A DNA stretch of 64,000 bases from Arcticibacter svalbardensis MN12-7. GTDB lineage: Bacteria > Bacteroidota > Bacteroidia > Sphingobacteriales > Sphingobacteriaceae. The position numbers were made by a program, and so were the translations under genes. Below are positions 1 through 64,000 of this stretch, piece by piece; position 1 is the stretch's first letter; each line of letters begins with the position of its first letter. The notes under the pieces are model-generated. The model saw nothing but the letters and a program-made list of their open reading frames with translations. It was not told the DNA's origin and made no database searches. Location: contig NZ_AQPN01000063.1 in NCBI RefSeq assembly GCF_000403135.1, positions 62,001-126,000 on the forward strand, given 5' to 3'.

Positions 1-620
1 TTAAACCAGGACAAAGGCGTTACACAGAAAAAGATCTTCCTTCTGTTGAATTAAAGCAGAAATTATATGAGCTAGGTCGCGAAATGCTAATCAATGCAGG
101 GTACCTGGAAATTGGCATGGATCATTTTGCATTACCTTCCGATTCCTTATATAAAGCTCAGATAGAAGGTCTTTTGCACCGAAACTTTATGGGTTATACC
201 CATCAGTATACCCAACTGATGATTGGTCTGGGTGTGTCATCTATCAGTGATACACTTTATGCTTTCGCTCAGAATGAGAAAAAAGTAGAAGATTACAGAG
301 CCCGTGTAGAGGCAGGACAAATACCTGTATTCAAAGGCCACCTGCTCACAAAAGAAGATTTGATCATACGTCAGCATATTCAAAACATCATGTGTAATGG
401 CAGTACCTCCTGGCAAGATCCTAATCTTCAATGCAAGGCATTCATGGACGGATTAAAGCGTCTTAAATCGCTTGAAGAAGACGGGTTAATTACATTAGAG
501 CCATTCAAGCTGCTTGTACTTCCTCAGGGGCAACGGTTCCTTCGTAATATATGTATGGCGCTGGATGCAAGACTATGGGCTAACCAGCCCAAAACTGTCA
601 TGTTTAGTATGGCCGGATAA
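1..620 (+). CDS. hemN: Oxygen-independent coproporphyrinogen III oxidase HemN, C-terminal part
   Basis: This is the C-terminal ~205 codons of HemN, the radical-SAM enzyme that makes protoporphyrinogen precursors for haem without oxygen. The frame is open from base 3 to the stop at 618-620; the true start and the radical-SAM CxxxCxxC lie outside the window. The visible start KPGQRRYTEKDLP, followed by LYELGREML and GMDHFALPSD, is typical of the region just after the HemN catalytic barrel, and the tail holds the helical C-terminal domain. It is convergent with the cytochrome oxidase assembly genes, which fits a role in supplying haem under low oxygen. A separate HemW-type paralogue lies at 36-37 kb, so this copy should be the true HemN. 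Confidence 0.9.
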   Translation, partial: KPGQRRYTEKDLPSVELKQKLYELGREMLINAGYLEIGMDHFALPSDSLYKAQIEGLLHRNFMGYTHQYTQLMIGLGVSSISDTLYAFAQNEKKVEDYRARVEAGQIPVFKGHLLTKEDLIIRQHIQNIMCNGSTSWQDPNLQCKAFMDGLKRLKSLEEDGLITLEPFKLLVLPQGQRFLRNICMALDARLWANQPKTVMFSMAG

Positions 621-623
621 GGT

Positions 624-1307
624 TTATTCGCAGACTTCCGTATTATCTACGGCAGCAGGACTCAGGTAAGGGATACTTAATTCAGATCCCCTTAATATAA
701 ACCACAATCCCAAACAAATCATAAAATAGGGAACTACCCGATTGATCTTTTGCTTAAAGAAGGAACCTACCATTCCCATACCGAAGGTTGCAATCAGCAT
801 CAGCGGTAAAGTACCTAATCCAAAAAGAGCCATATATAGTGCTGAATCAATCACATTACCTGTATTTACTGCTCCTGCAAGAGCCAGGTATACAAATCCG
901 CAAGGTAAAAACCCATTCAACACTCCTGTAATTAAGTGATTTGCTTTATGCTGCAGTGCATAAGAAAACAATTTATTATAGTACTTTATAACTACTGAAG
1001 ATTGATTTCTTAAAAAATGTCTTTTATTTAATTGAGATAAAGCGGCTAAAATAATAAAAATACCACTTAAGATACTTACCGATTGCTGTAATCCGGATAG
1101 CCAAAGCTGCTTTCCAAGAACCCCTATGATTATGCCAAGAATACTATAAGATATAATTCTCCCTACCTGATAAATTAATTTATCAAGCAACACCAACCAG
1201 CGGTTTGCATGTTTCGAAGGAATAGCAAAGGCTAATGGACCGCACATCCCTAAACAATGCACACTACCGAAGAGTCCGGTGAAAAATGCTAGTGCCCAAA
1301 GACTCAT
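624..1307 (-). CDS. TauE/SafE-type (DsbD_2-like) membrane protein of the cbb3 oxidase cluster
   Basis: A 227-residue polytopic membrane protein with about six hydrophobic segments. The N-terminus has the motif HCLGMCGPL (His17, Cys18, Cys22), characteristic of the 'sulfite exporter TauE/SafE / DsbD transmembrane' family found beside ccoGHIS genes in many Bacteroidota. Members are thought to help metal or thiol handling during cbb3 oxidase assembly; that role is inferred from neighbourhood. A second pair of motifs, NGFLPCGFVYLAL, carries another membrane cysteine. The start overlaps the ccoH stop by 4 bases, so the two are translationally coupled. Convergent with hemN, 3 bases apart. Confidence 0.8.
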   Translation of the reverse strand: MSLWALAFFTGLFGSVHCLGMCGPLAFAIPSKHANRWLVLLDKLIYQVGRIISYSILGIIIGVLGKQLWLSGLQQSVSILSGIFIILAALSQLNKRHFLRNQSSVVIKYYNKLFSYALQHKANHLITGVLNGFLPCGFVYLALAGAVNTGNVIDSALYMALFGLGTLPLMLIATFGMGMVGSFFKQKINRVVPYFMICLGLWFILRGSELSIPYLSPAAVDNTEVCE

Positions 1308-1732
1308 TGTATATGCAATTTTTTCTTGAACAGATAGCTTGTCGTATCACTTTTCCACTCTAATATAGCATGCCAATATCCATTCGATAAGTCTTTAAGA
1401 GACAACTCGGCATTCCCTGCTGCGTCACTATTCACCTGGTATAAACGATCCAGTTTTTTGTTACTGGCATGCAAAAACTTAATCGTTCCGGTTGCCTGCT
1501 TCTTAAACTGTATCTCGATACTTTTATTGATCCCTAAGGTTATTGTAGGCTCAGCATGATAAATAACTACATTTTTGGCTCTATTATAATCTAAATCATA
1601 ACTTAAACCCTTTTCATAATAGTCACTTTCCACTAAATCATCCTTATCACTAAAGATCATCTTTGCACTCAGCACTACTATAAAAGAAATAAATAATCCT
1701 AATGCTATCACTAATTTTGTTCCCCAGTTCAT
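1304..1732 (-). CDS. ccoH: Cytochrome cbb3 oxidase assembly protein CcoH (FixH)
   Basis: 142 residues with one N-terminal membrane anchor (about residues 5-25) and a periplasmic domain. The sequence just after the anchor, DDLVESDYYEKGLSYD, is the hallmark of the FixH family. CcoH binds the assembling CcoN-CcoO-CcoP complex and stabilises it. It lies 6 bases downstream of ccoG and overlaps the next gene, as expected inside a ccoGHIS-type operon. Length is normal for the family. Confidence 0.87.
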   Translation of the reverse strand: MNWGTKLVIALGLFISFIVVLSAKMIFSDKDDLVESDYYEKGLSYDLDYNRAKNVVIYHAEPTITLGINKSIEIQFKKQATGTIKFLHASNKKLDRLYQVNSDAAGNAELSLKDLSNGYWHAILEWKSDTTSYLFKKKLHIQ

Positions 1733-1738
1733 CTCTTC

Positions 1739-3133
1739 TTAATTAGGTGGTGCAATAAAAGTTGTTTCTATATTTTCAAGTACCTTACCGGCAGACAGCA
1801 CTTGCAGTTTGATGTCTGATTTATACGATTTTATATTTTTGATATCCTGTATAATGAAAAAGGTAATCTTCATACTAGCACCCTTTTTCAGCTCTTCCGG
1901 CTTGGTAATATACTGAATTTGTGTACCAGGGCCATGTGGTACTACCTGAAATTTGATCGACTGACTTGTCCGGTTATAAAACTCCGCATTATATAAATTA
2001 CTTACCGTGCCATCATCCCTCATTTGATACAAGGTACCAGAAGCTCTTAATATAGTCGTTTCAATGTCTGTCCTCCTCAGTATTAAAAAAGAAAGTATCG
2101 CACTCAGAATTAATATAATAGCAGCATACGAATAGATCCTGCGGCCTACAGTAAACTGTTTTCTATTTGTGATATGCTCATCGGAGAAAAATCCAATCAA
2201 ACGCTTCGGTCTATTGATCTTTTCCATTACCATATCGCAGGCGTCAATACACAGGGTGCAATTAATACACTCCATTTGAGTACCGTTACGAATGTCAATA
2301 CCCGTTGGACAAACATCTACACATAAACCACAATCCACACAATCGCCTTTTACATCAGCCCCAGCTTCACGTTTTCTTTTACCCCTTGGTTCTCCACGGA
2401 CATAATCATAAGCCACAATCATCGAATTACTATCCAGTAATACACCTTGCAAACGACCATAAGGACAAACTACTGTACAAACAAGTTCTCTAATTTTTGA
2501 GAATACAATATAAAACACGAAGGTAAAAATACAGATAGAGATAAACCCGGTGACATGACCAGCAAGTGGCTCTGTAATAATTTGGATCAGTTGATCAGAG
2601 CCGATAATATAAGATAGAAATATATTCGAAATCAAAAAAGAGATCAGAAGAAACAGAAAGTGCTTACTTGCCTTCTTTAAAATCTTTTCGGTAGTCATTG
2701 GCCCACTATCCAGCTTCTTTTGCTGTTTAGCATCCCCTTCTATCCATCTTTCTATCCTTCGGAATACCATTTCCATGAAAATAGTTTGAGGACAAGCCCA
2801 ACCGCAGAAGACCCTTCCAAACAGAGAAGTAAAGAGCACAATGAATACAATAAAAATCAATGTGCCTAATACAAAGAGATAAAAGTCCTGAGGGGAGAAT
2901 ATAACCCCAAAAAAAGCAAAACGTCTTTCCAGGATATTCAGCAGAATGAGCTGTTCGCCATTTACTTTAATAAATGGACCAGCGAATAGTAAGGTCAGAA
3001 GTGCTCCCGCAAAGATATTCCTAAGCATATAAAGTTTTCCCTTTATAAGTTTAGGATACATCCATTTACGGCCTTTCCCATCTTCAGTAATAGTACTTAC
3101 GTGATCTTTATAAGATGATGTTTTATCAATCAT
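1739..3133 (-). CDS. ccoG: Cytochrome cbb3 oxidase accessory protein CcoG (FixG/RdxA)
   Basis: A 464-residue membrane ferredoxin-like protein. It shows several membrane helices, CGWACP (Cys110/114), CTVVCPYGRLQG (Cys219/223), then two 4Fe-4S motifs CVDCGLCVDVCP (Cys265-275) and CINCTLCIDACD (Cys289-299), followed by a last membrane helix and a C-terminal immunoglobulin-like domain. This order matches CcoG/RdxA, which is implicated in reducing copper during cbb3 oxidase assembly. It sits 42 bases after ccoP and 6 bases before ccoH on the same strand. Confidence 0.93.
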   Translation of the reverse strand: MIDKTSSYKDHVSTITEDGKGRKWMYPKLIKGKLYMLRNIFAGALLTLLFAGPFIKVNGEQLILLNILERRFAFFGVIFSPQDFYLFVLGTLIFIVFIVLFTSLFGRVFCGWACPQTIFMEMVFRRIERWIEGDAKQQKKLDSGPMTTEKILKKASKHFLFLLISFLISNIFLSYIIGSDQLIQIITEPLAGHVTGFISICIFTFVFYIVFSKIRELVCTVVCPYGRLQGVLLDSNSMIVAYDYVRGEPRGKRKREAGADVKGDCVDCGLCVDVCPTGIDIRNGTQMECINCTLCIDACDMVMEKINRPKRLIGFFSDEHITNRKQFTVGRRIYSYAAIILILSAILSFLILRRTDIETTILRASGTLYQMRDDGTVSNLYNAEFYNRTSQSIKFQVVPHGPGTQIQYITKPEELKKGASMKITFFIIQDIKNIKSYKSDIKLQVLSAGKVLENIETTFIAPPN

Positions 3134-3175
3134 GAATAATCTCCTTATTTAAAGGATGAATAGATTCAGGAAACC

Positions 3176-4069
3176 TTAAACTTCCTTATCTCCCTGAGAG
3201 GCCTTCGCTCCTGCAGGATTAGTTCCTTTTAAAGATAAAATGTAATTTGCGACTTCAGCTATTTGTTTGGGAGTTAGTGTCTTTTCCCATGAAATCATAC
3301 CCTTTTCAGGAATTCCATACTTAATAGTCTTAAATACATTATTAACCTTTCCACCGTGCAGCCAATACTCATCCGTAAGATTTGGCCCAACTGATCCCTG
3401 TCCCTTATCTCCATGACAAGCCACACAATTGCTAGTAAAGACTGCTTTTCCTAATGAAATAGTTGAAGCCTCTTTATCCACCTTTACGGTATTCTCATCA
3501 ATAAGGTTCGCTGCGGTTGCCAGGTATTCAGCTTTCGAAACTTTAGCTTCCTCCATTTCTACCATATACTCTTCATCCTGAAGTTTACCCCATTTAAATA
3601 CATGGTAGTTTAACATATAACCAACACCAAATGCGATAGATGCATAAAACAGCCACATAAACCAAGGAGGCGTAGGATTATCAAGCTCCGAAATACCATC
3701 GAACTGATGTTCCATCACAATATCCTTTTCTTCCTCTATCGGTCTTAAACTTAGCAATTTAGTAAAAATAGAAGGTTTGCTTTTTTTCAACGTAAGCCAA
3801 TCCTCAAACTCAAGTTTAACGACAGGCTCTTGAGCCACATATGCAGTTGGATTGGTAAGTTCTTTGGCTAAAATCTTAAAAGTACGGAGCAACACAAAGG
3901 ATACAATAAGCATCACTAAGGCTGCAAGTATAAAAACAGCGATAACAATATTCATCATCATATCCCCTGATGATGCAGGAGCAGCCGTCACAGCTTCAAC
4001 CGTCTGTTCCTGAGCAGAAGCCGGAATACTGATCACAAGCATGAGTAGTATTTTATAAATGTGTTTCAT
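3176..4069 (-). CDS. ccoP: cbb3-type cytochrome c oxidase subunit III CcoP, single-haem form
   Basis: Membrane-anchored cytochrome c subunit that passes electrons to CcoO/CcoN. I chose the start at 4069 (MKHIYKILLML), which gives a signal-like helix; an upstream ATG at 4126 would extend it by 19 residues deep into ccoQ. The 297-residue protein has hydrophobic segments near residues 36-62 and 136-155, then one haem-c motif CVACH (Cys215, Cys218, His219) with GSVGPNL after it. Only one CxxCH is present, whereas the classical proteobacterial CcoP carries two. The start overlaps the ccoQ stop by 17 bases. Confidence 0.9.
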   Translation of the reverse strand: MKHIYKILLMLVISIPASAQEQTVEAVTAAPASSGDMMMNIVIAVFILAALVMLIVSFVLLRTFKILAKELTNPTAYVAQEPVVKLEFEDWLTLKKSKPSIFTKLLSLRPIEEEKDIVMEHQFDGISELDNPTPPWFMWLFYASIAFGVGYMLNYHVFKWGKLQDEEYMVEMEEAKVSKAEYLATAANLIDENTVKVDKEASTISLGKAVFTSNCVACHGDKGQGSVGPNLTDEYWLHGGKVNNVFKTIKYGIPEKGMISWEKTLTPKQIAEVANYILSLKGTNPAGAKASQGDKEV

Positions 4070-4262
4070 TGTATTCGGGTTCTTGGTTATCTGTTTTATT
4101 TGTATCACTTTCAATTGGCATTTCACTCATATACTTGATATGGTCTTTTTTCATAAAAAAAAGCATGATAGAAACCACAATAAAAAATACGAGGAATATG
4201 CCAAAAGAGGTTATCAGGTAAACCTGACTCCCATCAACTGAACTTATAAATTGTCTGAACAT
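4053..4262 (-). CDS. ccoQ: CcoQ-like small subunit of cbb3 oxidase
   Basis: A 69-residue protein with one central membrane helix (about residues 14-36) followed by a charged tail (MKKDHIKYM, then acidic/polar residues). Position between ccoNO and ccoP, size and topology match CcoQ, the small subunit that helps stabilise CcoP in the complex. Sequence conservation in this family is low, so the assignment rests mainly on context. It starts 19 bases after the ccoNO stop. Confidence 0.72.
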   Translation of the reverse strand: MFRQFISSVDGSQVYLITSFGIFLVFFIVVSIMLFFMKKDHIKYMSEMPIESDTNKTDNQEPEYNETHL

Positions 4263-4281
4263 GGCTTTAAAATTTATAGAA

Positions 4282-6420
4282 TTAATTAGTTACTGCAGTC
4301 TTATTCGCTTTAATATCGATACCTAAGCGTTGGAGGTAACTAATAACAGCAATAATCTCTTTATCACTTTTAACTTTAATATTATCCTTAGCAAGGTTAG
4401 CAGAAATTGAAGCAGCCTGTTTTTTCAGATCAGCATTCGCTTCATTTTCAAAGCCCACTGGATATGGAACACCCAAAGACCGCATTGCATTGATCTTAGC
4501 GAAGGTTGTGGTAATATCCAGATCCTGCTCAGTTAACCAGGGATATGGAGGCATAATACTTCCCGGAGACATTGTTGTAGGGTCAAAAAGGTGGTTAAAA
4601 TGCCATGCATTGGAGTACTTGCCCCCAACCCGATGCAAATCAGGACCTATTCGTTTAGATCCCCAAAGGAATGGATGATCGTAAACATATTCACCAGCCT
4701 TGCTGTATTCGCCGTAACGTTCCGTTTCTGAACGGAAAGGACGGACCGTTTGAGTATGACAGTTCACACATCCTTCACGAATATAAATATCACGTCCTTG
4801 AAGTTCTAAAGGAGAGTAAGGCTTTACACTAGCGATTGTAGGCACATTTGAGGAGATCATAAATGTTGGCATCATCTCCACCATTCCACCAATCAATATC
4901 GCAATAAGTGACAGCACAAGGAATTGCATTGGCCGGCGTTCAAGCTTACGGTGCCAACCTTTATCAGTTCCTTCCGGAACAAAAGCTACAGTTAAAGGCA
5001 TTGCTTCTGCTGGTTCATTGGCTAAAAGTTTACCCTGAGCCATCGTTTTCCAAAGATTCCAAGTCATCACAATTACTCCCGTCAGGTATAATGTTCCTCC
5101 TACAGCTCGCAAAACATGCATTGGAATAATTGCTAAAGTAGTCTCAAGAAAATTTGGATATTTTAACATCCCTTCGGGAGTAAATTCTTTCCACATCAAG
5201 CCCTGGGTAAATCCGGACCAATACATAGGAACAGCATAGAATAAAATCCCCAGGGTTCCGATCCAGAAATGGAAACTTGCCGCTTTTTTAGAATATAATG
5301 TAGTTTGATAAATCCTTGGAATTAACCAGTATAAGATTGCGAAGGTCAAGAAACCATTCCATCCCAAAGCACCTACATGCACGTGTGCTACAATCCAATC
5401 CGTAAAGTGAGCAATACCATTAATTTGCTTTAAAGCTAGCATAGGGCCTTCAAAAGTAGCCATACCATAGGCTGTGATACCTACAACCATAAATTTCAGA
5501 ATAGCATCATCTCGCACTTTATCCCAGGCACCTCTAAGGGTAAGAAGTCCGTTGATCATCCCTCCCCAACTTGGAGCAATCAACATAATGGAAAAGGCTA
5601 CACCTAATGATTGTGCCCATGAAGGTAATGAGGTATATAATAAATGATGGGGACCAGCCCATATATAAATAAAGATCAGCGCCCAAAAATGCAGGATACT
5701 TAGTTTGTACGAGTATATCGGACGATTGGCCATTTTAGGAAGGAAGTAATACATCATCCCTAAAAAAGGCGTAGTTAAGAAAAACGCGACTGCATTATGA
5801 CCATACCACCATTGCACTAATGCATCCTGTACACCAGCGTAAACATAATAGCTTTTGAAAAACGAAACAGGCAGCTCAAATGAATTAACCAAATGAAGAA
5901 CAGCAACCGTTACAAACGTCGCGATGTAAAACCAAATGGCCACATACATATGCCTTTCCCGCCGTTTAATGATGGTTCCAAACATATTGACCCCAAATGT
6001 TACCCAGATCAGGGTAATCGCAATATCTATTGGCCACTCCAGTTCGGCATATTCATGTGAAGTTGTTAAGCCCAAAGGCAAGGTAATTACCGCAGAAACG
6101 ATGATCAACTGCCATCCCCAGAAATGTATATTACTGAGCAGGTCGCTAAACATTCGCGCTTTAAGAAGCCTTTGTAAAGAGTAGTAAACCCCCATAAAAA
6201 TCGCATTCCCCACAAATGCGAAAATTACTGCGTTGGTATGTAAAGGCCTTATACGTCCAAACGAAGTATATTGCGATGACATATTCATAGCAGGCTGAAA
6301 TAACTGTGAAGCGATTAAAAGCCCCACTGTCATTCCTATTAAACCCCAAACAATTGTTGCAATTGCAAAGTTTCGAACGGTTTTGTTGTCGTATTCAAAT
6401 TTCTCAAGCTGCATATTCAA
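4282..6420 (-). CDS. ccoNO: Fused cbb3 oxidase subunits I and II (CcoN-CcoO)
   Basis: A single 712-residue reading frame joins two proteins normally encoded separately. Residues ~10-480 are CcoN, the haem/copper catalytic subunit, with many membrane helices and His-rich motifs (RPLHTNAVIF with His61, WWYGHNAV, PHHLLYT, IVAHVHVGALGWNG). From ~500 a single helix leads into CcoO, with one haem-c motif CVNCHTQTVRPF (Cys551, Cys554, His555) and a distal Met-containing MSPGSIMPPYPWL segment. The complex reduces oxygen to water with high affinity and pumps protons. NO fusions are known in Bacteroidota. It is first in the ccoNO-Q-P-G-H series, and the upstream region carries a 12-bp direct repeat. 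Confidence 0.95.
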   Translation of the reverse strand: MNMQLEKFEYDNKTVRNFAIATIVWGLIGMTVGLLIASQLFQPAMNMSSQYTSFGRIRPLHTNAVIFAFVGNAIFMGVYYSLQRLLKARMFSDLLSNIHFWGWQLIIVSAVITLPLGLTTSHEYAELEWPIDIAITLIWVTFGVNMFGTIIKRRERHMYVAIWFYIATFVTVAVLHLVNSFELPVSFFKSYYVYAGVQDALVQWWYGHNAVAFFLTTPFLGMMYYFLPKMANRPIYSYKLSILHFWALIFIYIWAGPHHLLYTSLPSWAQSLGVAFSIMLIAPSWGGMINGLLTLRGAWDKVRDDAILKFMVVGITAYGMATFEGPMLALKQINGIAHFTDWIVAHVHVGALGWNGFLTFAILYWLIPRIYQTTLYSKKAASFHFWIGTLGILFYAVPMYWSGFTQGLMWKEFTPEGMLKYPNFLETTLAIIPMHVLRAVGGTLYLTGVIVMTWNLWKTMAQGKLLANEPAEAMPLTVAFVPEGTDKGWHRKLERRPMQFLVLSLIAILIGGMVEMMPTFMISSNVPTIASVKPYSPLELQGRDIYIREGCVNCHTQTVRPFRSETERYGEYSKAGEYVYDHPFLWGSKRIGPDLHRVGGKYSNAWHFNHLFDPTTMSPGSIMPPYPWLTEQDLDITTTFAKINAMRSLGVPYPVGFENEANADLKKQAASISANLAKDNIKVKSDKEIIAVISYLQRLGIDIKANKTAVTN

Positions 6421-6445
6421 AAAATAGGTTATGTATTCCTAATGT

Positions 6446-6453
6446 CAAAAATA
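6446..6453 (-). promoter_or_regulatory. Possible -7 promoter element for ccoNO
   Basis: The minus strand reads TATTTTTG here, which fits the Bacteroidota -7 consensus TAnnTTTG. It lies 26 bases before the ccoNO start. I could not find a matching -33 TTTG about 19 bases upstream, so the promoter may depend on an activator bound at the repeats just beyond. Confidence 0.35.
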
Positions 6454-6474
6454 GTTTGTTATAACTTCTATTAG

Positions 6475-6508
6475 AATGACATCAGTTTCTTAATAAAATG
6501 ACATCAGT
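6475..6508. repeat. Two direct copies of AATGACATCAGT upstream of ccoNO
   Basis: The 12-mer AATGACATCAGT occurs at 6475-6486 and again at 6497-6508. The start-to-start spacing is 22 bp, about two helical turns, so a protein would meet both copies on the same DNA face. They lie 55-88 bases upstream of the ccoNO start. A related AATGACA lies upstream of ccoI at 9622-9628. Binding by a redox or oxygen regulator is an inference. Confidence 0.5.
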
Positions 6509-6566
6509 CACTTTTCTAATTTTTACGAATTAAGAAAACAATTTACAAGATCCTTTTATTAACAGT

Positions 6567-6581
6567 TTAATCATTGATTAA
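6567..6581. repeat. 15-bp inverted repeat before doxX
   Basis: TTAATCATTGATTAA is a perfect 7+1+7 palindrome ending 15 bases before the doxX start. It includes a TTGAT half-site of the FNR type but not a full FNR box. It could be an operator or chance in AT-rich DNA. Confidence 0.3.
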
Positions 6582-6596
6582 CTGAATTATTAACAA

Positions 6597-6998
6597 ATGA
6601 AATCGCCACTATTAAAAAGCAATGTCATCTCTATCGATTTTGGTTTATTATTATTAAGACTAGCAGCTGGAGGAACAATATTAAGCCATGGCTGGCCCAA
6701 GTTACAAAAGGCTCTTGCTGGAGTTACTGAATTCGCAAACCCAATAGGCATTGGACCTGAGTTATCGCTATATCTGGCTATTTTTGCAGAGTTTTTTTGC
6801 GGGATACTAATCATCATTGGATTTGCACACAGATTGGCCTTAATCCCTTTAATAATCACTATGCTGGTTGCCTTTTTTGTCGTTCACGCAGCAGACCCTT
6901 TTGGAACGAAAGAACTTGCATTCCTTAACCTGAGTATTTTTGTGACGTTGTTCTTTACCGGTCCCGGAAAATATGCAATAGATCGCTTGTTTAAATAA
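6597..6998 (+). CDS. DoxX family membrane protein
   Basis: 133 residues with four hydrophobic segments. The first contains the family pattern LLLRLAAGGTILSHGWPKL, and GPGKYAIDRL near the C-terminus is also typical. DoxX-family proteins are small membrane proteins, some linked to quinone-dependent oxidation or oxidative-stress control; the substrate here is unknown. It lies alone on the plus strand, divergent from ccoNO and convergent with ccoS, within an otherwise respiratory block. Length is normal. Confidence 0.85.
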   Translation: MKSPLLKSNVISIDFGLLLLRLAAGGTILSHGWPKLQKALAGVTEFANPIGIGPELSLYLAIFAEFFCGILIIIGFAHRLALIPLIITMLVAFFVVHAADPFGTKELAFLNLSIFVTLFFTGPGKYAIDRLFK

Positions 6999-7004
6999 GC
7001 AACA

Positions 7005-7178
7005 TTACTCCTTTACCTCCGCCTTCTCTTCTTCCGGTTTATCATCGTCAAAAAGCATGCGTACGGCAGGAGTATACATATCATCATGCTGACCATTTTT
7101 TAAAGCCCAAAAAAAGGCAGCTAAAAAAAGGAGTGCCATAATTACGCTCGTTCCAATGAGAAAGTATAATATATTCAT
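7005..7178 (-). CDS. ccoS: Cytochrome oxidase maturation protein CcoS
   Basis: A 57-residue protein: MNILYFLIGTSVIMALLFL, then AAFFWALKNGQHDDMYTPA and an acidic/Lys-rich tail. One N-terminal helix followed by FWALKNGQxDD is the CcoS signature; CcoS is needed for cofactor insertion in cbb3 oxidase. Its ATG overlaps the ccoI stop (ATGA, 4 bases), which shows translational coupling and fixes the start. Confidence 0.92.
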   Translation of the reverse strand: MNILYFLIGTSVIMALLFLAAFFWALKNGQHDDMYTPAVRMLFDDDKPEEEKAEVKE

Positions 7179-9595
7179 CGTAGTCTGTATTTCTTAGCAA
7201 AATAGCGGTTCGCTAAATTAGTCAATATGATAATAGTAATGGTACTCATAGGCATTAATATAGCTGCTGTGAGCGGATAAAGCCTCCCCTGAACAGCAAA
7301 AAAAACACCTATCAAATTATAAATTGTCGCTATCATAAAACTACACTTTATAATTAACACTGCACTTTTTGCCTGACTTATAAACTGAGGCAACTTACCC
7401 ATAGCACTTCCTTTCAAAATAGCATCACTGCCTGGGGTGAAATTATTTATATTGTCGGTAACCGCAACACCAAGGTCACTCTGGCGCAGTGCCCCTGCAT
7501 CATTCAACCCATCGCCGAGCATCATCACCACATTTTGATCAACCTGAAGTTTTTGTACATACTCCAGTTTATCCTGCGGACTTTGGTTAAAAAGCATAGG
7601 TACATATTCTGGGAATACTTCCATCAGATCCTTTTTTTCATCTGAATGATCTCCTGAAATTACATGCAACCTATATTGAACTTTCAATGAAACAATAAGG
7701 TCTTTCAAACTCGTCCGCCATTTCTGATTGATCTTGAAATAACCTTTATACTGCCCATCAATACGCACATGAACAGTTGAAGCATTACTTAAGGACAAGG
7801 CTTGAGGAGATACAAATGAACGGCTTCCCATAAGCACTTCATGACGATCAAAAAATGCAGAAATACCTTTACCTGGAATCTCGCGATAGCTATCTGCCTT
7901 TAAATAATCTTTACCATCTAACCATTTCGTAATCTGACGACTTAAAGGATGAGATGAATTTCTCGCAACAGAGGAAACCAGCGAACCTTCAAAAAGGGTC
8001 AATTCTCCTGAAAAGGTTAAGTTATTAGTTTCAGGACAACTTATTGTTCCCGTCTTATCAAATACTACCGTATCAATACGGGCCAGCTGTTCAACCACAT
8101 CGGTATTTTTAAGATAAAAATCATTCCGATCAAATATCCCCAGCACCGTAGATAAAGTTAAGGGAGTACTCAACGCAAGCACACAGGGACATGCCACAAT
8201 AAGCACAGAAGAAAATGCATCCCAACCCTTACTTGTATCACCCATATACCACCAAAAACCCGCAGACACTAAAGCAATAGCAATAACTGCTAGGCTAAAA
8301 TATTGAGCAATAGTATCATTAAAATTCTTGATCTTACTTTGATCACTTCTCTTGAAAGCTTCATTATTCCAAAGGCGGGTCAGATAACTTTGAGAGACCG
8401 GTTTCACAACTTCCAGTTCTATAGCTTCACCAATTTGCCTCCCCCCTGCATATATAATTTCACCAAGCACTTTTGATTGAGGTTGAGACTCTCCGGTAAC
8501 GAAGCTAAAATCAAAACAGCCCGTTCCTTTCATCAAAATTGAATCGGCAGGTACGATCTCATTGTTACGCACTAAAATTCTTGCGCCAATCTCCAGATCG
8601 TTAATCGGAACAGGAACCTCTATCCCTTCTTCATTCAATAGCGTTACAGCCACTGGAAAATACGATCGATAATCACGATTAAAGGAAATATGGTTGTACG
8701 TGCGCTGTTTTACCCATCTTCCCATTAACAGTAGAAAAACAAGTCCGGTTAAGGTATCTGAAAAACCAGGACCCGCACCACTTATGATCTCATAGGCCGA
8801 GCGCATAAATAACACCGCTACAATCAGAGCTAGAGGTGTATCCAGGTTAATTACTTTATTTTTCAAACTTCCCCAAGCCGATACAAAGAAATCGCGACTA
8901 CAGTAAAAAGTAGCTACACTGGCAAAAGCTAAATTCAGCCAACCAAATAAGGTTTGAAACTGATGCTCTAAAGAAGACAGTCCCAAATACTCAGGAAAGC
9001 TGAATAGCATTACATTTCCCATGCAAAATCCAGAGACTGCGATCTTAAGAATCAATTCACGATTTACAGCGTTGCTTTTGTCTTTAACAATATCCTGTAA
9101 ACTGATAAGCGGTTCGTACCCAATTGAAATCAGAATTTCAACCAGGCTTTTCAGCGGAAGTTCATGATGATCAAAGGTAATTTCAACCTGCTTCTTTAAA
9201 AAGTCAACTCTTGAATGCGCTACAGCTGGATGAATTTTATGAAGATGCTCCAGTAACCATAGACAAGAACTGCAATGAATTGCTGGAATATAAAAGGTAA
9301 TAAGCGTTCGTTTTTCATCCGTATAATCAACCAGTTTAGAAAATATACCAGGTTCATTTAAATACTCCAGATGTTGTTCAGTATAACTTTTCTTCTCTCC
9401 CGGCGAGCTATTATAATTATAATAACTACATAGATTATTTTGAGCTAATATTTGATAAACCCCCTTGCATCCTGCACAACAGAATAATTTATCATCAACT
9501 ATTAAAGGTTCTGTGACAATATTATCCCCACAATGAAAGCATAATGTTTTGATCGATGTATCAGATGATGTCATAATACTTCTATAAGAGATCAA
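7175..9595 (-). CDS. ccoI: Copper-transporting P1B-type ATPase CcoI (FixI)
   Basis: An 806-residue heavy-metal ATPase that exports copper for assembly of the oxidase active site. In order: an N-terminal cysteine-rich metal region (CFHCGD, CCAGCKGV), a heavy-metal-associated domain (HCSSCLW), membrane helices, the actuator motif TGES, the intramembrane metal motif CPC (VACPCVLAL), the phosphorylation site DKTGTI, HPLS and the hinge GDGLNDAGAL. The FixI-type N-terminus and the overlap with ccoS separate it from detoxifying CopA. The start at 9595 is used; Met8 at 9574 (MTSSDTS) is an equally good alternative. Transcription would run from the region that holds the FNR box. Confidence 0.94.
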   Translation of the reverse strand: MISYRSIMTSSDTSIKTLCFHCGDNIVTEPLIVDDKLFCCAGCKGVYQILAQNNLCSYYNYNSSPGEKKSYTEQHLEYLNEPGIFSKLVDYTDEKRTLITFYIPAIHCSSCLWLLEHLHKIHPAVAHSRVDFLKKQVEITFDHHELPLKSLVEILISIGYEPLISLQDIVKDKSNAVNRELILKIAVSGFCMGNVMLFSFPEYLGLSSLEHQFQTLFGWLNLAFASVATFYCSRDFFVSAWGSLKNKVINLDTPLALIVAVLFMRSAYEIISGAGPGFSDTLTGLVFLLLMGRWVKQRTYNHISFNRDYRSYFPVAVTLLNEEGIEVPVPINDLEIGARILVRNNEIVPADSILMKGTGCFDFSFVTGESQPQSKVLGEIIYAGGRQIGEAIELEVVKPVSQSYLTRLWNNEAFKRSDQSKIKNFNDTIAQYFSLAVIAIALVSAGFWWYMGDTSKGWDAFSSVLIVACPCVLALSTPLTLSTVLGIFDRNDFYLKNTDVVEQLARIDTVVFDKTGTISCPETNNLTFSGELTLFEGSLVSSVARNSSHPLSRQITKWLDGKDYLKADSYREIPGKGISAFFDRHEVLMGSRSFVSPQALSLSNASTVHVRIDGQYKGYFKINQKWRTSLKDLIVSLKVQYRLHVISGDHSDEKKDLMEVFPEYVPMLFNQSPQDKLEYVQKLQVDQNVVMMLGDGLNDAGALRQSDLGVAVTDNINNFTPGSDAILKGSAMGKLPQFISQAKSAVLIIKCSFMIATIYNLIGVFFAVQGRLYPLTAAILMPMSTITIIILTNLANRYFAKKYRLR

Positions 9596-9620
9596 AGATG
9601 CAATATGCGTTTAAACATCC

Positions 9621-9635
9621 TAATGACAGACATTA
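9621..9635. promoter_or_regulatory. Inverted repeat TAATG-N5-CATTA upstream of ccoI
   Basis: Five-base arms TAATG and CATTA flank a 5-base spacer, 26 bases upstream of the longest ccoI start. The left arm shares AATGACA with the ccoNO repeats. It may be an operator for either divergent gene. Confidence 0.35.
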
Positions 9636-9643
9636 ATATTAAA

Positions 9644-9659
9644 TGTGACCTTTATCACT
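9644..9659. promoter_or_regulatory. CRP-like binding site
   Basis: TGTGA-CCTTTA-TCACT matches the CRP-type consensus TGTGA-N6-TCACA at nine of ten positions. It lies in the ccoI/sigma-factor divergent region, 18 bases from the FNR box, so two Crp/Fnr-family proteins could act here. Function is inferred from sequence only. Confidence 0.45.
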
Positions 9660-9677
9660 TCTCTAGCACACGCTACA

Positions 9678-9691
9678 TTGATTACAATCAA
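9678..9691. promoter_or_regulatory. FNR-family box (TTGAT-N4-ATCAA)
   Basis: TTGATTACAATCAA is an exact match to the palindromic FNR/ANR consensus. Its centre is about 90 bases from both the ccoI start (9595) and the ECF sigma factor start (9778). FNR-type regulators switch on cbb3 oxidase genes when oxygen is low in many bacteria, so control of ccoIS is a reasonable inference; control of the sigma gene is also possible. I found no full FNR box upstream of ccoNO. Confidence 0.7.
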
Positions 9692-9777
9692 ATTTAACAA
9701 TGACCACCATCACTAACATTTTAAACTTGTAGTGCTTTATTTGTATATAACGAGACCTCCCCTTTACGTTACTAATT

Positions 9778-10266
9778 ATGAATAAGGAGCAATTTAACTG
9801 TTTGATAAGTAAGCATATTCGGTATCTGAAGCCTCATGCAATGAAATTCACCCAGAATGAAGATGATGCAAAAGACTTGATTCAGGATACACTAATTAAA
9901 GCAATTGTAAATTGGGACAAATTCAGAGACGACACCAACATAAAGGGATGGTTATTTATCATTATGCGGAATTTATTCGTGAACCAGTATCGAAAGAAAA
10001 AATATATAACCTGCCCAATAGAGCAGGCAGAAGACTTTCAACTTCGGGTGAACAATGCAGCTGAATCGAACATGAATATTCAATATATTAATTCTTTATT
10101 GAACAAGCTGCCTTGCCAATATCAGCAACCACTTCAAATGTTCATTGATGGTTATAAATATCAAGAAATCAATGATAAGCTTAAAGGACCCATCGGAACC
10201 ACGAAGAATAGAATTTACAAAGCCAGAAAGATTTTAATTAAAGCCCTTTTACCCGAAGAAAATTAA
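9778..10266 (+). CDS. ECF-family RNA polymerase sigma factor
   Basis: A 162-residue sigma-70-like factor. Region 2 is recognisable as DDAKDLIQDTLIKAI followed by IKGWLFIIMRNLFVNQYR, and region 4 as YQQPLQMFIDGYKYQEINDKL with TTKNRIYKARKIL. No anti-sigma gene follows it; the next gene is convergent. It is divergent from ccoI and shares with it the region carrying the FNR box and CRP-like site, which suggests oxygen-linked expression. Target genes cannot be read from the sequence. Confidence 0.88.
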   Translation: MNKEQFNCLISKHIRYLKPHAMKFTQNEDDAKDLIQDTLIKAIVNWDKFRDDTNIKGWLFIIMRNLFVNQYRKKKYITCPIEQAEDFQLRVNNAAESNMNIQYINSLLNKLPCQYQQPLQMFIDGYKYQEINDKLKGPIGTTKNRIYKARKILIKALLPEEN

Positions 10267-10316
10267 AATAAGGTCCTTGGAACAGATACATCTCATCCAT
10301 TTCAAGAACCCTATTT
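10266..10316. terminator. Imperfect hairpin between convergent genes
   Basis: Arms at 10266-10282 and 10300-10316 pair at 14 of 17 positions with A-rich and T-rich outer ends. Lying between the sigma factor and the last gene of the peptidase series, it could end transcription from both sides. Confidence 0.45.
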
Positions 10317-10340
10317 GTGGATGCCACAATTAGAAAGCAC

Positions 10341-13133
10341 TTATTTCATTAAATAAAGCTCATTAAACAAGAGTTTAAATGTACTATGGGACTGTGCCCT
10401 GAAAGTAATTTCAGGCCCAAAAGCATAAAACATTCCAGAACCTACCGGGGAACTGAAGGCAGCAACGCCATCTTTTAAATAGGCTTGTCCCCATGCCCAA
10501 CCACTTCGCAATGGCTTATCTGTAGTAAACCACGCTAGAGGTTTCAGCCCTTTTGCCTCAGCTCCTTCATTAAGTTTAAATACAGGACTATTATCAAAAT
10601 TAACATCACCCTCCTTAGGCATACCCCATGCTGCAGGTTGCTCATTGTCAAAAGATGCTCGTAATAAACTACCCGGAACATAAAACTTAGTTCCAGGCAA
10701 AGGTTTTTCAACTCCTAAACTATCCTTTTCTGCCAATGCATTACTTACAGGTAGTCCCAAATGATAAGCAAGATTTGTGCTTGTACCGATAGTAACTACA
10801 CTCCCTCCGGCTTTCAGGAACTTCAACAGCTGTGGAATAGATTTTTCAGCAGTAATTTTCCCTAACATTCTCCTGTATTCTACAGGAATCTCTTCAGCTA
10901 AAGGAGGTTTGTTCATCATGGCATAACGATCGTTTTCTACCCCTTTATATGGAGGTATTGCTCGTGTAACAAACACAATCACATCATATTTTTTATTCAA
11001 ATTTCCAGCATCAATCTGCTGAGGGTAGATCACTTCAAAAGGAAAGTGGTATTGCTCCATGATCCAACGCACCCAGCCTGATGGAATTGAACCACCATAT
11101 GTATCCCAAAGAGCAATCCGCATAGGAGATACTTTTTTGAGCCCATCTGGCCGTTGTGCCGCTACCATAACTTTAATACCCAGATTTATTACTGATTTTT
11201 CAAGTACTGATTTCGCTTTAGCACTACCTGCAACATAGAAAGTTCCTGCAGTAATATCCGGCAATCCATCAATACCTTTTGGCAAACGATATACCACCAA
11301 ACCAGCTTTCAATAGATCATTCACAGCAATGAACGAATTATTCACTTTTGCATCAAGATAATAACCTGATGCAGCAGTAGCAGCCAATGTTTGCTTCAAA
11401 GGTTCCTGCAATTCGCCATAAGGCACTTGCTGAAAGGGCCCATCAAAATCATCAAGGATCCGGTCGAAGTCTACACCCATTTGAAAAGCCAAGGTCCAGC
11501 CTGCCGCATCATAAGGCCGTATCGGTGGTCCTCCCGGATACTGAAAATCATTAGGATGATCCTGAGGCTCAAACATATCCAAAACATGCGGACGAAAAGC
11601 CTGATTAGTTTTCACAATATAGGATCCCGCTAAATACGATTTACCTTTTACTGTAAAACCAGCAGTTGCCTTTTCAACAGATATACCCGTTTTAATAAGT
11701 GCATTAATAAACTTTACTGCAGTTGGAAAGTCAGTCTGGTCTGCAGAAATAATATATCCTCTGGGATCCCTCAATTCAGGATTCTTCAGTACATCATTAT
11801 AATATTTGATTGGAATTTCATTACCGCGTGTCATCCATCCCATCGGATCATTCGGATCCACTTTAACCTCTTTGCCCAGAGCTTTCTGGTCAGCAGCATA
11901 CGATGTTGAAATCTTGTTTGATTTATTGGGCGACAAGGTCCAATTATCCTTATTACCTCTATCTATACCATTCTTGCCCATTTTGTAAATATTGAACAAG
12001 ACTTCATCCCGCTGCCGTGCGGCATAATCTAAAACAGCATAGTTTAATGATACTGAATAATCTATAGATTGTCTGAAATGCCATTCATCCTGTGGTAAAA
12101 CAGGATTTGGTGTTGCCCCATTAGGTATCAGCCTTGCAGGAACTAACGGAACTTTTTCAGGTGTAGGATTGCCTATGATCTCAGTAAGCAGACCAATCAT
12201 ATTATGATATTGTGTAGTGGTACGCAATCCCCCGTTATACCAGGTAGAAAAACTTGATCCGTTTAAACGGGTATACCCTGGTTTGTCCTCAACATTTAGC
12301 CTGTTATACATGGCTGCCCCTAATGCATCAATACCGGTTATCATGAGTGGATCAAAAAAGTAATTAAAGGGATCCCTATATGGCGGACCTGCAAGAACTG
12401 AACCTTCCGGACCTCTTTGATGATGATTATACATAATTTGAGGCATCCACTCCAGGAAGAGCTGGCGTCCCATATTCCAAGACTCCTTCATATTCATGAT
12501 ATAAAAATCACGGTTATTATCATGCCCGATATACTTTTGGTATAATACTGGCAACTGATTAACCGTACGCTTTTTAACATCAGCATTGCGCATATACCAG
12601 TTGGAAACAAGCTCTTGCCCATCCGGATTAGCATGCGTAAACAAAATCACCACATTTTTAAGGATTCGCATAGTTTCAGCGTCATTCCTACTTACAAAAT
12701 TGTAAATAGTTTCTATGAGCTGATGGGAACCAACAACTTCATTAGCATGAAGCCCGCCATCAATCCAAACCACTGCTTTGCCCTCTTCCGACAGAGAAAG
12801 TGCTTGTGCATCTGTCAACCCCTCAGCCCGCGCCAGCCTCTGGGAAATCTCCTTATACTTCGCTATATTTTTTATGTTTTCAGGCGATGAAACCACAAGC
12901 ATATATTGGTGCCTTCCTTCTTCTGTTAGCCCAATGTCGGTTAATTTTACGCGATCTGACGTCTCCGCAATTTTTTTTAAATACGCTTCTATTTTTGTGT
13001 AGTTCGTTAACTTATAATCATCACCTATATTAAACCCGAAAAATTCTTTAGGAGATGGAACAGTTTGCGACTGGCTCATAAAGGATGAAGCAACTAATGC
13101 CGCAGTAAGGATACTGATAATTTTGATTTTCAT
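10341..13133 (-). CDS. Secreted M14-family zinc carboxypeptidase-like protein (first copy)
   Basis: A 930-residue exported protein: signal peptide to about residue 22 (ending SFMSQSQ), then an M14 peptidase domain and a long C-terminal region that looks like a class I glutamine amidotransferase-type fold. Zinc ligands are visible as HANE (His129, Glu132) and His237 or His238 in MYNHHQRGP; LLTEIIGNPTP holds a likely catalytic Glu. It should trim C-terminal residues from peptides in the periplasm or outside. It is the last gene of the susC-led series, 40 bases after the amidohydrolase. A close paralogue lies at 14.7-17.4 kb, with long identical blocks such as PSPKEFFGFNIGDDYKLT. Confidence 0.85.
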   Translation of the reverse strand: MKIKIISILTAALVASSFMSQSQTVPSPKEFFGFNIGDDYKLTNYTKIEAYLKKIAETSDRVKLTDIGLTEEGRHQYMLVVSSPENIKNIAKYKEISQRLARAEGLTDAQALSLSEEGKAVVWIDGGLHANEVVGSHQLIETIYNFVSRNDAETMRILKNVVILFTHANPDGQELVSNWYMRNADVKKRTVNQLPVLYQKYIGHDNNRDFYIMNMKESWNMGRQLFLEWMPQIMYNHHQRGPEGSVLAGPPYRDPFNYFFDPLMITGIDALGAAMYNRLNVEDKPGYTRLNGSSFSTWYNGGLRTTTQYHNMIGLLTEIIGNPTPEKVPLVPARLIPNGATPNPVLPQDEWHFRQSIDYSVSLNYAVLDYAARQRDEVLFNIYKMGKNGIDRGNKDNWTLSPNKSNKISTSYAADQKALGKEVKVDPNDPMGWMTRGNEIPIKYYNDVLKNPELRDPRGYIISADQTDFPTAVKFINALIKTGISVEKATAGFTVKGKSYLAGSYIVKTNQAFRPHVLDMFEPQDHPNDFQYPGGPPIRPYDAAGWTLAFQMGVDFDRILDDFDGPFQQVPYGELQEPLKQTLAATAASGYYLDAKVNNSFIAVNDLLKAGLVVYRLPKGIDGLPDITAGTFYVAGSAKAKSVLEKSVINLGIKVMVAAQRPDGLKKVSPMRIALWDTYGGSIPSGWVRWIMEQYHFPFEVIYPQQIDAGNLNKKYDVIVFVTRAIPPYKGVENDRYAMMNKPPLAEEIPVEYRRMLGKITAEKSIPQLLKFLKAGGSVVTIGTSTNLAYHLGLPVSNALAEKDSLGVEKPLPGTKFYVPGSLLRASFDNEQPAAWGMPKEGDVNFDNSPVFKLNEGAEAKGLKPLAWFTTDKPLRSGWAWGQAYLKDGVAAFSSPVGSGMFYAFGPEITFRAQSHSTFKLLFNELYLMK

Positions 13134-13173
13134 TTTTAAGGGATGAATTTTAGTACTCGTTCGTTATGCGCAA

Positions 13174-14619
13174 TTATTTCCTGTAGTCAAGAGCAGGTTT
13201 TCTATCCCCCAGCATCGATTCATATTTAAAATCAGCCCCTCTTCTTTCTGCAAATTCCTTTTTAGCAGCTGTTAGCACGTCCGGACTATTAAACAAATCG
13301 TAGGCAGATAACGCAATTGTTTTTGCCGCTACCATCATACCTTTTGCTCCTATTGTGTTCCCTGCAGCGGCCACATTTTGCCAGCTATGTCCCGAAGATC
13401 CAGGAACAAACGTTGCAGTCATAATTCCAGCAGTTGGCGTATTCCAGCTTACATCACCTACATCAGATGAAGCACCACCAGTACCTCCTTTTTCAATTAC
13501 TTCAAACGGAACTACCGAATCTGTTGTCTCTAACGGCGGGTTTTTACCCCCATGAAAAGTAGACTGTATCTTTTCTGCGAAAGCCTTTTCCGCCGGGGTA
13601 TAAGCAAAACCACCCACTATTTTCAGATTTTCGTACATGATCTTCGAAAGAGGAACATTAGGCAACATATTATAGGTACCACCAATCACCTCATAATCCA
13701 TAGTTGTGCCTGCTCCCATGGCAGCACCTTGTGCAGCCTTAACTACCCGGTCCCACACATCTTTTAACACCTGAATATCCGGATTTCGCACATAATAATA
13801 TACCTCAGCAAAGGCAGGCACTACATTTGGAGCCTCACCACCATGCGTAATCACATAGTGAATCCGGGTATCTGAAGGAATATGTTCACGCATCATATTC
13901 ACCATATTATCCATTCCTTCTACAGCATCAAGTGCCGACCTTCCTTTTTCTGGTGCTGCAGATGCATGAGCCGCAATGCCATGAAATCTGAATTTTGCAC
14001 TTTTATTTGCCAACCAAGGAAAGACACTTGCAGTGTTGTCGTTACCCGGATGCCAGTGTAATACGGCATCCACATCATTGAACAGACCTGCACGCACCAG
14101 GTAAACCTTACCTGATCCTCCTTCTTCAGCCGGACAGCCATACACCTTTAGTGTACCTTTCCCTCCTGAACTTTTCATCCAATCTTTTACAGCAATAGCC
14201 GCTGCTACAGAAGCGGTACCAAACAAATTATGACCACAACCATGTCCCGCAGCACCCTGTACCAACGCTTTTTGCACAGGCTCATCTGTTTGTGACAGAC
14301 CAGGCAAAGCATCAAATTCAGCTAAGATTCCAATAACAGGTTTCCCTGATCCGTATGTAGCCACAAATGCAGTTGGAATTTCTGCCACCCCCTTAGTTAC
14401 CATAAAACCAGCCTGCTTTAACTTATCTTCCAGCAATGCCGAACTTTTTACTTCCAAGTATCCTGGCTCTGCATACTCCCAGATTTGTTTCGCAATTTTA
14501 GCATACTCCACTTCGTGACTCTGTATCGAAGTAATCATCTTTTCTTTATCGGCATTCTGAGCCATTGCAGCAAGAGAGATGTTGAAGGCAATACTTAGCA
14601 CTATAAATCTTCTATTCAT
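13174..14619 (-). CDS. Exported M20-type amidohydrolase (AbgB-like)
   Basis: 481 residues with a signal peptide ending near LAAMAQN. The metal-binding motif GHGCGHNLFG, GCPAEEGGSGK and the dimerisation-domain segment with HASAAPEKGRSALDA place it with M20D amidohydrolases such as AbgB, which cleaves p-aminobenzoyl-glutamate, and related N-acyl-amino-acid hydrolases. The natural substrate is unknown; the neighbours suggest a peptide or acylated amino acid. It lies between the two M14 genes. A strong hairpin upstream (14653-14685) may separate it transcriptionally from the genes above. Confidence 0.87.
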   Translation of the reverse strand: MNRRFIVLSIAFNISLAAMAQNADKEKMITSIQSHEVEYAKIAKQIWEYAEPGYLEVKSSALLEDKLKQAGFMVTKGVAEIPTAFVATYGSGKPVIGILAEFDALPGLSQTDEPVQKALVQGAAGHGCGHNLFGTASVAAAIAVKDWMKSSGGKGTLKVYGCPAEEGGSGKVYLVRAGLFNDVDAVLHWHPGNDNTASVFPWLANKSAKFRFHGIAAHASAAPEKGRSALDAVEGMDNMVNMMREHIPSDTRIHYVITHGGEAPNVVPAFAEVYYYVRNPDIQVLKDVWDRVVKAAQGAAMGAGTTMDYEVIGGTYNMLPNVPLSKIMYENLKIVGGFAYTPAEKAFAEKIQSTFHGGKNPPLETTDSVVPFEVIEKGGTGGASSDVGDVSWNTPTAGIMTATFVPGSSGHSWQNVAAAGNTIGAKGMMVAAKTIALSAYDLFNSPDVLTAAKKEFAERRGADFKYESMLGDRKPALDYRK

Positions 14620-14652
14620 TACAATGATTTAACATTAAATTATAGGTTTCTA

Positions 14653-14685
14653 TAAAACTCATGCGAAGCAATCGCATGAGTTTTA
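14653..14685 (-). terminator. Strong terminator-like hairpin inside the peptidase series
   Basis: TAAAACTCATGCGA at 14653-14666 pairs perfectly with its complement at 14672-14685 around a 5-base loop, giving a 14-bp stem with AAAA/TTTT ends. It lies just after the second M14 gene in the reading direction and before the amidohydrolase. It may stop or attenuate transcription, making the last two genes a separately expressed unit. Confidence 0.7.
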
Positions 14686-14700
14686 GTATTTACATTCGTA

Positions 14701-17448
14701 TTATTCGTTATATAACAGGTTATATAACATCTTAAAGGTACTGTGAGACTGACCTCTAAAGGTTATTTCCGGACCAAATGCGTAAAATTTACCCTTACCT
14801 ACTGGAGCTACAAAAGCAGCTACACCATCCTTCAAATAAGCTTGTCCCCATGCCCATCCACTATGAAGAGGTTTATCTGTCGTAAACCAAGCCAAAGGTT
14901 TAATGCCTTTTGCTGCAGCCCCAGCTTCCAGTTTAAATACCGGACTTCGATCAAAATAAACGTCATTTTCTCCCGGCATACCCCAGTTAGCCATTTCTAA
15001 AGTATCCAGACTAACCTTTAATAAACTTCCTGGAATATAGTATTTGGTAGCCGACAAGGGTTTGTCCTTGCCATCTTTACCCGGTTCAACCAATGCATTT
15101 TTCACCGGCAATTGCAAATGATACGCCAGGTTTGTACTCGTACCTATAGTCACAACATGACCACCCGATTCCAAAAACTTCTTTAACTGTGGTATAGATT
15201 TTTCAGGAGTGATTGTTCCAATCCATGGACGAAACGCAACAGGTATTTCTTCTGCTTTAGGCTGACGTCCAGCATAACGATTCACTTCAGGTTTCCCCAC
15301 CGGAGGTATAATTCCTGTCACCAATATAATAGCATCATATTTTTTATTCAAATTACCTGCATCAATATCCTGAGGATAGATCAACTGATAACCAAAATGA
15401 TACTGCTCCATTAACCAACGAACCCATCCGGCAGGAATTGAACCTCCATACATATTTACGATGGCAATCCGGGATGCTCCAATTTTGGTTAATACTGCAG
15501 GCTTCTCTGTTGCCGACTTAATAGTAAGCCCATATTGCGCCTCACTTTTAGTAAGAATTGCCTGAGCTTTCGCATTTCCGGCAATGTAAAAAAATCCAAG
15601 TGTAGCTCCTGAAGTGGACCTATATACCTCAACTCCCGCTTTCAGCAGGTCATTAACAGCAATAAATGCATTATTTTCCTTCGGATCTATTAAATATCCG
15701 GCTTTAACAATTGCAATAGTTTGTTTAGGTGGCGACTGTAACGCTCCATAAGCTACTTGTTCAAATGGACCTTTGTAATCTTCCAGGATCCGATCAAACT
15801 TAACTCCCATCTGAAAAGCTAGTGTCCAACCCGCAGCATCATAAGGACGTATTGGTGGACCTCCCTCATATTGGAAATCATTTGGATGATCCTGAGGCTC
15901 AAACATATCAATTACATGCGGACGAAAAGCTTGTGCCGTTGACACAATAAATGACCCTGCCGGATATTCTTTACCACCTACATTAAAACTTCCAGTAGCC
16001 TTTTCTACCGAAATTCCCGAAAGCAGTAAAGCATTAATAAACCGTACAGCTGTTGGAAAATCAGCCTGATCGGAAGGAATAATATAAGCTCGAGCATCAC
16101 GGAGTGCTTTATCCTTAAATATAGCATCGTAGTACTTGGTCGGAATATCACCTTCTCCTCCAAAGGAAAATTCTTTCGAAGCATCACTTTCAGCCTTTAC
16201 ATCTTTTTGATCTTTTTGATAAGCATCTTTTATCGCCTGAATATATTTAGGATAATAAGTCCAATTATCCCCTTTACCTTTTTCTATAGCATTATGCCCC
16301 ATCTGGTAGATGTTGTACAAAAGCTCAGATCTACTGCGCGATGCATAATCAAGTACAGCATAATTTAACGAAACTGAATAGTCTATCGACTGACGGAAAT
16401 GCCATATTTGAGGCTTCACAGGATTTGGAGTTGCCCCAGTAGGAATCAAACGATCTGGAACTAAAGGAATAGTTTCGGGTGTTGGACTTCCAATTATTTC
16501 TGTCAGCAAGCCTACCATATTATGAAAATAAGGAGTGGTACGCAATCCGCCGTTCCACCATGTAGAGAATTGTGATCCATTACGCTGTGTATACCCTGGT
16601 TTGCCCTCCACATTAAGGCGGTTATTCATTGCTGCACCTACGGCATCAATACTGGTTACAATAAGTGGATCGTAAACATAATTAAAAGGGTCGCGATACG
16701 GTGGCCCAGCCAATACAGATCCTGCAGGTCCCCTTTGATGATGATTATACATGATTTGAGGAATCCACTCAACAAACAGCTGTTTGCTGATGTTCTGACT
16801 TTCCTTCATGTTCATCATATAAAAATCACGGTTATTATCATGACCTACATACTTTTCGTATAAGCGTGGAATGTCCATCTTGCGCTTCAACGTATCTGCT
16901 TCCCGCATATACCAATTGGTAACCAGCTCCTGACCATCCGGATTTGCATGTGCAAGCAGAACAATGTCGTTATTTAAAATCGTCAACGTTTCCTCATCCG
17001 TGCGGGTAACCAGCTGATACATCGTTTCCAGAAGCTGATGTGCCCCCACAACTTCTGTAGCATGCAACCCTCCATCTATCCAAATGACAGACTTGCCCTC
17101 ATCTGCTAATTTATGTGCTTCCGCTGGAGTTAGCCCCTCTGCCCTTGCCAGCTTTTGTGAAATCTCTTTATAATGATCCAGTTTCTTAATATTTTCTGGT
17201 GAAGAGACAATAAGCATATATTGATGCCGCCCCTCTTCAGTCATCCCGATATCAACTAATTTCGTTCGGTTAGAAGTAGCCAGCTTTTTAATGTAAGCCT
17301 CCGCTTGCGTATAAGTCGTTAGTTTGTAATCGTCACCAATGTTAAATCCGAAGAACTCCTTTGGTGAGGGAATAGATTGCGATTTAGCTATTGTTATGGT
17401 AAACAACAGTACAGTCAGGGTAAATATCCTATAGGTTTTATTGACCAT
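14701..17448 (-). CDS. Secreted M14-family zinc carboxypeptidase-like protein (second copy)
   Basis: A 915-residue paralogue of the 10.3 kb gene. I place the start at 17448 (MVNKTYRIFTLTVLL), which gives a clean signal peptide ending TIAKSQS and a 28-base gap after the M20 gene; an upstream start at 17487 would overlap that gene. It keeps HATE (zinc His/Glu), MYNHHQRGP and LLTEIIGSPTPE. The two copies are alike along their whole length, including the C-terminal region (SGWAWGQAYLKDGVAAF), so they arose by tandem duplication and then diverged mainly in the middle. Confidence 0.86.
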   Translation of the reverse strand: MVNKTYRIFTLTVLLFTITIAKSQSIPSPKEFFGFNIGDDYKLTTYTQAEAYIKKLATSNRTKLVDIGMTEEGRHQYMLIVSSPENIKKLDHYKEISQKLARAEGLTPAEAHKLADEGKSVIWIDGGLHATEVVGAHQLLETMYQLVTRTDEETLTILNNDIVLLAHANPDGQELVTNWYMREADTLKRKMDIPRLYEKYVGHDNNRDFYMMNMKESQNISKQLFVEWIPQIMYNHHQRGPAGSVLAGPPYRDPFNYVYDPLIVTSIDAVGAAMNNRLNVEGKPGYTQRNGSQFSTWWNGGLRTTPYFHNMVGLLTEIIGSPTPETIPLVPDRLIPTGATPNPVKPQIWHFRQSIDYSVSLNYAVLDYASRSRSELLYNIYQMGHNAIEKGKGDNWTYYPKYIQAIKDAYQKDQKDVKAESDASKEFSFGGEGDIPTKYYDAIFKDKALRDARAYIIPSDQADFPTAVRFINALLLSGISVEKATGSFNVGGKEYPAGSFIVSTAQAFRPHVIDMFEPQDHPNDFQYEGGPPIRPYDAAGWTLAFQMGVKFDRILEDYKGPFEQVAYGALQSPPKQTIAIVKAGYLIDPKENNAFIAVNDLLKAGVEVYRSTSGATLGFFYIAGNAKAQAILTKSEAQYGLTIKSATEKPAVLTKIGASRIAIVNMYGGSIPAGWVRWLMEQYHFGYQLIYPQDIDAGNLNKKYDAIILVTGIIPPVGKPEVNRYAGRQPKAEEIPVAFRPWIGTITPEKSIPQLKKFLESGGHVVTIGTSTNLAYHLQLPVKNALVEPGKDGKDKPLSATKYYIPGSLLKVSLDTLEMANWGMPGENDVYFDRSPVFKLEAGAAAKGIKPLAWFTTDKPLHSGWAWGQAYLKDGVAAFVAPVGKGKFYAFGPEITFRGQSHSTFKMLYNLLYNE

Positions 17449-17476
17449 TTTTAAAAGTTTATGAATGAGTAATGAA

Positions 17477-18805
17477 TTATTTTGCAATGCCCGCTTCTGC
17501 CAGTAAAACCAGCAATGCCTGATGAATACCTAAATATCCCTTTTCGTTTAAATACCATTCGTCCAAAGAATGAGCGTTACCTCCTGCACCTCCACGTCCG
17601 ATAGTTACTGCCGGCACTCCCTTTGAAATTGGAATATTTGAATTAGTAGATCCTACTCCTAATTTCGGTTCTGCTCCCAGGTATTGAATAGTAGCCATGG
17701 TGCGCTGAACCAAAGGAAGATTTGGATCATTTCCACCCGAAGGACGGTCGCCTATAAGTTTCATATCTACTGTTAGATCTTTACCTAACGTTTTCATTTG
17801 GTTTTCTTCCAGTAAAGCTTTCTGAACAGCATCCTGAAGTAATTTATCAATACCGGCTAACCGCTCCGGACTCTCTGAACGCATATCCACCTCCATCCAC
17901 GATTCAAATGGAATTGAATTAACCGAAGTTCCACCACCTATCACACCCACATTATAGGTAACCCGAACACCTTTCTCCTTTGTAAATTTATCCGCTTCAA
18001 CAGCCCAGTAATGAATTGCCCGACCTAATGCATTGTGCGGATTTGCCAGTCCAAACGCACCTGAAGAATGACCTCCCGGACCTTTAAACATAATGCGATA
18101 ACGGTGAGAACCTAAACCACGATGCGTAATTCCCCCAACTGCACCACCATCAATAGCGATATAAGAATCTATTATACCGGGTCCACTGGCACTAAAAAGG
18201 TTTTTCACTCCCCTAAGATCACCTTGCCCTTCTTCACCTACTGTGCCAACTATTAACACATCCGCATCTGTACGAATTCCAGTTTTATCAATAGCCTTCA
18301 TTACAGTAAGCAAAACAGCCAGCGCACGGGTATCATCCCCTACTCCTGGAGCATAAAGTGTATCTCCTTTATGTACCACTTTAACATCTGTTCCTTCAGG
18401 AAAAACAGTGTCCATATGTCCTTCGAGTATAACTCTTTTCTTTCCTGTTCGCCCTTTACGAAGAGCAATCACGTTTCCTGCAGTGTCCGTCCACACCGAA
18501 TCAGCTCCTGCCTCCTTAATCATTTCCGCGAATTTCTTAGCCCTTACCGCCTCCTTATAAGGAGGGGCAGGGATTTCTGTAAGCAAAATATGATTACTCA
18601 TCGTCTCAGGTTCCAGATCCACAATAAGCTGAAATGCTTTTTTTACCTGTGGGTTGCCTGTTAATTTTTTTATTTCTGCTGTATACTTTTTTGCTACAGG
18701 AACACTTTCAGGCTTATCCTGCGCCTGGAGCTTTTCTGCATTGCTCATCATCATGATCAGCGTAAAAAAAAGTGATGCATATACAACTCGTGTACTTTTT
18801 CTCAT
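17477..18805 (-). CDS. Exported M20/M25/M40-family metallopeptidase
   Basis: 442 residues with a signal peptide (ending near NAEKLQAQ). Motifs in order: HMDTVFPEG (zinc His with catalytic Asp), GVGDDTRALAVLL (bridging Asp), GTVGEEGQGD (catalytic Glu-Glu), GPGGHSSGAFG in the dimerisation domain and a C-terminal HSLDEW. This is the standard order for dinuclear-zinc di- and tripeptidases such as PepT. It would finish peptides shortened by the M14 enzymes. It lies 28 bases after the lipoprotein gene and 28 bases before an M14 gene. Confidence 0.88.
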   Translation of the reverse strand: MRKSTRVVYASLFFTLIMMMSNAEKLQAQDKPESVPVAKKYTAEIKKLTGNPQVKKAFQLIVDLEPETMSNHILLTEIPAPPYKEAVRAKKFAEMIKEAGADSVWTDTAGNVIALRKGRTGKKRVILEGHMDTVFPEGTDVKVVHKGDTLYAPGVGDDTRALAVLLTVMKAIDKTGIRTDADVLIVGTVGEEGQGDLRGVKNLFSASGPGIIDSYIAIDGGAVGGITHRGLGSHRYRIMFKGPGGHSSGAFGLANPHNALGRAIHYWAVEADKFTKEKGVRVTYNVGVIGGGTSVNSIPFESWMEVDMRSESPERLAGIDKLLQDAVQKALLEENQMKTLGKDLTVDMKLIGDRPSGGNDPNLPLVQRTMATIQYLGAEPKLGVGSTNSNIPISKGVPAVTIGRGGAGGNAHSLDEWYLNEKGYLGIHQALLVLLAEAGIAK

Positions 18806-18833
18806 AAGGGTTTTAATTTAAATTCAACTCTAC

Positions 18834-19454
18834 TTATTGATTCTTAAACCGTACTCCAACTCTGCAATCTCCTGGTTCTCCACGCGATTCATCACACACA
18901 TTATTAAAGAATGTAATGATCCTTCTTCCATCCGAAAGGTTCAAAATGAACTTAAAGAGAAAATAGTCATTCACCTCCACAGTACTCAAATTTGCGCCTG
19001 TTAATGTGGCCAGTTCATTTGCCGTGAAAGAATATGTTTTGGGAAAAGTAGTTGCTGTATCGTATAATTTCTCTGTAGATTTAACAACACTCGGAATAGG
19101 AAACTGATAAATATTCGGATATTGATTTCCCGGATAGTTAATCACAATAGGATACCCCGGTACACTCGCTTCTGCTTTATTATAGCTTGCATACACTTCA
19201 ATAGACGAAACGGTAACCAGTCCAAATCCTTCCCAATTGAGGCTGAAGCCAAATTGCTGACTACCAACATCTGCACTTTTTAAATTAAAGAATGAAACCT
19301 TCGCAGCCTGCCTGGTAGCTAATGCAGATTTTGCGGTATCTAAAGTCACTATGGGAACTGCCGTATATTTATAATTCTCCCAATCGTAATCCACTGTCTT
19401 ACAAGCGCTAATTCCTATTAAACCGATTAGCATGGCAAATATGATTCTTTTCAT
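18834..19454 (-). CDS. Lipoprotein of the SusCD peptide locus, unknown family
   Basis: 206 residues with a lipoprotein signal MKRIIFAMLIGLIGISAC, so probably anchored on the outer membrane. I do not recognise a named domain; the body looks beta-rich, with paired Cys near the C-terminus (VCDESRGEPGDC). It is directly downstream of susD (40 bases), where SusE/SusF-like ligand-binding lipoproteins usually sit, so a surface binding role is a fair inference. No catalytic motif is visible. Confidence 0.75.
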   Translation of the reverse strand: MKRIIFAMLIGLIGISACKTVDYDWENYKYTAVPIVTLDTAKSALATRQAAKVSFFNLKSADVGSQQFGFSLNWEGFGLVTVSSIEVYASYNKAEASVPGYPIVINYPGNQYPNIYQFPIPSVVKSTEKLYDTATTFPKTYSFTANELATLTGANLSTVEVNDYFLFKFILNLSDGRRIITFFNNVCDESRGEPGDCRVGVRFKNQ

Positions 19455-19494
19455 CAGATGTTTTTTAAATGATTATTGTGATTATCCTTTTGCT

Positions 19495-21102
19495 TTATTT
19501 ATCCCAAAATACCGGTGTGATCTGCTGTGCAGTTTGTATCGCACTCGCATTATCCATTATTGTACTATTCGTCGTTAATTCGGTGTCAGAATAATACATT
19601 CTTAATGGAAATACATTTAAAGGAGATGCCAGACCTCTTAATACCGGAAGCGCAGTTCTTCTATAGTCAGTATACGATTCCATTCCATTACCATAAGAGG
19701 CAATGTACTTTTGAGTCATAACCAGATTAAGCTTTTCGGCAGCATTTGCAGCATCATATTGTGCAGCAAGCTTAGCCGTAAATCCTGAAATTGTTGTGGC
19801 AGGCATCGCTATCCCACTTATCGTTCCGATGCTGTTTAAACTTGCGGTAACTCCATCAATAAAATGTTGTCTGGCTGCTGCAGGACTTTCCGTATTGAGC
19901 GTCAACGCCGCTTCCGCACGAATAAACTTAACCATGAAATTAGTGATCAATGGCAACACACCAGCACCTGATCCATCATTTACACCAACTACTTTCACAG
20001 CACCAGGACTTGCCGGATTAGTTAAAAACACATTTGTAGCAGGTAAGTTATTGATAGTGGCATTATCGTAAAGACCCCCGGCCGGATAAATACCAAATGT
20101 TGCTCTTCTTGATAAATCTGCTGGTACTGCTGTAGGATCACCAGGTTCTCGTCCGTAATAACCATTACTATTCGTTGAGTTGTTTAAGCCAGCAGTTGCA
20201 TTCTGTCTGAAAATATAATAACGGAGCCTTGGGTCATCATTACTGAATAAGGTACTGATCAGCGACTGGCTCATATAGAACGTTTTGCTCGCCTGGTATT
20301 CAATGCGGTGCCAAGGGTGTCGGTTATTCGGACTTATTGATGATCCGAATTTAAATATAAAATCAGTTGTATTCGCATTTGTTGTACCACCTATTAAAGT
20401 CGCAGGCGTACTTACTAATGCAGTAATTGCAGCAGCTGACCTTGCAGGATCTACCAATCTGATCTGATTATATAACTTCAACTTAAGCGAATTAGCCATG
20501 CTGATCCATGAAGTTTTTGTGCCTCCGTAAAAAACATCTACTCCTCCTGATGTTAGTAAAGTTGTACCAGAAACTTTATTTGCATCTGCAATAGCCTCAT
20601 CAATAAGTACAAAAACTTTCTCATAGATTTCAGCGCCTTCTTCAAATGCAGGACTATCATACACCTGACCCTGATTAGACTCTGAAAAAGGAATCTTTCC
20701 CCACATATCTACCATTATACTATACAAATAGGCCTTTTCTAATTTTGCAATCGCTACATAACCCCATTGCTCTTGTTGAGTTCCTGTACTAATAATTGTT
20801 TCAATATCATTTAGTGATTGACTATAAAACCCATTCCAGGAATCATTAAAACTAGTCCCGGATTGTTGAAAACGGCCTAAGTTAGATGAAAATATGGCAT
20901 GTTGGATGAAAGTTGAAGCCCCACTGTTAACCAGATACATATTACTTGCCATTGATATTTCAGAAGAAGGAAGCAACAAGCTTAATTGAGCAACAGTTGG
21001 ATTATTGGGATCATCATTAATATCCACAAACTTTTTACAAGAGCTGTTTAGGAGTAAAATACCAGCTACCAGAAATGTATATTTTTTATATCTGAATTTC
21101 AT
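19495..21102 (-). CDS. SusD/RagB-family outer-membrane lipoprotein
   Basis: 535 residues; lipobox at LLLNSSCKKFVDINDDPNNPT-like start, then the alpha-helical tetratricopeptide-type body of the SusD_2 (SusD-like) family, with RHPWHRIEYQ and YIASYGNGMESYTDYRRTALP typical of the C-terminal half. SusD proteins cap the SusC pore and bind the substrate. It starts 31 bases after susC and should work with it as a pair. The peptidase genes downstream suggest the cargo is peptide. Confidence 0.92.
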   Translation of the reverse strand: MKFRYKKYTFLVAGILLLNSSCKKFVDINDDPNNPTVAQLSLLLPSSEISMASNMYLVNSGASTFIQHAIFSSNLGRFQQSGTSFNDSWNGFYSQSLNDIETIISTGTQQEQWGYVAIAKLEKAYLYSIMVDMWGKIPFSESNQGQVYDSPAFEEGAEIYEKVFVLIDEAIADANKVSGTTLLTSGGVDVFYGGTKTSWISMANSLKLKLYNQIRLVDPARSAAAITALVSTPATLIGGTTNANTTDFIFKFGSSISPNNRHPWHRIEYQASKTFYMSQSLISTLFSNDDPRLRYYIFRQNATAGLNNSTNSNGYYGREPGDPTAVPADLSRRATFGIYPAGGLYDNATINNLPATNVFLTNPASPGAVKVVGVNDGSGAGVLPLITNFMVKFIRAEAALTLNTESPAAARQHFIDGVTASLNSIGTISGIAMPATTISGFTAKLAAQYDAANAAEKLNLVMTQKYIASYGNGMESYTDYRRTALPVLRGLASPLNVFPLRMYYSDTELTTNSTIMDNASAIQTAQQITPVFWDK

Positions 21103-21133
21103 AATTATACCTTTAAATTAATTAGTTCGAATC

Positions 21134-24100
21134 TTAGAAGCTGAATCTTAAGTTAACTCCAAATCTTTTGGTCGTCGGTACGGCAAGGTTATCATACCCT
21201 TGCGAGTTACCAACACCTAATGAACTTACTTCAGGGTCAAAATTCATATACTTAGGGAAGTTTGGTGCCTTATACCATAAGTTTCGTCCGCTTAGAGATA
21301 TAAATGCCGAGCCAAAAGGTGTCTTTTTCAGAAAAGATTTAGGTATTTGATATCCAAAAGATATTTCCCTTAAGCGGAACACCGTTGCATCCAGAACAGA
21401 TCCTTCATTTACTCCTCCAGGTCCCATACCATTACTAAAGAAATGATCTTCATATGAAATGGCCGTACTATTTGGAATTTTGTTGCCGTTTGCATCTAAC
21501 AATGGAAGCAGTGTATTGATGTCGCCATATACACCAGGCGATACGATCGTAAATTCTCTGTTTTCAGTATCGCGGGTAACACCACGTGAAAACATATTAC
21601 CTACGGTGCTGGAATAAAGATCGCCACCTTGTTTCCAGTCAAAAAGAACACTTAGACTGAAGCTTTTATAAGTAAATGAATTGTTAATCGCCAAAATGAA
21701 ATCAGGATTAGGATCTCCTATAGGCATTAAACTTCCAGATACTAACGGTTTACCTGTGTTAGGGTCAATCAACACATTTCCTTCATCATCTCTGGCATAA
21801 GCGGTTCCTTGTATGAGGCCAAAAGGCTGACCCACCATATGCACACTACTCGTACCATCAGTTCCTCCATAACTAAACCGGGAATATCCTCCCAGATCAT
21901 TTATTATATTTCTGTTTCGTGTAAAGTTTGAAGAAATATCCCAGTTAAAGCCTTGTTGTGAAGATTGAATAGGAGATAAAGTAAGTCCTACTTCGATACC
22001 TTGATTGGTTGCTTTCCCGAGATTAAGAATCTTTTGAGTATAACCCGATGAAGGTGCAGCGGTTACAGTAAAAATTTGCGAAGTACTCTTTTTATTGTAA
22101 TAAGTAAAATCCAATCCAATTCTACCGTTTAAGAATCGAAGCTCTGTACCCAATTCAAGTTCTGTTATAAACTCAGGTTTTAAACCTGCATTCGATAAAA
22201 GATCTATTTGTGTTAAAACATTCGTTGTTACTGAATTTGTACTCCCAATTGGTGTATAAGAGAAAGGATTTCCTAAGGCCCCTACACCTGTATTAGTACC
22301 CAGAGCCGTATTACTTAAATATACAGTGTTCACCTGGTAAGGAGATGCTTCATTACCAACACGTGTATAACCCGCTCTGATCTTACCAAAAGAAAGAATT
22401 TTCTTAGGGATTTTTAATGCCTCCGAAAATATTAATGATCCATTTACACCCCCATAAAAATAACTACTGTTATCTGATGGCAAAGTGGAGGATACATCGT
22501 TCCTTCCTACTAAGTTTAAAGAAGCAAATGTTTTGTAATCTAAGGTAATATCTGTGAAGAAAGCATAAAAACGTTGCTGAATTTCATTCCGATTATTTGA
22601 TAATTTTACCGGAACAATAGTCGAGGTATTAGTCATTGTATTTAGATCAGGAACAATAATTCCGTCTCCATAAAATGCATCCCTCTTTGTAAGACGCTGA
22701 TTTATATTATTTCCAAGAATCCACCGTAAAGAAATATCACTATTAATTGCTTTAGTAACTGTCGCAAGAAATGTATTATCTAACTCCTGACGATAAATAT
22801 TATCACTTGTGATACTTCCGTTGGCATAAGAAGAACTGCCTTTTCCACGAACACTTAACCGGCGATCCGTGTAAGCATTGAAACCAGCAGAATTCTGAAG
22901 ATTTAACCAGGAATAAGGATCAACACCTATGATCAGGTTTCCGTAATAACGATCTACATCACTGGTTGTGGGACTGTGTTTGACAGACCAATATGGATTA
23001 TCTACTCCTGTATAATCGTATACATTACTCCCATCAACAGGATTTTCATACGGATAGTTTGTCAGATCATAACTGGTAGGGGTATACATCAGCGCCGACA
23101 TGATAGACCCTGTTGCTCCACCTATCGGAGGAGTCTTTTGACTGGTAATGACATAATTGATACTACCACTTGCATAAAACTTATTATCCAGTTTTACATT
23201 TCCTCCAACATTTATTGATGTCCGGTTTATAGTATTTTCAGGAACCACCCCTGTATTATCAGTCCGGGATACACCTGCAGTGAAATTACCTTTTTCACTC
23301 CCTGACGAGATAGAAAGGGCATTTTCAAATACACTTCCTGTTTGGAAGAAGTTCTTTGCATTTTCCTTCGCATATGACTGATAAGGCACTTGAATAGGCG
23401 TTATTCCATCTGCCTGATATATTTCGGGAAATACAGCAGAACTAAATTGTCGGGTTAATTGATGAGGTATTGTAGTACGTGTTGGCAAGATACTATTTAC
23501 ACCAGCAAAAGGTTGTCCCCATGATCCATATACACCCTGACGATAGTCATTATTAGTCCCTTGTCCATATTTCGTTTGATAGTCTGGGAGACCTGATACA
23601 TTTTCAACAGCATAAGAAGTATTGTATGTTATTTCTGTACCCTTTTTGCTTTGTTTCTTCCCCGATTTGGTTGTAACGATAACCGCACCGTTTGCTGCTC
23701 TGGAACCATATAGGGCGGCAGCTGCTGCACCCTTTAACACTGTCATGCTCTGAATATTATTCGGGTCAAGGTCAAACGCCCTGTTAGTTGTTCCCGCTCC
23801 CCCAACTGTAGACCCTACGTTGGCAAAACTTGAATTATCAAACGGGATTCCATCTACAACAAACAAAGGCTGATTGTTATTTCCCAGAGAAGAGTTTCCG
23901 CGGATGGTGATATTAGTACCACCACCTGCAACACCTCCGGAGCTTTGTATATTAACCCCGGCCACTTTACCTGTTAATGCTCTTAGTGGATCAGGCTCCG
24001 ATTTTTGAGTGAGACTCTCAGAGTTTACTGTAGTTACAGAATAACCCAATGTACTCTTATCCCTTTTAATACCTGCTGCTGTTACCACTACTTCATTTAG

Positions 24101-24403
24101 TGCAGCAGAGGATTCTTCTAATTTAACGTTCAAAATATTGCTAGCTAATACAGCAACCTCAATTGGATTAAATCCGATATAGGTAAACACCAATACTTGC
24201 GATGGCCCACTTACTAATATCTGGTATTTACCATTTAAATCAGTACTTGTACCTTTAGTGGTGCCTTTGATTTTTATACTAACGCCAGGCAATCCTGTAG
24301 CATCTGAGAGTGCCGTTACTGTTCCTGAAATTGATCGCTCTTGCGCTTGTGCCTTACTGAAAAGAACAAAAAGAATAATAAATGCAGATAAAAATTTTTT
24401 CAT
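21134..24403 (-). CDS. SusC/RagA-family TonB-linked outer-membrane transporter
   Basis: 1089 residues: signal peptide, an N-terminal carboxypeptidase-regulatory-like domain (about residues 20-105), a plug domain with the family signature SMTVLKGAAAAALYGSRAA and GAVIVTTKSG, then a beta-barrel ending in the terminal aromatic residue FSF. It imports oligomers across the outer membrane using TonB energy. It is first in the peptidase series. No ECF sigma/FecR pair lies next to it. Upstream is an unusually long (~1 kb) non-coding stretch. Confidence 0.94.
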   Translation of the reverse strand: MKKFLSAFIILFVLFSKAQAQERSISGTVTALSDATGLPGVSIKIKGTTKGTSTDLNGKYQILVSGPSQVLVFTYIGFNPIEVAVLASNILNVKLEESSAALNEVVVTAAGIKRDKSTLGYSVTTVNSESLTQKSEPDPLRALTGKVAGVNIQSSGGVAGGGTNITIRGNSSLGNNNQPLFVVDGIPFDNSSFANVGSTVGGAGTTNRAFDLDPNNIQSMTVLKGAAAAALYGSRAANGAVIVTTKSGKKQSKKGTEITYNTSYAVENVSGLPDYQTKYGQGTNNDYRQGVYGSWGQPFAGVNSILPTRTTIPHQLTRQFSSAVFPEIYQADGITPIQVPYQSYAKENAKNFFQTGSVFENALSISSGSEKGNFTAGVSRTDNTGVVPENTINRTSINVGGNVKLDNKFYASGSINYVITSQKTPPIGGATGSIMSALMYTPTSYDLTNYPYENPVDGSNVYDYTGVDNPYWSVKHSPTTSDVDRYYGNLIIGVDPYSWLNLQNSAGFNAYTDRRLSVRGKGSSSYANGSITSDNIYRQELDNTFLATVTKAINSDISLRWILGNNINQRLTKRDAFYGDGIIVPDLNTMTNTSTIVPVKLSNNRNEIQQRFYAFFTDITLDYKTFASLNLVGRNDVSSTLPSDNSSYFYGGVNGSLIFSEALKIPKKILSFGKIRAGYTRVGNEASPYQVNTVYLSNTALGTNTGVGALGNPFSYTPIGSTNSVTTNVLTQIDLLSNAGLKPEFITELELGTELRFLNGRIGLDFTYYNKKSTSQIFTVTAAPSSGYTQKILNLGKATNQGIEVGLTLSPIQSSQQGFNWDISSNFTRNRNIINDLGGYSRFSYGGTDGTSSVHMVGQPFGLIQGTAYARDDEGNVLIDPNTGKPLVSGSLMPIGDPNPDFILAINNSFTYKSFSLSVLFDWKQGGDLYSSTVGNMFSRGVTRDTENREFTIVSPGVYGDINTLLPLLDANGNKIPNSTAISYEDHFFSNGMGPGGVNEGSVLDATVFRLREISFGYQIPKSFLKKTPFGSAFISLSGRNLWYKAPNFPKYMNFDPEVSSLGVGNSQGYDNLAVPTTKRFGVNLRFSF

Positions 24404-25336
24404 ATGCGTGCTAATTCATGATTAATAATGAAAATTAAAGGGAGTGAATCGATTAACCTATTGTTACATTTATCATTCTTGATATATTTTGAATAAATAT
24501 TTCAAGAAACAACTCGTTTTTACACGCATTTCGGTCTTTTGCGTGCCATTTACAATTAAAAAGGGTAGATGTGACATAAAAATTTTGTTTATTTCAAGTA
24601 AACATAGAAATTTATTGTAATAAATCATAATAAATACTGTTTTATTGAAGGTATTTGAATTTTTATGCAAGTTTTTGATATAATTTATAATCTATTAATA
24701 CTATTTATATAATTAACCATATATATACTACATATATTTCCGTTATCATACAGAAATTGACATTATTATCACTTCAACTAATGATTAGTTTATAAAAAAT
24801 TAACTAATAATCCTTTTTTAATAAAGATTTGATGAATTTCGTATGCACATTTACCCTTTAAGCTAATAGATAACGATTTAACAATCAAAAAAGCTTAAAA
24901 AATATTTAAGAAAAGACAATACGTAAATTTGAGGTAATTCAGATAAGCACTACCTATATTCTTGAACTAACTACTATATCCGACAATGTGATACGGTTAT
25001 TGTTCTTTTTTGGCTTATATCTCCATCATAATTAAAGCGCACATTCCGCGCACCTCCTCCGCACCTTGTCCGCACCTTGTTCGCTCGCAATGCGAGCCAG
25101 CTCAGAATGAGGTCAGAATTATATCCCTTTTAAGTATAATCATCATAGCCTTATTATACTGTTTAATTTACCATTCCCAAGTTATTTCAGAATGGATAAA
25201 AATCCGGCTTTTTTATACAGATGTCCTTTATTTCCTAAACATGAATATTAAACCGTCCTATTTAATATTCATGTCTATAACCCCCTGAAAATAATATTAT
25301 TTCATCTTAAGCTAAACTCCTCAAATGCAACAATAA
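24404..25336. other. Long intergenic region upstream of susC
   Basis: About 930 bases without a convincing gene. It is very AT-rich except for 25040-25100, which holds three GC-rich 11-bp repeats and a small palindrome. It must contain the susC promoter, but I could not find a clear TTTG-N19-TAnnTTTG. Open frames here (for example 25010-25288) run through the repeats and have no family resemblance. Confidence 0.6.
25049..25097. repeat. 11-bp tandem repeats followed by a palindrome
   Basis: Units start at 25049, 25060 and 25071: CGCACCTCCTC, CGCACCTTGTC, CGCACCTTGTT. They run into GCTCGCAATGCGAGC (25083-25097), a 7+1+7 palindrome. The block is sharply GC-richer than its surroundings. It may be a dispersed repeat family of this lineage or a protein-binding array. 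Confidence 0.65.
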
Positions 25337-25378
25337 ATGCATAAAAAAAGCTATCATGGCTTAAATTTTGCCTACTAA
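25337..25378 (+). other. Possible 13-residue leader peptide before the small membrane protein
   Basis: An ATG at 25337 opens a short frame MHKKSYHGLNFAY that stops at 25376-25378. Codons 5-11 cover the left arm of the long hairpin and the stop lies at the hairpin tip. Translating it would melt the hairpin and expose the next start codon at 25400. No ribosome-binding site is visible, as is usual in this group, so expression is unproven. Confidence 0.35.
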
Positions 25379-25408
25379 TAAGTAGATAAAATTTAAGCCA
25401 TGATAGCT
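25349..25408 (+). promoter_or_regulatory. 28-base-position hairpin sequestering a start codon
   Basis: The arms at 25349-25369 and 25388-25408 are perfect 21-bp complements. Inside, after a G-T wobble and one mismatch, CTACT (25372-25376) pairs with AGTAG (25381-25385) around the loop AATA. The start codon of the 44-aa gene (25400-25402) and its next two codons lie within the right arm. On RNA this would hide the start, so a control role at translation is likely. It has no T-run, so it is not a standard terminator. Confidence 0.65.
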
Positions 25409-25534
25409 AAATCATTTAATGAAAATTCTTACAAAACTAAGCTGAGCGACGCAGAAAAAAGAAGATCTGATCTGATCATTTACATCTTTCTGGCAACCCT
25501 GGTTTTAGTCATTTCAGTAATCACCGCTATTTAA
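25400..25534 (+). CDS. 44-residue single-span membrane peptide
   Basis: The frame starts MIAKSFNENSYKTKLSDAEK, continues with RRSD and ends with one strong membrane helix (LIIYIFLATLVLVISVITAI). The charged N-terminus with two Arg before the helix predicts an N-inside topology. I do not recognise the family. The start codon lies in the right arm of a long hairpin and the stop directly abuts the stop of the convergent gene at 25535. The soluble-head-plus-one-helix layout resembles small regulatory membrane peptides, but no function can be assigned. Confidence 0.6.
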   Translation: MIAKSFNENSYKTKLSDAEKRRSDLIIYIFLATLVLVISVITAI

Positions 25535-27334
25535 TTAAACTTCGCTATATTCCTGTATGGCTATCATTTTCAATTGAACTTCGATCTCCTGAAGTTCTTG
25601 TATAAATTTATTCAAATATTGTTCAGTCTGGTTGGTAATACTTCCTGCTAGTTTTTTATAATATTCGATACCAATCAACAATTGCTCTTTAAATTTCTCT
25701 AGTTGTTTGATCTTTTTAGCATCTAATGTTTTTAGATGATTGGATATGTCATTCTTAAGATAATCAACATATAAATTAAGCTCATTTACAAAGAAAGATG
25801 ACCGGGTTACACCTTGTAGCAAATTTATTTTACCATAGATGTGTTTAACCATTTCATCCAAAGAAAACGCTCTGGAGAAATAAGCTAGGTTTGGACCAGG
25901 ACATATTGCAACTGCTGGCTCTTCTTTCGGATTAAGAATTCCGTCTTTGATATAAGTTGCAGCAGAAAGACCCTCGCATAAACATAACTTTTCAGTGATC
26001 TTTGTATACTGCGTCTGATAATCATCAGGTGCAAGACCAAGCGTATCCAATTGCTTTAGCTTTAGATTTTGATATTCCCTTGAAGCAAGACATATAGGTA
26101 GCGCAGTAAATTCGGTATTCGATACCAGGTATTTCTTTTTACAAGGACTTCCCGGACGACCTTTTTCAATTCGGGCAACCCGTTGTTTTTCAGCACTACT
26201 CAAACGATAGTTATTGAAAGGAACTCCTAATGGAGATGACCCACTGATATAAAAATCTGCCGCAGTAGATTTTGTTAAATTTTCAAGCGTTTCAGCATCA
26301 ACATTAGTGGCTTCAGCTACTAATAGAAATGGACTTCCCCATCCTGTGCCATCTACCTGGTAATAATCTAATATAAAATTATTTTCTTCAACAGTACCGA
26401 TTCCACCTTGTACAGTGATCCGCATTGCAGGTGGATTACTGATGGTAATTCCTTTTGTAAGTAAAGCATTCTGATAGATAGCAAAAATATCGACTATCAT
26501 ATCCTGACGCTTAGTTTTAAATTCTTCCAGAATAGGGCCAATTAAATACCCTTCGGTAGCAAAAGCATGACCTCCGCAATTAAGTCCTGATTCTACTCTG
26601 AATTCAGATACCCAAATTCCTTTTTTGGCAAGGAATTTAGCTTGTATGAAAGCTGAACGAAAATCACTCACTTTTAAGATCACTTTCTTTTTAAGCTTTT
26701 CAGTCTGATCTGGGAAAAAGTCTGGAAAACTCTCCAAATAGCCATACAAACGAGGATTCATTCCCGCCGACAGTACGATTGATGAATCAAGATCACTCAT
26801 TGCAAAGCCTCTTAAACCAGCAAGAGCGTCAGAATTATCTTCCCCTGTATTTTCGCCGTTTGCTCTAAAATTAGTTTTATCAATTTTAGCCATGATGTTT
26901 ACATCAATAGCTCCCTTATTCATTTCCTGGCGTAATGCAGCACCGATACGGTCCTTTTCAACCTGATCTGCTTCTACAAGCATTTGATTGTATTTTATTT
27001 TAAGGAATGAAGTTTCAGGTAACAGTTGGAAATAACGTGTAAGATCAGACTCAGCAGTAAACAATTGTGATTTCAATTGTTCAAACTGTTCGTTAAGCTT
27101 GCGGTTAACCATGTTTAAATAATCACAAATACGTTTTGCTCTATGATCTTCATCTTTTATATCAATAGCAACGTACTCTTCCTCATGTTTCTTAGCATAG
27201 AACTTTCTCATTCGTTCTATCAACATATCGTCAACGATGGAAATCACAGATGAAATCCCGTAACGTCCTACTTTTAATGGTGTATCTACTGTAAACCCCA
27301 GCCCCAATACAGGTATATGAAATGTATGACTCAT
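25535..27334 (-). CDS. Uncharacterised 599-residue protein, possible flavin/Fe-S TIM-barrel enzyme
   Basis: The start is placed at 27334 (MSHTFHIPVLGLGFTVDTPL); an upstream ATG at 27376 adds 14 residues. I do not recognise a named family. The first part, LGLGFTVDTPLKVGRYGISS, and a central RVESGLNCGGHAFATEGYL recall the phosphate/flavin loops of nitronate-monooxygenase or FabK-like barrels, and VQGGIGTVEENNF and YQVDGTGWGSPFLL look like further barrel loops. The second half has spaced cysteines in SPCKKK, LPICLAS, KLCLCEG and VAICPGP that could hold an Fe-S cluster. The C-terminus is a helical coiled-coil-like tail. There is no signal peptide. It is divergent from glgX; the shared region has TGAC-N4-GTCA at 27388-27399. 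Confidence 0.7.
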   Translation of the reverse strand: MSHTFHIPVLGLGFTVDTPLKVGRYGISSVISIVDDMLIERMRKFYAKKHEEEYVAIDIKDEDHRAKRICDYLNMVNRKLNEQFEQLKSQLFTAESDLTRYFQLLPETSFLKIKYNQMLVEADQVEKDRIGAALRQEMNKGAIDVNIMAKIDKTNFRANGENTGEDNSDALAGLRGFAMSDLDSSIVLSAGMNPRLYGYLESFPDFFPDQTEKLKKKVILKVSDFRSAFIQAKFLAKKGIWVSEFRVESGLNCGGHAFATEGYLIGPILEEFKTKRQDMIVDIFAIYQNALLTKGITISNPPAMRITVQGGIGTVEENNFILDYYQVDGTGWGSPFLLVAEATNVDAETLENLTKSTAADFYISGSSPLGVPFNNYRLSSAEKQRVARIEKGRPGSPCKKKYLVSNTEFTALPICLASREYQNLKLKQLDTLGLAPDDYQTQYTKITEKLCLCEGLSAATYIKDGILNPKEEPAVAICPGPNLAYFSRAFSLDEMVKHIYGKINLLQGVTRSSFFVNELNLYVDYLKNDISNHLKTLDAKKIKQLEKFKEQLLIGIEYYKKLAGSITNQTEQYLNKFIQELQEIEVQLKMIAIQEYSEV

Positions 27335-27492
27335 CAATTTGGTATAAAATGTTTTACAAAAGACAAGATATTTCATTTATTAAAACATGACTTAGGTCAC
27401 ATAAAGCCATAATCTTGATTATACCTGAACGATTATTGGTCATTTAATACTTTTTTTTGCAAACATTTTATATTTTTTAAGCTTAAAAAGCA

Positions 27493-29622
27493 ATGAATAC
27501 GACTGTATATCCTGGATCACCTTTCCCTCTTGGTGCAACATGGGATGGAAATGGAATTAATTTTGCACTACATGCAGAAAATGCAGAAGGAGTCGATCTG
27601 TGCTTATTTAATTCGACAGACGACCTTGCCGAGGACATAAAAATCAGACTTAAAGAGCGTTCCCATCATGTATGGCATGTCTACATTCCCGATCTGAAAC
27701 CAGGCCAATTATACGGCTATCGGGTTTATGGTCCTTACGACCCACAGAACGGACATCGCTTTAATCCTAACAAATTGCTCATTGATCCTTACGCCAAAGC
27801 AATTGCAGGTACAATCCAATGGCATAACTCTTTGTTTGGTTATGAAATGGGACACCCGGACGCCGATTTAAGTTTCAGCTCAGAAGACAGTGCCGCTTAT
27901 ATTCCTAAATCAGTAGTTATTGACCCGCACTTCAATTGGGAGGATGATAAGGCACCCAACATCCCTTACCATAAGTCCATTATTTATGAGACGCATGTAA
28001 AGGGTTTTACCAAACTTCATCCGGACATTCCTGAAAATATCCGTGGAACCTATGCCGCATTAGGGCATCCGGTAACCATTAAATATCTGATTGACTTAGG
28101 CATTACCGCCATTGAACTAATGCCTGTACATCATTTTGTAAGTGACGCTTATTTAGCTGATAAGGGATTATACAATTATTGGGGCTATAATTCGATCGGC
28201 TTCTTTGCACCCGATGTACGCTATTCGGGCAGTGGGGTACTTGGCGAACAGGTCACTGAATTTAAACAAATGGTTAAGGAATTTCACAAAGCAGGCATAG
28301 AGGTTATACTCGATGTGGTGTACAATCATACCGCAGAGGGAAATCAACTGGGCCCAACCTTATCATTTAAAGGAATTGACAATGCATCCTATTATCGCCT
28401 TATGGAGGATGATGCACGGTATTATAAAGATTATACAGGAACAGGTAACACTTTGAATGCCCGGCTCCCTGTAGTCCTCCGGTTGATGATGGATAGTCTT
28501 CGTTACTGGATTACTGAAATGCATATAGATGGGTTCCGTTTTGACCTGGCGTCGACATTAGCCCGTGAACTTCATGATGTAGATCGTTTAGGTTCATTCT
28601 TTGACATTATCCATCAGGACCCGCTTATCTCGCAGGTAAAGTTAATTGCCGAGCCCTGGGACATTGGAGAAGGTGGATATCAAGTAGGAAAATTTCCTGC
28701 CGGTTGGGGGGAGTGGAATGGGAAATACAGAGACTGCCTGCGTGACTATTGGCGTGGTGCGGAAAGTATGCTGGCAGAATTTGCGGAGCGCTTTACTGGA
28801 AGTTCCGATTTATACAAAGATGATTATCGCCGACCTACAGCTAGTATTAATTTCATTACTGCCCATGATGGTTTTACATTGAACGACCTGGTTTCTTATA
28901 ATGAAAAGCATAATGAGGCGAATGGAGAAGATAATAATGATGGAGAAAGTAACAATAGCTCCTGGAACTGTGGAGTAGAGGGTCCTACAGATGATGTACT
29001 TATAAATGAGCTTCGTGAAAGGCAGAAGAGAAACCTTTTAACTTCGCTTTTTCTTTCTCAAGGTGTTCCTATGTTAGTAGCGGGCGACGAAATGAGCAGA
29101 ACGCAGGGCGGAAATAATAATGCTTATTGTCAGGATAATGAAGTTTCCTGGTTAAACTGGCCGCAGGCAGATCAGAGTTTGCTGAATTTTACTAAAAAGT
29201 TAATTCATTTAAGAAAAAATCACCCTGTTTTTCGTAGGCGTCGCTGGTTCACAGGACTTCCATTTAAAGGCATTGGTCTTGAAGATATAGCCTGGTTCCT
29301 TCCTAAAGGAATTGAAATGCCGGATGAAAACTGGGGGCATGACTTTGCAAAATCATTAGGCGTATTTTTAAACGGAAATGCAATACGATCGGTGGGACCT
29401 AAAGGTGAAAAAATAATAGATGACAGTTTCTATGTCATTTTCAATGCGCATTATGAACCTTTAAACTTTGTATTGCCAGAAGAAAAGTATGGTAAAGAGT
29501 GGACGAAAGTGTTGGATACACATGAAAACTTCTTTGAAACAGAAGGTGATCGCTTTAAATCTTCCGAATCCTTACTGGTTGAAAGTCGCAGTATTGTACT
29601 TTTAAGATTGGTTAAACCTTAA
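27493..29622 (+). CDS. glgX: Glycogen debranching enzyme GlgX
   Basis: A 709-residue GH13 isoamylase-type enzyme that removes alpha-1,6 branches from glycogen or limit dextrins. It has an N-terminal carbohydrate-binding module, then the (beta/alpha)8 domain with DVVYNHTAEG, the nucleophile region IDGFRFDLASTLARE, the acid/base region LIAEPWDIGEGGYQVG and the third Asp region FITAHDGFTLNDLVSYNEK. Length is normal. It leads an operon with treZ (6-base gap) and treY-malQ, so its product feeds trehalose synthesis. Confidence 0.95.
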   Translation: MNTTVYPGSPFPLGATWDGNGINFALHAENAEGVDLCLFNSTDDLAEDIKIRLKERSHHVWHVYIPDLKPGQLYGYRVYGPYDPQNGHRFNPNKLLIDPYAKAIAGTIQWHNSLFGYEMGHPDADLSFSSEDSAAYIPKSVVIDPHFNWEDDKAPNIPYHKSIIYETHVKGFTKLHPDIPENIRGTYAALGHPVTIKYLIDLGITAIELMPVHHFVSDAYLADKGLYNYWGYNSIGFFAPDVRYSGSGVLGEQVTEFKQMVKEFHKAGIEVILDVVYNHTAEGNQLGPTLSFKGIDNASYYRLMEDDARYYKDYTGTGNTLNARLPVVLRLMMDSLRYWITEMHIDGFRFDLASTLARELHDVDRLGSFFDIIHQDPLISQVKLIAEPWDIGEGGYQVGKFPAGWGEWNGKYRDCLRDYWRGAESMLAEFAERFTGSSDLYKDDYRRPTASINFITAHDGFTLNDLVSYNEKHNEANGEDNNDGESNNSSWNCGVEGPTDDVLINELRERQKRNLLTSLFLSQGVPMLVAGDEMSRTQGGNNNAYCQDNEVSWLNWPQADQSLLNFTKKLIHLRKNHPVFRRRRWFTGLPFKGIGLEDIAWFLPKGIEMPDENWGHDFAKSLGVFLNGNAIRSVGPKGEKIIDDSFYVIFNAHYEPLNFVLPEEKYGKEWTKVLDTHENFFETEGDRFKSSESLLVESRSIVLLRLVKP

Positions 29623-29628
29623 AATCAG

Positions 29629-31464
29629 ATGATGCTTGACGCAAACGACCGAATGAGACCCGGACTTCATTTCGATGAACAAGGGCTTGCCCAATTTTCA
29701 GTGTGGGCACCTAAAGCAACCTTTGTAGAAATCAGTCTGGTTGACAAAAAATTACGTTTACCTCTTACAGAAACGGCTTATGGTTACTGGACCATCCAAA
29801 CGAATCAGATTAAAGAGGGCGACCTGTATCAATTAATTTTAGACAGGAAAACCGAGCGGCCTGATCCGGCCTCTTTATCACAACCTGAAGGAGTGCATGG
29901 ATCATCACAAGCTCTCAATCTGAATGACTATAGCTGGACGGATACCAACTGGCAAAATACAGCTCTCGAATCCTATATTATTTATGAGCTGCATACCGGA
30001 ACATTTACACCTGAAGGTACATTTGCAGCGATTGAAGACAAACTTGAGCATCTTAAACAATTAGGCATCACAGCAATAGAAATAATGCCGGTAGCTCAGT
30101 TTCCAGGCGAACGCAACTGGGGTTATGATGGCGTTGCCCCTTATGCCGTTCAGCATTCTTATGGAGGTGCTTTAGGGCTGCAGCATCTGGTTGATCGCTG
30201 TCATGAAAATGGAATTGCGGTAATTCTTGATGTGGTTTACAATCATATCGGTCCCGAAGGTAACTATTTCAATGACTTCGGCTATTATTTCACCTCAAAA
30301 TACAATACCCCATGGGGGGAAGCATTAAATTTTGATGATGCCTATTGTGATGCGGTAAGAAGCTACTTTAAACAAAATGCATTGATGTGGTTCAAAGACT
30401 TCCATATTGATGCACTTAGGCTGGATGCTGTACATGCTATAAAAGATTTTAGTCCGGTACATATTTTACGGGAAATTAAAATAGCTGTTGATCAGTTAAA
30501 CCAGGAAACAGGAAGAAATCATTTTCTGATTGCTGAAGTAGACCTGAATGACACCCGCTTTATAGATCCATTAGCAAAACAAGGGTATGGAATGGATGCG
30601 CAATGGATTGATGAGTTTCATCATGCTTTACGTATTACAGCAGGAGAACCAGCAACAGGCTATTTTGCCGATTTTAAAGGCATTTCAGATCTCGCAAAAT
30701 CATATACCGATGCTTATGTATATGATGGACAGTATTCGCCTCACCGTAAAAAACACTTTGGGGTTAAAGCAGAGGAGAACGAGGGAAAGCAATTTGTGGT
30801 GTTTTCGCAAAACCATGATCAAACTGGTAACCGCATGTTAGGAGAGCGTACCAGTCAGTTGCATACCCCTGAAATGCAAAGATTACTTGCAGGCGCTGTT
30901 TTAACTGCTCCATACTTGCCCCTACTCTTTATGGGAGAGGAATGGAGCGAAACTAACCCCTTCCAGTACTTTGTGAGTCACACCGATCCACAGCTTGCTG
31001 AAGCAGTGCGAAAAGGCCGTAAAAAGGAGTTCGCAGATTTTCATTTGCAGGGTGAAGCTCCTGATCCAATGTCCATGGAAACATTTGAAAACTCTAAATT
31101 GCAATGGAACTTGCTGGAAGATCCTTTGCATCAAAACATGTTTAGATACTATCAGAAGCTTATTCATCTGCGGAAGCATCATCCCGCTTTGAGTTCCTTG
31201 AATAGGAAGCAGATTGAAGTAACGGTTGACGAACAAAACAACACCTTATTGGTACACCGGTGGCAGGAAGAAAGGCATGTCCTTTGCCTGATGAACTTCT
31301 CTTCTACGAATCAAGAAATTCAATTACCATTTCTTCATAAAAATTGGAACATTTTAATTTTCTCCGGAGATAGCCAATGGAATGGTCATTTAAAAATTGC
31401 CGAAAACTATACGGATCAAACGATGGTAGTATTACCAGGGCAGTCGCTATTAATTTTAGAATAA
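29629..31464 (+). CDS. treZ: Malto-oligosyltrehalose trehalohydrolase TreZ
   Basis: A 611-residue GH13 enzyme that releases trehalose from malto-oligosyltrehalose. The N-terminal beta-sandwich is followed by the barrel with MPVAQFPGERNWGYDGVAPY, DVVYNHIGPEGNY, the nucleophile region HIDALRLDAVHAIKD, the acid region LIAEVDLND and FSQNHDQTGNR. These match TreZ rather than branching enzyme. It is between glgX and treY-malQ with short gaps, and acts after TreY in the same pathway. Confidence 0.93.
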   Translation: MMLDANDRMRPGLHFDEQGLAQFSVWAPKATFVEISLVDKKLRLPLTETAYGYWTIQTNQIKEGDLYQLILDRKTERPDPASLSQPEGVHGSSQALNLNDYSWTDTNWQNTALESYIIYELHTGTFTPEGTFAAIEDKLEHLKQLGITAIEIMPVAQFPGERNWGYDGVAPYAVQHSYGGALGLQHLVDRCHENGIAVILDVVYNHIGPEGNYFNDFGYYFTSKYNTPWGEALNFDDAYCDAVRSYFKQNALMWFKDFHIDALRLDAVHAIKDFSPVHILREIKIAVDQLNQETGRNHFLIAEVDLNDTRFIDPLAKQGYGMDAQWIDEFHHALRITAGEPATGYFADFKGISDLAKSYTDAYVYDGQYSPHRKKHFGVKAEENEGKQFVVFSQNHDQTGNRMLGERTSQLHTPEMQRLLAGAVLTAPYLPLLFMGEEWSETNPFQYFVSHTDPQLAEAVRKGRKKEFADFHLQGEAPDPMSMETFENSKLQWNLLEDPLHQNMFRYYQKLIHLRKHHPALSSLNRKQIEVTVDEQNNTLLVHRWQEERHVLCLMNFSSTNQEIQLPFLHKNWNILIFSGDSQWNGHLKIAENYTDQTMVVLPGQSLLILE

Positions 31465-31491
31465 GATTAGAACTCTTCAAAAACTCATTTC

Positions 31492-34400
31492 ATGAATCCC
31501 ATTTCCACGTACCGAATTCAGTTTCATAAAGAATTTACCTTCAAGCATTTTAAAAAAATCATTCCTTACCTTAAAAAACTTGGAGTCAGTACCATTTATG
31601 CCTCCCCTATATTCGAGTCCACACCAGGCAGTACACATGGATATGACGGTTTAAATCCCGGTCGGATTAATCCTGAAATAGGAACTGAAGAAGATTTGCG
31701 GAGCATTCATGTTATGCTGGAGGAAAGTAAGATCCAATGGCTTCAGGATATTGTACCCAACCACATGGCATTCGACCACCGGAACCCCTGGTTAATGGAT
31801 GTATTGGAAAAAGGTAAAGAATCTGAATATGCTGAATTTTTTGATACGGCATTCAGTAGTGATTTCTTTCAGGGGAAACTGATGGTACCTTTTTTAGGAA
31901 GTACGCTAAAAAAGGCAATAGAAAAGCAGGAGTTAAAGCTGGATTACAGGGATGAAAAGTTTGTATTAAACTATTTCGATGCATACTATCCTGTGAACGC
32001 GGCATCTTATGCATTGATATTTAATGATGACAATATTACGCCTGAAGAAGATGATTCCATTCATTCCCGTCTGGATCATATTAATGCAAGTCCTGATCTG
32101 CTGGAACACATTGCAGATGAACAGTTTTATGAACTTTGCCATTGGCAGGAGACCGATAACAGGATCAATTTTCGCCGTTTTTTTACGGTTAACGGACTGA
32201 TATGCATTAATATTCAGGATCAAAACGTATTTAACGTATATCATGAATATTTAAAGAAGCTAGTGGATGACCGGGTGTTTCAGGGACTGCGAATAGATCA
32301 TATCGATGGTTTGTTTAATCCGGAAGAGTACTTAAATCGGTTAAGAACTTTAGCAGGGCCTGAGCCTTATATCATTGTAGAAAAGATATTGGAAGAAGGA
32401 GAATCGATACCTAGCTCCTGGCCTATACAAGGAAACTCCGGATATGATTTTCTTGGAATCGTAAACAATGTATTTAGTCTGGAGAAGAGTAAAAAGCGCT
32501 TTACCAATTTCTACAATGACCTGGTGCCTTTGGGAGAAGATATTGAAGATCAGATTCATGAAAAAAAAGCAGCCATTCTATTTCAAAATATGACGGGTGA
32601 GCTTGAAAACCTATATCAGCTTTTTATCAGTTCAAATCTCTCTCCAAGGGCGGTATATCCAGAGATTGATTTTAAAACGGCAATTGCTTATTTCCTTATT
32701 TACACACCTGTTTATCGTTATTATGGAAATGCGCTACCATTAAAGAAAGCCGAAAAGAAAAGTCTTAAGAGTATCTTCCAAAAGATTAGAGATAAAAAGC
32801 CCCACTTAACTAGTGCTGTCGATATACTGGAAGAAACTATTTTACCGAAATCAGGTACACAAGATGAGGAATGCAGTGCACAGGCACTGTATTTTTATCA
32901 ACGCTGTATGCAGTTCAGCGGGCCAATAATGGCTAAAGGAGTGGAAGATACGTTGATGTATACCTACAATCGTTTTATTGGTCATAACGAAGTAGGAGAT
33001 TCGCCTGATTCCTTTGGAATTTCAGTAGCGAATTTCCACTCTAAAATGGAGGAGAGGCAACAATCGGGACCATTATCGATGAATGGAACATCGACACACG
33101 ACACCAAAAGAGGGGAAGATGTGAGAGCTCGTTTAAACGTATTGACCGATATTCCTGAACTTTGGTTTAAGAAGGTAGATAAATGGATCAAAATAAATGA
33201 GCCATTGAAAACTTTAACAAGGCCCGATGCCAATGACGAATACCTGATCTACCAGACTATTATCGGCGCTTACCCAATGCCGGGACAAGATGAAGATAAT
33301 TTTCCTGAAAGGCTTCAGGAATACCTGACTAAAGCGCTAAGGGAGGCAAAAGTTCAGACTAGCTGGTCGGAGCCCAATGCGCAATATGAAGAAGCAACGA
33401 AATCATTTGCTTTAAAATTACTTCAACGCGATGGTCCATTTTGGGAAAGCTTTGAAAAAATACGTACAAAAGTAGCCGATTTTGGAATACTAAATTCATT
33501 GGCTCAGACTATACTTAAGTTCACTTGTCCGGGTGTACCTGATGTTTATCAGGGTTGTGAATTATGGGATTTGAGTCTTGTTGATCCCGATAACCGAAGG
33601 CCTGTTAATTATTTTCAAAGAGAACAAATTTTAAAGGAACAATTATTTGATGAAGAGATTCTTGATCAGGAAAACCTTTTTGAGCATTTATGGAATAATC
33701 GTTACTCCGGAGAAATCAAATTGGTGTTGACCCATCAACTATTTGATTTAAGGCAGCAGTCTCCGGAGCTATATGAAAAGGGAGATTATTTACCTTTGAC
33801 AGTAAAGGGAAGATATAAGGATAACATTCTTGCATTTGCACGGAAACACCATAACAATTGGGTAGTTACCGTAGTCCCTCTACATCTTGCAGAGATTTGT
33901 GAAGAACAAGATTGTGAACCATTGGAAATTGACTGGCATAAAACCCGCCTGTTGCTACCTTCATCAGTTCCTTCGGAATGGACAAATATTTTTAATGATG
34001 CAACAGGAAAAGCAGAAGAGGAACTGTTGATTGGATCCATCTTTAGTTCGTTTCCATTCGCTGTTTTGAAGCTTAAGCCATCTGAGAATAAACGATCAGC
34101 AGGTGTGTTATTACATATCAGTTCATTGCCTTCCCTTTTTGGAATAGGCGATTTTGGTCCTGAAGCTTATAAATTCGCTGATATTTTAGCTTCCGCTAAA
34201 CAAAAGTATTGGCAGATTCTTCCTCTAAATCCTACAGAAGAAGCCAGTATGCATTCCCCTTATAGTTCGTGTTCAAGCATGGCGGGTAATCCATTGCTTA
34301 TTAGTCCGGAGTACTTGCTTAAAGAGGGATTCCTACGTGATAGAGATTTAAAGAAGCAATACGTGATCCCTACGGATCGGATTGACTTTAAGTTTGTGCA

Positions 34401-35382
34401 AGAATTAAAATCGGCATTAATCAAAAAAGCATATCGCAGGTTCAAAGACGAGTATCTACCCTCAGATGATTTCATGTTATTTTGTGAAAGGGAAGCCTCA
34501 TGGCTTGATAACTATGCGTTATATAGGGCTCTTAAGGATGAATTTGGCCAGTTAGCTTGGTATGAATGGTCTGATGCCTTTAAACTTAGAGACCCGAAAG
34601 CTATAGAAACCTTTAGGTTTTCTAAAATTGAGCAAATTGAAGAGATAAAATGGATCCAGTTTATCTTTAACAAACAATGGAGCGCATTGAAAAGTTACTG
34701 CAATGGTTTAGGAATTAGCCTGTTTGGCGATATGCCTTTTTATACGAGTTACGACTCTGCAGACGTATGGGCGAACCCTGAGCTATTTTGTCTGGATGAA
34801 TCAGGCCGAATATTAGGCGTTGCAGGAGTTCCTCCCGATTACTTTAATAACAACGGGCAACTGTGGGGTATGCCCGTATTTCGATGGGATGTATTAAAAA
34901 AGCTAAATTATGACTGGTGGATCAACAGGATAAAAAAGAATACCGAACTTTTTGACCTGATACGTTTTGATCATTTCAGAGCATTTTCTTCCTATTGGGA
35001 AGTACCAGCACAAGAGCTTACTGCTAGAAACGGACAGTGGAAGCCAGGGCCAGGTCGTGCATTTTTCGATGCAGTGGAACAGACACTTGGCAAGGTTCCT
35101 TTTATTGCAGAGGATCTGGGCGACATTGACCAACCGGTTTACGAACTTCGGGATGCGTTTAATTTGCCCGGCATGAAAGTGCTTCAATTTGCTTTTGGAG
35201 ATGATATGCCTCAATCGCTTAACAGCCCCCACTTGTTTGAAGAAAACTTTTTTGTATATACCGGCACACACGATAACAATACCATGGTTGGCTGGTACAA
35301 GGAAAATGCCGATAAGACTATCAAGCAAAATTTAAATAGCTACTTAGGGAAAAAGATCGGCAGCAAAAAATGTGCACACTGA
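31492..35382 (+). CDS. treY-malQ: Malto-oligosyltrehalose synthase fused to 4-alpha-glucanotransferase (TreY-MalQ), frameshifted near its end
   Basis: Residues 1 to about 865 are TreY (STYRIQFHKEFTF, YASPIFESTPGSTHGYD, LRIDHIDGLFNPEEYL, STHDTKRGED), which turns the reducing end of a glucan into a trehalose unit. From about 869 a complete type I amylomaltase MalQ follows (SAGVLLHISSLPSLFGIGDFG, IRFDHFRAF near 1158, FIAEDLGDI near 1205, THDNNTMVGWY near 1258), which rearranges alpha-1,4 glucans. The frame breaks at 35350-35371, giving a false tail and stop at 35382; the true C-terminus continues in another frame to 35584. All three MalQ catalytic regions lie before the break. Without the lesion the protein would be 1363 residues. 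Confidence 0.88.
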   Translation: MNPISTYRIQFHKEFTFKHFKKIIPYLKKLGVSTIYASPIFESTPGSTHGYDGLNPGRINPEIGTEEDLRSIHVMLEESKIQWLQDIVPNHMAFDHRNPWLMDVLEKGKESEYAEFFDTAFSSDFFQGKLMVPFLGSTLKKAIEKQELKLDYRDEKFVLNYFDAYYPVNAASYALIFNDDNITPEEDDSIHSRLDHINASPDLLEHIADEQFYELCHWQETDNRINFRRFFTVNGLICINIQDQNVFNVYHEYLKKLVDDRVFQGLRIDHIDGLFNPEEYLNRLRTLAGPEPYIIVEKILEEGESIPSSWPIQGNSGYDFLGIVNNVFSLEKSKKRFTNFYNDLVPLGEDIEDQIHEKKAAILFQNMTGELENLYQLFISSNLSPRAVYPEIDFKTAIAYFLIYTPVYRYYGNALPLKKAEKKSLKSIFQKIRDKKPHLTSAVDILEETILPKSGTQDEECSAQALYFYQRCMQFSGPIMAKGVEDTLMYTYNRFIGHNEVGDSPDSFGISVANFHSKMEERQQSGPLSMNGTSTHDTKRGEDVRARLNVLTDIPELWFKKVDKWIKINEPLKTLTRPDANDEYLIYQTIIGAYPMPGQDEDNFPERLQEYLTKALREAKVQTSWSEPNAQYEEATKSFALKLLQRDGPFWESFEKIRTKVADFGILNSLAQTILKFTCPGVPDVYQGCELWDLSLVDPDNRRPVNYFQREQILKEQLFDEEILDQENLFEHLWNNRYSGEIKLVLTHQLFDLRQQSPELYEKGDYLPLTVKGRYKDNILAFARKHHNNWVVTVVPLHLAEICEEQDCEPLEIDWHKTRLLLPSSVPSEWTNIFNDATGKAEEELLIGSIFSSFPFAVLKLKPSENKRSAGVLLHISSLPSLFGIGDFGPEAYKFADILASAKQKYWQILPLNPTEEASMHSPYSSCSSMAGNPLLISPEYLLKEGFLRDRDLKKQYVIPTDRIDFKFVQELKSALIKKAYRRFKDEYLPSDDFMLFCEREASWLDNYALYRALKDEFGQLAWYEWSDAFKLRDPKAIETFRFSKIEQIEEIKWIQFIFNKQWSALKSYCNGLGISLFGDMPFYTSYDSADVWANPELFCLDESGRILGVAGVPPDYFNNNGQLWGMPVFRWDVLKKLNYDWWINRIKKNTELFDLIRFDHFRAFSSYWEVPAQELTARNGQWKPGPGRAFFDAVEQTLGKVPFIAEDLGDIDQPVYELRDAFNLPGMKVLQFAFGDDMPQSLNSPHLFEENFFVYTGTHDNNTMVGWYKENADKTIKQNLNSYLGKKIGSKKCAH

Positions 35383-35584
35383 ACTGAGTCGCTTAGCGTA
35401 CTCCAGTGTTGCAGTAACGGTGATACTGCCTGTACAGGATATTATTGGTTTAGGTGAGCATGCCCGAATGAATAGTCCGGCAACAATAGAAAAGAACTGG
35501 GAATGGCGTTTACTGCCTGATCAGCTGAATGCAAAACATGCAAAAACTTTAAGGAATTGGGTTTTAACTTATGGAAGGGGTTGA
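35372..35584 (+). pseudogene. Displaced C-terminus of the TreY-MalQ protein
   Basis: This frame reads VHTELSRLAYSSVAVTVILP, then PVQDIIGLGEHARMNSP and NWEWRLLPDQL, the conserved end of MalQ. It is one base out of frame with the upstream part. Removing one base from A5 (35350-35354), GG (35359-35360) or A6 (35365-35370) restores a continuous protein. It is part of the fusion gene, not a separate gene. Confidence 0.85.
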
Positions 35585-35592
35585 TGGATTAT

Positions 35593-35621
35593 AAAATAAG
35601 GGGCCTTTAGCCCCTTATTTT
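35593..35621. terminator. Bidirectional intrinsic terminator after the trehalose operon
   Basis: AAAATAAGGGGC and its exact complement GCCCCTTATTTT form a 12-bp stem around the loop CTTTA, with A-rich and T-rich ends. It lies between convergent genes and should end both transcripts. Confidence 0.92.
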
Positions 35622-36055
35622 TAGATTTTTTTAACAGCCTGACGTGCCAGCATCAGCCATTTACCATGTGTCTTTTGCCAAACAGTAAGGATATGCAAGT
35701 TTGCAGTACCGGGTTCTTTACCCTTATCATTCGTTGAAGCGACTAGATCATGACGAACGATCGCTGTTTTACCAGATACGAGAATAGTCTGGTTTTTAAA
35801 CTCAAGCGTAACAAAGTCTGACATCCCGCTAACTATTGCATCTACAAACTCTACTTTATTCTGCAGCACACCGTTGGAATGCCCATAGGTTAAATTATTA
35901 TCTGCTATTGCTTCCAATTCACTTTTCGTTCCATCTACCATGGCTTTCCTAAGTGCTTCTACAGCTATTGCAACTTGTTTTTCACTTTTACTTTGGGCAT
36001 GTACCACCACGCTTAAAAACATAGACAGTACAAGAAATAAGCTAATTTTTTTCAT
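35621..36055 (-). CDS. Exported NTF2-like (SnoaL/DUF4440-type) protein
   Basis: 144 residues with a signal peptide MKKISLFLVLSMFLSVVVHAQ. The mature part has the cone-shaped NTF2-like pattern: an N-terminal helix (VEALRKAMVDGTKSELEAIA), then NLTYGHSNG, VEFVDAIVSG and a C-terminal strand HILTVWQKTHGKWLMLARQ. Members bind small ligands or act as isomerases; no substrate can be given. It stands alone between the terminator and hemW. Confidence 0.8.
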   Translation of the reverse strand: MKKISLFLVLSMFLSVVVHAQSKSEKQVAIAVEALRKAMVDGTKSELEAIADNNLTYGHSNGVLQNKVEFVDAIVSGMSDFVTLEFKNQTILVSGKTAIVRHDLVASTNDKGKEPGTANLHILTVWQKTHGKWLMLARQAVKKI

Positions 36056-36094
36056 ATTTTATTATAATTATAGGCTGCTGCTAAACTAAGAATT

Positions 36095-37236
36095 TTATTT
36101 CCTTTCTTCATCTATAAACAGTTCAGAAGCGATGTGATCGCTGAATAACATCCCGGCATCGGTTAAGACCAGCGTATTCGGATCCTTTTTTATAATCCAT
36201 CCTTTGTCAAAAAACTCTTCTGCACTCTTTTCTATTTCAGTACTGTAACCTGAGCCAAAGTCACGATCAATTTTAGAAAGATCCATTCCCCACATCGTTC
36301 TTAAGGAGGTCATGATATATTCATTGACCCGATTATTCTGCGTAAGAATTTCCATTTCTGCAGGAATCTTGTCCAGCAATAAAGACTCGAGATACTTTGC
36401 ATTGTTGGCTATATTCCACTTCCTGGCCTCGCCGTTAAAAGAATGTGCCGATGGGCCAATACCAAGGTAGGATACCCCTCTCCAGTAATTCGTATTGTGC
36501 CGGGAATATTGATCAGGCTTTGCAAAGTTAGAGGTTTCATAATGCTCATATCCCCATTCTTTAAGCTGCCCGATGAGGAATAAAAATTGCTCCGCACTCT
36601 GATTGTCATTCATTTCCGGCTGCTTTCCTTTTTTAATAAAATGAGCTAAGGCAGTTTTAGATTCTACCGTCATCGAATAAGCAGAGATATGGGGAACGTT
36701 TAACTCATGTGTTTTATCCAGATTTGCTTTCCACTTTTGATCTGTAAGCAAAGGGTAACCATAGATCAGATCAAGTGTGATGTTCTCAAAACCGGCATCC
36801 TGTACTCGTTTCACGGCACTATCTGCTTCCTTTGCATTATGTGCCCTGTTCATCCATTTCAAATCCTCTTCAAAGAATGATTGGATGCCAATACTGAAAC
36901 GGTTAATGTCTGTGGTTTTAGCTCTTTAACCTGCTGCGGAGTTAAGTCATCCGGATTGGCCTCCATACTAATCTCTGCACCTGAAGCAACGGGATGCAAA
37001 TGTATAACCCGATCTATAAACGTCTGTATTTCCTGAGCAGTTAAAATGGACGGAGTTCCTCCTCCAAAATAAATAGTCTCAATAGTTTGCCGGCCGAGGT
37101 ATTCTTTCTGCAGTTCAAGCTCTTTGAGCATTGAATTAATAATCTCGGTTTTATATTTTTTAGAAGTTGAAAAGTGAAAATCACAATAATGACAAGCTTG
37201 CTTGCAAAATGGGATATGTATATAGATGCCGGCCAT
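36095..37236 (-). pseudogene. hemW: HemW (radical-SAM haem chaperone), frameshifted
   Basis: Two overlapping frames together make one HemW of about 380 residues. The upstream part (start 37236) has the radical-SAM motif CKQACHYC (Cys11/15/18), YFGGGTPS and SMEANPDDLTPQQV; the downstream part has LDLIYGYPLLTDQKW, SAYSMTVE and the C-terminal HemW domain (YLGIGPSAHSF). The break lies at a run of four T on the plus strand (36916-36919): five would restore KTTDINRFSIGIQSFFEEDL, the conserved join. Either the gene is inactive or one base was lost in assembly. HemW is related to HemN but moves haem rather than oxidising porphyrinogen. Confidence 0.88.
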
Positions 37237-37426
37237 GGTTTTAAGAGTGTATAATCCCTGATAAAATCGGACAGATAAATACCATTAACTTGTTGATTAT
37301 TAGCATAAATAATATTTTTTATCTTTTTTGATCTGTTGATTTTTATTCTGTTTTATTTTTGTTACCCTTTGTTTTATCAAAATAAACGAGTGACAAAAAT
37401 AACAAAAGAAAAGCAACTGATATATC

Positions 37427-37585
37427 TTGGCAACGATCAGATATAAAAAGCTAAGACCCGGAAAACTTATTGCTTATTTGGATGTGTATTCATATACTGG
37501 CGAGGGTAACAGCAAACGCAACTACGAGTTCCTTATGATTTATGTTGATAAAGACTATTTAGAAGCCTCATCCCATATCAGCTAG
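37427..37585 (+). pseudogene. Remnant of a tyrosine-recombinase integrase N-terminus
   Basis: A 52-codon frame from a TTG reads LATIRYKKLRPGKLIAYLDV, then YSYTGEGNSKRNYEFLMIYV, which resembles the arm-binding start of Bacteroidota phage-type integrases (MATI..KKL..GK..LYLDI). It stops at 37585 and the catalytic domain is absent. A few bases on, KIIKALRNKRED looks like a later piece of the same arm domain. This points to a decayed integrative element next to the HigBA pair. The match is by eye and short. Confidence 0.55.
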
Positions 37586-37918
37586 CCTGATAAAGATTAT
37601 TAAAGCACTTCGTAACAAAAGAGAGGATGAATAGATTTTTTTTAAAAATAGCTTTAAATTCCCATGCAGGTCATAAAAAAGTTTAAAACAGCTTTAGTCG
37701 ATGTAAGGATGTGGAATTCAATATAAACAGTGGTGCCCACCTTATCTAACTGTAAGAATATTTTTCAAACAATCGGCAACAAAGAATCATTTTTGCCGAT
37801 TGTTTGGATGCTCACTTAAATCTACCTAAAAAACAGCAATAAATTAAGAGTTAAACAACTATTGACTAAAAAATTAATTTTTTAATACACTTGAACCACT
37901 TACATTATTTTTAAAAAT
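37586..37918. other. Non-coding stretch between integrase remnant and HigBA
   Basis: About 330 bases without a gene. It holds a 14-bp inverted repeat (37766-37806) and otherwise AT-rich sequence. It probably belongs to the same decayed element. Confidence 0.5.
37766..37806. repeat. 14-bp inverted repeat with 13-base loop
   Basis: CAAACAATCGGCAA (37766-37779) is exactly complementary to TTGCCGATTGTTTG (37793-37806). With TTTTT before the left arm it could be a terminator for minus-strand transcription, or the end of a mobile element. Confidence 0.6.
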
Positions 37919-37947
37919 AAATATCTTTTCAAAATGAAAAGATATTT
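37919..37947. promoter_or_regulatory. Probable HigBA operator
   Basis: AAATATCTTTTC and GAAAAGATATTT are perfect 12-bp arms around AAAAT, ending 13 bases before the preferred higB start at 37961. Toxin-antitoxin operons are normally repressed by the antitoxin at palindromes overlapping the promoter, so this is the likely HigA site. It argues against the earlier ATG at 37934, which would sit inside the palindrome. Confidence 0.6.
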
Positions 37948-37960
37948 GTTAAATTTGGAT

Positions 37961-38269
37961 ATGATTAATATAGTAAAAAGGCCTACCATTAATCATTATC
38001 AAAAAAAGTATCCTGAGTCTGCTACCGCTTTAAGTGAGTGGTATGATCATTTCAGTAGATGTTCTTTTCAAACGCCTCAAGAATTGAAAATAGTATATGG
38101 CAATGCGAGTATAATAGGAAACAACAGAGTAGTTTTTAATATACATGGCAATAAATATCGTTTAGTTATAAAATTCAACTACAAAGCATCAATGTGCTTT
38201 GTTATATGGTTCGGAACTCATAAGGAATATGATTCGATTGATGTAGAAACGATAAGATTTGAATTATAA
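37961..38269 (+). CDS. higB: HigB-type toxin (RelE-like mRNA interferase)
   Basis: 102 residues from the chosen start MINIVKRPTINHYQKKYPES; an ATG at 37934 would add nine residues but lies inside a palindrome. The pattern ALSEWYDHF, NRVVFNIHGNKYRLVIKFNY and CFVIWFGTHKEYDSID is that of the HigB toxin family, which cleaves mRNA on the ribosome. Toxin-first order and an 18-base gap to the antitoxin are usual for higBA. It lies in a decayed island next to an integrase remnant. Confidence 0.87.
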   Translation: MINIVKRPTINHYQKKYPESATALSEWYDHFSRCSFQTPQELKIVYGNASIIGNNRVVFNIHGNKYRLVIKFNYKASMCFVIWFGTHKEYDSIDVETIRFEL

Positions 38270-38287
38270 CCTTCTAAACAATACAAT

Positions 38288-38920
38288 ATGAAATGGAAGA
38301 TATTAAAAACACAAGAAGAGTATAATAAGGCGGTTAATCGATTAGAACAAATTTTTGATTCAGAGCCTGGTACAGATGACTTTGATGAATTAGAATTACT
38401 AGGACTTTTGATTAAGGATTATGAGGATAAATACTATCCTATGCCAATCCATGATCCTATCCAATTTATTAAGTTACGAATGGAACAAAGAGGATTGAGA
38501 AACAGGGATCTTATTGGAATTATTGGTTCTGAAGGTCATATATCATCAGTTCTTAAAGGTAAAAGGCAATTAACCTTATCAATGGCTAAATCATTGGCAA
38601 GTTTTCTAAGTATACCAGCTAGAGTATTTATCAATGAACAATATGGCTTTGAGCACTACAGTAGTCAGGAAGATATACCTGATATAATAGACGAGCAATT
38701 AAAAAAATCCAGGGAAAGGATATTAAGATTAAAGGATCTTTCGGACTTATTAAGAAGCGAGACTTCGATAATTAGTGTTTCGAAGTCATCTAATTTGCCT
38801 GACATCATACTTATTGGAGAAGAAAAGAAGCCATACATTTTAGCAAAAGAGGGTAATTTCAGCAAAAGTGCACCAGAATTTGAATTAGTTCCCAAACGAT
38901 ATAAATCCAATAATAAATAA
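38288..38920 (+). CDS. higA: HigA-type antitoxin with C-terminal extension
   Basis: 210 residues. An acidic N-terminal part (about 1-60, KTQEEYNKAVNRLEQIFD, DFDELELLGLLIKDYE) precedes a helix-turn-helix (about 65-120; IKLRMEQRGLRNRDLIGIIG, ISSVLKGKRQLTLSMAKSLA). Both are typical of HigA. After about residue 125 there are ~85 extra residues with a charged helix and a beta-like tail (ISVSKSSNLPDIILIGEE), which ordinary HigA proteins of about 120-140 residues lack. It should neutralise HigB and repress the operon. Confidence 0.83.
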   Translation: MKWKILKTQEEYNKAVNRLEQIFDSEPGTDDFDELELLGLLIKDYEDKYYPMPIHDPIQFIKLRMEQRGLRNRDLIGIIGSEGHISSVLKGKRQLTLSMAKSLASFLSIPARVFINEQYGFEHYSSQEDIPDIIDEQLKKSRERILRLKDLSDLLRSETSIISVSKSSNLPDIILIGEEKKPYILAKEGNFSKSAPEFELVPKRYKSNNK

Positions 38921-39057
38921 TTACTTAATTGGTCATCTACTAGAGTTAATGTTAACGAACACGATCTAAAGTAGCATATTATATTCCTTAAAATGGCTAT
39001 TTATAGCTATTTTAAAATTGATGAATTGTGGGTTAATTAGTATTACAACTCAATAAT

Positions 39058-39879
39058 ATGAAAATACAGCATGATCTTCTATTTGCCGATAATGGCAAAC
39101 AAGTTCCGTTTAAGGCCACCCCTAACATGGGTGGCACATATAATCCACAATATCTTATTCTGCACTATACAGCTGCAACCACTACCGAGTCTACGTTAAA
39201 TTGGTTCCCCAACCCGATAGCGCAGGCATCTGCACATTTACTCATAGGTCGTGATGGCGCAATTACACAGTTTTTGCCATTTAATAGGATTGCATGGCAT
39301 GCAGGCAAAAGCGAATGGGCAGGATTGGTGGGCATGAATAAGTTTTCAATCGGGATTGAGTTAGTTAACGGTGGGCGTCTGACAAGAAGCGGGGATAAAT
39401 GGGTTTGCTCAGTTGATATGAGAAAAGTCCCTGACCAGGAAGTAATCATGGCTGTTCATAAAAATGAAACCCATATTGCGGCTTGGCAAGAATATACAGA
39501 AAATCAGCTTGAAGTATCTACAGAAATAGCAGCATTACTTATAAGCACTTACAATTTAAAGGATGTATTGGGACATGAAGACATATCTCCAATCAGGAAA
39601 TCAGATCCAGGACCTGCATTCCCAATGGCTAGTTTCCGATCCAAAACAATGGGTAGAGAAGATGAGACCATCGACGAGTTTATTACTGCAACGGCACTTA
39701 ATATTCGCTCCGGTCCTGCAACTACTTTTCCTACTTTAACTGACCCTTTACCTCCTGGAGTAAAAGTGAATGTATTGAAGACTGAAACCACATGGAGCTT
39801 TGTTGAAGTCTTAGAAAATGTTAATGGTATTATGGATCTCGAAGGGTGGGTATCATCAAAGTTCCTAAGAAGAAATTAA
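39058..39879 (+). CDS. N-acetylmuramoyl-L-alanine amidase with SH3-like domain
   Basis: 273 residues. The N-terminal amidase_2 (AmpD/PGRP-like) domain shows zinc ligands in YLILHYTAA, HLLIGRDGAITQFLP, RIAWHAGKSEW, SIGIELVNGG and VLGHEDISPIRKSDPGPAF. About residues 205-273 form a bacterial SH3 domain (LNIRSGPATTFPTL, WSFVEVL, GWVSSKFL). It cleaves the amide bond between sugar and stem peptide in peptidoglycan. No signal peptide is seen, so it could be cytosolic recycling or a former phage lysin; the nearby integrase remnant makes the second possible. Confidence 0.87.
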   Translation: MKIQHDLLFADNGKQVPFKATPNMGGTYNPQYLILHYTAATTTESTLNWFPNPIAQASAHLLIGRDGAITQFLPFNRIAWHAGKSEWAGLVGMNKFSIGIELVNGGRLTRSGDKWVCSVDMRKVPDQEVIMAVHKNETHIAAWQEYTENQLEVSTEIAALLISTYNLKDVLGHEDISPIRKSDPGPAFPMASFRSKTMGREDETIDEFITATALNIRSGPATTFPTLTDPLPPGVKVNVLKTETTWSFVEVLENVNGIMDLEGWVSSKFLRRN

Positions 39880-39896
39880 ACCACGCTGCCAATGGT

Positions 39897-39932
39897 CCTT
39901 TACCCGCATTCTTTTCTAATAGCAGGTAAAGG
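39897..39932. terminator. Hairpin between the amidase and the GH97 pseudogene
   Basis: CCTTTACCCGC (39897-39907) pairs with GCAGGTAAAGG (39922-39932) with one mismatch. The loop is 14 bases and there is no clear T-run, so it is a weak terminator candidate. Confidence 0.35.
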
Positions 39933-39950
39933 GTGATAGTTGTGATGGTG

Positions 39951-40911
39951 TTATCGAACAGGAATCAGACTAATTGCTGCACCTCCCCCTTTGGCTAAAT
40001 TAAGTTTTAACGTAGAAGAACTGGTTACAATTCTTTTTTCAATAGTATACGCCTCCGGGTTAGTTTTCCAATCGGCATCCTTTCCGTCCTTATAGATGAT
40101 TGTCGCATATTTTTTCCCTTTATCAAGGAAGCTTAAAGAAATCAAAGACTGGCGACTATTTTCATCTGTTATAGCCCCGATAAACCAGTTCGCTTTACCT
40201 TTCTCTTTACGAGCGATAGTGATATAATCGCCAGGTTCTGCTTCTAAGATCTTGGTATCATCCCAATCCACACCTACATCTTTTATAAATTGAAAAGCAT
40301 CCTGATGTGCTTCATAGTTTTCAGGTAGATCAGCTGCCATTTGTAAAGGACTGTACATGGTCACATATAAGGCTAACTGTTTAACAAGTGTGGTGTGCAT
40401 TTGTCTGTCAGGCGCGTTTTCAGCATAGTGTCTAAGTTTAAAAATACCGGGAGTGTAAATCCATTGGACCTCCCATTAATCGGGTAAATGGCATAATAGT
40501 TTCATGCTCAGGTGTGTTACCATCACTAAAAGCATTCCATTCATTCCCCCTTCCGGCTTCATTAGCAATCCAATTAGGATATGTACGATTCAGACCAATA
40601 GGTCGCACTGATTCATGCATATTAACCATCACTTGATACTGAGCAGCCTTCTCTGCCACTCGTACAAAGTGTTCAATCATCCACTGCCCGTCATGATGCT
40701 CTCCACGAGGAGTAATTTGGCCTACATAGCCTGTTTTAACTGCATTATAGGAATACTTATTCATGAAACGAAATGCGGTATCTAAATGCCGGTCATAATT
40801 GGTAGCGCTTCCGCCAGTTTCATTATGCATGATCATCTCTACACCTTTCTGCTTGGCATAATTTGTTATTTCTTCCATATTGAAATCAGGATAAGGAGTT
40901 ACATATTTAGA
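39951..40911 (-). pseudogene. GH97 glycoside hydrolase (alpha-glucosidase/SusB-like), truncated and frameshifted
   Basis: The C-terminal half of a GH97 enzyme in two frames. The upstream frame reads YVTPYPDFNMEEITNYAKQK, IMHNETGGSATNYDRH, VNMHESVRPIGLNRTYPNW and NEAGRGNEWNAF, which hold the GH97 catalytic-type Glu residues. After MGGPMD one extra base in a run of three A (plus strand 40457-40459) breaks the frame; beyond it TPGIFKLRHYAENAPDRQ, then KQLALYVTMYSPLQMAADLP continue in the other frame. The N-terminal ~300 residues, including signal and beta-sandwich, are missing. A stop precedes residue Ser at 40911. This is a real loss rather than a single read error. Confidence 0.85.
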
Positions 40912-40995
40912 TTAGCAGATTCCAAAAATCTTTAATATATTCAATACTTACATCATCTGTTGTAGCATAAAAACAAATTTCTACGTTTCACTACT

Positions 40996-41301
40996 ATGAA
41001 GAAAACAATTCTCTTATTGATTATAATCTCCACAATAATCAGTTGTAAAACTGTTAAACCATCTGCAGAAAATAACGTTCTCGTACTTAAAGGAACAGTA
41101 GAAAAAATGGGCATGTCGACTTTTCAGTATGGAACGCATCTTTTAAAAACAGAGAGCAAAACATATGCATTAAAAACCGCTATTGTAAAACTAGACGATT
41201 ATGTGGGTAAAGAAGTAAGCATAACAGGAAGCAAAGTAGAAGGATACCCTGTAGAAAACGGCCCTGATTTAATTGATGTAAAAAAAATTGTAATTAAGTA
41301 A
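40996..41301 (+). CDS. Small lipoprotein, unknown family
   Basis: 101 residues with a lipoprotein signal MKKTILLLIIISTIISC. The mature part (VLKGTVEKMGMSTFQYGTHL, KTYALKTAIVKLDDYVGKEV, VSITGSKVEGYPVENG) looks like a small OB-fold-type beta domain. I do not recognise a named family. It stands between the GH97 pseudogene and an oxidoreductase. Confidence 0.75.
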   Translation: MKKTILLLIIISTIISCKTVKPSAENNVLVLKGTVEKMGMSTFQYGTHLLKTESKTYALKTAIVKLDDYVGKEVSITGSKVEGYPVENGPDLIDVKKIVIK

Positions 41302-41353
41302 ATTTGTAATATTTACTCTTTCTTAAAGATTAACGTTTTAAAAATGTAAGAAA

Positions 41354-42289
41354 ATGAAAGCAGTCATCATCAGTAAATTTGGACCCCCAGAAGAATTACA
41401 CCTGGCAGAAATGGAAAAACCCATCGCAAACGACGACCAGGTAGTTATTAAAGTGATGGCTGCAGGAATTAATCCTGTAGATACCAAGATCAGATCAGGA
41501 AATCATATCAGCTCTAAAAATCTTCACTTACCTGCTATTTTAGGAAAAGATGTAAGTGGTATAATTGATTCTGTAGGCAAAAACATAACCTATTTCAAAC
41601 CAGGCAATGCCGTTTTTGGATGCAATAGTACAGGTAAAACGTATGCCGAATTTACACTGGCAGACCCTGATTCAATTGTTAAAAAACCCGAAGAGATGAG
41701 TTTTGAAGAAGCTGCCGCTGCTCCCTTAGCATCATTAACAGCTTACCAGGCCATCAATGATCATTTGAAATTAAAACCTGACCAAAAAGTTTTGATTCAG
41801 GCTGCTGCTGGAGGTGTAGGACACCTGGCAGTGCAATTCGCCAAAATAAATGGAGCTTATGTATATGGAACAGCCTCAGCAAAAAACACAGAATTCTTAA
41901 AACAACTGGGTATTGATGAGGTGATCGATTATAAAAATGAAAGATTTGAAGATAAAGTTCCCCCTCTTGATGCTGTACTCGACGCTATAGGGGGCGAAGT
42001 ATTATACCGTTCAATCGCTTGCGTCAAACCCGGAGGCACTATTGTTTGCCTTCCCTCTTCCACTAAGGATGACCCAAAAGCTTTAGCACTTGCCATCAAA
42101 CATAGGGTTAAATTAATCTGGCCTATGATGTACCTGAACAAAGATCAGTTGCAGCTAATCGCAGACCTGTTGGAACACGATAAATTGAAAGTTGAAATAG
42201 ATAGCGTGTTCCCTTTAGAAGACATTATACAGGCTCACAAGGCCATAGAATCTCATGATACCAAAGGGAAAATAGTGGTGAGAATATAA
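41354..42289 (+). CDS. NADP-dependent zinc-type alcohol dehydrogenase-like oxidoreductase (quinone reductase)
   Basis: 311 residues of the medium-chain dehydrogenase/reductase family: N-terminal GroES-like domain (MAAGINPVDTKIRSGN, GKDVSGIIDSVGKN) and a Rossmann domain with AAAGGVGHLAVQFAK, the nucleotide loop of quinone oxidoreductases. No structural zinc cysteines are visible. It likely reduces quinones or enones with NADPH. It lies 52 bases after the small lipoprotein gene and may share its transcript. Confidence 0.88.
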   Translation: MKAVIISKFGPPEELHLAEMEKPIANDDQVVIKVMAAGINPVDTKIRSGNHISSKNLHLPAILGKDVSGIIDSVGKNITYFKPGNAVFGCNSTGKTYAEFTLADPDSIVKKPEEMSFEEAAAAPLASLTAYQAINDHLKLKPDQKVLIQAAAGGVGHLAVQFAKINGAYVYGTASAKNTEFLKQLGIDEVIDYKNERFEDKVPPLDAVLDAIGGEVLYRSIACVKPGGTIVCLPSSTKDDPKALALAIKHRVKLIWPMMYLNKDQLQLIADLLEHDKLKVEIDSVFPLEDIIQAHKAIESHDTKGKIVVRI

Positions 42290-42494
42290 AATTCATCTAT
42301 GGGCTCTAACAGCTTATACAACCCTTAATTTCTTAAAAAAAATATCCTCGAAGTTTTTCATAACCTTCAAGTGTTACAAGTATGTCAACACACCTCAGTT
42401 AATCACTTCCTCTAAGTGAACACTTCTGCTCTTTTCTTAATAAAACACCATTTTATTTCCATTTTAACAAATTGTCAATAATCATTCTAAATAA

Positions 42495-42525
42495 TTTGGA
42501 ATATTCAAATATCCTTCTACTTTTG
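42495..42525 (+). promoter_or_regulatory. Bacteroidota promoter for the siderophore receptor
   Basis: TTTG (42495-42498), a 19-base spacer, and TACTTTTG (42518-42525) fit the -33/-7 consensus TTTG-N19-TAnnTTTG exactly. Transcription should start a few bases later, about 20 bases before the ATG. The region upstream (ATAATCATTCTAAATAATTT, 42478-42497) loosely resembles a Fur site. Confidence 0.72.
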
Positions 42526-42550
42526 CAATCTATTTATAATTGATCTAAAT

Positions 42551-45022
42551 ATGCATAAAGCAATTACGTTAATCAGTCTACTTATACTCAACTTTTCAGT
42601 ACTGGCTCAAACCGGTGAAATTGAAGGTCAGGTTATCAATAAAAATAAAGAAGCCATTCAGGATGTGAGTGTCAAAATAGTCAATCATAGTGCAGGAGCA
42701 AGCACAAATATTGACGGCATATTCCATATCTCATCCATTAAGGAAGGAAATTATACTTTAAGCGTATCCCGTTTGGGCTATGCATCTACAACTATCAGTA
42801 TCAAAGTCTCCGCAAATTCAACCACTACTGTTCCTCCAATTATTTTACAACAAGCTGGTTCTAACTTGGATGAGGTAACCATCAATGACTTAACACCCAA
42901 CAAATTCAACAGGGGGCAAAGCATAACAGTTTCAAAAATGCCTTTGAAAGATATTGAAAACCCCCAGGTATATAATTCCATCTCCAACATCTTATTAAAG
43001 GAACAAAACGTAACCAATTTTGATGATGCATTAAAAAATGCACCAGGAATAGATAAATTATGGGAATCTACAGGAAGAGGGGGCGATGGTGCAGGCTATT
43101 TCTCTATAAGAGGGTTTGCAGTGCAACCCACAATGGTTAACGGTTTGCCTGCTTTAACTAATGGCTCTCCGGACATTGCTAATGTTGAAAGCATTGAAGT
43201 GATCAAAGGCCCGTCAGGGACATTATATGGAAGCAGCTTAATCTCTTATGGTGGATTAATCAACATCAATACCAAACGCCCATACAATGGTTTTGGTGGA
43301 AACATCTCTTATACAACCGCATCGTATGGTTTAAACAGGATCACTGCCGACGTCAACACCATGTTGAGTACGGAAAGGAATATTGCTTTCCGTTTAAATA
43401 CAGCATATCATACACAAGGCAGCTTTCAAGACGCCGGATTTAAAAAGTCCCTTTTTGTAGCGCCTTCTTTATCTTACGAAGTAAACGATAAACTTTCATT
43501 TTTTGTGAACACCGAATTTTATCAAGGCAAAAGCACCAATCAGCCTATGCTTTTTGTAGATAGAGGTTCTCCATTACGCGTTCATAATATTGAAGAACTA
43601 GGATATGACAAGAAGCGTTCTTATACAGGAAATGATCTATACATGGAAACGCCAACATTTAGTCTTCAAGGCCAGATGCATTATAAATTCAGTGATAACT
43701 GGACATCCCAAACCGTATTTTCCAGTACGTCAGCAAAATCTGATGGCTATTATTCCTATTTATATGAAATAACCACTCCTGCAGAAAGACTTACAGGAAC
43801 AACTTTAACTAGCGGTATTATTTTATCAAGATCTACCAGTAAGCAAAACTCAGAGACTACGGGTTCTGATATTCAGCAAAATTTCTTAGGCAATTTCAAC
43901 ATTGGCAAAATCAAAAATAAGGTTCTAATTGGACTGGATTACTTTAACCGAAATGAGACTGGAAATAGTACCGGTTATGGTAATCAAGGATTTGTTTATT
44001 TAGGAAACAATTTAGCACAGTTTCAAGCCATAGCTCCAGCATTACATGCTTATTATAATTCTCCATCAAACAACAACACATTAGATCCAACTAAAACAAC
44101 AGATGATACAGGAATTTTGACTCAGGCAGGTGCAGACGCAGGCATTGCAGGCCTTGATATCCCTGGTTCAAGCTACAGCAAATCCAAACAGGAAATTTAC
44201 AGTGCCTATGTTTCCGACGTAATCACGCTTTTCCCTCAGCTATCTGCCATGGCCAGTTTAAGAATTGACCACTTTGATAATAATAGTTACACGCAAACTA
44301 CTTTATCTCCTAAATTCGGCTTAGTTTATCAGCCAATTTTAGATAAGGTATCCATTTTTGGTAATTACATGAACGGATTCCAAAATGTAGCTCCAATTAC
44401 TATTGCTACTACCGGGACTGTATTAAACTTCGATCCTGAGCAAGCCAATCAATATGAATTTGGTACTAAACTTAATTTATTGAATGACAAGCTTTCCGCA
44501 ACCTTCAGCTACTACAACATTAAAGTTTCCGATATCGTGCTTAATGTTGCTCAAGATGTTTACTCCCAGGGTGGCAAACAATTAAGCAAAGGTTTTGAGG
44601 GTAGCGTTATTGCCAGTCCGGTTAGTGGATTAAACCTGATCACTGGATACAGTTATAACGATAGCAAACTTACAGCAGGAGATGCTGACTTTGAAGGTAA
44701 AAGACCCGAAAGTGCCGGCCCTAAACACATGGTTAATTTATGGACAAGCTATAAATTCTTAAAAGGCGATTTAAATGGTATCGGTGTAGGTTTTGGAGGC
44801 AATTATGCAAGTGAGAATGAAATATTTAATAGAACCGTTGGAGGAACATTCACATTACCCAAATACACCCTCATCAATGCTTCCACTTTTTACGAAGCAA
44901 GTAGCTTTCGGATAGCTTTAAAGCTGGATAACATTACCAATAAGGATTACTACAAGGGATGGTCAACGATCAGTCCTCAGGCAGCTAGAACTTTCTCAGC
45001 GAATTTCACTTATAATTTTTAG
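42551..45022 (+). CDS. TonB-dependent siderophore receptor
   Basis: 823 residues: signal peptide (ending NFSVLAQ), a carboxypeptidase-regulatory-like beta domain (about 22-105), a plug (about 130-240) with IRGFAVQPTMVNGLPAL and VESIEVIKGPSGTLYGSSLI, and a barrel ending TFSANFTYNF. The plug is of the FhuA/FoxA/FpvA class, unlike SusC. It imports ferric siderophores. Downstream DUF3325-, DUF3649- and PepSY-like genes are the usual partners of such receptors. A clear promoter lies just upstream. Confidence 0.93.
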   Translation: MHKAITLISLLILNFSVLAQTGEIEGQVINKNKEAIQDVSVKIVNHSAGASTNIDGIFHISSIKEGNYTLSVSRLGYASTTISIKVSANSTTTVPPIILQQAGSNLDEVTINDLTPNKFNRGQSITVSKMPLKDIENPQVYNSISNILLKEQNVTNFDDALKNAPGIDKLWESTGRGGDGAGYFSIRGFAVQPTMVNGLPALTNGSPDIANVESIEVIKGPSGTLYGSSLISYGGLININTKRPYNGFGGNISYTTASYGLNRITADVNTMLSTERNIAFRLNTAYHTQGSFQDAGFKKSLFVAPSLSYEVNDKLSFFVNTEFYQGKSTNQPMLFVDRGSPLRVHNIEELGYDKKRSYTGNDLYMETPTFSLQGQMHYKFSDNWTSQTVFSSTSAKSDGYYSYLYEITTPAERLTGTTLTSGIILSRSTSKQNSETTGSDIQQNFLGNFNIGKIKNKVLIGLDYFNRNETGNSTGYGNQGFVYLGNNLAQFQAIAPALHAYYNSPSNNNTLDPTKTTDDTGILTQAGADAGIAGLDIPGSSYSKSKQEIYSAYVSDVITLFPQLSAMASLRIDHFDNNSYTQTTLSPKFGLVYQPILDKVSIFGNYMNGFQNVAPITIATTGTVLNFDPEQANQYEFGTKLNLLNDKLSATFSYYNIKVSDIVLNVAQDVYSQGGKQLSKGFEGSVIASPVSGLNLITGYSYNDSKLTAGDADFEGKRPESAGPKHMVNLWTSYKFLKGDLNGIGVGFGGNYASENEIFNRTVGGTFTLPKYTLINASTFYEASSFRIALKLDNITNKDYYKGWSTISPQAARTFSANFTYNF

Positions 45023-45026
45023 TATT

Positions 45027-45054
45027 AAATCCCTCTCTTTATCGAGAGGGATTT
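45027..45054 (+). terminator. Hairpin after the siderophore receptor
   Basis: AAATCCCTCTC and GAGAGGGATTT form an 11-bp stem around TTTATC, starting 5 bases after the stop codon, with TTT at the end. It may partly stop transcription before the three accessory genes, keeping the receptor more abundant. Confidence 0.75.
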
Positions 45055-45101
45055 GTTCTTTAATACCATAAAGAATCTCAAATAGCCAAAGTAAAATCCG
45101 T

Positions 45102-45434
45102 ATGACATCTCTTATCTCCTTGCTTTTCTTTCTAGGGTTTTACCTGTTATATAGCACTTCCGAAAAGGCAGACTTAAATCTGTCATCAAAATTACAAGCA
45201 TCATTTCACCGTAAACCCATTCTTTCTAAAAGTATGGGTTTACTGCTTTTGTTAATTGTATTCGTACTCTTAGTACTATTAAAAGGTTTAGCCGCAGGCT
45301 TGTTAACCGGTTTCATTATTTTAATGATTGCCAGCGGACTCATTATCATCCTTTCCCCATTAAAATTAATGAATATCCGGATCGTATCGATCATTTTATT
45401 CTTTTCTATATTTCTGGAAACCGTTATCAGCTAA
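45102..45434 (+). CDS. Small membrane protein, DUF3325-like
   Basis: 110 residues with about three membrane helices and a charged loop (SKLQASFHRKPILSKSM). Size, topology and place, directly between a siderophore receptor and DUF3649/PepSY-type genes, match DUF3325 proteins of iron-uptake operons in other phyla. The family link is by pattern and context; function is unknown. Confidence 0.65.
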   Translation: MTSLISLLFFLGFYLLYSTSEKADLNLSSKLQASFHRKPILSKSMGLLLLLIVFVLLVLLKGLAAGLLTGFIILMIASGLIIILSPLKLMNIRIVSIILFFSIFLETVIS

Positions 45435-45440
45435 CCTAAC

Positions 45441-45740
45441 ATGCCTGCAAATCCTAAATACCTCAGCAAATCTACCCCGCAACGTATTGCCAAAATATCT
45501 GCTGCTATCTTGGGCGGTTATCTGGTATCCTCTACCTTCCACATGGCCCTTGCATTATGGCTTCCTGATCATAAAATCGTCCTCATTACCTCTGTATTTA
45601 CTTTATTTATTCTTTGGATGGTATTAATGATCATTCCCTTCCTGGCAAAAAATGGCTGGAAGGTCTGGGGAATTTATCTCCTGACCACCCTACTATTTAG
45701 TGTTGCTGTACATTACGGTCAAATTATTCATCCCATTTAA
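45441..45740 (+). CDS. Small membrane protein, DUF3649-like (iron uptake)
   Basis: 99 residues with three membrane helices. The start RIAKISAAILGGYLVSSTFH followed by MALALWLPDHKIVLITSVFT resembles DUF3649 proteins of siderophore operons. It follows the DUF3325-like gene by 6 bases and precedes the PepSY gene by 7. Confidence 0.68.
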   Translation: MPANPKYLSKSTPQRIAKISAAILGGYLVSSTFHMALALWLPDHKIVLITSVFTLFILWMVLMIIPFLAKNGWKVWGIYLLTTLLFSVAVHYGQIIHPI

Positions 45741-45747
45741 AGCTCGT

Positions 45748-47301
45748 ATGAACAAGCGGAACTATAATATCTTTTTTCATCTGCATACCGTTAGTGGGAT
45801 TACCATTAGTGTATTCTTGTTTATCATCTTCTTTGCAGGAGCATTCGCTTTAATTAAAGGTGATATCGCTGTTTGGGAAAAAGGGGAACCTGTGACTGTA
45901 AACAATCCGCGCAACATCGACTACGACCGTGCAATTCGTACCATTCAGCAAAAAGGATATACACTTGCCGGCAGAGATGTACGCATACTGATGCCCGATG
46001 AGCGGAATGAAATGCTAGTCGTACTTAGTGCCTCTAAATATGAAAAGGCCAGTAAGCAGGACAAAACAGGTGCTTATTTCTATCTCAATACCGTCACCTT
46101 TAAAATTACCGATTACTACGCCTTTTACAGTTTTGGCGAATTAATCTACCGGTTTCATTTCCTTACCCCTATTCCTTTTGGCCTGTATATTGCAGGTTTC
46201 GTCGCCTTATTTTTTCTATTTGCCATCGTCACGGGAGTTATAGTCCACTGGGATAAGATCATTAGCAACTTCTACATTTTCAGGCCAACATCAAAGCTAA
46301 AAACGATCTGGACGGATGCCCATACTGCTTTAGGAATGATTGGCCTTCCATTTCAATTTGTATACGCCCTCACCAGTTGCTTTTTATGCTTATCTATTTT
46401 AGTATTGATTCCTGCGAATTACCTATATCATTCTAACCAGGCTAAGCTTTTAGAGGAACTACGTCCAATGACCAAATCCTCTCCACTACTCCACAAATCT
46501 GAAAAAGTCACCTCTTTCAACACATTCATTAAGCAAAACAGTGACCGATGCAAGTCATTTGAACCGCTACAAGTTTATATCAAAAACTATGGCGACCGCA
46601 GCATGAAATACCAGGTTGATGGCGCATTAGCTCCCGATAAAAGATTACTTGGTTATGGAAGGCTGGTTTATGATGTTCATTCAGGTCAAATAATTTCTTC
46701 TGTAAACCCAAATAATACGAATTACTTAGAAAATGTGGAGTTAGCCATTCGCAAACTTCATTTCGGAGATTATGGTGGCTATTGGTTAAAGTTCGCTTAT
46801 TTCGTAATGGCTATAATTACCTGTTTTGTCATCATTTCAGGTGTCCTGATCTGGCTCGAAGCAAGGAATAAAAAAAGTATCCCCGAATATAAAAGACGGT
46901 TTAACCGCCGTGTGAGTAATATCTATCTCTCCATTTGTCTAACCATGTATCCAATAACTGCAATCTCCTTCATCGTATCAAAGCTCATCCCCAGAGACAT
47001 GGACGTCATGAGGCAACCCATCCTGTATAGTGTATTTTTTGTTGGATGGATAGTAATGGCACTACTTTTCGGCCTTAAGAAAAACAATTACTTCACAAAT
47101 AAATACACCCTGCTAATTGCTGCTATTGTTGGGTTGCTGATACCGATAGTAAACGGACTAAGCTCAGGAAACTGGATCTGGAAAACCCTGCCTCATCATC
47201 AAACCAGTATTTTTGTAATTGATACATTTTGGTTGATTGCCTCTGTCGTTACTTTCTTTGCGTTTAGCTTGTTGGCCAAAAGGAAAGAACCGAAAGGATA
47301 A
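45748..47301 (+). CDS. PepSY-associated membrane protein, probable siderophore-iron reductase
   Basis: 517 residues from MNKRNYNIFFHLHTVSG; an earlier ATG at 45700 overlaps the upstream gene and is less likely. The N-terminal FHLHTVSGITISVFLF helix, a large periplasmic domain, FHFLTPIPFGLYIAGF, WTDAHTALGMIGLPF and LHFGDYGGYWLKFAYFVMA are typical of PepSY_TM proteins. Conserved His in the helices can bind haem, and relatives such as FoxB/FpvG release iron from siderophores by reduction. It ends the siderophore operon. Confidence 0.87.
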   Translation: MNKRNYNIFFHLHTVSGITISVFLFIIFFAGAFALIKGDIAVWEKGEPVTVNNPRNIDYDRAIRTIQQKGYTLAGRDVRILMPDERNEMLVVLSASKYEKASKQDKTGAYFYLNTVTFKITDYYAFYSFGELIYRFHFLTPIPFGLYIAGFVALFFLFAIVTGVIVHWDKIISNFYIFRPTSKLKTIWTDAHTALGMIGLPFQFVYALTSCFLCLSILVLIPANYLYHSNQAKLLEELRPMTKSSPLLHKSEKVTSFNTFIKQNSDRCKSFEPLQVYIKNYGDRSMKYQVDGALAPDKRLLGYGRLVYDVHSGQIISSVNPNNTNYLENVELAIRKLHFGDYGGYWLKFAYFVMAIITCFVIISGVLIWLEARNKKSIPEYKRRFNRRVSNIYLSICLTMYPITAISFIVSKLIPRDMDVMRQPILYSVFFVGWIVMALLFGLKKNNYFTNKYTLLIAAIVGLLIPIVNGLSSGNWIWKTLPHHQTSIFVIDTFWLIASVVTFFAFSLLAKRKEPKG

Positions 47302-47387
47302 TCTTTTAAAAGCTGTTTACTTCTATAGTAGCCTTTTAAAAATCAATATACTACCTGATCTATCCCTCTTCAGTTTGCTTTCATTTT

Positions 47388-47726
47388 TTACAAAACTAGA
47401 ACCTTTTTTAAAGCTTCTTTGATCTCATTAAGTATAGAACCATCAATATAACCAAGTTTTTTAATCAATCTTTCTTGAAAGAGAGACCTAATTTGAAAGC
47501 AATCTGCAGAGGAAGCTTTAGAAAGTCCGTTTGTAGCATCAGGCTCTATTTTTACCATCCAAGGGGCAATAGCATAGCGATCTTTCCAGTCGGTAATCGG
47601 TACAATAATTTTCAAAGGGAGCTTGCCCAATCTATCATCATTGACAATTATGGCAGGTCTTCTTTTTTGTATTTCAGCGCCTTTTGTAGGATCAAGGTCA
47701 ATCAGCCAAATCTCACTTTGTTTCAT
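47388..47726 (-). CDS. MazF/PemK-type toxin
   Basis: 112 residues from MKQSEIWLIDLDPTKGAEIQ, a classic PemK/MazF start; followed by KRRPAIIVNDDRLG, LKIIVPITDWKDRY and KASSADCFQIRSLFQERL. These are endoribonucleases that cut mRNA. An upstream ATG at 47744 would add six residues. Its start overlaps the antitoxin stop by 14 bases. Confidence 0.9.
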   Translation of the reverse strand: MKQSEIWLIDLDPTKGAEIQKRRPAIIVNDDRLGKLPLKIIVPITDWKDRYAIAPWMVKIEPDATNGLSKASSADCFQIRSLFQERLIKKLGYIDGSILNEIKEALKKVLVL

Positions 47727-47925
47727 AAAAATGTTCCAGATCAATGGCGGTGAAAGCTGTCAACTCTTGATCATTTTTGTAATCTTCATAGAGTTCATGG
47801 ACTGCAAGTTCCATCTGTTGGCTCATCTTTTCCATTTTAATTGACTTAATAATTTCTTCGATAATATAAAACCGTTTATTAAGTGGTAAGTCTTGAATTG
47901 CCTGTATTAAATCGATTGTTTGCAT
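47713..47925 (-). CDS. Antitoxin partner of the MazF-type toxin
   Basis: 70 residues with no strong domain match. The N-terminus IDLIQAIQDLPLNKRFYIIE, then EIIKSIK has the pattern of Bacteroidota addiction-module antitoxins (a short helix-rich dimerisation unit), and the acidic tail AIDLEHFYETK would wrap the toxin. Role is taken from the overlap with the toxin gene. Confidence 0.78.
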   Translation of the reverse strand: MQTIDLIQAIQDLPLNKRFYIIEEIIKSIKMEKMSQQMELAVHELYEDYKNDQELTAFTAIDLEHFYETK

Positions 47926-47970
47926 ATTTTAATTTCAATAATAATTATACTGCCCAACTCTTCTTCTTTC

Positions 47971-48163
47971 CTATTCCTGCCGGTTGTGATCAACATCATG
48001 AAGTAACAATTCAATGGCCGTCTCTTTGGAAATACCTCCCAAGAAGTCAGAAAGTTTCCTTTTTTGACTGAGATGCTTTTTGAAAAATTACACCCAATTC
48101 TTTTAGAATGTGCTTTAATATTACATTCTTCTTTTCAGGAATATTTATAATCAGCGTTTCCAT
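47971..48163 (-). pseudogene. Frameshifted antitoxin-like small gene
   Basis: From ATG at 48163 the frame reads METLIINIPEKKNVILKHIL, then KELGVIFQKASQSK and stops after ETF. In the next frame KLSDFLGGISKETAIELLLH, then DVDHNRQE continues to a stop at 47971. One extra base in the run of six T on the plus strand (48060-48065) explains the break; five would give a ~63-residue protein of the METLIINIPE type, common beside toxins in Bacteroidota. Confidence 0.65.
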
Positions 48164-48285
48164 ATTACAAATTTAAAGAATCAGTAAACAAATAACTATT
48201 CCTTAAAACTAGTCATTTCCTTCAAACTTTTCGCCAAAACAGCTCTATTGTTTACCCCCTTGGTGCTTTTACATGCAACCCCTTT

Positions 48286-48592
48286 CTAAACCTTTACAGT
48301 TCTTACCAAAAAACGCCTCTTCAACCATTCCCGCACAGGCTCATCATAAGCATATGCAACAACGAAACCCGACAAAAGGAAAAAGAAGTCGACAGCCAAA
48401 TAACCATGATTAAGAATCTGGTTAAAGCGGTTACCGTCGGCATAAGCCTCAAAACAGTGAAAAGCAACCACAACAAGAGCAGCTACACCACGTAAGCCAT
48501 CCAAAATTTGGTAATGGCTTTTTAGATTCCAGAAAGGTAGAATTTTTAGTTACTGTAGCAGTATCGCTTGATGATGGCTTTGGTTGGTTCAT
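48286..48592 (-). pseudogene. Acyltransferase-3 N-terminal fragment
   Basis: The frame holds HYQILDGLRGVAALVVVAFH, then FNQILNHGYLAVDFFFLLSGF, the unmistakable start of membrane acyltransferase-3 (OafA-like) proteins with the catalytic-type His. It stops at 48286 after only the first two helices, out of ~370 residues expected. Upstream, a natural start MNQPKPSSSDTATVTKN at 48592 is one base out of frame; losing one T from the run of five near 48542-48546 would join them. It is a dead remnant. Confidence 0.75.
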
Positions 48593-48806
48593 ATACTTTG
48601 GAAATGCACAAATTACTAAAGTAAAATTGCAATCCGTATAGTAGTTGCAAATTAATTACATACTACCTAACATTATAAGCCTGAATTCATTTCAACGAAA
48701 ACTGATGTATTCTTCCCAGAATAGGTAAATTACCGTTTGAAAAAATCTTATACATTTGACCTGTCACAAAAAACCTTACCAATCCTGTATTAAATTTATA
48801 GTTCAA

Positions 48807-49529
48807 ATGAAAAACCTTAAAACATTTAGCTTAGTTATAGGCGGTATCCTCTGTTTTATTGCATTAATTTTTCTTGATCTTCATGTAATAGAGCAAAAAG
48901 CAAGCTGGTCAGCATTCGATCGCTTCCGAGTGAAAGTCTACCTCAAAACTTGCTTCATAGCTGGTAAATGCATACCTCCATTAGGCTCTTTAAAAACTAT
49001 TCGTGGTATCAATACGCTTACTGAATCATTTGTAAACAAAGAGCTTCCTCCTATTTCTTCAATGGCGTTCTACCGCAACCTTCTATCTGATAATCCCTCT
49101 TTTACGGATGAACTAAAAAAATTCAACCTACAAAATTTAAAAACTAATCGGATAACCGGACAGATCCAATTTGTAAAAGAGATCAAGCAACGAGTATATT
49201 TTGGCGATTACGAAGACTCCATGCATGATGATTGGATGATTTTGCTTTGCACAAATATTATTGCTGGCCAGTGCAAAACATCTTATCTGGTATGGGGAAT
49301 GGGCGTTACCACAGATGAGAAATCTTATACATTCTTCAGCAAACAATCCAGCATTATTGGTACGGTTGTACCTCTAAAATGGCTTAACCAACTAGAGCGT
49401 GAGGATATGGCAAAAGGCTACTGGGTTTTACTAACAGAATCAGACTCTACTTCACAATTCAGCTACTCAGCCCGTTATTTAGAGCCGGCCGTAAGGAAGG
49501 AGAATTGGCTTAATAGTATAAATTTGTAA
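48807..49529 (+). CDS. Hypothetical membrane-anchored protein
   Basis: 240 residues from MKNLKTFSLVIGGILCFIAL (start 48807; an ATG at 48756 adds 17 residues without a signal). One N-terminal membrane helix leads to an extracytoplasmic domain with paired Cys (KTCFIAGKC, LLCTNIIAGQC) that could form disulfides. I do not recognise the family. It lies in an accessory region of unrelated small genes. Confidence 0.65.
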   Translation: MKNLKTFSLVIGGILCFIALIFLDLHVIEQKASWSAFDRFRVKVYLKTCFIAGKCIPPLGSLKTIRGINTLTESFVNKELPPISSMAFYRNLLSDNPSFTDELKKFNLQNLKTNRITGQIQFVKEIKQRVYFGDYEDSMHDDWMILLCTNIIAGQCKTSYLVWGMGVTTDEKSYTFFSKQSSIIGTVVPLKWLNQLEREDMAKGYWVLLTESDSTSQFSYSARYLEPAVRKENWLNSINL

Positions 49530-49585
49530 CCGTTAGCTGTCTTGCAAAAAAAGCGCACATCATACCAAACACAACTTGACACATA

Positions 49586-49990
49586 ATGGAAAATGACATT
49601 TTACTACAAGAAATTGATCATGCTCATCTTTTAGCGAAGGAAGCGTTGAAGAAAAAAGATTTTAAATCCTATGCTGAGAATTTTTCAAATGATTTAAAAT
49701 ATAAGCAGCTTAACGGTCTAACGATCAATAAAACAAAATTGGTAAATGACATTGCAGTCTATTTTAAACGGGTAATAAGTTCATCTAGCGACTATAAAAG
49801 AATTACTTTCCAGGTTGTAGATGATAAGATAATTGAAAGACTTGTACAAAAGTCTCAAATCTCTTTAAAGATTTTTATTTTCTTTTCAAAAAAGTGGACT
49901 ATTGAGAGAGAAGGAATATATGAGTGGGAAAAGAACAATGGAAAGTGGGAAATAATCCGAGTAGAAATAATTAAAGAAAAGGTGTACTAA
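49586..49990 (+). CDS. Hypothetical NTF2-like protein
   Basis: 134 residues without signal peptide. The layout (long N-terminal helix AHLLAKEALKKKDFKSYAENF, then NDLKYKQLNGLTINKTKLV, and final strands GIYEWEKNNGKWEIIRVEI) suggests a SnoaL/DUF4440-type cone fold. No catalytic residue can be named. Confidence 0.6.
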   Translation: MENDILLQEIDHAHLLAKEALKKKDFKSYAENFSNDLKYKQLNGLTINKTKLVNDIAVYFKRVISSSSDYKRITFQVVDDKIIERLVQKSQISLKIFIFFSKKWTIEREGIYEWEKNNGKWEIIRVEIIKEKVY

Positions 49991-50064
49991 AAAGGAAGAA
50001 CCATCTTGAAGTATATCTCTGTATCAGGAATAATTAGGAAAAAACGTATCATTCAAACTAACCC

Positions 50065-50289
50065 CTAACTAAGCGAATAAGGCAACTCCTCACAATAATA
50101 TCCATTAGCTTTCAAAGTCGCCGTTACATTCCCTTTACACTGTCTCGGACTTACCACTCTCAAGATCTTATCACAATCATCCAGATCAATTGTCCAGGAC
50201 TGTATTTCTATTTTTAGATCGAGTAGTGGCTTAATCTGTAAAAAATCCCTTACAGTAGCAATTGAAGTTTTAAAAATTGTGATATACAT
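50065..50289 (-). CDS. Hypothetical small protein (HMA-like fold?)
   Basis: 74 residues, MYITIFKTSIATVRDFLQIK..., with SWTIDLDDCDKILRVVSP and a C-terminal YYCEELPYS. The pattern resembles small Bacteroidota proteins with a ferredoxin-like (heavy-metal-associated) fold but lacking the CxxC metal motif. Function is unknown. Confidence 0.6.
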   Translation of the reverse strand: MYITIFKTSIATVRDFLQIKPLLDLKIEIQSWTIDLDDCDKILRVVSPRQCKGNVTATLKANGYYCEELPYSLS

Positions 50290-50386
50290 AACTCTTAATT
50301 ATTTAATTAAAATTTTCACCCAATCCATATGCTTCAACTGCGAAAGTTGAATTCGTTTCTTGCATAATCATATTAACATTTACTAT

Positions 50387-50722
50387 TTAGCACCGTCTTC
50401 TCCATTCTTCACGATTTTTCCATTCTTCACGGAACTTTTGCCGCTCCTCATCATTCATGCCAGCCAGTCTTTCTCTCAGAAAGGAGTTCCGTTGCCCGTG
50501 CTCGTGATGACGATGCGGGCCAAAGCTTCCAAATAAGATCTTACACATAACCAGCAAGCCTAACGACTGCCAATAACCTATCACCTTTACACCCAGCAAA
50601 TCGGGCAGAATGGCATTCCATAAATACATAATAACGCCTCCAAGGGCAAATGCCAGCGTAATCATTAGGGGGATAAATAGTATGAACCACCCTTTTCTAT
50701 GATCTTTAAATTTCCTATACAT
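50387..50722 (-). CDS. Small two-helix membrane protein co-encoded with a sigma factor
   Basis: 111 residues: a basic start, two membrane helices (FILFIPLMITLAFALGGVI, YWQSLGLLVMCKILFG), then a His-rich loop (GPHRHHEHGQ) and an Arg/Glu-rich tail (REEWKNREEWRRR). It starts 6 bases after the sigma factor stop, so the two are one unit. Similar genes follow ECF sigma factors in other Bacteroidota; a role in holding or tuning the sigma factor is inferred. The His cluster and the tail recall metal- or copper-stress sensors. Confidence 0.72.
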   Translation of the reverse strand: MYRKFKDHRKGWFILFIPLMITLAFALGGVIMYLWNAILPDLLGVKVIGYWQSLGLLVMCKILFGSFGPHRHHEHGQRNSFLRERLAGMNDEERQKFREEWKNREEWRRRC

Positions 50723-50728
50723 GTTATT

Positions 50729-51277
50729 TTAGTTTAAATCGTTATACAAATCTTGTAATCTATTGCGCAAATGCTTCACTGCGTAGCCTTTGCGACTTAT
50801 AATCGTTTTGATGTTATCACCCTGTATGTCAGCGATCTCCTGCAATGTTTTCCCATCTATTTCGTTGAGAACATAAACCTGCTTTTGCTTTTCAGGCAAC
50901 TCTTCTAGTGCAGCCATCATTTCTATCCAGAATGCATCTTTAAATAAACCCAGCTCCGGATCACTGTTTTCATCCAACAACAAAATATATTTTATACACA
51001 GCTCCCCATCCTCCGTTTCATACGTGTAATCCTCCAGCGAATCATTCGTTTCTTTCCTGTACAAATCAGTGATCTTATTTTTAGCCACCTTATACAACCA
51101 GGCGCTTGTATTTTCCAAGTCACTGATATTTGTGAGCCGGCTAAACTGATACCAGACATCCTGAAGCACATCTTCGGCATCCTCAAGCCGCACCACCTTT
51201 TTTGTTATAAATCCTAACAATTGGGCACTGTACTTTTTGATGATGTCTGCTGTGGAGCCTGTTTCTTTTTTTGGCAT
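50729..51277 (-). CDS. ECF-family RNA polymerase sigma factor
   Basis: 182 residues. Region 2 is EDAEDVLQDVWYQFSRLTNI with NTSAWLYKVAKNKITDLYRK; region 4 is ELPEKQKQVYVLNEIDGKTL followed by QEIADIQGDNIKTIISRKGY. It is followed at once by the small membrane protein, which may act as its partner. No FecR-type anti-sigma gene is nearby. Confidence 0.88.
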   Translation of the reverse strand: MPKKETGSTADIIKKYSAQLLGFITKKVVRLEDAEDVLQDVWYQFSRLTNISDLENTSAWLYKVAKNKITDLYRKETNDSLEDYTYETEDGELCIKYILLLDENSDPELGLFKDAFWIEMMAALEELPEKQKQVYVLNEIDGKTLQEIADIQGDNIKTIISRKGYAVKHLRNRLQDLYNDLN

Positions 51278-51747
51278 TTACGTGCTGTTAGTATCTAAGA
51301 CGGTCAACTGCCTTTTTTACTTTAAACTATTTGAATTTTGTTTTTTAGGTTTGATATGATTGTAGATATTAGCTAAATATTTATATTTATCATAAATGGA
51401 ATATATTCTCTGTTCCAGCTACCATCTTTATAGAATTTGATATCTTCAATTGTATTTACTTATGCATAATAAACTTGCAAATATGAGTATACCAATGATT
51501 ATTAGCATTTTACCTAATATTTTTACTTTTTATTTTGCTGCAGTTACATACTTGCAATCGAAGTACTTTATTTCAAAATCAATAAGGTTATAAATGCAGA
51601 GTCTAATTGCGATTCAGTAAGCTTCATTTTATATCCCAGCTAAATCTGCAATTAACTACCCATTGGACCACCTTTTAGACCACCTTTTATAGTCCTATCC
51701 ACTAATAGTTAATCGCTATTATATTAACAACCAAACTTGTAATACTG
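51278..51747. other. Intergenic stretch with a small tandem repeat
   Basis: About 470 AT-rich bases with no convincing gene. A 12-bp tandem repeat (51666-51689) is the only structure seen. On the minus strand the repeat encodes KGGLKGGPMGS before a stop. Confidence 0.55.
51666..51689. repeat. Two tandem copies of GACCACCTTTTA
   Basis: GACCACCTTTTA occurs at 51666-51677 and 51678-51689. Read on the minus strand it gives KGGLKGGP in a short frame ending MGS-stop, reminiscent of the tail of a Gly-rich peptide, but no leader peptide precedes it. Confidence 0.6.
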
Positions 51748-52731
51748 CTAAAACACAACCCTTTTCCCGATTACCATTTCCAGTTCATTATGATCCGGAA
51801 ATGTAGAGAACGTATCCAATTGTACCTTTCCATTTACTTGTTTATTCCCAGAATTAGTTCCCTTTCTCGCTTGCTGAATAATCTTGTTCGGCAACTCTGC
51901 CAGTAACCAGTTGCCAGTGTATTCCATGCAAGTTCTTATAGCGGTGTCGACTACTTCCAGTATTGGCTGCCCAAGCGGGATGACGGCTTCCGCTTGCCAA
52001 CTGCCAATAATAGCACAAGGACTACATTCTACACTGTTTAATAGCACCAGTTCCTGATCCATATCACTGAAACTGTAAAAGCTCAGCGACATACTCAAAA
52101 CTAACATACAACCTGAAGGAACCGTCCCCTTCATTTCAATGATCCGCTCTGCGGTCTTTTCATCACGATCATAGCTAATCTCCTGATTGTCGACATACTC
52201 GTAATAGTTCTCCCTGAAGTTAAAACCAGTAAGCAGGAAACGTACCTTAATCCTATACGCTTTACCTTTAAGCGATGTAGGAATTTTCATGTCTTTTGAC
52301 AGATTCATTGCCGGCATCAGAACCTTTATTGTGCCTGAAAAATCCTGCTCCACCTGCGGTTTAACCAACAATACCGCAGATAAGGGGTTGTTTAAATTAA
52401 ACTCCAGTCCGTTCAGATGGCTCAGTTCCCCATCATGCAAATCGCGCTCTCCGGCTACTGTTCCAGCAGCCCCACGGATACATTTGGATACCGCAGAAGT
52501 AACCCGTCCTACAGCCGGCCCATCGTAATAGCGGTAAGCGGGTAGAAAAGCCTTGCGGATAGCTAAAGCAGCCGAACTGATCAGTCCAAATTCGGAAGAA
52601 CTGGTGATACTTGCTGCCGTTAGTGGATATGCTTTGGGTTTACCCTGCACAATGTTCTTTTTCCCGTAGCCTCTAAAAATGACGGAGCCTGCAATGCCCC
52701 TAATATTGCCTTTGTGGTCTATAACAGCCAT
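51748..52731 (-). CDS. Hypothetical 327-residue protein (DUF6266-like start)
   Basis: The N-terminus KGNIRGIAGSVIFRGYGKKN, then IVQGKPKAYPLTAASITSSS, resembles the short Bacteroidota DUF6266-type pattern (GxIxGxxGxVxF....RxxP), but the match is loose. The rest is beta-rich with no motif I recognise (for example KVRFLLTGFNFRENYYEYV). No signal peptide. It stands alone with long gaps on both sides, in accessory DNA. Confidence 0.65.
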   Translation of the reverse strand: MAVIDHKGNIRGIAGSVIFRGYGKKNIVQGKPKAYPLTAASITSSSEFGLISSAALAIRKAFLPAYRYYDGPAVGRVTSAVSKCIRGAAGTVAGERDLHDGELSHLNGLEFNLNNPLSAVLLVKPQVEQDFSGTIKVLMPAMNLSKDMKIPTSLKGKAYRIKVRFLLTGFNFRENYYEYVDNQEISYDRDEKTAERIIEMKGTVPSGCMLVLSMSLSFYSFSDMDQELVLLNSVECSPCAIIGSWQAEAVIPLGQPILEVVDTAIRTCMEYTGNWLLAELPNKIIQQARKGTNSGNKQVNGKVQLDTFSTFPDHNELEMVIGKRVVF

Positions 52732-53379
52732 AATAATTCAGTTTAGTTTTACAGGTAAACTTAATACAATCCTATGAAAAATAACCTCATCAAGGAGTTG
52801 TAAAGAAAGCATGCAAGATTGTGGTAATTCTTGAAATCAAAAGCAAAAAAGCATAAAAAGAAAAGACTATAAACTCAGCTAAAACGACCCCAAATGAAAT
52901 ATAACTACAGCAAGAATATGCTATTTCAGTCATACAAAAGCTAAAAAGCAGCAAAACCAAACAGTCTATCCAAACTTTTGATCAATCAAATAATAAACCT
53001 TATTAAAACAAGAATGTGCTAATTCATCCAAATAAGAGTCAAAAAGCATAAAAACAAAATACATGGAAAGAGTGACTATCTAGTAATCATGATAGTAATA
53101 ATTCCAAATTTAAACTAGGTTCAAACCATGATAAGTCCATGTTTTAAAGCCAAAACATGGACTTATCGTGGACTCAACATAGTATCATTATGCCATCATT
53201 AATTCGAAAGTCACAGCATCATATCACCCTATTCCATTTTTATTCTATTTTTAACTTCAACACCCTCATTGACTGACCCTCTAAACAAACTTCTCAACCC
53301 ATAAAAACTTTACATTAATTCACATGTTTGTTACATAATAATCAGGTCTCAAACCTGTAAAAAATTAAAACAAATAATA
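52732..53379. other. Intergenic region upstream of ompA
   Basis: About 650 bases, very A-rich in its first half, with no gene. It contains AAAAAGCATAAAAA twice (near 52846 and 53040) and one long hairpin (53126-53171). It should include the ompA promoter, not clearly identified. Confidence 0.55.
53126..53171. repeat. 20-bp palindromic hairpin
   Basis: The left arm 53126-53145 (CCATGATAAGTCCATGTTTT) pairs with 53152-53171 across a 6-base loop; 19 pairs are exact and one is G-T. It lies over 200 bases from the nearest gene and lacks a T-run, so it is not a normal terminator. It could be a small mobile repeat or a structured RNA. Confidence 0.65.
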
Positions 53380-54705
53380 ATGAAAAACCTTAACTCAATA
53401 AAAACAGGCACTTTCTTAACCAGCCTGTTATTATCCGGCAGTTTGCTGGCTCAGACTCCTTCCACTGGATCATCTGAATACGTAAAACCTTTCGAACCCA
53501 ACGCATTCCGGACCTGGTCTATCGGAGTAAACGGTGGAGCCATGTATTTAGGATCCTTCTTTGGCAATGACGACTATGCCGGCAGAAAAACTGAACTAGG
53601 TTATGGTGGATATATCAAAAAACAAATTCTCCCTTCATTTGGCTTACAAGCGGATTATTTGCGCGGTAAACTTTCCGCCAACAGAAGCAACCTGATCAAT
53701 CATGACGAGAATGGCCCCATCGCTTCCTTCTCAACAGACCTGCATTGGGCTGCTAGCTTAAGTGGTAATTTCACACTGGCAAATATCAACTTCAGAAAGC
53801 GTCAGAACTTTATTCAACCTTATGCTACCGTGGGTGCTGGTTTGGCAGAATATAAACCTTCTACTACCAATACTGCTGGTGCAACTACTGAAATTCATAA
53901 TATTGGAGAGGTGATTATTCCTGTTGGTGCAGGTGTAAAATTCAACCTGACTAAAAGTTTAAACCTTGATTTAGGTTATACGGTAACTTTTGTTAATTCT
54001 GATAATATTGACGGTTACACAAGAGGAACTAATGATAAATATTCTTACGGTCACGCCGGTTTAGAATTTGCTTTTGGAAATGGTAAGAAACCACAATTAG
54101 CTGCACATAATGTAGTTGCCGATCTGGAAAACGACTATGTTGGCCGGTATGATGATTTGGTTAAACAACTGGATGCTGAAAAAGATAAAAATGCACGTTT
54201 AGAGGAACGTTTTAATAAAGCGTTGGCAGATGAGGATAAGGATGGCGTTGCCGATCTTTTCGACAAATGTCCGGGAACTCCTGAAAAAACTGTAGTGGAC
54301 GGTTCTGGCTGTCCTCTTGCTGAACGTAAACCTGATGTGAAAGTATACATCACTGAAGAAGACAAAAAGGTAGTAGCTGATGCGATTAAAAATCTGGAGT
54401 TTGACTTTGGGAAAACAACAATTCGCGAGACTTCTTTCGCTAGCTTAACTCGTGTTGCCAGTCTATTGATTAATAAGAACTTCAGTCTGAAACTTGCCGG
54501 CCATACCGATAATGTAGGTAGTTCTGCAAGTAATACTAAGTTATCAAAGGCAAGAGCTGAATCCGTAAGACAGTTTTTAGTAAGCAGAGGTGCAAATGCA
54601 TCTCGTATTGAAGCAACCGGATATGGTGAAGATCAACCTATTGCTTCTAATGACACTGATGCTGGAAGACAACAGAATCGTCGTGTAGAGTTTACTTTAT
54701 ACTAG
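53380..54705 (+). CDS. OmpA-family outer-membrane protein
   Basis: 441 residues: signal peptide (ending SGSLLAQ), an N-terminal beta-barrel (about 40-230), a coiled linker (YDDLVKQLDAEKDKNARLEE), a thrombospondin type-3 repeat (DEDKDGVADLFDKCPGTP) and a C-terminal OmpA peptidoglycan-binding domain (AGHTDNVGSSASNTKLSKAR, ESVRQFLVSRGANASRIEAT). It links the outer membrane to the wall. A strong terminator follows. Confidence 0.94.
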   Translation: MKNLNSIKTGTFLTSLLLSGSLLAQTPSTGSSEYVKPFEPNAFRTWSIGVNGGAMYLGSFFGNDDYAGRKTELGYGGYIKKQILPSFGLQADYLRGKLSANRSNLINHDENGPIASFSTDLHWAASLSGNFTLANINFRKRQNFIQPYATVGAGLAEYKPSTTNTAGATTEIHNIGEVIIPVGAGVKFNLTKSLNLDLGYTVTFVNSDNIDGYTRGTNDKYSYGHAGLEFAFGNGKKPQLAAHNVVADLENDYVGRYDDLVKQLDAEKDKNARLEERFNKALADEDKDGVADLFDKCPGTPEKTVVDGSGCPLAERKPDVKVYITEEDKKVVADAIKNLEFDFGKTTIRETSFASLTRVASLLINKNFSLKLAGHTDNVGSSASNTKLSKARAESVRQFLVSRGANASRIEATGYGEDQPIASNDTDAGRQQNRRVEFTLY

Positions 54706-54731
54706 ATAAGATCTATTTAAACAGTTTTTTT

Positions 54732-54760
54732 AAGGCGTTCTCAAAGAGGACGCCTTTTTT
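54732..54760 (+). terminator. Intrinsic terminator after ompA
   Basis: An 11-bp stem (54732-54742 with 54746-54756, one G-T pair) with loop AAA and six Ts in all at its end. It starts 27 bases after the ompA stop. Confidence 0.9.
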
Positions 54761-54883
54761 GTGGTCAAAAATATCAAAACAATAAAAAACACCATGAGTT
54801 ATGCATTTTTACATAACAAAAACATCTTAATCGGGTCAAACTTTTAATTTAGGTTTTACGTTTACCATTTAAGCAAAGGCGAT

Positions 54884-55984
54884 ATGCGGGGATACTCTTT
54901 TTCTAAATTTATACCTGAAAAAGTTCAGGACGGCGGGTTTGATGGCTTGATGAATATTTTTACTCAGCTGCTAAATTTCACAGCGGGTGATCCGAATGAG
55001 GCATTGGCCTGGATGAATGAACTGGATAAACAGCACCATTTTACCAACAATGACTATGGGATGGGCGACTTTATCGAAGATCTGAAAGATAAAGGCTTCA
55101 TTGATCAGGATAGGGACAAAAAGGACGGTTTTCAAATTACGTCCAAAACGGAACAGACCATTCGTAAATCAGCTTTAGAAGAGATTTTTGGTAAACTTAA
55201 AAAGTCGGGCAAAGGAAGTCATAACTCGAACAAGTCCGGACAGGGTGAAGAGAAAAATGCGGATCGACGTGAGTTTGAGTTTGGCGACAGTTTGGATCAG
55301 ATTGACATGACTGCCTCCATTCATAATGCACAGTTAAATCATGGTATTGGGGATTTCACGATGACTGAACGCGATTTGGAGGTGGAGGAGATGGACTACC
55401 GGACGCTTACTTCTACCGTGCTGATGATCGACATTTCGCATTCCATGATCTTATATGGTGAGGATCGGATTACACTTGCTAAGAAGGTAGCCATGGCTCT
55501 GGCTGAACTCATCAGTACCAAGTACCCTAAGGATACACTGGATATTGTGGTTTTTGGTAATGATGCCTGGCCGATTACGGTTAAAGACCTTCCCTATTTG
55601 CAGGTTGGCCCCTATCATACAAATACGTATTCCGGTTTGGAGCTCGCAACAGATATCCTGAGAAGGAGAAAAACAACGAATAAACAGATCTTTATGATCA
55701 CCGACGGAAAACCTACTTGTTTGAAAGAGGGGAACCGTTATTATAAAAATAGTATTGGGCTCGACCGCAAAGTGATCAATAAAACGCTCAATATGGCGGC
55801 ACAGTGTAAACGTCTGCATATTCCGATTACGACGTTTATGATTGCGCGCGACCCTTATCTGCAACAATTTGTACGCCAGTTTACCGAGGTAAATGGCGGA
55901 AAAGCATTCTACAGTTCTCTTAAAGGATTAGGGGAATATATTTTCGAAGATTATATAAAAAACAGAAGAAAGACGTACCGATAG
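54884..55984 (+). CDS. VWA-domain protein
   Basis: 366 residues, cytoplasmic. The first ~170 residues are helical and charged (DPNEALAWMNELDKQHHF, then a Gly/Ser/Lys-rich linker). The C-terminal von Willebrand A domain has the metal-ion site DISHS (in VLMIDISHSM), then TNTYSGLELA and FMITDGKPT. It lies 19 bases before an AAA ATPase gene; such pairs (MoxR/VWA, ChlI/ChlD-like) act as metal-dependent chaperones or activate target enzymes. The target is unknown. Confidence 0.87.
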   Translation: MRGYSFSKFIPEKVQDGGFDGLMNIFTQLLNFTAGDPNEALAWMNELDKQHHFTNNDYGMGDFIEDLKDKGFIDQDRDKKDGFQITSKTEQTIRKSALEEIFGKLKKSGKGSHNSNKSGQGEEKNADRREFEFGDSLDQIDMTASIHNAQLNHGIGDFTMTERDLEVEEMDYRTLTSTVLMIDISHSMILYGEDRITLAKKVAMALAELISTKYPKDTLDIVVFGNDAWPITVKDLPYLQVGPYHTNTYSGLELATDILRRRKTTNKQIFMITDGKPTCLKEGNRYYKNSIGLDRKVINKTLNMAAQCKRLHIPITTFMIARDPYLQQFVRQFTEVNGGKAFYSSLKGLGEYIFEDYIKNRRKTYR

Positions 55985-56003
55985 GATCAACGTCTGCACA
56001 CTT

Positions 56004-57512
56004 ATGGAGAATTTGTTAAACATCAAAACTTTCGGAGAGTTAAAGGCCTTCGGTTATACTTCACGATCATTAAAACAGGAATTACGGGAAAATCTGATCC
56101 TTCAGCTCAAAAATAAAGATGCTGGATTTGAGGGCATCATCGGGTATGAAGATACGGTGATTCCTGACCTGCAAACGGCCATTCTTTCGCAACATAACAT
56201 TCTTCTACTGGGTTTACGCGGACAGGCTAAAACCAGGATTGCACGTTTAATGGTGAACCTGCTGGATGAGTATGTGCCTTATATTGCAGGATCGGAGCTT
56301 TTTGATGATCCTTTTACACCGATTTCCTGGTTTGGACATCAGAAACTGGAGGAGTCTGGTGATGATACACCAATAGCATGGCTTCACCGTTCAGATCGCT
56401 ATACGGAGAAACTGGCTACTCCTGATGTAACAGTATCGGATTTAATTGGCGACGTAGATCCGATTAAGGCGGCTACTTTAAAGTTGACCTATTCGGATGA
56501 AAGGGTGATTCATTTTGGGTTAATTCCCCGTGCGCACCGAAGTATTTTCGTAATCAATGAGCTACCAGATCTTCAGGCAAGGATTCAGGTGGCACTCTTT
56601 AATATTTTACAGGAAAGGGATATTCAAATTCGTGGTTTCAAGCTTCGTCTGCCGATTGATGTACAATTTGTATTTACCGCTAATCCGGAAGATTATACCA
56701 ACCGTGGATCTATTGTGACGCCATTGAAGGACCGGATTGAGAGTCAGATTCTGACGCATTACCCGAGGAGCATTGAAATTTCCAGGAAGATTACGCAACA
56801 GGAGGCTTCGATCAGTAAGGATCAGCGTGAAAAGATTGAGGCAGACGGCCTGGTAAAAGATTTGATTGAGCAGATTGCTTTTGAGGCGCGTAATTCGGAA
56901 TATGTAGATCAAAAATCGGGAGTTTCTGCTCGACTGACGATATCTGCGTATGAAAACCTGATCAGCACAGCTGAAAGAAGGATGCTCATTAATGGGGAGT
57001 CGAGCACATTTGTGCGGATGTCTGATTTTGCAGGTGTCATTCCTGCAATTACAGGAAAGATAGAGCTGGTATACGAAGGAGAACAGGAAGGCTCGGGCAA
57101 GGTGGCCAGCATTCTAATGGGCAAGGCCATCAAATCATTGATGATTAACTATTTTCCTGATCCGGAGAAACAAAAACGTGCCAAAACGCCTAATCCCTAT
57201 GCTCCTATTATCAACTGGTTTGATAATGGAAATACTGTTAATCTGCTTGATGGATACCTTTTAGATGAATACAAAGCCGTTTTAAATGGCGTTCCTGAAT
57301 TAAAAAATGTAATAAAGAAGTTTCACCCTACTCTAAGTAAGAATCAACAGTTACTTTTGATGGAATTCTTATTACACGGCTTATCGGAGTTTTCTCAGGT
57401 GAGTAAGTCTGCCCTGGATAACGGTTATGCATTTAAAGATATGTTAGGCAGCTTATTCAACACTGGTTTTGAAGATGAAGAGGACGATTTGAATGAGGAT
57501 AACCGCTATTAA
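56004..57512 (+). CDS. AAA+ ATPase of the MoxR/magnesium-chelatase type
   Basis: 502 residues. Walker A is GLRGQAKTRI near residue 70, Walker B region IFVINELPDLQ, sensor region FTANPEDYTNRGSIVTPLKD (Arg finger type), and a helical C-terminal domain. The layout resembles magnesium-chelatase subunit I / MoxR ATPases. It partners the upstream VWA protein. No magnesium-chelatase H subunit or chlorophyll genes are nearby, so a real chelatase role is unlikely. Confidence 0.88.
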   Translation: MENLLNIKTFGELKAFGYTSRSLKQELRENLILQLKNKDAGFEGIIGYEDTVIPDLQTAILSQHNILLLGLRGQAKTRIARLMVNLLDEYVPYIAGSELFDDPFTPISWFGHQKLEESGDDTPIAWLHRSDRYTEKLATPDVTVSDLIGDVDPIKAATLKLTYSDERVIHFGLIPRAHRSIFVINELPDLQARIQVALFNILQERDIQIRGFKLRLPIDVQFVFTANPEDYTNRGSIVTPLKDRIESQILTHYPRSIEISRKITQQEASISKDQREKIEADGLVKDLIEQIAFEARNSEYVDQKSGVSARLTISAYENLISTAERRMLINGESSTFVRMSDFAGVIPAITGKIELVYEGEQEGSGKVASILMGKAIKSLMINYFPDPEKQKRAKTPNPYAPIINWFDNGNTVNLLDGYLLDEYKAVLNGVPELKNVIKKFHPTLSKNQQLLLMEFLLHGLSEFSQVSKSALDNGYAFKDMLGSLFNTGFEDEEDDLNEDNRY

Positions 57513-57526
57513 TATTTAAATTCAAC

Positions 57527-58780
57527 ATGTCCGATCGTATTATTCCTTTACTTATAATTAGTTTTTTACTCCTTATAATCGACTATTACATTTTTAATGC
57601 CGTTAAATCTATTAGCAAAAAAGCATCTGCCCGACGGGTAACTTTATTTAGTTGCATCTGGTGGGGTTACTCCATATTGTTGATCCTGGGCGTTTTCTCT
57701 GCTATATTTTTAAATCTTTTTCTCTCGTTAAGGGCGGTCATCCTGGTGGCATTCTTTTTAACGTTTGTGACTAAAGTATTTTTCATCCTCTTTCTGTTTG
57801 TGGATGATATCCGCAGGGGGATTACATGGGTAATTAGAAAAGTTAGTCCTGCAAAGGATCCTGAGCTAAAAGTTGATTCCATTTCGGCGCCTATTACTCG
57901 TTCAGAGTTTCTGGTGAAGGCTGGAATTGTAGTGGCTGCAGTGCCTTTTGCATCGCTCACCTGGGGCATTGCCAAGGGTGGATACGATTACCAGATCAAG
58001 AGACAAACTCTGATTCTGCCGAATCTGCCGAAGGCTTTTGACGGGATTAAGCTGGGACAGATTTCAGATATTCACTCTGGAAGTTTCTATAATAAAAAGG
58101 CGGTTACCAGAGGTGTGGACATGCTGTTGGCGGAGAAGCCTGACTTTATATTTTTCACCGGTGACCTTGTGAATGATCTGGCCACAGAAATGAAGGATTA
58201 TCAGGATATTTTCTCAAAGGTTAAAGCACCTTTGGGCGTATTTTCTGTATTGGGAAATCATGACTATGGCGATTATCATTTCGGAAGAGAAGCCTCGCCT
58301 GCTAAAGCGAAGAACCTGGCCGATGTAAAAAAGATTCATCAGTTAATGGGTTATGATTTGCTATTGAATGAAAACAGGAGACTGCGCGTAGATGGTGAAG
58401 AAATTGCTATTCTGGGCGTGGAAAACTGGGGTGCAGGTCGGTTTATGAAATATGGTAAGCTTGACCTGGCTATGCTAAATACCGATGATGCACCTGTAAA
58501 ATTACTCATGTCGCATGACCCTTCTCATTGGCGTGCGCAGGTATTGGATCATCCGGATATTGATGTGATGTTTAGCGGACATACCCATGGCATGCAGTTT
58601 GGTGTGCGTACAAAAGAGTATCAATGGAGCCCGATTGAGTATATTTATAAGGAATGGGCCGGACTATATAAAGAAAAGCAACAACAATTATATGTAAATG
58701 TGGGATATGGCTTTTTAGGCTATCCGGGACGTGTTGGAATATTACCTGAAATTACGATATTTGAATTAAAGAGAGCATAG
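57527..58780 (+). CDS. Membrane-anchored metallophosphoesterase
   Basis: 417 residues with four N-terminal hydrophobic segments (to ~110), a Tat-like or spacer stretch, then a calcineurin-type phosphoesterase domain: KLGQISDIHSGSF, FFTGDLVNDL, VLGNHDYGD, LLMSHDPSHW and FSGHTHGMQFG supply the metal ligands. Family members cut phosphodiesters or phospholipid intermediates such as UDP-diacylglucosamine or lipid-linked products; the substrate is not identifiable. It follows the AAA gene by 14 bases. Confidence 0.9.
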   Translation: MSDRIIPLLIISFLLLIIDYYIFNAVKSISKKASARRVTLFSCIWWGYSILLILGVFSAIFLNLFLSLRAVILVAFFLTFVTKVFFILFLFVDDIRRGITWVIRKVSPAKDPELKVDSISAPITRSEFLVKAGIVVAAVPFASLTWGIAKGGYDYQIKRQTLILPNLPKAFDGIKLGQISDIHSGSFYNKKAVTRGVDMLLAEKPDFIFFTGDLVNDLATEMKDYQDIFSKVKAPLGVFSVLGNHDYGDYHFGREASPAKAKNLADVKKIHQLMGYDLLLNENRRLRVDGEEIAILGVENWGAGRFMKYGKLDLAMLNTDDAPVKLLMSHDPSHWRAQVLDHPDIDVMFSGHTHGMQFGVRTKEYQWSPIEYIYKEWAGLYKEKQQQLYVNVGYGFLGYPGRVGILPEITIFELKRA

Positions 58781-58807
58781 CGTTTCACCCTGTTTAATCC
58801 TTATTAC

Positions 58808-59704
58808 ATGGCCGATAGGCAGTCCCCATCGTTAAGTAATACCCTTAGATCAATCCTGGATTTTATTCTTTTCAGCAATATTTTTATTGCACTTTGTGCG
58901 GTTGCACAGGGCCTGGTCACCTACCACCTACTCAAGGTTAAGCCGGATCAGTATGTTTTGGCACTCTTGTTCTGCTCTACGCTCGCTTTGTATAATTTCA
59001 GTATGCTGCTGTCAAAGCCTAAACATCCATTGAAGTCATCTTTCAGACGGGTAAGGTGGATTTTCAGTCATTATAGGCTGACGGTAACGATGACAATTAT
59101 CGTAGTGGTCGCTATCGTTCCGCTTATCCTGTTTCTTTCCATGCCTTCGCTGCTATTGCTTGCATTTTTAGGGGTGGTATCGATCGCGTATAACCTTCCA
59201 CTATTCACTTTGAATGAGCATAAGTTCGGTTTAAGAAACATTCCGGGGTTGAAGCTTTTTCTAATTGCTATGATCTGGTCATTTAGCAGTGTGCTGCTTC
59301 CGATAGTGGAAAGCTCGGCAAATCAAGCTATTCATATTTCTTTAGCCTCCACGATTTTACTGGTGGGCAAACGCTTTCTTTTTGTTGCTGCGATTACGGT
59401 TCCTTTTGATATCCGCGATCTGTTTCAGGACAAACGTTATAATCTGAAGACCATTCCGGTCATGCTTGGAGAGAAAAAGGCTTACCTGTTTTGCCAATTT
59501 CTGCTCCTGACCAACATTGGCCTGCTCTTATTGTTTACGCAGCATTTTAATGCGGACTTCTTCGCCCTAACGCTAACCACTATTTTAGCAGGATGGCTGA
59601 TATTGAAATCCGGGTTCAACAAGGATGAATACTATTATTTCGGGTACCTGGATGGTACCATGCTCTTACAGTTCGTCCTTCTGGTCCTTTTTAGCCTTAT
59701 TTAA
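58808..59704 (+). CDS. UbiA-like polytopic membrane protein
   Basis: 298 residues with about eight membrane helices. A motif PFDIRDLFQDKRYNLKTIPV near residue 200 resembles the second Asp-rich motif of UbiA prenyltransferases (DxxDxxxD...T-I/L-P). The first Asp motif (NDxxD) is not evident; the matching helix reads ALYNFSMLLSK. It may be an enzyme with altered chemistry or no activity. It follows the phosphoesterase by 27 bases on the same strand. Confidence 0.72.
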   Translation: MADRQSPSLSNTLRSILDFILFSNIFIALCAVAQGLVTYHLLKVKPDQYVLALLFCSTLALYNFSMLLSKPKHPLKSSFRRVRWIFSHYRLTVTMTIIVVVAIVPLILFLSMPSLLLLAFLGVVSIAYNLPLFTLNEHKFGLRNIPGLKLFLIAMIWSFSSVLLPIVESSANQAIHISLASTILLVGKRFLFVAAITVPFDIRDLFQDKRYNLKTIPVMLGEKKAYLFCQFLLLTNIGLLLLFTQHFNADFFALTLTTILAGWLILKSGFNKDEYYYFGYLDGTMLLQFVLLVLFSLI

Positions 59705-59706
59705 GA

Positions 59707-60396
59707 CTATTCAGCCACGAAACGGTAACCAATTCCGCGTACTGTTTGCATGTAATGAGGTGTATCGGGATTGTCTTCAATCTTTTTACGCAATCTGACA
59801 ATATGCATATCCAGTGTGCGGGTGTTGACGTCGGAATTGTATCCCCATACCACCATCATCAGTTCCTCGCGTTTGATCACCTTATTCATATTCTGAAGGA
59901 AGTATAGAAGGATCCTGTTTTCCAATATAGTCAACTCTACTTTCTTTCCATTCTTTACCAGGGAATGGGTGTTTGGTGTGTGTTCCATATCGCCAAAGCG
60001 ATTCACATCTGAGTTGCCGGCGTTGACAATAAACTTGACCTTATTTTCAATCAAGGCAACCAATACATCCATATTAAACGGCTTGGTTACATAATCGGAA
60101 ACGCCAAAATGGTAAGCATCTATTTTATCTACGTCCTGTGCTTTGGCAGTCATCATGATAATGAACTTTTCGAAGCCTTCATCACGCACAATCTTACAGA
60201 TTTCAGGTCCTTGTTTACCAGGGAGCATCCAATCTAACAAGACGATATCTGGTTGTTCAGACATAATTAAGGCTTCAGCGTCTTCACCACTGGCGCATTC
60301 AACTACAGCATACCCTTCTCCCTTTAGTCGGTGTGCAACTAAAAAGCGTAGATTTTCATCATCTTCAATTACTGCAACTTTTATTTTTTTTGTCAT
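59707..60396 (-). CDS. OmpR/PhoB-family response regulator
   Basis: 229 residues. Receiver domain: acidic Glu11, Asp12, Asp13; phosphorylation site Asp55 (VLLDWMLPG); Thr83 and Lys105 (VTKPFN). C-terminal winged helix: LTILENRILLYFLQNM, REELMMVVWGYNSDVNTRTL and TVRGIGYRF. It is 3 bases after the kinase gene, so they are a pair. DNA targets are unknown. Confidence 0.95.
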   Translation of the reverse strand: MTKKIKVAVIEDDENLRFLVAHRLKGEGYAVVECASGEDAEALIMSEQPDIVLLDWMLPGKQGPEICKIVRDEGFEKFIIMMTAKAQDVDKIDAYHFGVSDYVTKPFNMDVLVALIENKVKFIVNAGNSDVNRFGDMEHTPNTHSLVKNGKKVELTILENRILLYFLQNMNKVIKREELMMVVWGYNSDVNTRTLDMHIVRLRKKIEDNPDTPHYMQTVRGIGYRFVAE

Positions 60397-60399
60397 AAT

Positions 60400-62067
60400 T
60401 TAGTTTTCAAATGGTAAAACAACAGTAAATTCGGAACCTTCACCTTGTTTACTTTTAAGGGCAATACTGCCACTCATAAAATTAACCAGTTCTTTGCAAA
60501 AAGCGAGGCCTAGCCCTACACTCCCCTGCTGATTATATCGGCTCTGTATGCGGTAGAATTTTTTAAATACATTCTCCGATTCGGCCTTTTCAATTCCTAT
60601 ACCCTGATCTATAAATTTAAAAACAATATTCCCTTTTTCAAGAAAAACCTTAATGTCAAGGACCTTTTTTTGTGGTAATGAGTATTTATAAGCATTGTCC
60701 ATCAGGTTCTGGAAAATACTCGATAGCAGTACAGGGTCCGTTTTAAAACTAGTGACCGCCCCGGTTGAATGTGTGATTTTAAAATCAGGATATTTGATCT
60801 GATAAGCGTCAACCATGTTCTGAATGAAAACCAGAAGATCTATCTTCTCTTTTTTAATGGTGATAGAGTGATTTTCTATTTGAGTGAAAGACAGCAGCTT
60901 ATTCATCAGATCATTAAGTTTGTCTGCCTCCTCATCTAATATTTTTCCATAGTGGAACCGCTCCCTGTCGGAGAGTTCTTTTGCACTTTTAATGTTGTTA
61001 CCTGCTATTTTGATAACGCTTACTGGTGTTTTAAACTCATGAGTAAGGTTGTTGATAAAATCGTACTGCAGACTGAACATTTTCCGGTTTACATTCAGAT
61101 TGCTATATATGAGATAGGCAATAAAGACCAACACACTATATACCAAAATAATAGCAAATGCTACAGGGATCAATCGATGGTTGATCTCTTTGTTAAGATG
61201 ACTTCGGGACGAGCTAAAATGGAGTTTATAATCAGCAAATGCTCCTGTTAATGGAAGATCAGTACTGAGGATATCAGGATCCGTATTCAGTGACTCATAG
61301 ACAATGGGCGTGATATGTATATATTGATAGAGTTCCTTATTTGTATTTTTAATAATCAGCTTTCCCGGATCAAGAATAAAAGACACAATATCCTGTTGAA
61401 AGACCGGGGAGAGTGCTTGTTCCTTCAGCATGAGCGCTTTGAATGTCTGCATATCCTCATCCCTTGGGATATTCATAAATGTAATGCGGTTATGCGTTAT
61501 ATGGTAGAAAATGCTGATAAAATCAGCCGACTGAAGTGGCTTTTCGGGATCTGCAGATTCAATATACAAAGCAAATTTAACAGCCATGTGGTTAAACTCT
61601 TCCATGGTTGCAGAAGCGGTGTTAGTGGGGTTTGTCCGTTGACGAGACACCACGTTACCTTGCTTATTTGGTCTATAATCATAGACAGCTTTGGGGTTCA
61701 TGGAAAAATGATTGATCCGGAAAGCTTTTTGAATCGCGTGATTACTAATTTCAGTGTCATAAAATTCAATGCCTTTTACAAAAGCATATTCATGAAATAC
61801 CGAATCGGCATACTTCAACGCGGAAGCGGAATCAAGATAACCCTGGTAAAAGGAAATTTCGGGCACTTTATTTTGAAAAAACTCATTGTAGGGTTTGAGC
61901 GTTTCTTCTAAAACATCTATTTTACGCTGGTTAAATTCATTTTCAATATACTTATCGGTTAACCGATGCGCCAGAAACATGGCCCCAATAAAGGAAATTG
62001 TAATGAGAAGCAGGAAAATAACATTTAGTGCGCTGGTACGGCGATATTGAAATCTTGCCTTAGGCAT
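60400..62067 (-). CDS. Membrane sensor histidine kinase
   Basis: 555 residues. Two membrane helices (about 15-33 and near 300-318) frame a ~270-residue periplasmic sensor domain with no recognised fold. The H-box is FINNLTHEFKTPVSV with His343; then NLMDNAYKYS (N-box), IKFIDQGIGIE-type G1 (FKFIDQGIGI) and GSVGLGLAFCKEL (G2). It phosphorylates the adjacent response regulator. The gene starts 6 bases after the S9-like lipoprotein stop, suggesting a shared signal pathway. Confidence 0.94.
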   Translation of the reverse strand: MPKARFQYRRTSALNVIFLLLITISFIGAMFLAHRLTDKYIENEFNQRKIDVLEETLKPYNEFFQNKVPEISFYQGYLDSASALKYADSVFHEYAFVKGIEFYDTEISNHAIQKAFRINHFSMNPKAVYDYRPNKQGNVVSRQRTNPTNTASATMEEFNHMAVKFALYIESADPEKPLQSADFISIFYHITHNRITFMNIPRDEDMQTFKALMLKEQALSPVFQQDIVSFILDPGKLIIKNTNKELYQYIHITPIVYESLNTDPDILSTDLPLTGAFADYKLHFSSSRSHLNKEINHRLIPVAFAIILVYSVLVFIAYLIYSNLNVNRKMFSLQYDFINNLTHEFKTPVSVIKIAGNNIKSAKELSDRERFHYGKILDEEADKLNDLMNKLLSFTQIENHSITIKKEKIDLLVFIQNMVDAYQIKYPDFKITHSTGAVTSFKTDPVLLSSIFQNLMDNAYKYSLPQKKVLDIKVFLEKGNIVFKFIDQGIGIEKAESENVFKKFYRIQSRYNQQGSVGLGLAFCKELVNFMSGSIALKSKQGEGSEFTVVLPFEN

Positions 62068-62073
62068 ATGATG

Positions 62074-63954
62074 TTATTTGTTTAAATTGTCAGATAAAAA
62101 TACTTCAAGCTGACGGTAGAAGTCCATTTGTTCTTCCAGGTTATTCAACTGGTCGTTATCTCTAACTAAATAAGTGATGGGGATCTTTCTATTCTTTAAC
62201 TCCTTAACAAACTGATTTGTTTCATTAATGTTGGCCCTGGGGTCTTTTAAATCCTGTGCAATAAATAACGGAGCGACAATTTTGTCGGTATGAAATACCG
62301 GCGAAACAGCCCTCAGGTAATCCATTTGTTGTTCCGGATTCCCTACCATCTCATAATACATTCTAAGAATGGGCTTGAAGTAAGGCGGAACAGCTTTAAT
62401 ATAAGTAAACAGGTTAACAAATCCGGCTTGAGATGCACCACAACGATACAAGTCCGGCTGGAAGCATAAACCGTGTAAGGCACTGAAACCTCCAAAACCG
62501 GTTCCATAGATCGCAACTCTATTTTTATCGGCAATTTTTTCGGTGATCAGCCATTTTACTCCTGCAGTTATATCGTCCTGAATATCACTTCCCCATTTTT
62601 GAAAGCCTGCAATCCAGAAGCTTTTACCATAACCTTTGGAGCCCCTGTAATTGGGTTGAAAGACAGCATACCCCCTATTGGCAAAGAACTGTACTTCAGA
62701 ATTAAATCCCCAAGAGGCTCTGGATGTTGGACCTCCATGTGGAATTACAATCAGGGGAAGATTTTCTGCTTTAAACCCGATTGGTAATGTCAGATATCCA
62801 TTTATAGTTCGGTTATCTTTTGCTTTAAAAGAGATGGGCTTCATTTCACACATCGCATTTAGGGGCAAAGATGGGTTAACTTCACTCAGTTTTGTTAATT
62901 TTTCTTTAGTCAGATCGTACATATAGTATGTTTCCGGAGATCTGTCGGTAAAGGTTTTAACAATAAATTTTTTCTCTGCGTCATCATTCCCTGTGATCTG
63001 AACTTCGGTATTTGGAAGGAGTTTTTCGAGATGCTGGTAGAGCTTTCGGACCGAATCATCAAGATAATAGCGCTTCTTTTTCCAGGTTTCGTAACCTGCA
63101 TAGAGGAGCCGATGATTTAATGGAGAGTACCCTGCTTCAGATACATCAACCGAATCGTTTGAATAGATCAGCTTTTCTTCTTTTCCAGTGACACAATTGA
63201 TCTCCACCAATGCCATTTTATCCCGGTGCTGATTTGATAATGCATATATAACCCCTTCATCCGAAGAAGAGAAGCCAATAGGCGCAATTTTCGTTTTAAA
63301 ACTATTTGTCACTACGGGTTTGAATGACTCTCTTTCTTTAGATCGGTAAAGCAGTGTTTCATTTACGCCATCAGTGGCCACTGCTAGTTTAATTTGTCCA
63401 TTTTCATCAGCAATCCAATGACTAATGTTGCCCGGGTTTTTTTCCGCTAGCCTGAGTTCGCCCGTCCTGATATTTAACCGATAGGCATCAAAAAAAGTGG
63501 AATCCCGCTTATTTATGGCAATTAACAATTGATTTTTTACAATCCGGTAGGGGTTAATAAACTTTAAACGAAGTTTCCCCTCTGAAAATAAGGAACGAAA
63601 CTTATCTCCCTTTTTATTGACAACATAAAGACTGGGACCATTTTCATCATTGTTTTTCAGGTAAACTATCTCATCATTATTTCCCCAGACATAATAAGAG
63701 ATGCTATAATTGAGCTCAGAACTGATACGCGTAATTTTACTACCCTCCAGTTTTTGTACATATACATTCATCTGGTTTTTATATGGTTGCAGGAAGGAAA
63801 TATATTGGCCATCAGGAGAAAGCTGGAACGCAGTCTTTTTAGGATTTTTGAAAAAATCTTCAAGAGGGATCCGCTGTGCTTTTTTATCCTGAGCACATGA
63901 TGCAAAAAGAAGCAACCACACTAAGCCATATATTATCTTTATCTTCATTCGCAT
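62074..63954 (-). CDS. S9 (prolyl oligopeptidase)-like lipoprotein lacking catalytic residues
   Basis: 626 residues. A lipoprotein signal (MRMKIKIIYGLVWLLLFASC, Cys20) precedes a seven-bladed-propeller-like region (~30-360) and an alpha/beta-hydrolase domain (~370-626; LIVIPHGGPTSRASWGFNSE, RGSKGYGKSFW). The expected nucleophile motif GxSxGG reads GTGFGG at 484-489, so Gly486 replaces Ser. Asp571 (KDPRANI) remains, but the usual C-terminal His region reads RDNDQLNNLE with no His. It is therefore a probable pseudoenzyme. It is first in a tight unit with the kinase (6-base gap) and regulator. It could bind peptides and signal, but that is inference. Confidence 0.86.
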   Translation of the reverse strand: MRMKIKIIYGLVWLLLFASCAQDKKAQRIPLEDFFKNPKKTAFQLSPDGQYISFLQPYKNQMNVYVQKLEGSKITRISSELNYSISYYVWGNNDEIVYLKNNDENGPSLYVVNKKGDKFRSLFSEGKLRLKFINPYRIVKNQLLIAINKRDSTFFDAYRLNIRTGELRLAEKNPGNISHWIADENGQIKLAVATDGVNETLLYRSKERESFKPVVTNSFKTKIAPIGFSSSDEGVIYALSNQHRDKMALVEINCVTGKEEKLIYSNDSVDVSEAGYSPLNHRLLYAGYETWKKKRYYLDDSVRKLYQHLEKLLPNTEVQITGNDDAEKKFIVKTFTDRSPETYYMYDLTKEKLTKLSEVNPSLPLNAMCEMKPISFKAKDNRTINGYLTLPIGFKAENLPLIVIPHGGPTSRASWGFNSEVQFFANRGYAVFQPNYRGSKGYGKSFWIAGFQKWGSDIQDDITAGVKWLITEKIADKNRVAIYGTGFGGFSALHGLCFQPDLYRCGASQAGFVNLFTYIKAVPPYFKPILRMYYEMVGNPEQQMDYLRAVSPVFHTDKIVAPLFIAQDLKDPRANINETNQFVKELKNRKIPITYLVRDNDQLNNLEEQMDFYRQLEVFLSDNLNK

Positions 63955-64000
63955 AAATATTCAACACCGCTCAACTGACGGCTTCCGTAAAGTACAGATT

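Follow-up and report, generated by a model that had tools for sequence, protein, structure and literature searches.

A Sphingobacteriaceae operon in which an S9-family lipoprotein, mostly without its catalytic triad, precedes a two-component system

Accessory proteins of known signalling systems and the Arcticibacter operon

In the MtrAB-LpqB system of Actinobacteria, a regulator, a kinase and an accessory lipoprotein are encoded in a three-gene operon, and LpqB modulates the activity of MtrB (PMC5487470). The WalRK-YycHI system of Firmicutes has accessory membrane proteins, YycH and YycI, encoded alongside the kinase-regulator pair, and both are reported to stimulate WalK (PMC7355866). In animals, DPP10 and DPP6 are propeller-hydrolase pseudoenzymes of the S9 family that are auxiliary to a membrane signalling protein, Kv4. 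For DPP10, PMC4350108 describes a GKGYGG motif with Gly in place of Ser, an Asp and a His that are present, and an inactive protein auxiliary to Kv4 channels; fly DPP10 is described in PMC4873792 as auxiliary yet active.

The window analysed here is a stretch of 64,000 nucleotides from Arcticibacter svalbardensis MN12-7, and it contains an operon of an S9-family lipoprotein, a membrane histidine kinase and a response regulator (Table 1). The gene content resembles that of MtrAB-LpqB, but in Arcticibacter the lipoprotein gene comes first and the organism belongs to another phylum. LpqB carries a propeller domain and Pfam includes LpqB models; the LpqB family was absent among the 11 Pfam families that matched the S9 lipoprotein at E ≤ 1. 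YycH and YycI differ from the Arcticibacter protein in that, to our knowledge, they lack the S9 fold. DPP10 and DPP6 differ in being S9B type II membrane proteins with an ion channel as partner, and they are an independent case that serves as an analogy only. The Arcticibacter module was not reported in the open-access PMC literature searched.

All three genes lie on the minus strand, with 6 bp between lipoprotein and kinase and 3 bp between kinase and regulator, and these ORF coordinates agree with the gaps given in an earlier reading of the window (the sequence-only reading). Pfam assigned HisKA and HATPase_c to the kinase and Response_reg and Trans_reg_C to the regulator. After the regulator lies a convergent UbiA-like gene (window positions 58808-59704; 30.2 bits against a Pfam cut-off of 34.2). 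Upstream of the operon, a TPR protein is transcribed divergently (L262:236-2206, plus strand); judged by eye, 17 of the 20 upstream stretches compared have it in that position, the exceptions being L274, L279 and L281.

Table 1. Features of the operon in window coordinates
Feature	Position	Strand	Basis
S9-family lipoprotein (pseudo-peptidase), 626 aa	62074..63954	-	ORF, Pfam, 5l8s alignment, model, PDB match
Signal peptide with lipobox Cys20 (LLLFASC)	63895..63954	-	Cys in 115/115 linked sequences with the region
N-terminal beta-propeller, residues ~37-360	62875..63846	-	Model strand pattern; limits approximate
C-terminal alpha/beta-hydrolase domain, residues ~372-624	62083..62841	-	Pfam Peptidase_S9 and model; limits approximate
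Nucleophile elbow GTGFGG, Gly486 for Ser	62488..62505	-	5l8s alignment and homologue alignments
Retained catalytic Asp571	62242..62244	-	Asp in 114/116 linked sequences
Former catalytic-His loop, His lost	62131..62169	-	Homologue alignments
Membrane histidine kinase, 555 aa, phospho-acceptor His343	60400..62067	-	ORF, Pfam, conserved kinase core
Kinase periplasmic sensor domain, residues ~35-300	61168..61965	-	By eye and model; no significant profile match
OmpR/PhoB-type response regulator, 229 aa, phospho-acceptor Asp55	59707..60396	-	Pfam; Asp in 119/119

By fold and homology the lipoprotein belongs to peptidase family S9. A Pfam Peptidase_S9 match covers residues 415-601 (E 6.9e-36; 124.2 bits against a cut-off of 22.6), and the predicted model (mean pLDDT 89.6, pTM 0.87) combines strands arranged much like a propeller with an alpha/beta region after them. 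S9 enzymes matched this model over its length; the best PDB match was the acylaminoacyl peptidase 5l8s (TM 0.77 on the query), whose fold is similar along the full length of the lipoprotein. When the two are aligned, GTGFGG falls on GGSYGG, the Asp is retained in KDPR, and NDQL lies near the position of GHGF. The alignment and the model thus bear out the sequence-only reading, which had Gly486 replacing Ser in GTGFGG, a C-terminal region lacking His, and a retained Asp571 and hydrolase fold. The Ser-Asp-His triad of an active S9 peptidase is reduced in the window protein to Asp571.

The kinase consists of a transmembrane helix, a periplasmic domain, a second helix, HisKA and the ATPase domain, with no HAMP match; the extent of the periplasmic domain, set by eye and from the model, agrees with the ~270 residues proposed earlier. 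Kinase residues H343, E344, N454, N458, D487, G489, G491, G518 and G520 and regulator residue D55 were invariant in 119 of 119 sequences, and the phosphotransfer and ATP-binding residues of a HisKA two-component system are thus intact. The periplasmic domain had been called unassigned, and it indeed matched nothing significantly in Pfam or NCBIfam and no sequence in the PDB; nor did it give a significant Pfam match, Cache and PAS included, in any of 18 members. PDB searches with the whole kinase model returned matches filled by the kinase core that hardly extended to the sensor part. The top Foldseek match, the integrative WalK-YycH model 9a5d (rmsd 44.5), appears in our reading to be driven by this core as well. 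Membership of PorXY, RprXY or PhoRB was rejected, the NCBIfam scores falling far under the cut-offs (PorY 82.6 of 350 bits, PhoR (Bacteroidota) 102 of 500, RprY 123.6 of 370, PhoB (Bacteroidota) 128.7 of 270).

In genome searches that score first-look candidates, and may therefore miss remote kin, a profile of the sensor domain matched 10 of 295 genomes of the class at E ≤ 1e-3, all of them Sphingobacteriaceae; among the 20 listed of the 285 genomes with no match, none belongs to that family. Within a sample of the order the profile matched 120 of 121 genomes, all Sphingobacteriaceae. The same searches found the whole kinase (10 of 295) and the regulator (5 of 149) to be equally restricted to the family, at stricter cut-offs.

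Linkage of the lipoprotein to one kinase across the family

The genome family used for counting was taken to be Sphingobacteriaceae, and an S9 match at E ≤ 1e-120 was present in 381 of 399 genomes drawn from it. Kinase loci from 113 family genomes (window included) were compared, and in 107 the immediate upstream neighbour of the kinase is the S9 gene, whole or in part, a figure that overstates blind linkage because most of the 113 loci were chosen for their S9 match. Ninety-nine of the 107 adjacent genes are full-length; two are broken, one is shrunken, one starts late and four are truncated where a contig stops. Six loci depart from the pattern: S9 is missing at five from a single genus with reduced genomes (L162-L166), and the sixth (L172) begins at the edge of its contig. 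The gap between S9 and kinase has a median of 6 bp, with 118 of 123 gaps no longer than 30 bp. The sequence-only reading had staked its proposal of a sensory module on a conserved kinase link, and the link proved to be conserved, with one kinase-regulator pair family-wide.

A further sample of 62 genomes was selected to contain all 18 family genomes without a strong S9 match. Here, S9 (E ≤ 1e-40) was found in 51 genomes and the kinase in 51 of these 51, while the kinase was single-copy in each of the 57 genomes that bear it. Four of the five genomes without the kinase are 71-83% complete, and the fifth (G091) lacks both genes at a listed completeness of 100%. Because S9 never occurred without the kinase in these 62 chosen genomes and the kinase did occur without S9, dependence looks one-way, with S9 relying on the kinase but the kinase not on S9. 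The genomes of L162-L166, at 1.3-2.0 Mb, keep kinase and regulator, and a TPR gene is next upstream.

Among the best 80 named loci listed for the S9 profile, 18 have the kinase adjoining and the other 62 are unlinked. The top named record is Arcticibacter eurypsychrophilus (95%), and the unlinked relatives in this list, at 41-48% identity, come from other Bacteroidota and from records of other phyla. The wider neighbourhood of the operon is also largely syntenic across the family, and since the flanking genes are largely common, a recently moved module is disfavoured.

Several individual loci deserve mention. In L168 and L169, which are single-contig genomes, the S9 frame is broken beside an intact kinase, and an assembly error is possible. 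A shrunken lipoprotein of 503 aa (L167:3298-4809) still precedes its kinase. The module also occurs in a record titled 'Flavobacteriaceae bacterium PS02338' (L086), which clusters with Pedobacter-titled records and may be mistitled.

Repeated loss of catalytic residues

From 197 S9 entries (196 loci and the window), nine were removed as fragments or broken (L049, L050, L168, L169, L171, L173, L174, L175, L176) and three as duplicates (L082, L085, L214). This left 116 linked and 69 unlinked sequences, where unlinked means that no close homologue of this kinase lies within 500 bp downstream; the unlinked loci L111 and L135 end less than 200 bp downstream of S9, so that their neighbours are out of view.

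At the nucleophile position the 116 linked proteins have Gly in 83, Ser in 28, Arg in three (L100, L188 and L183), Asn in one and Glu in one. Ser has thus been lost in 88 and His in 82 (kept in 34), and Asp571 is kept in 114. In contrast, all 69 unlinked proteins retain Ser and Asp, and 68 of the 69 retain His. Both Ser and His are lost in 80 linked proteins and both kept in 26, while eight keep only His and two keep only Ser, from which it follows that Ser tends to be lost first. The broken triad of the window protein is therefore the state of most linked homologues. Conservation of Gly486 and of the missing His, raised by the sequence-only reading, holds for the majority and fails for the 26 that keep both residues; in the same way its term 'dead' suits most linked proteins but describes no fixed state, given these 26 and the genus without S9 at the locus. 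That reading had also allowed that homologues might mostly keep Ser and His, making the change a local mutation. The opposite was found, and local mutation or sequencing error was rejected because the Ser loss is shared by the five other genomes of the genus as well as by most linked homologues.

Three trees were built, all excluding the columns around the catalytic residues: the first with 14 of the 69 unlinked sequences, the second with 6 of 69 and without L181, and the third with all 185. In the third tree the 116 linked proteins form one clade (support 100) with no unlinked member inside. The fewest changes required at Ser were 12, 12 and 13 on the three trees, and those at His were 9, 8 and 8, the 9 including a change in an unlinked row. 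Counting losses only, the second tree gave 19 for Ser and 8 for His, or 13 and 6 when weak branches were collapsed. Judged from these trees, Gly486 is the most frequent outcome of a loss that recurred in parallel; it did not arise in one event, and it does not hold throughout the family.

Some unlinked loci have features of their own. The triad-bearing lipoprotein gene at L120:4980-9697 has a TPR-PAS-HisKA kinase 116 bp downstream, with an unrelated sensor part, and at L123 another regulator-kinase pair lies about 700 bp beyond the S9 gene; both may be chance neighbours. At L049:4991-8296 (genome G033) an open frame of 434 aa, judged by eye to resemble a transposase, interrupts an S9 paralogue whose Ser and His motifs are intact in its second half.

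Columns were compared between 113 linked sequences (without L181, L167 and L170) and 64 unlinked ones (without L046, L047, L048, L051 and L052). Fifty-nine columns are at least 95% identical in linked and unlinked alike, and these include His406, Asp571 and glycines 484, 488 and 489. A different set of 43 columns is at least 95% conserved in the 64 unlinked proteins and below 70% in the 79 dead linked proteins. Of these drifted columns 14 precede residue 360 and so belong to the propeller; many of the others, with closeness judged along the sequence, stand beside catalytic motifs (407, 483, 490, 509-513, 525-526, 568-574, 601-608). Y487F, T492A and S450G mark nearly the whole linked clade, and V510S is changed in 96% of the linked proteins that bear Ser and His. 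Gly568, Glu601 and Phe603 are 96-100% conserved in the 25 of these 26 Ser/His-bearing proteins that were examined.

The ratio of propeller to hydrolase distance was 1.46 in dead proteins, 1.55 in Ser/His-bearing linked proteins and 1.78 in unlinked ones, and the hydrolase domain is somewhat relaxed in linked compared with unlinked S9. Within the dead proteins the mean p-distance of the hydrolase domain was nonetheless lower than that of the propeller (0.413 versus 0.603). Taken as a whole, the S9 protein looks like a retained scaffold whose active site has been partly released.

The lipid anchor appears to be retained as well. A lipobox cysteine identifies a bacterial lipoprotein, and the window protein has both a predicted signal peptide and Cys20; the cysteine occurs in every linked sequence that covers the region, the remaining row (L170) starting late. 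Acidic residues after this cysteine act as a surface-export signal in Bacteroidota, and with only 0-2 of them in the first five positions of linked S9 proteins such a signal is not evident. Our guess from these residues is that the lipoprotein sits in the outer membrane and faces the periplasm.

Possible roles of the lipoprotein

The operon is conserved, the linked proteins form a single clade, their catalytic residues were lost repeatedly, and the phosphotransfer residues of kinase and regulator are intact. We think it probable that the S9 protein is a periplasmic accessory subunit of this kinase for which catalysis is dispensable, and the three genes would then likely constitute a three-component signalling operon of Sphingobacteriaceae. 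By analogy with the systems described above, an accessory lipoprotein that modulates the kinase would be the simplest reading, because S9 depends on the kinase in the genomes sampled, both would meet in the periplasm, and the kinase core is complete. Linkage argues for an accessory subunit, as do the tracking of linkage by catalytic loss and the constraint on Asp571, the lipobox cysteine and the 59 shared columns. According to this proposal, a widespread enzyme of the unlinked type would have been captured once, ahead of a kinase-regulator pair that had its own sensor domain, and would have become a lipid-anchored subunit, most likely touching that domain. The subunit would set the balance between kinase and phosphatase activity, in a direction that, like the signal and the target genes, belongs to the presumptive part of the proposal. 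Ser and His were lost many times, presumably because the accessory role does not need enzyme activity, while fold, lipid anchor and operon position were retained.

Several observations weigh against an accessory subunit, among them the null covariation results, the kinase that persists without S9 in one genus, the selection of loci for S9, the somewhat relaxed hydrolase domain, and an adjacency that plain co-regulation would fit. The rates of propeller and sensor domain covaried in 54 pairs (partial r 0.47, p 5e-4), a test whose 100 pairings are not a bootstrap since the pairing is fixed by the tree. In the 20-pair subset of loci with a complete TPR neighbour as control gene, the same test was not significant (r 0.10 uncontrolled, 0.15 once all controls were included), and the signal was already gone before the TPR control was added. 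Mutual information between S9 and the sensor domain showed no excess over S9-regulator pairs (effective 61 sequences). This mixture, positive in 54 pairs and null in the 20-pair and residue tests, is also compatible with S9 as an output of the system or a co-regulated envelope protein, with its own non-catalytic job and no contact with the kinase; adjacency alone is no proof of contact, and the wider locus is largely syntenic too. The one-way dependence in the 62 chosen genomes and the short gap, which suggests translational coupling, make such a bystander rather unlikely. It is also somewhat doubtful, if a little less so, that the lineages with Ser and His are still peptidases whose product or substrate is the signal, and that the dead lineages changed their input. 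Those 26 of 116 proteins, the near-invariance of Gly568, Glu601 and Phe603 in the 25 examined, and the fly DPP10 described in PMC4873792 as both auxiliary subunit and active peptidase speak for it, but the same lineages differ from unlinked S9 at Y487F, T492A and V510S, and the losses are scattered over the S9 tree.

The sequence-only reading had proposed a peptide-binding co-sensor. The co-sensor role fits the data, which do not support peptide binding in the former active site. A receptor that captures peptides there and hands them on to the kinase would account for the retained fold, for the Ser and His of 26 linked proteins and for the conservation of His406, Asp571 and the elbow glycines, but many of the 43 columns that drifted in the dead proteins adjoin the motifs along the sequence. 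We therefore regard this receptor as unlikely, and doubt that holding a peptide in the old catalytic site is what the linked proteins have in common. Simple decay of the gene, with loss of Ser and His as steps towards a pseudogene, would agree with the broken frames of L168 and L169, the shrunken L167, the late-starting L170, the absence in one genus and the relatively greater variability of the hydrolase domain in linked proteins. Set against the 99 full-length genes among 107, the conserved Asp571, lipobox cysteine and 59 columns, and a hydrolase domain that in dead proteins varies less than the propeller, decay seems highly improbable, and conservation disfavours the pseudogene reading.

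For the accessory subunit that we prefer, we favour a signal of envelope state rather than a peptide, given how much of the active-site region has lost its conservation. A bolder form, which we advance tentatively, is a family-wide module in which a membrane-anchored pseudo-peptidase would act as the receptor for a kinase, as one of its subunits, and the periplasmic fold of the kinase would be new. It could report the state of the envelope, such as how lipoproteins are sorted or how far apart the two membranes lie. Such a module might, by a similarly tentative analogy, be a bacterial counterpart of DPP10-Kv4 with many intermediate stages between an enzyme and a pure signalling subunit.

The family offers a natural series in which the triad is intact, half lost or lost and the gene shrunken or absent, running in parallel lineages beside a constant kinase, and it shows how an enzyme may become a signalling subunit. 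Nearly every sampled Sphingobacteriaceae genome has this two-component system with its orphan sensor domain, and genes annotated as 'S9 peptidase' at this locus should be read with caution, since most lack the triad.

The genus without S9 also allowed the sensor domain to be viewed apart from the lipoprotein. Its ratio of sensor to kinase rate (2.26-2.32) falls inside the range of S9-bearing genomes (1.62-2.66), and no relaxation is therefore seen. The kinases of L162-L166 deviate at the conserved sensor positions F64, E70, Y74, D79, S80, R202, K281 and E294, which are candidate sites of contact with S9.
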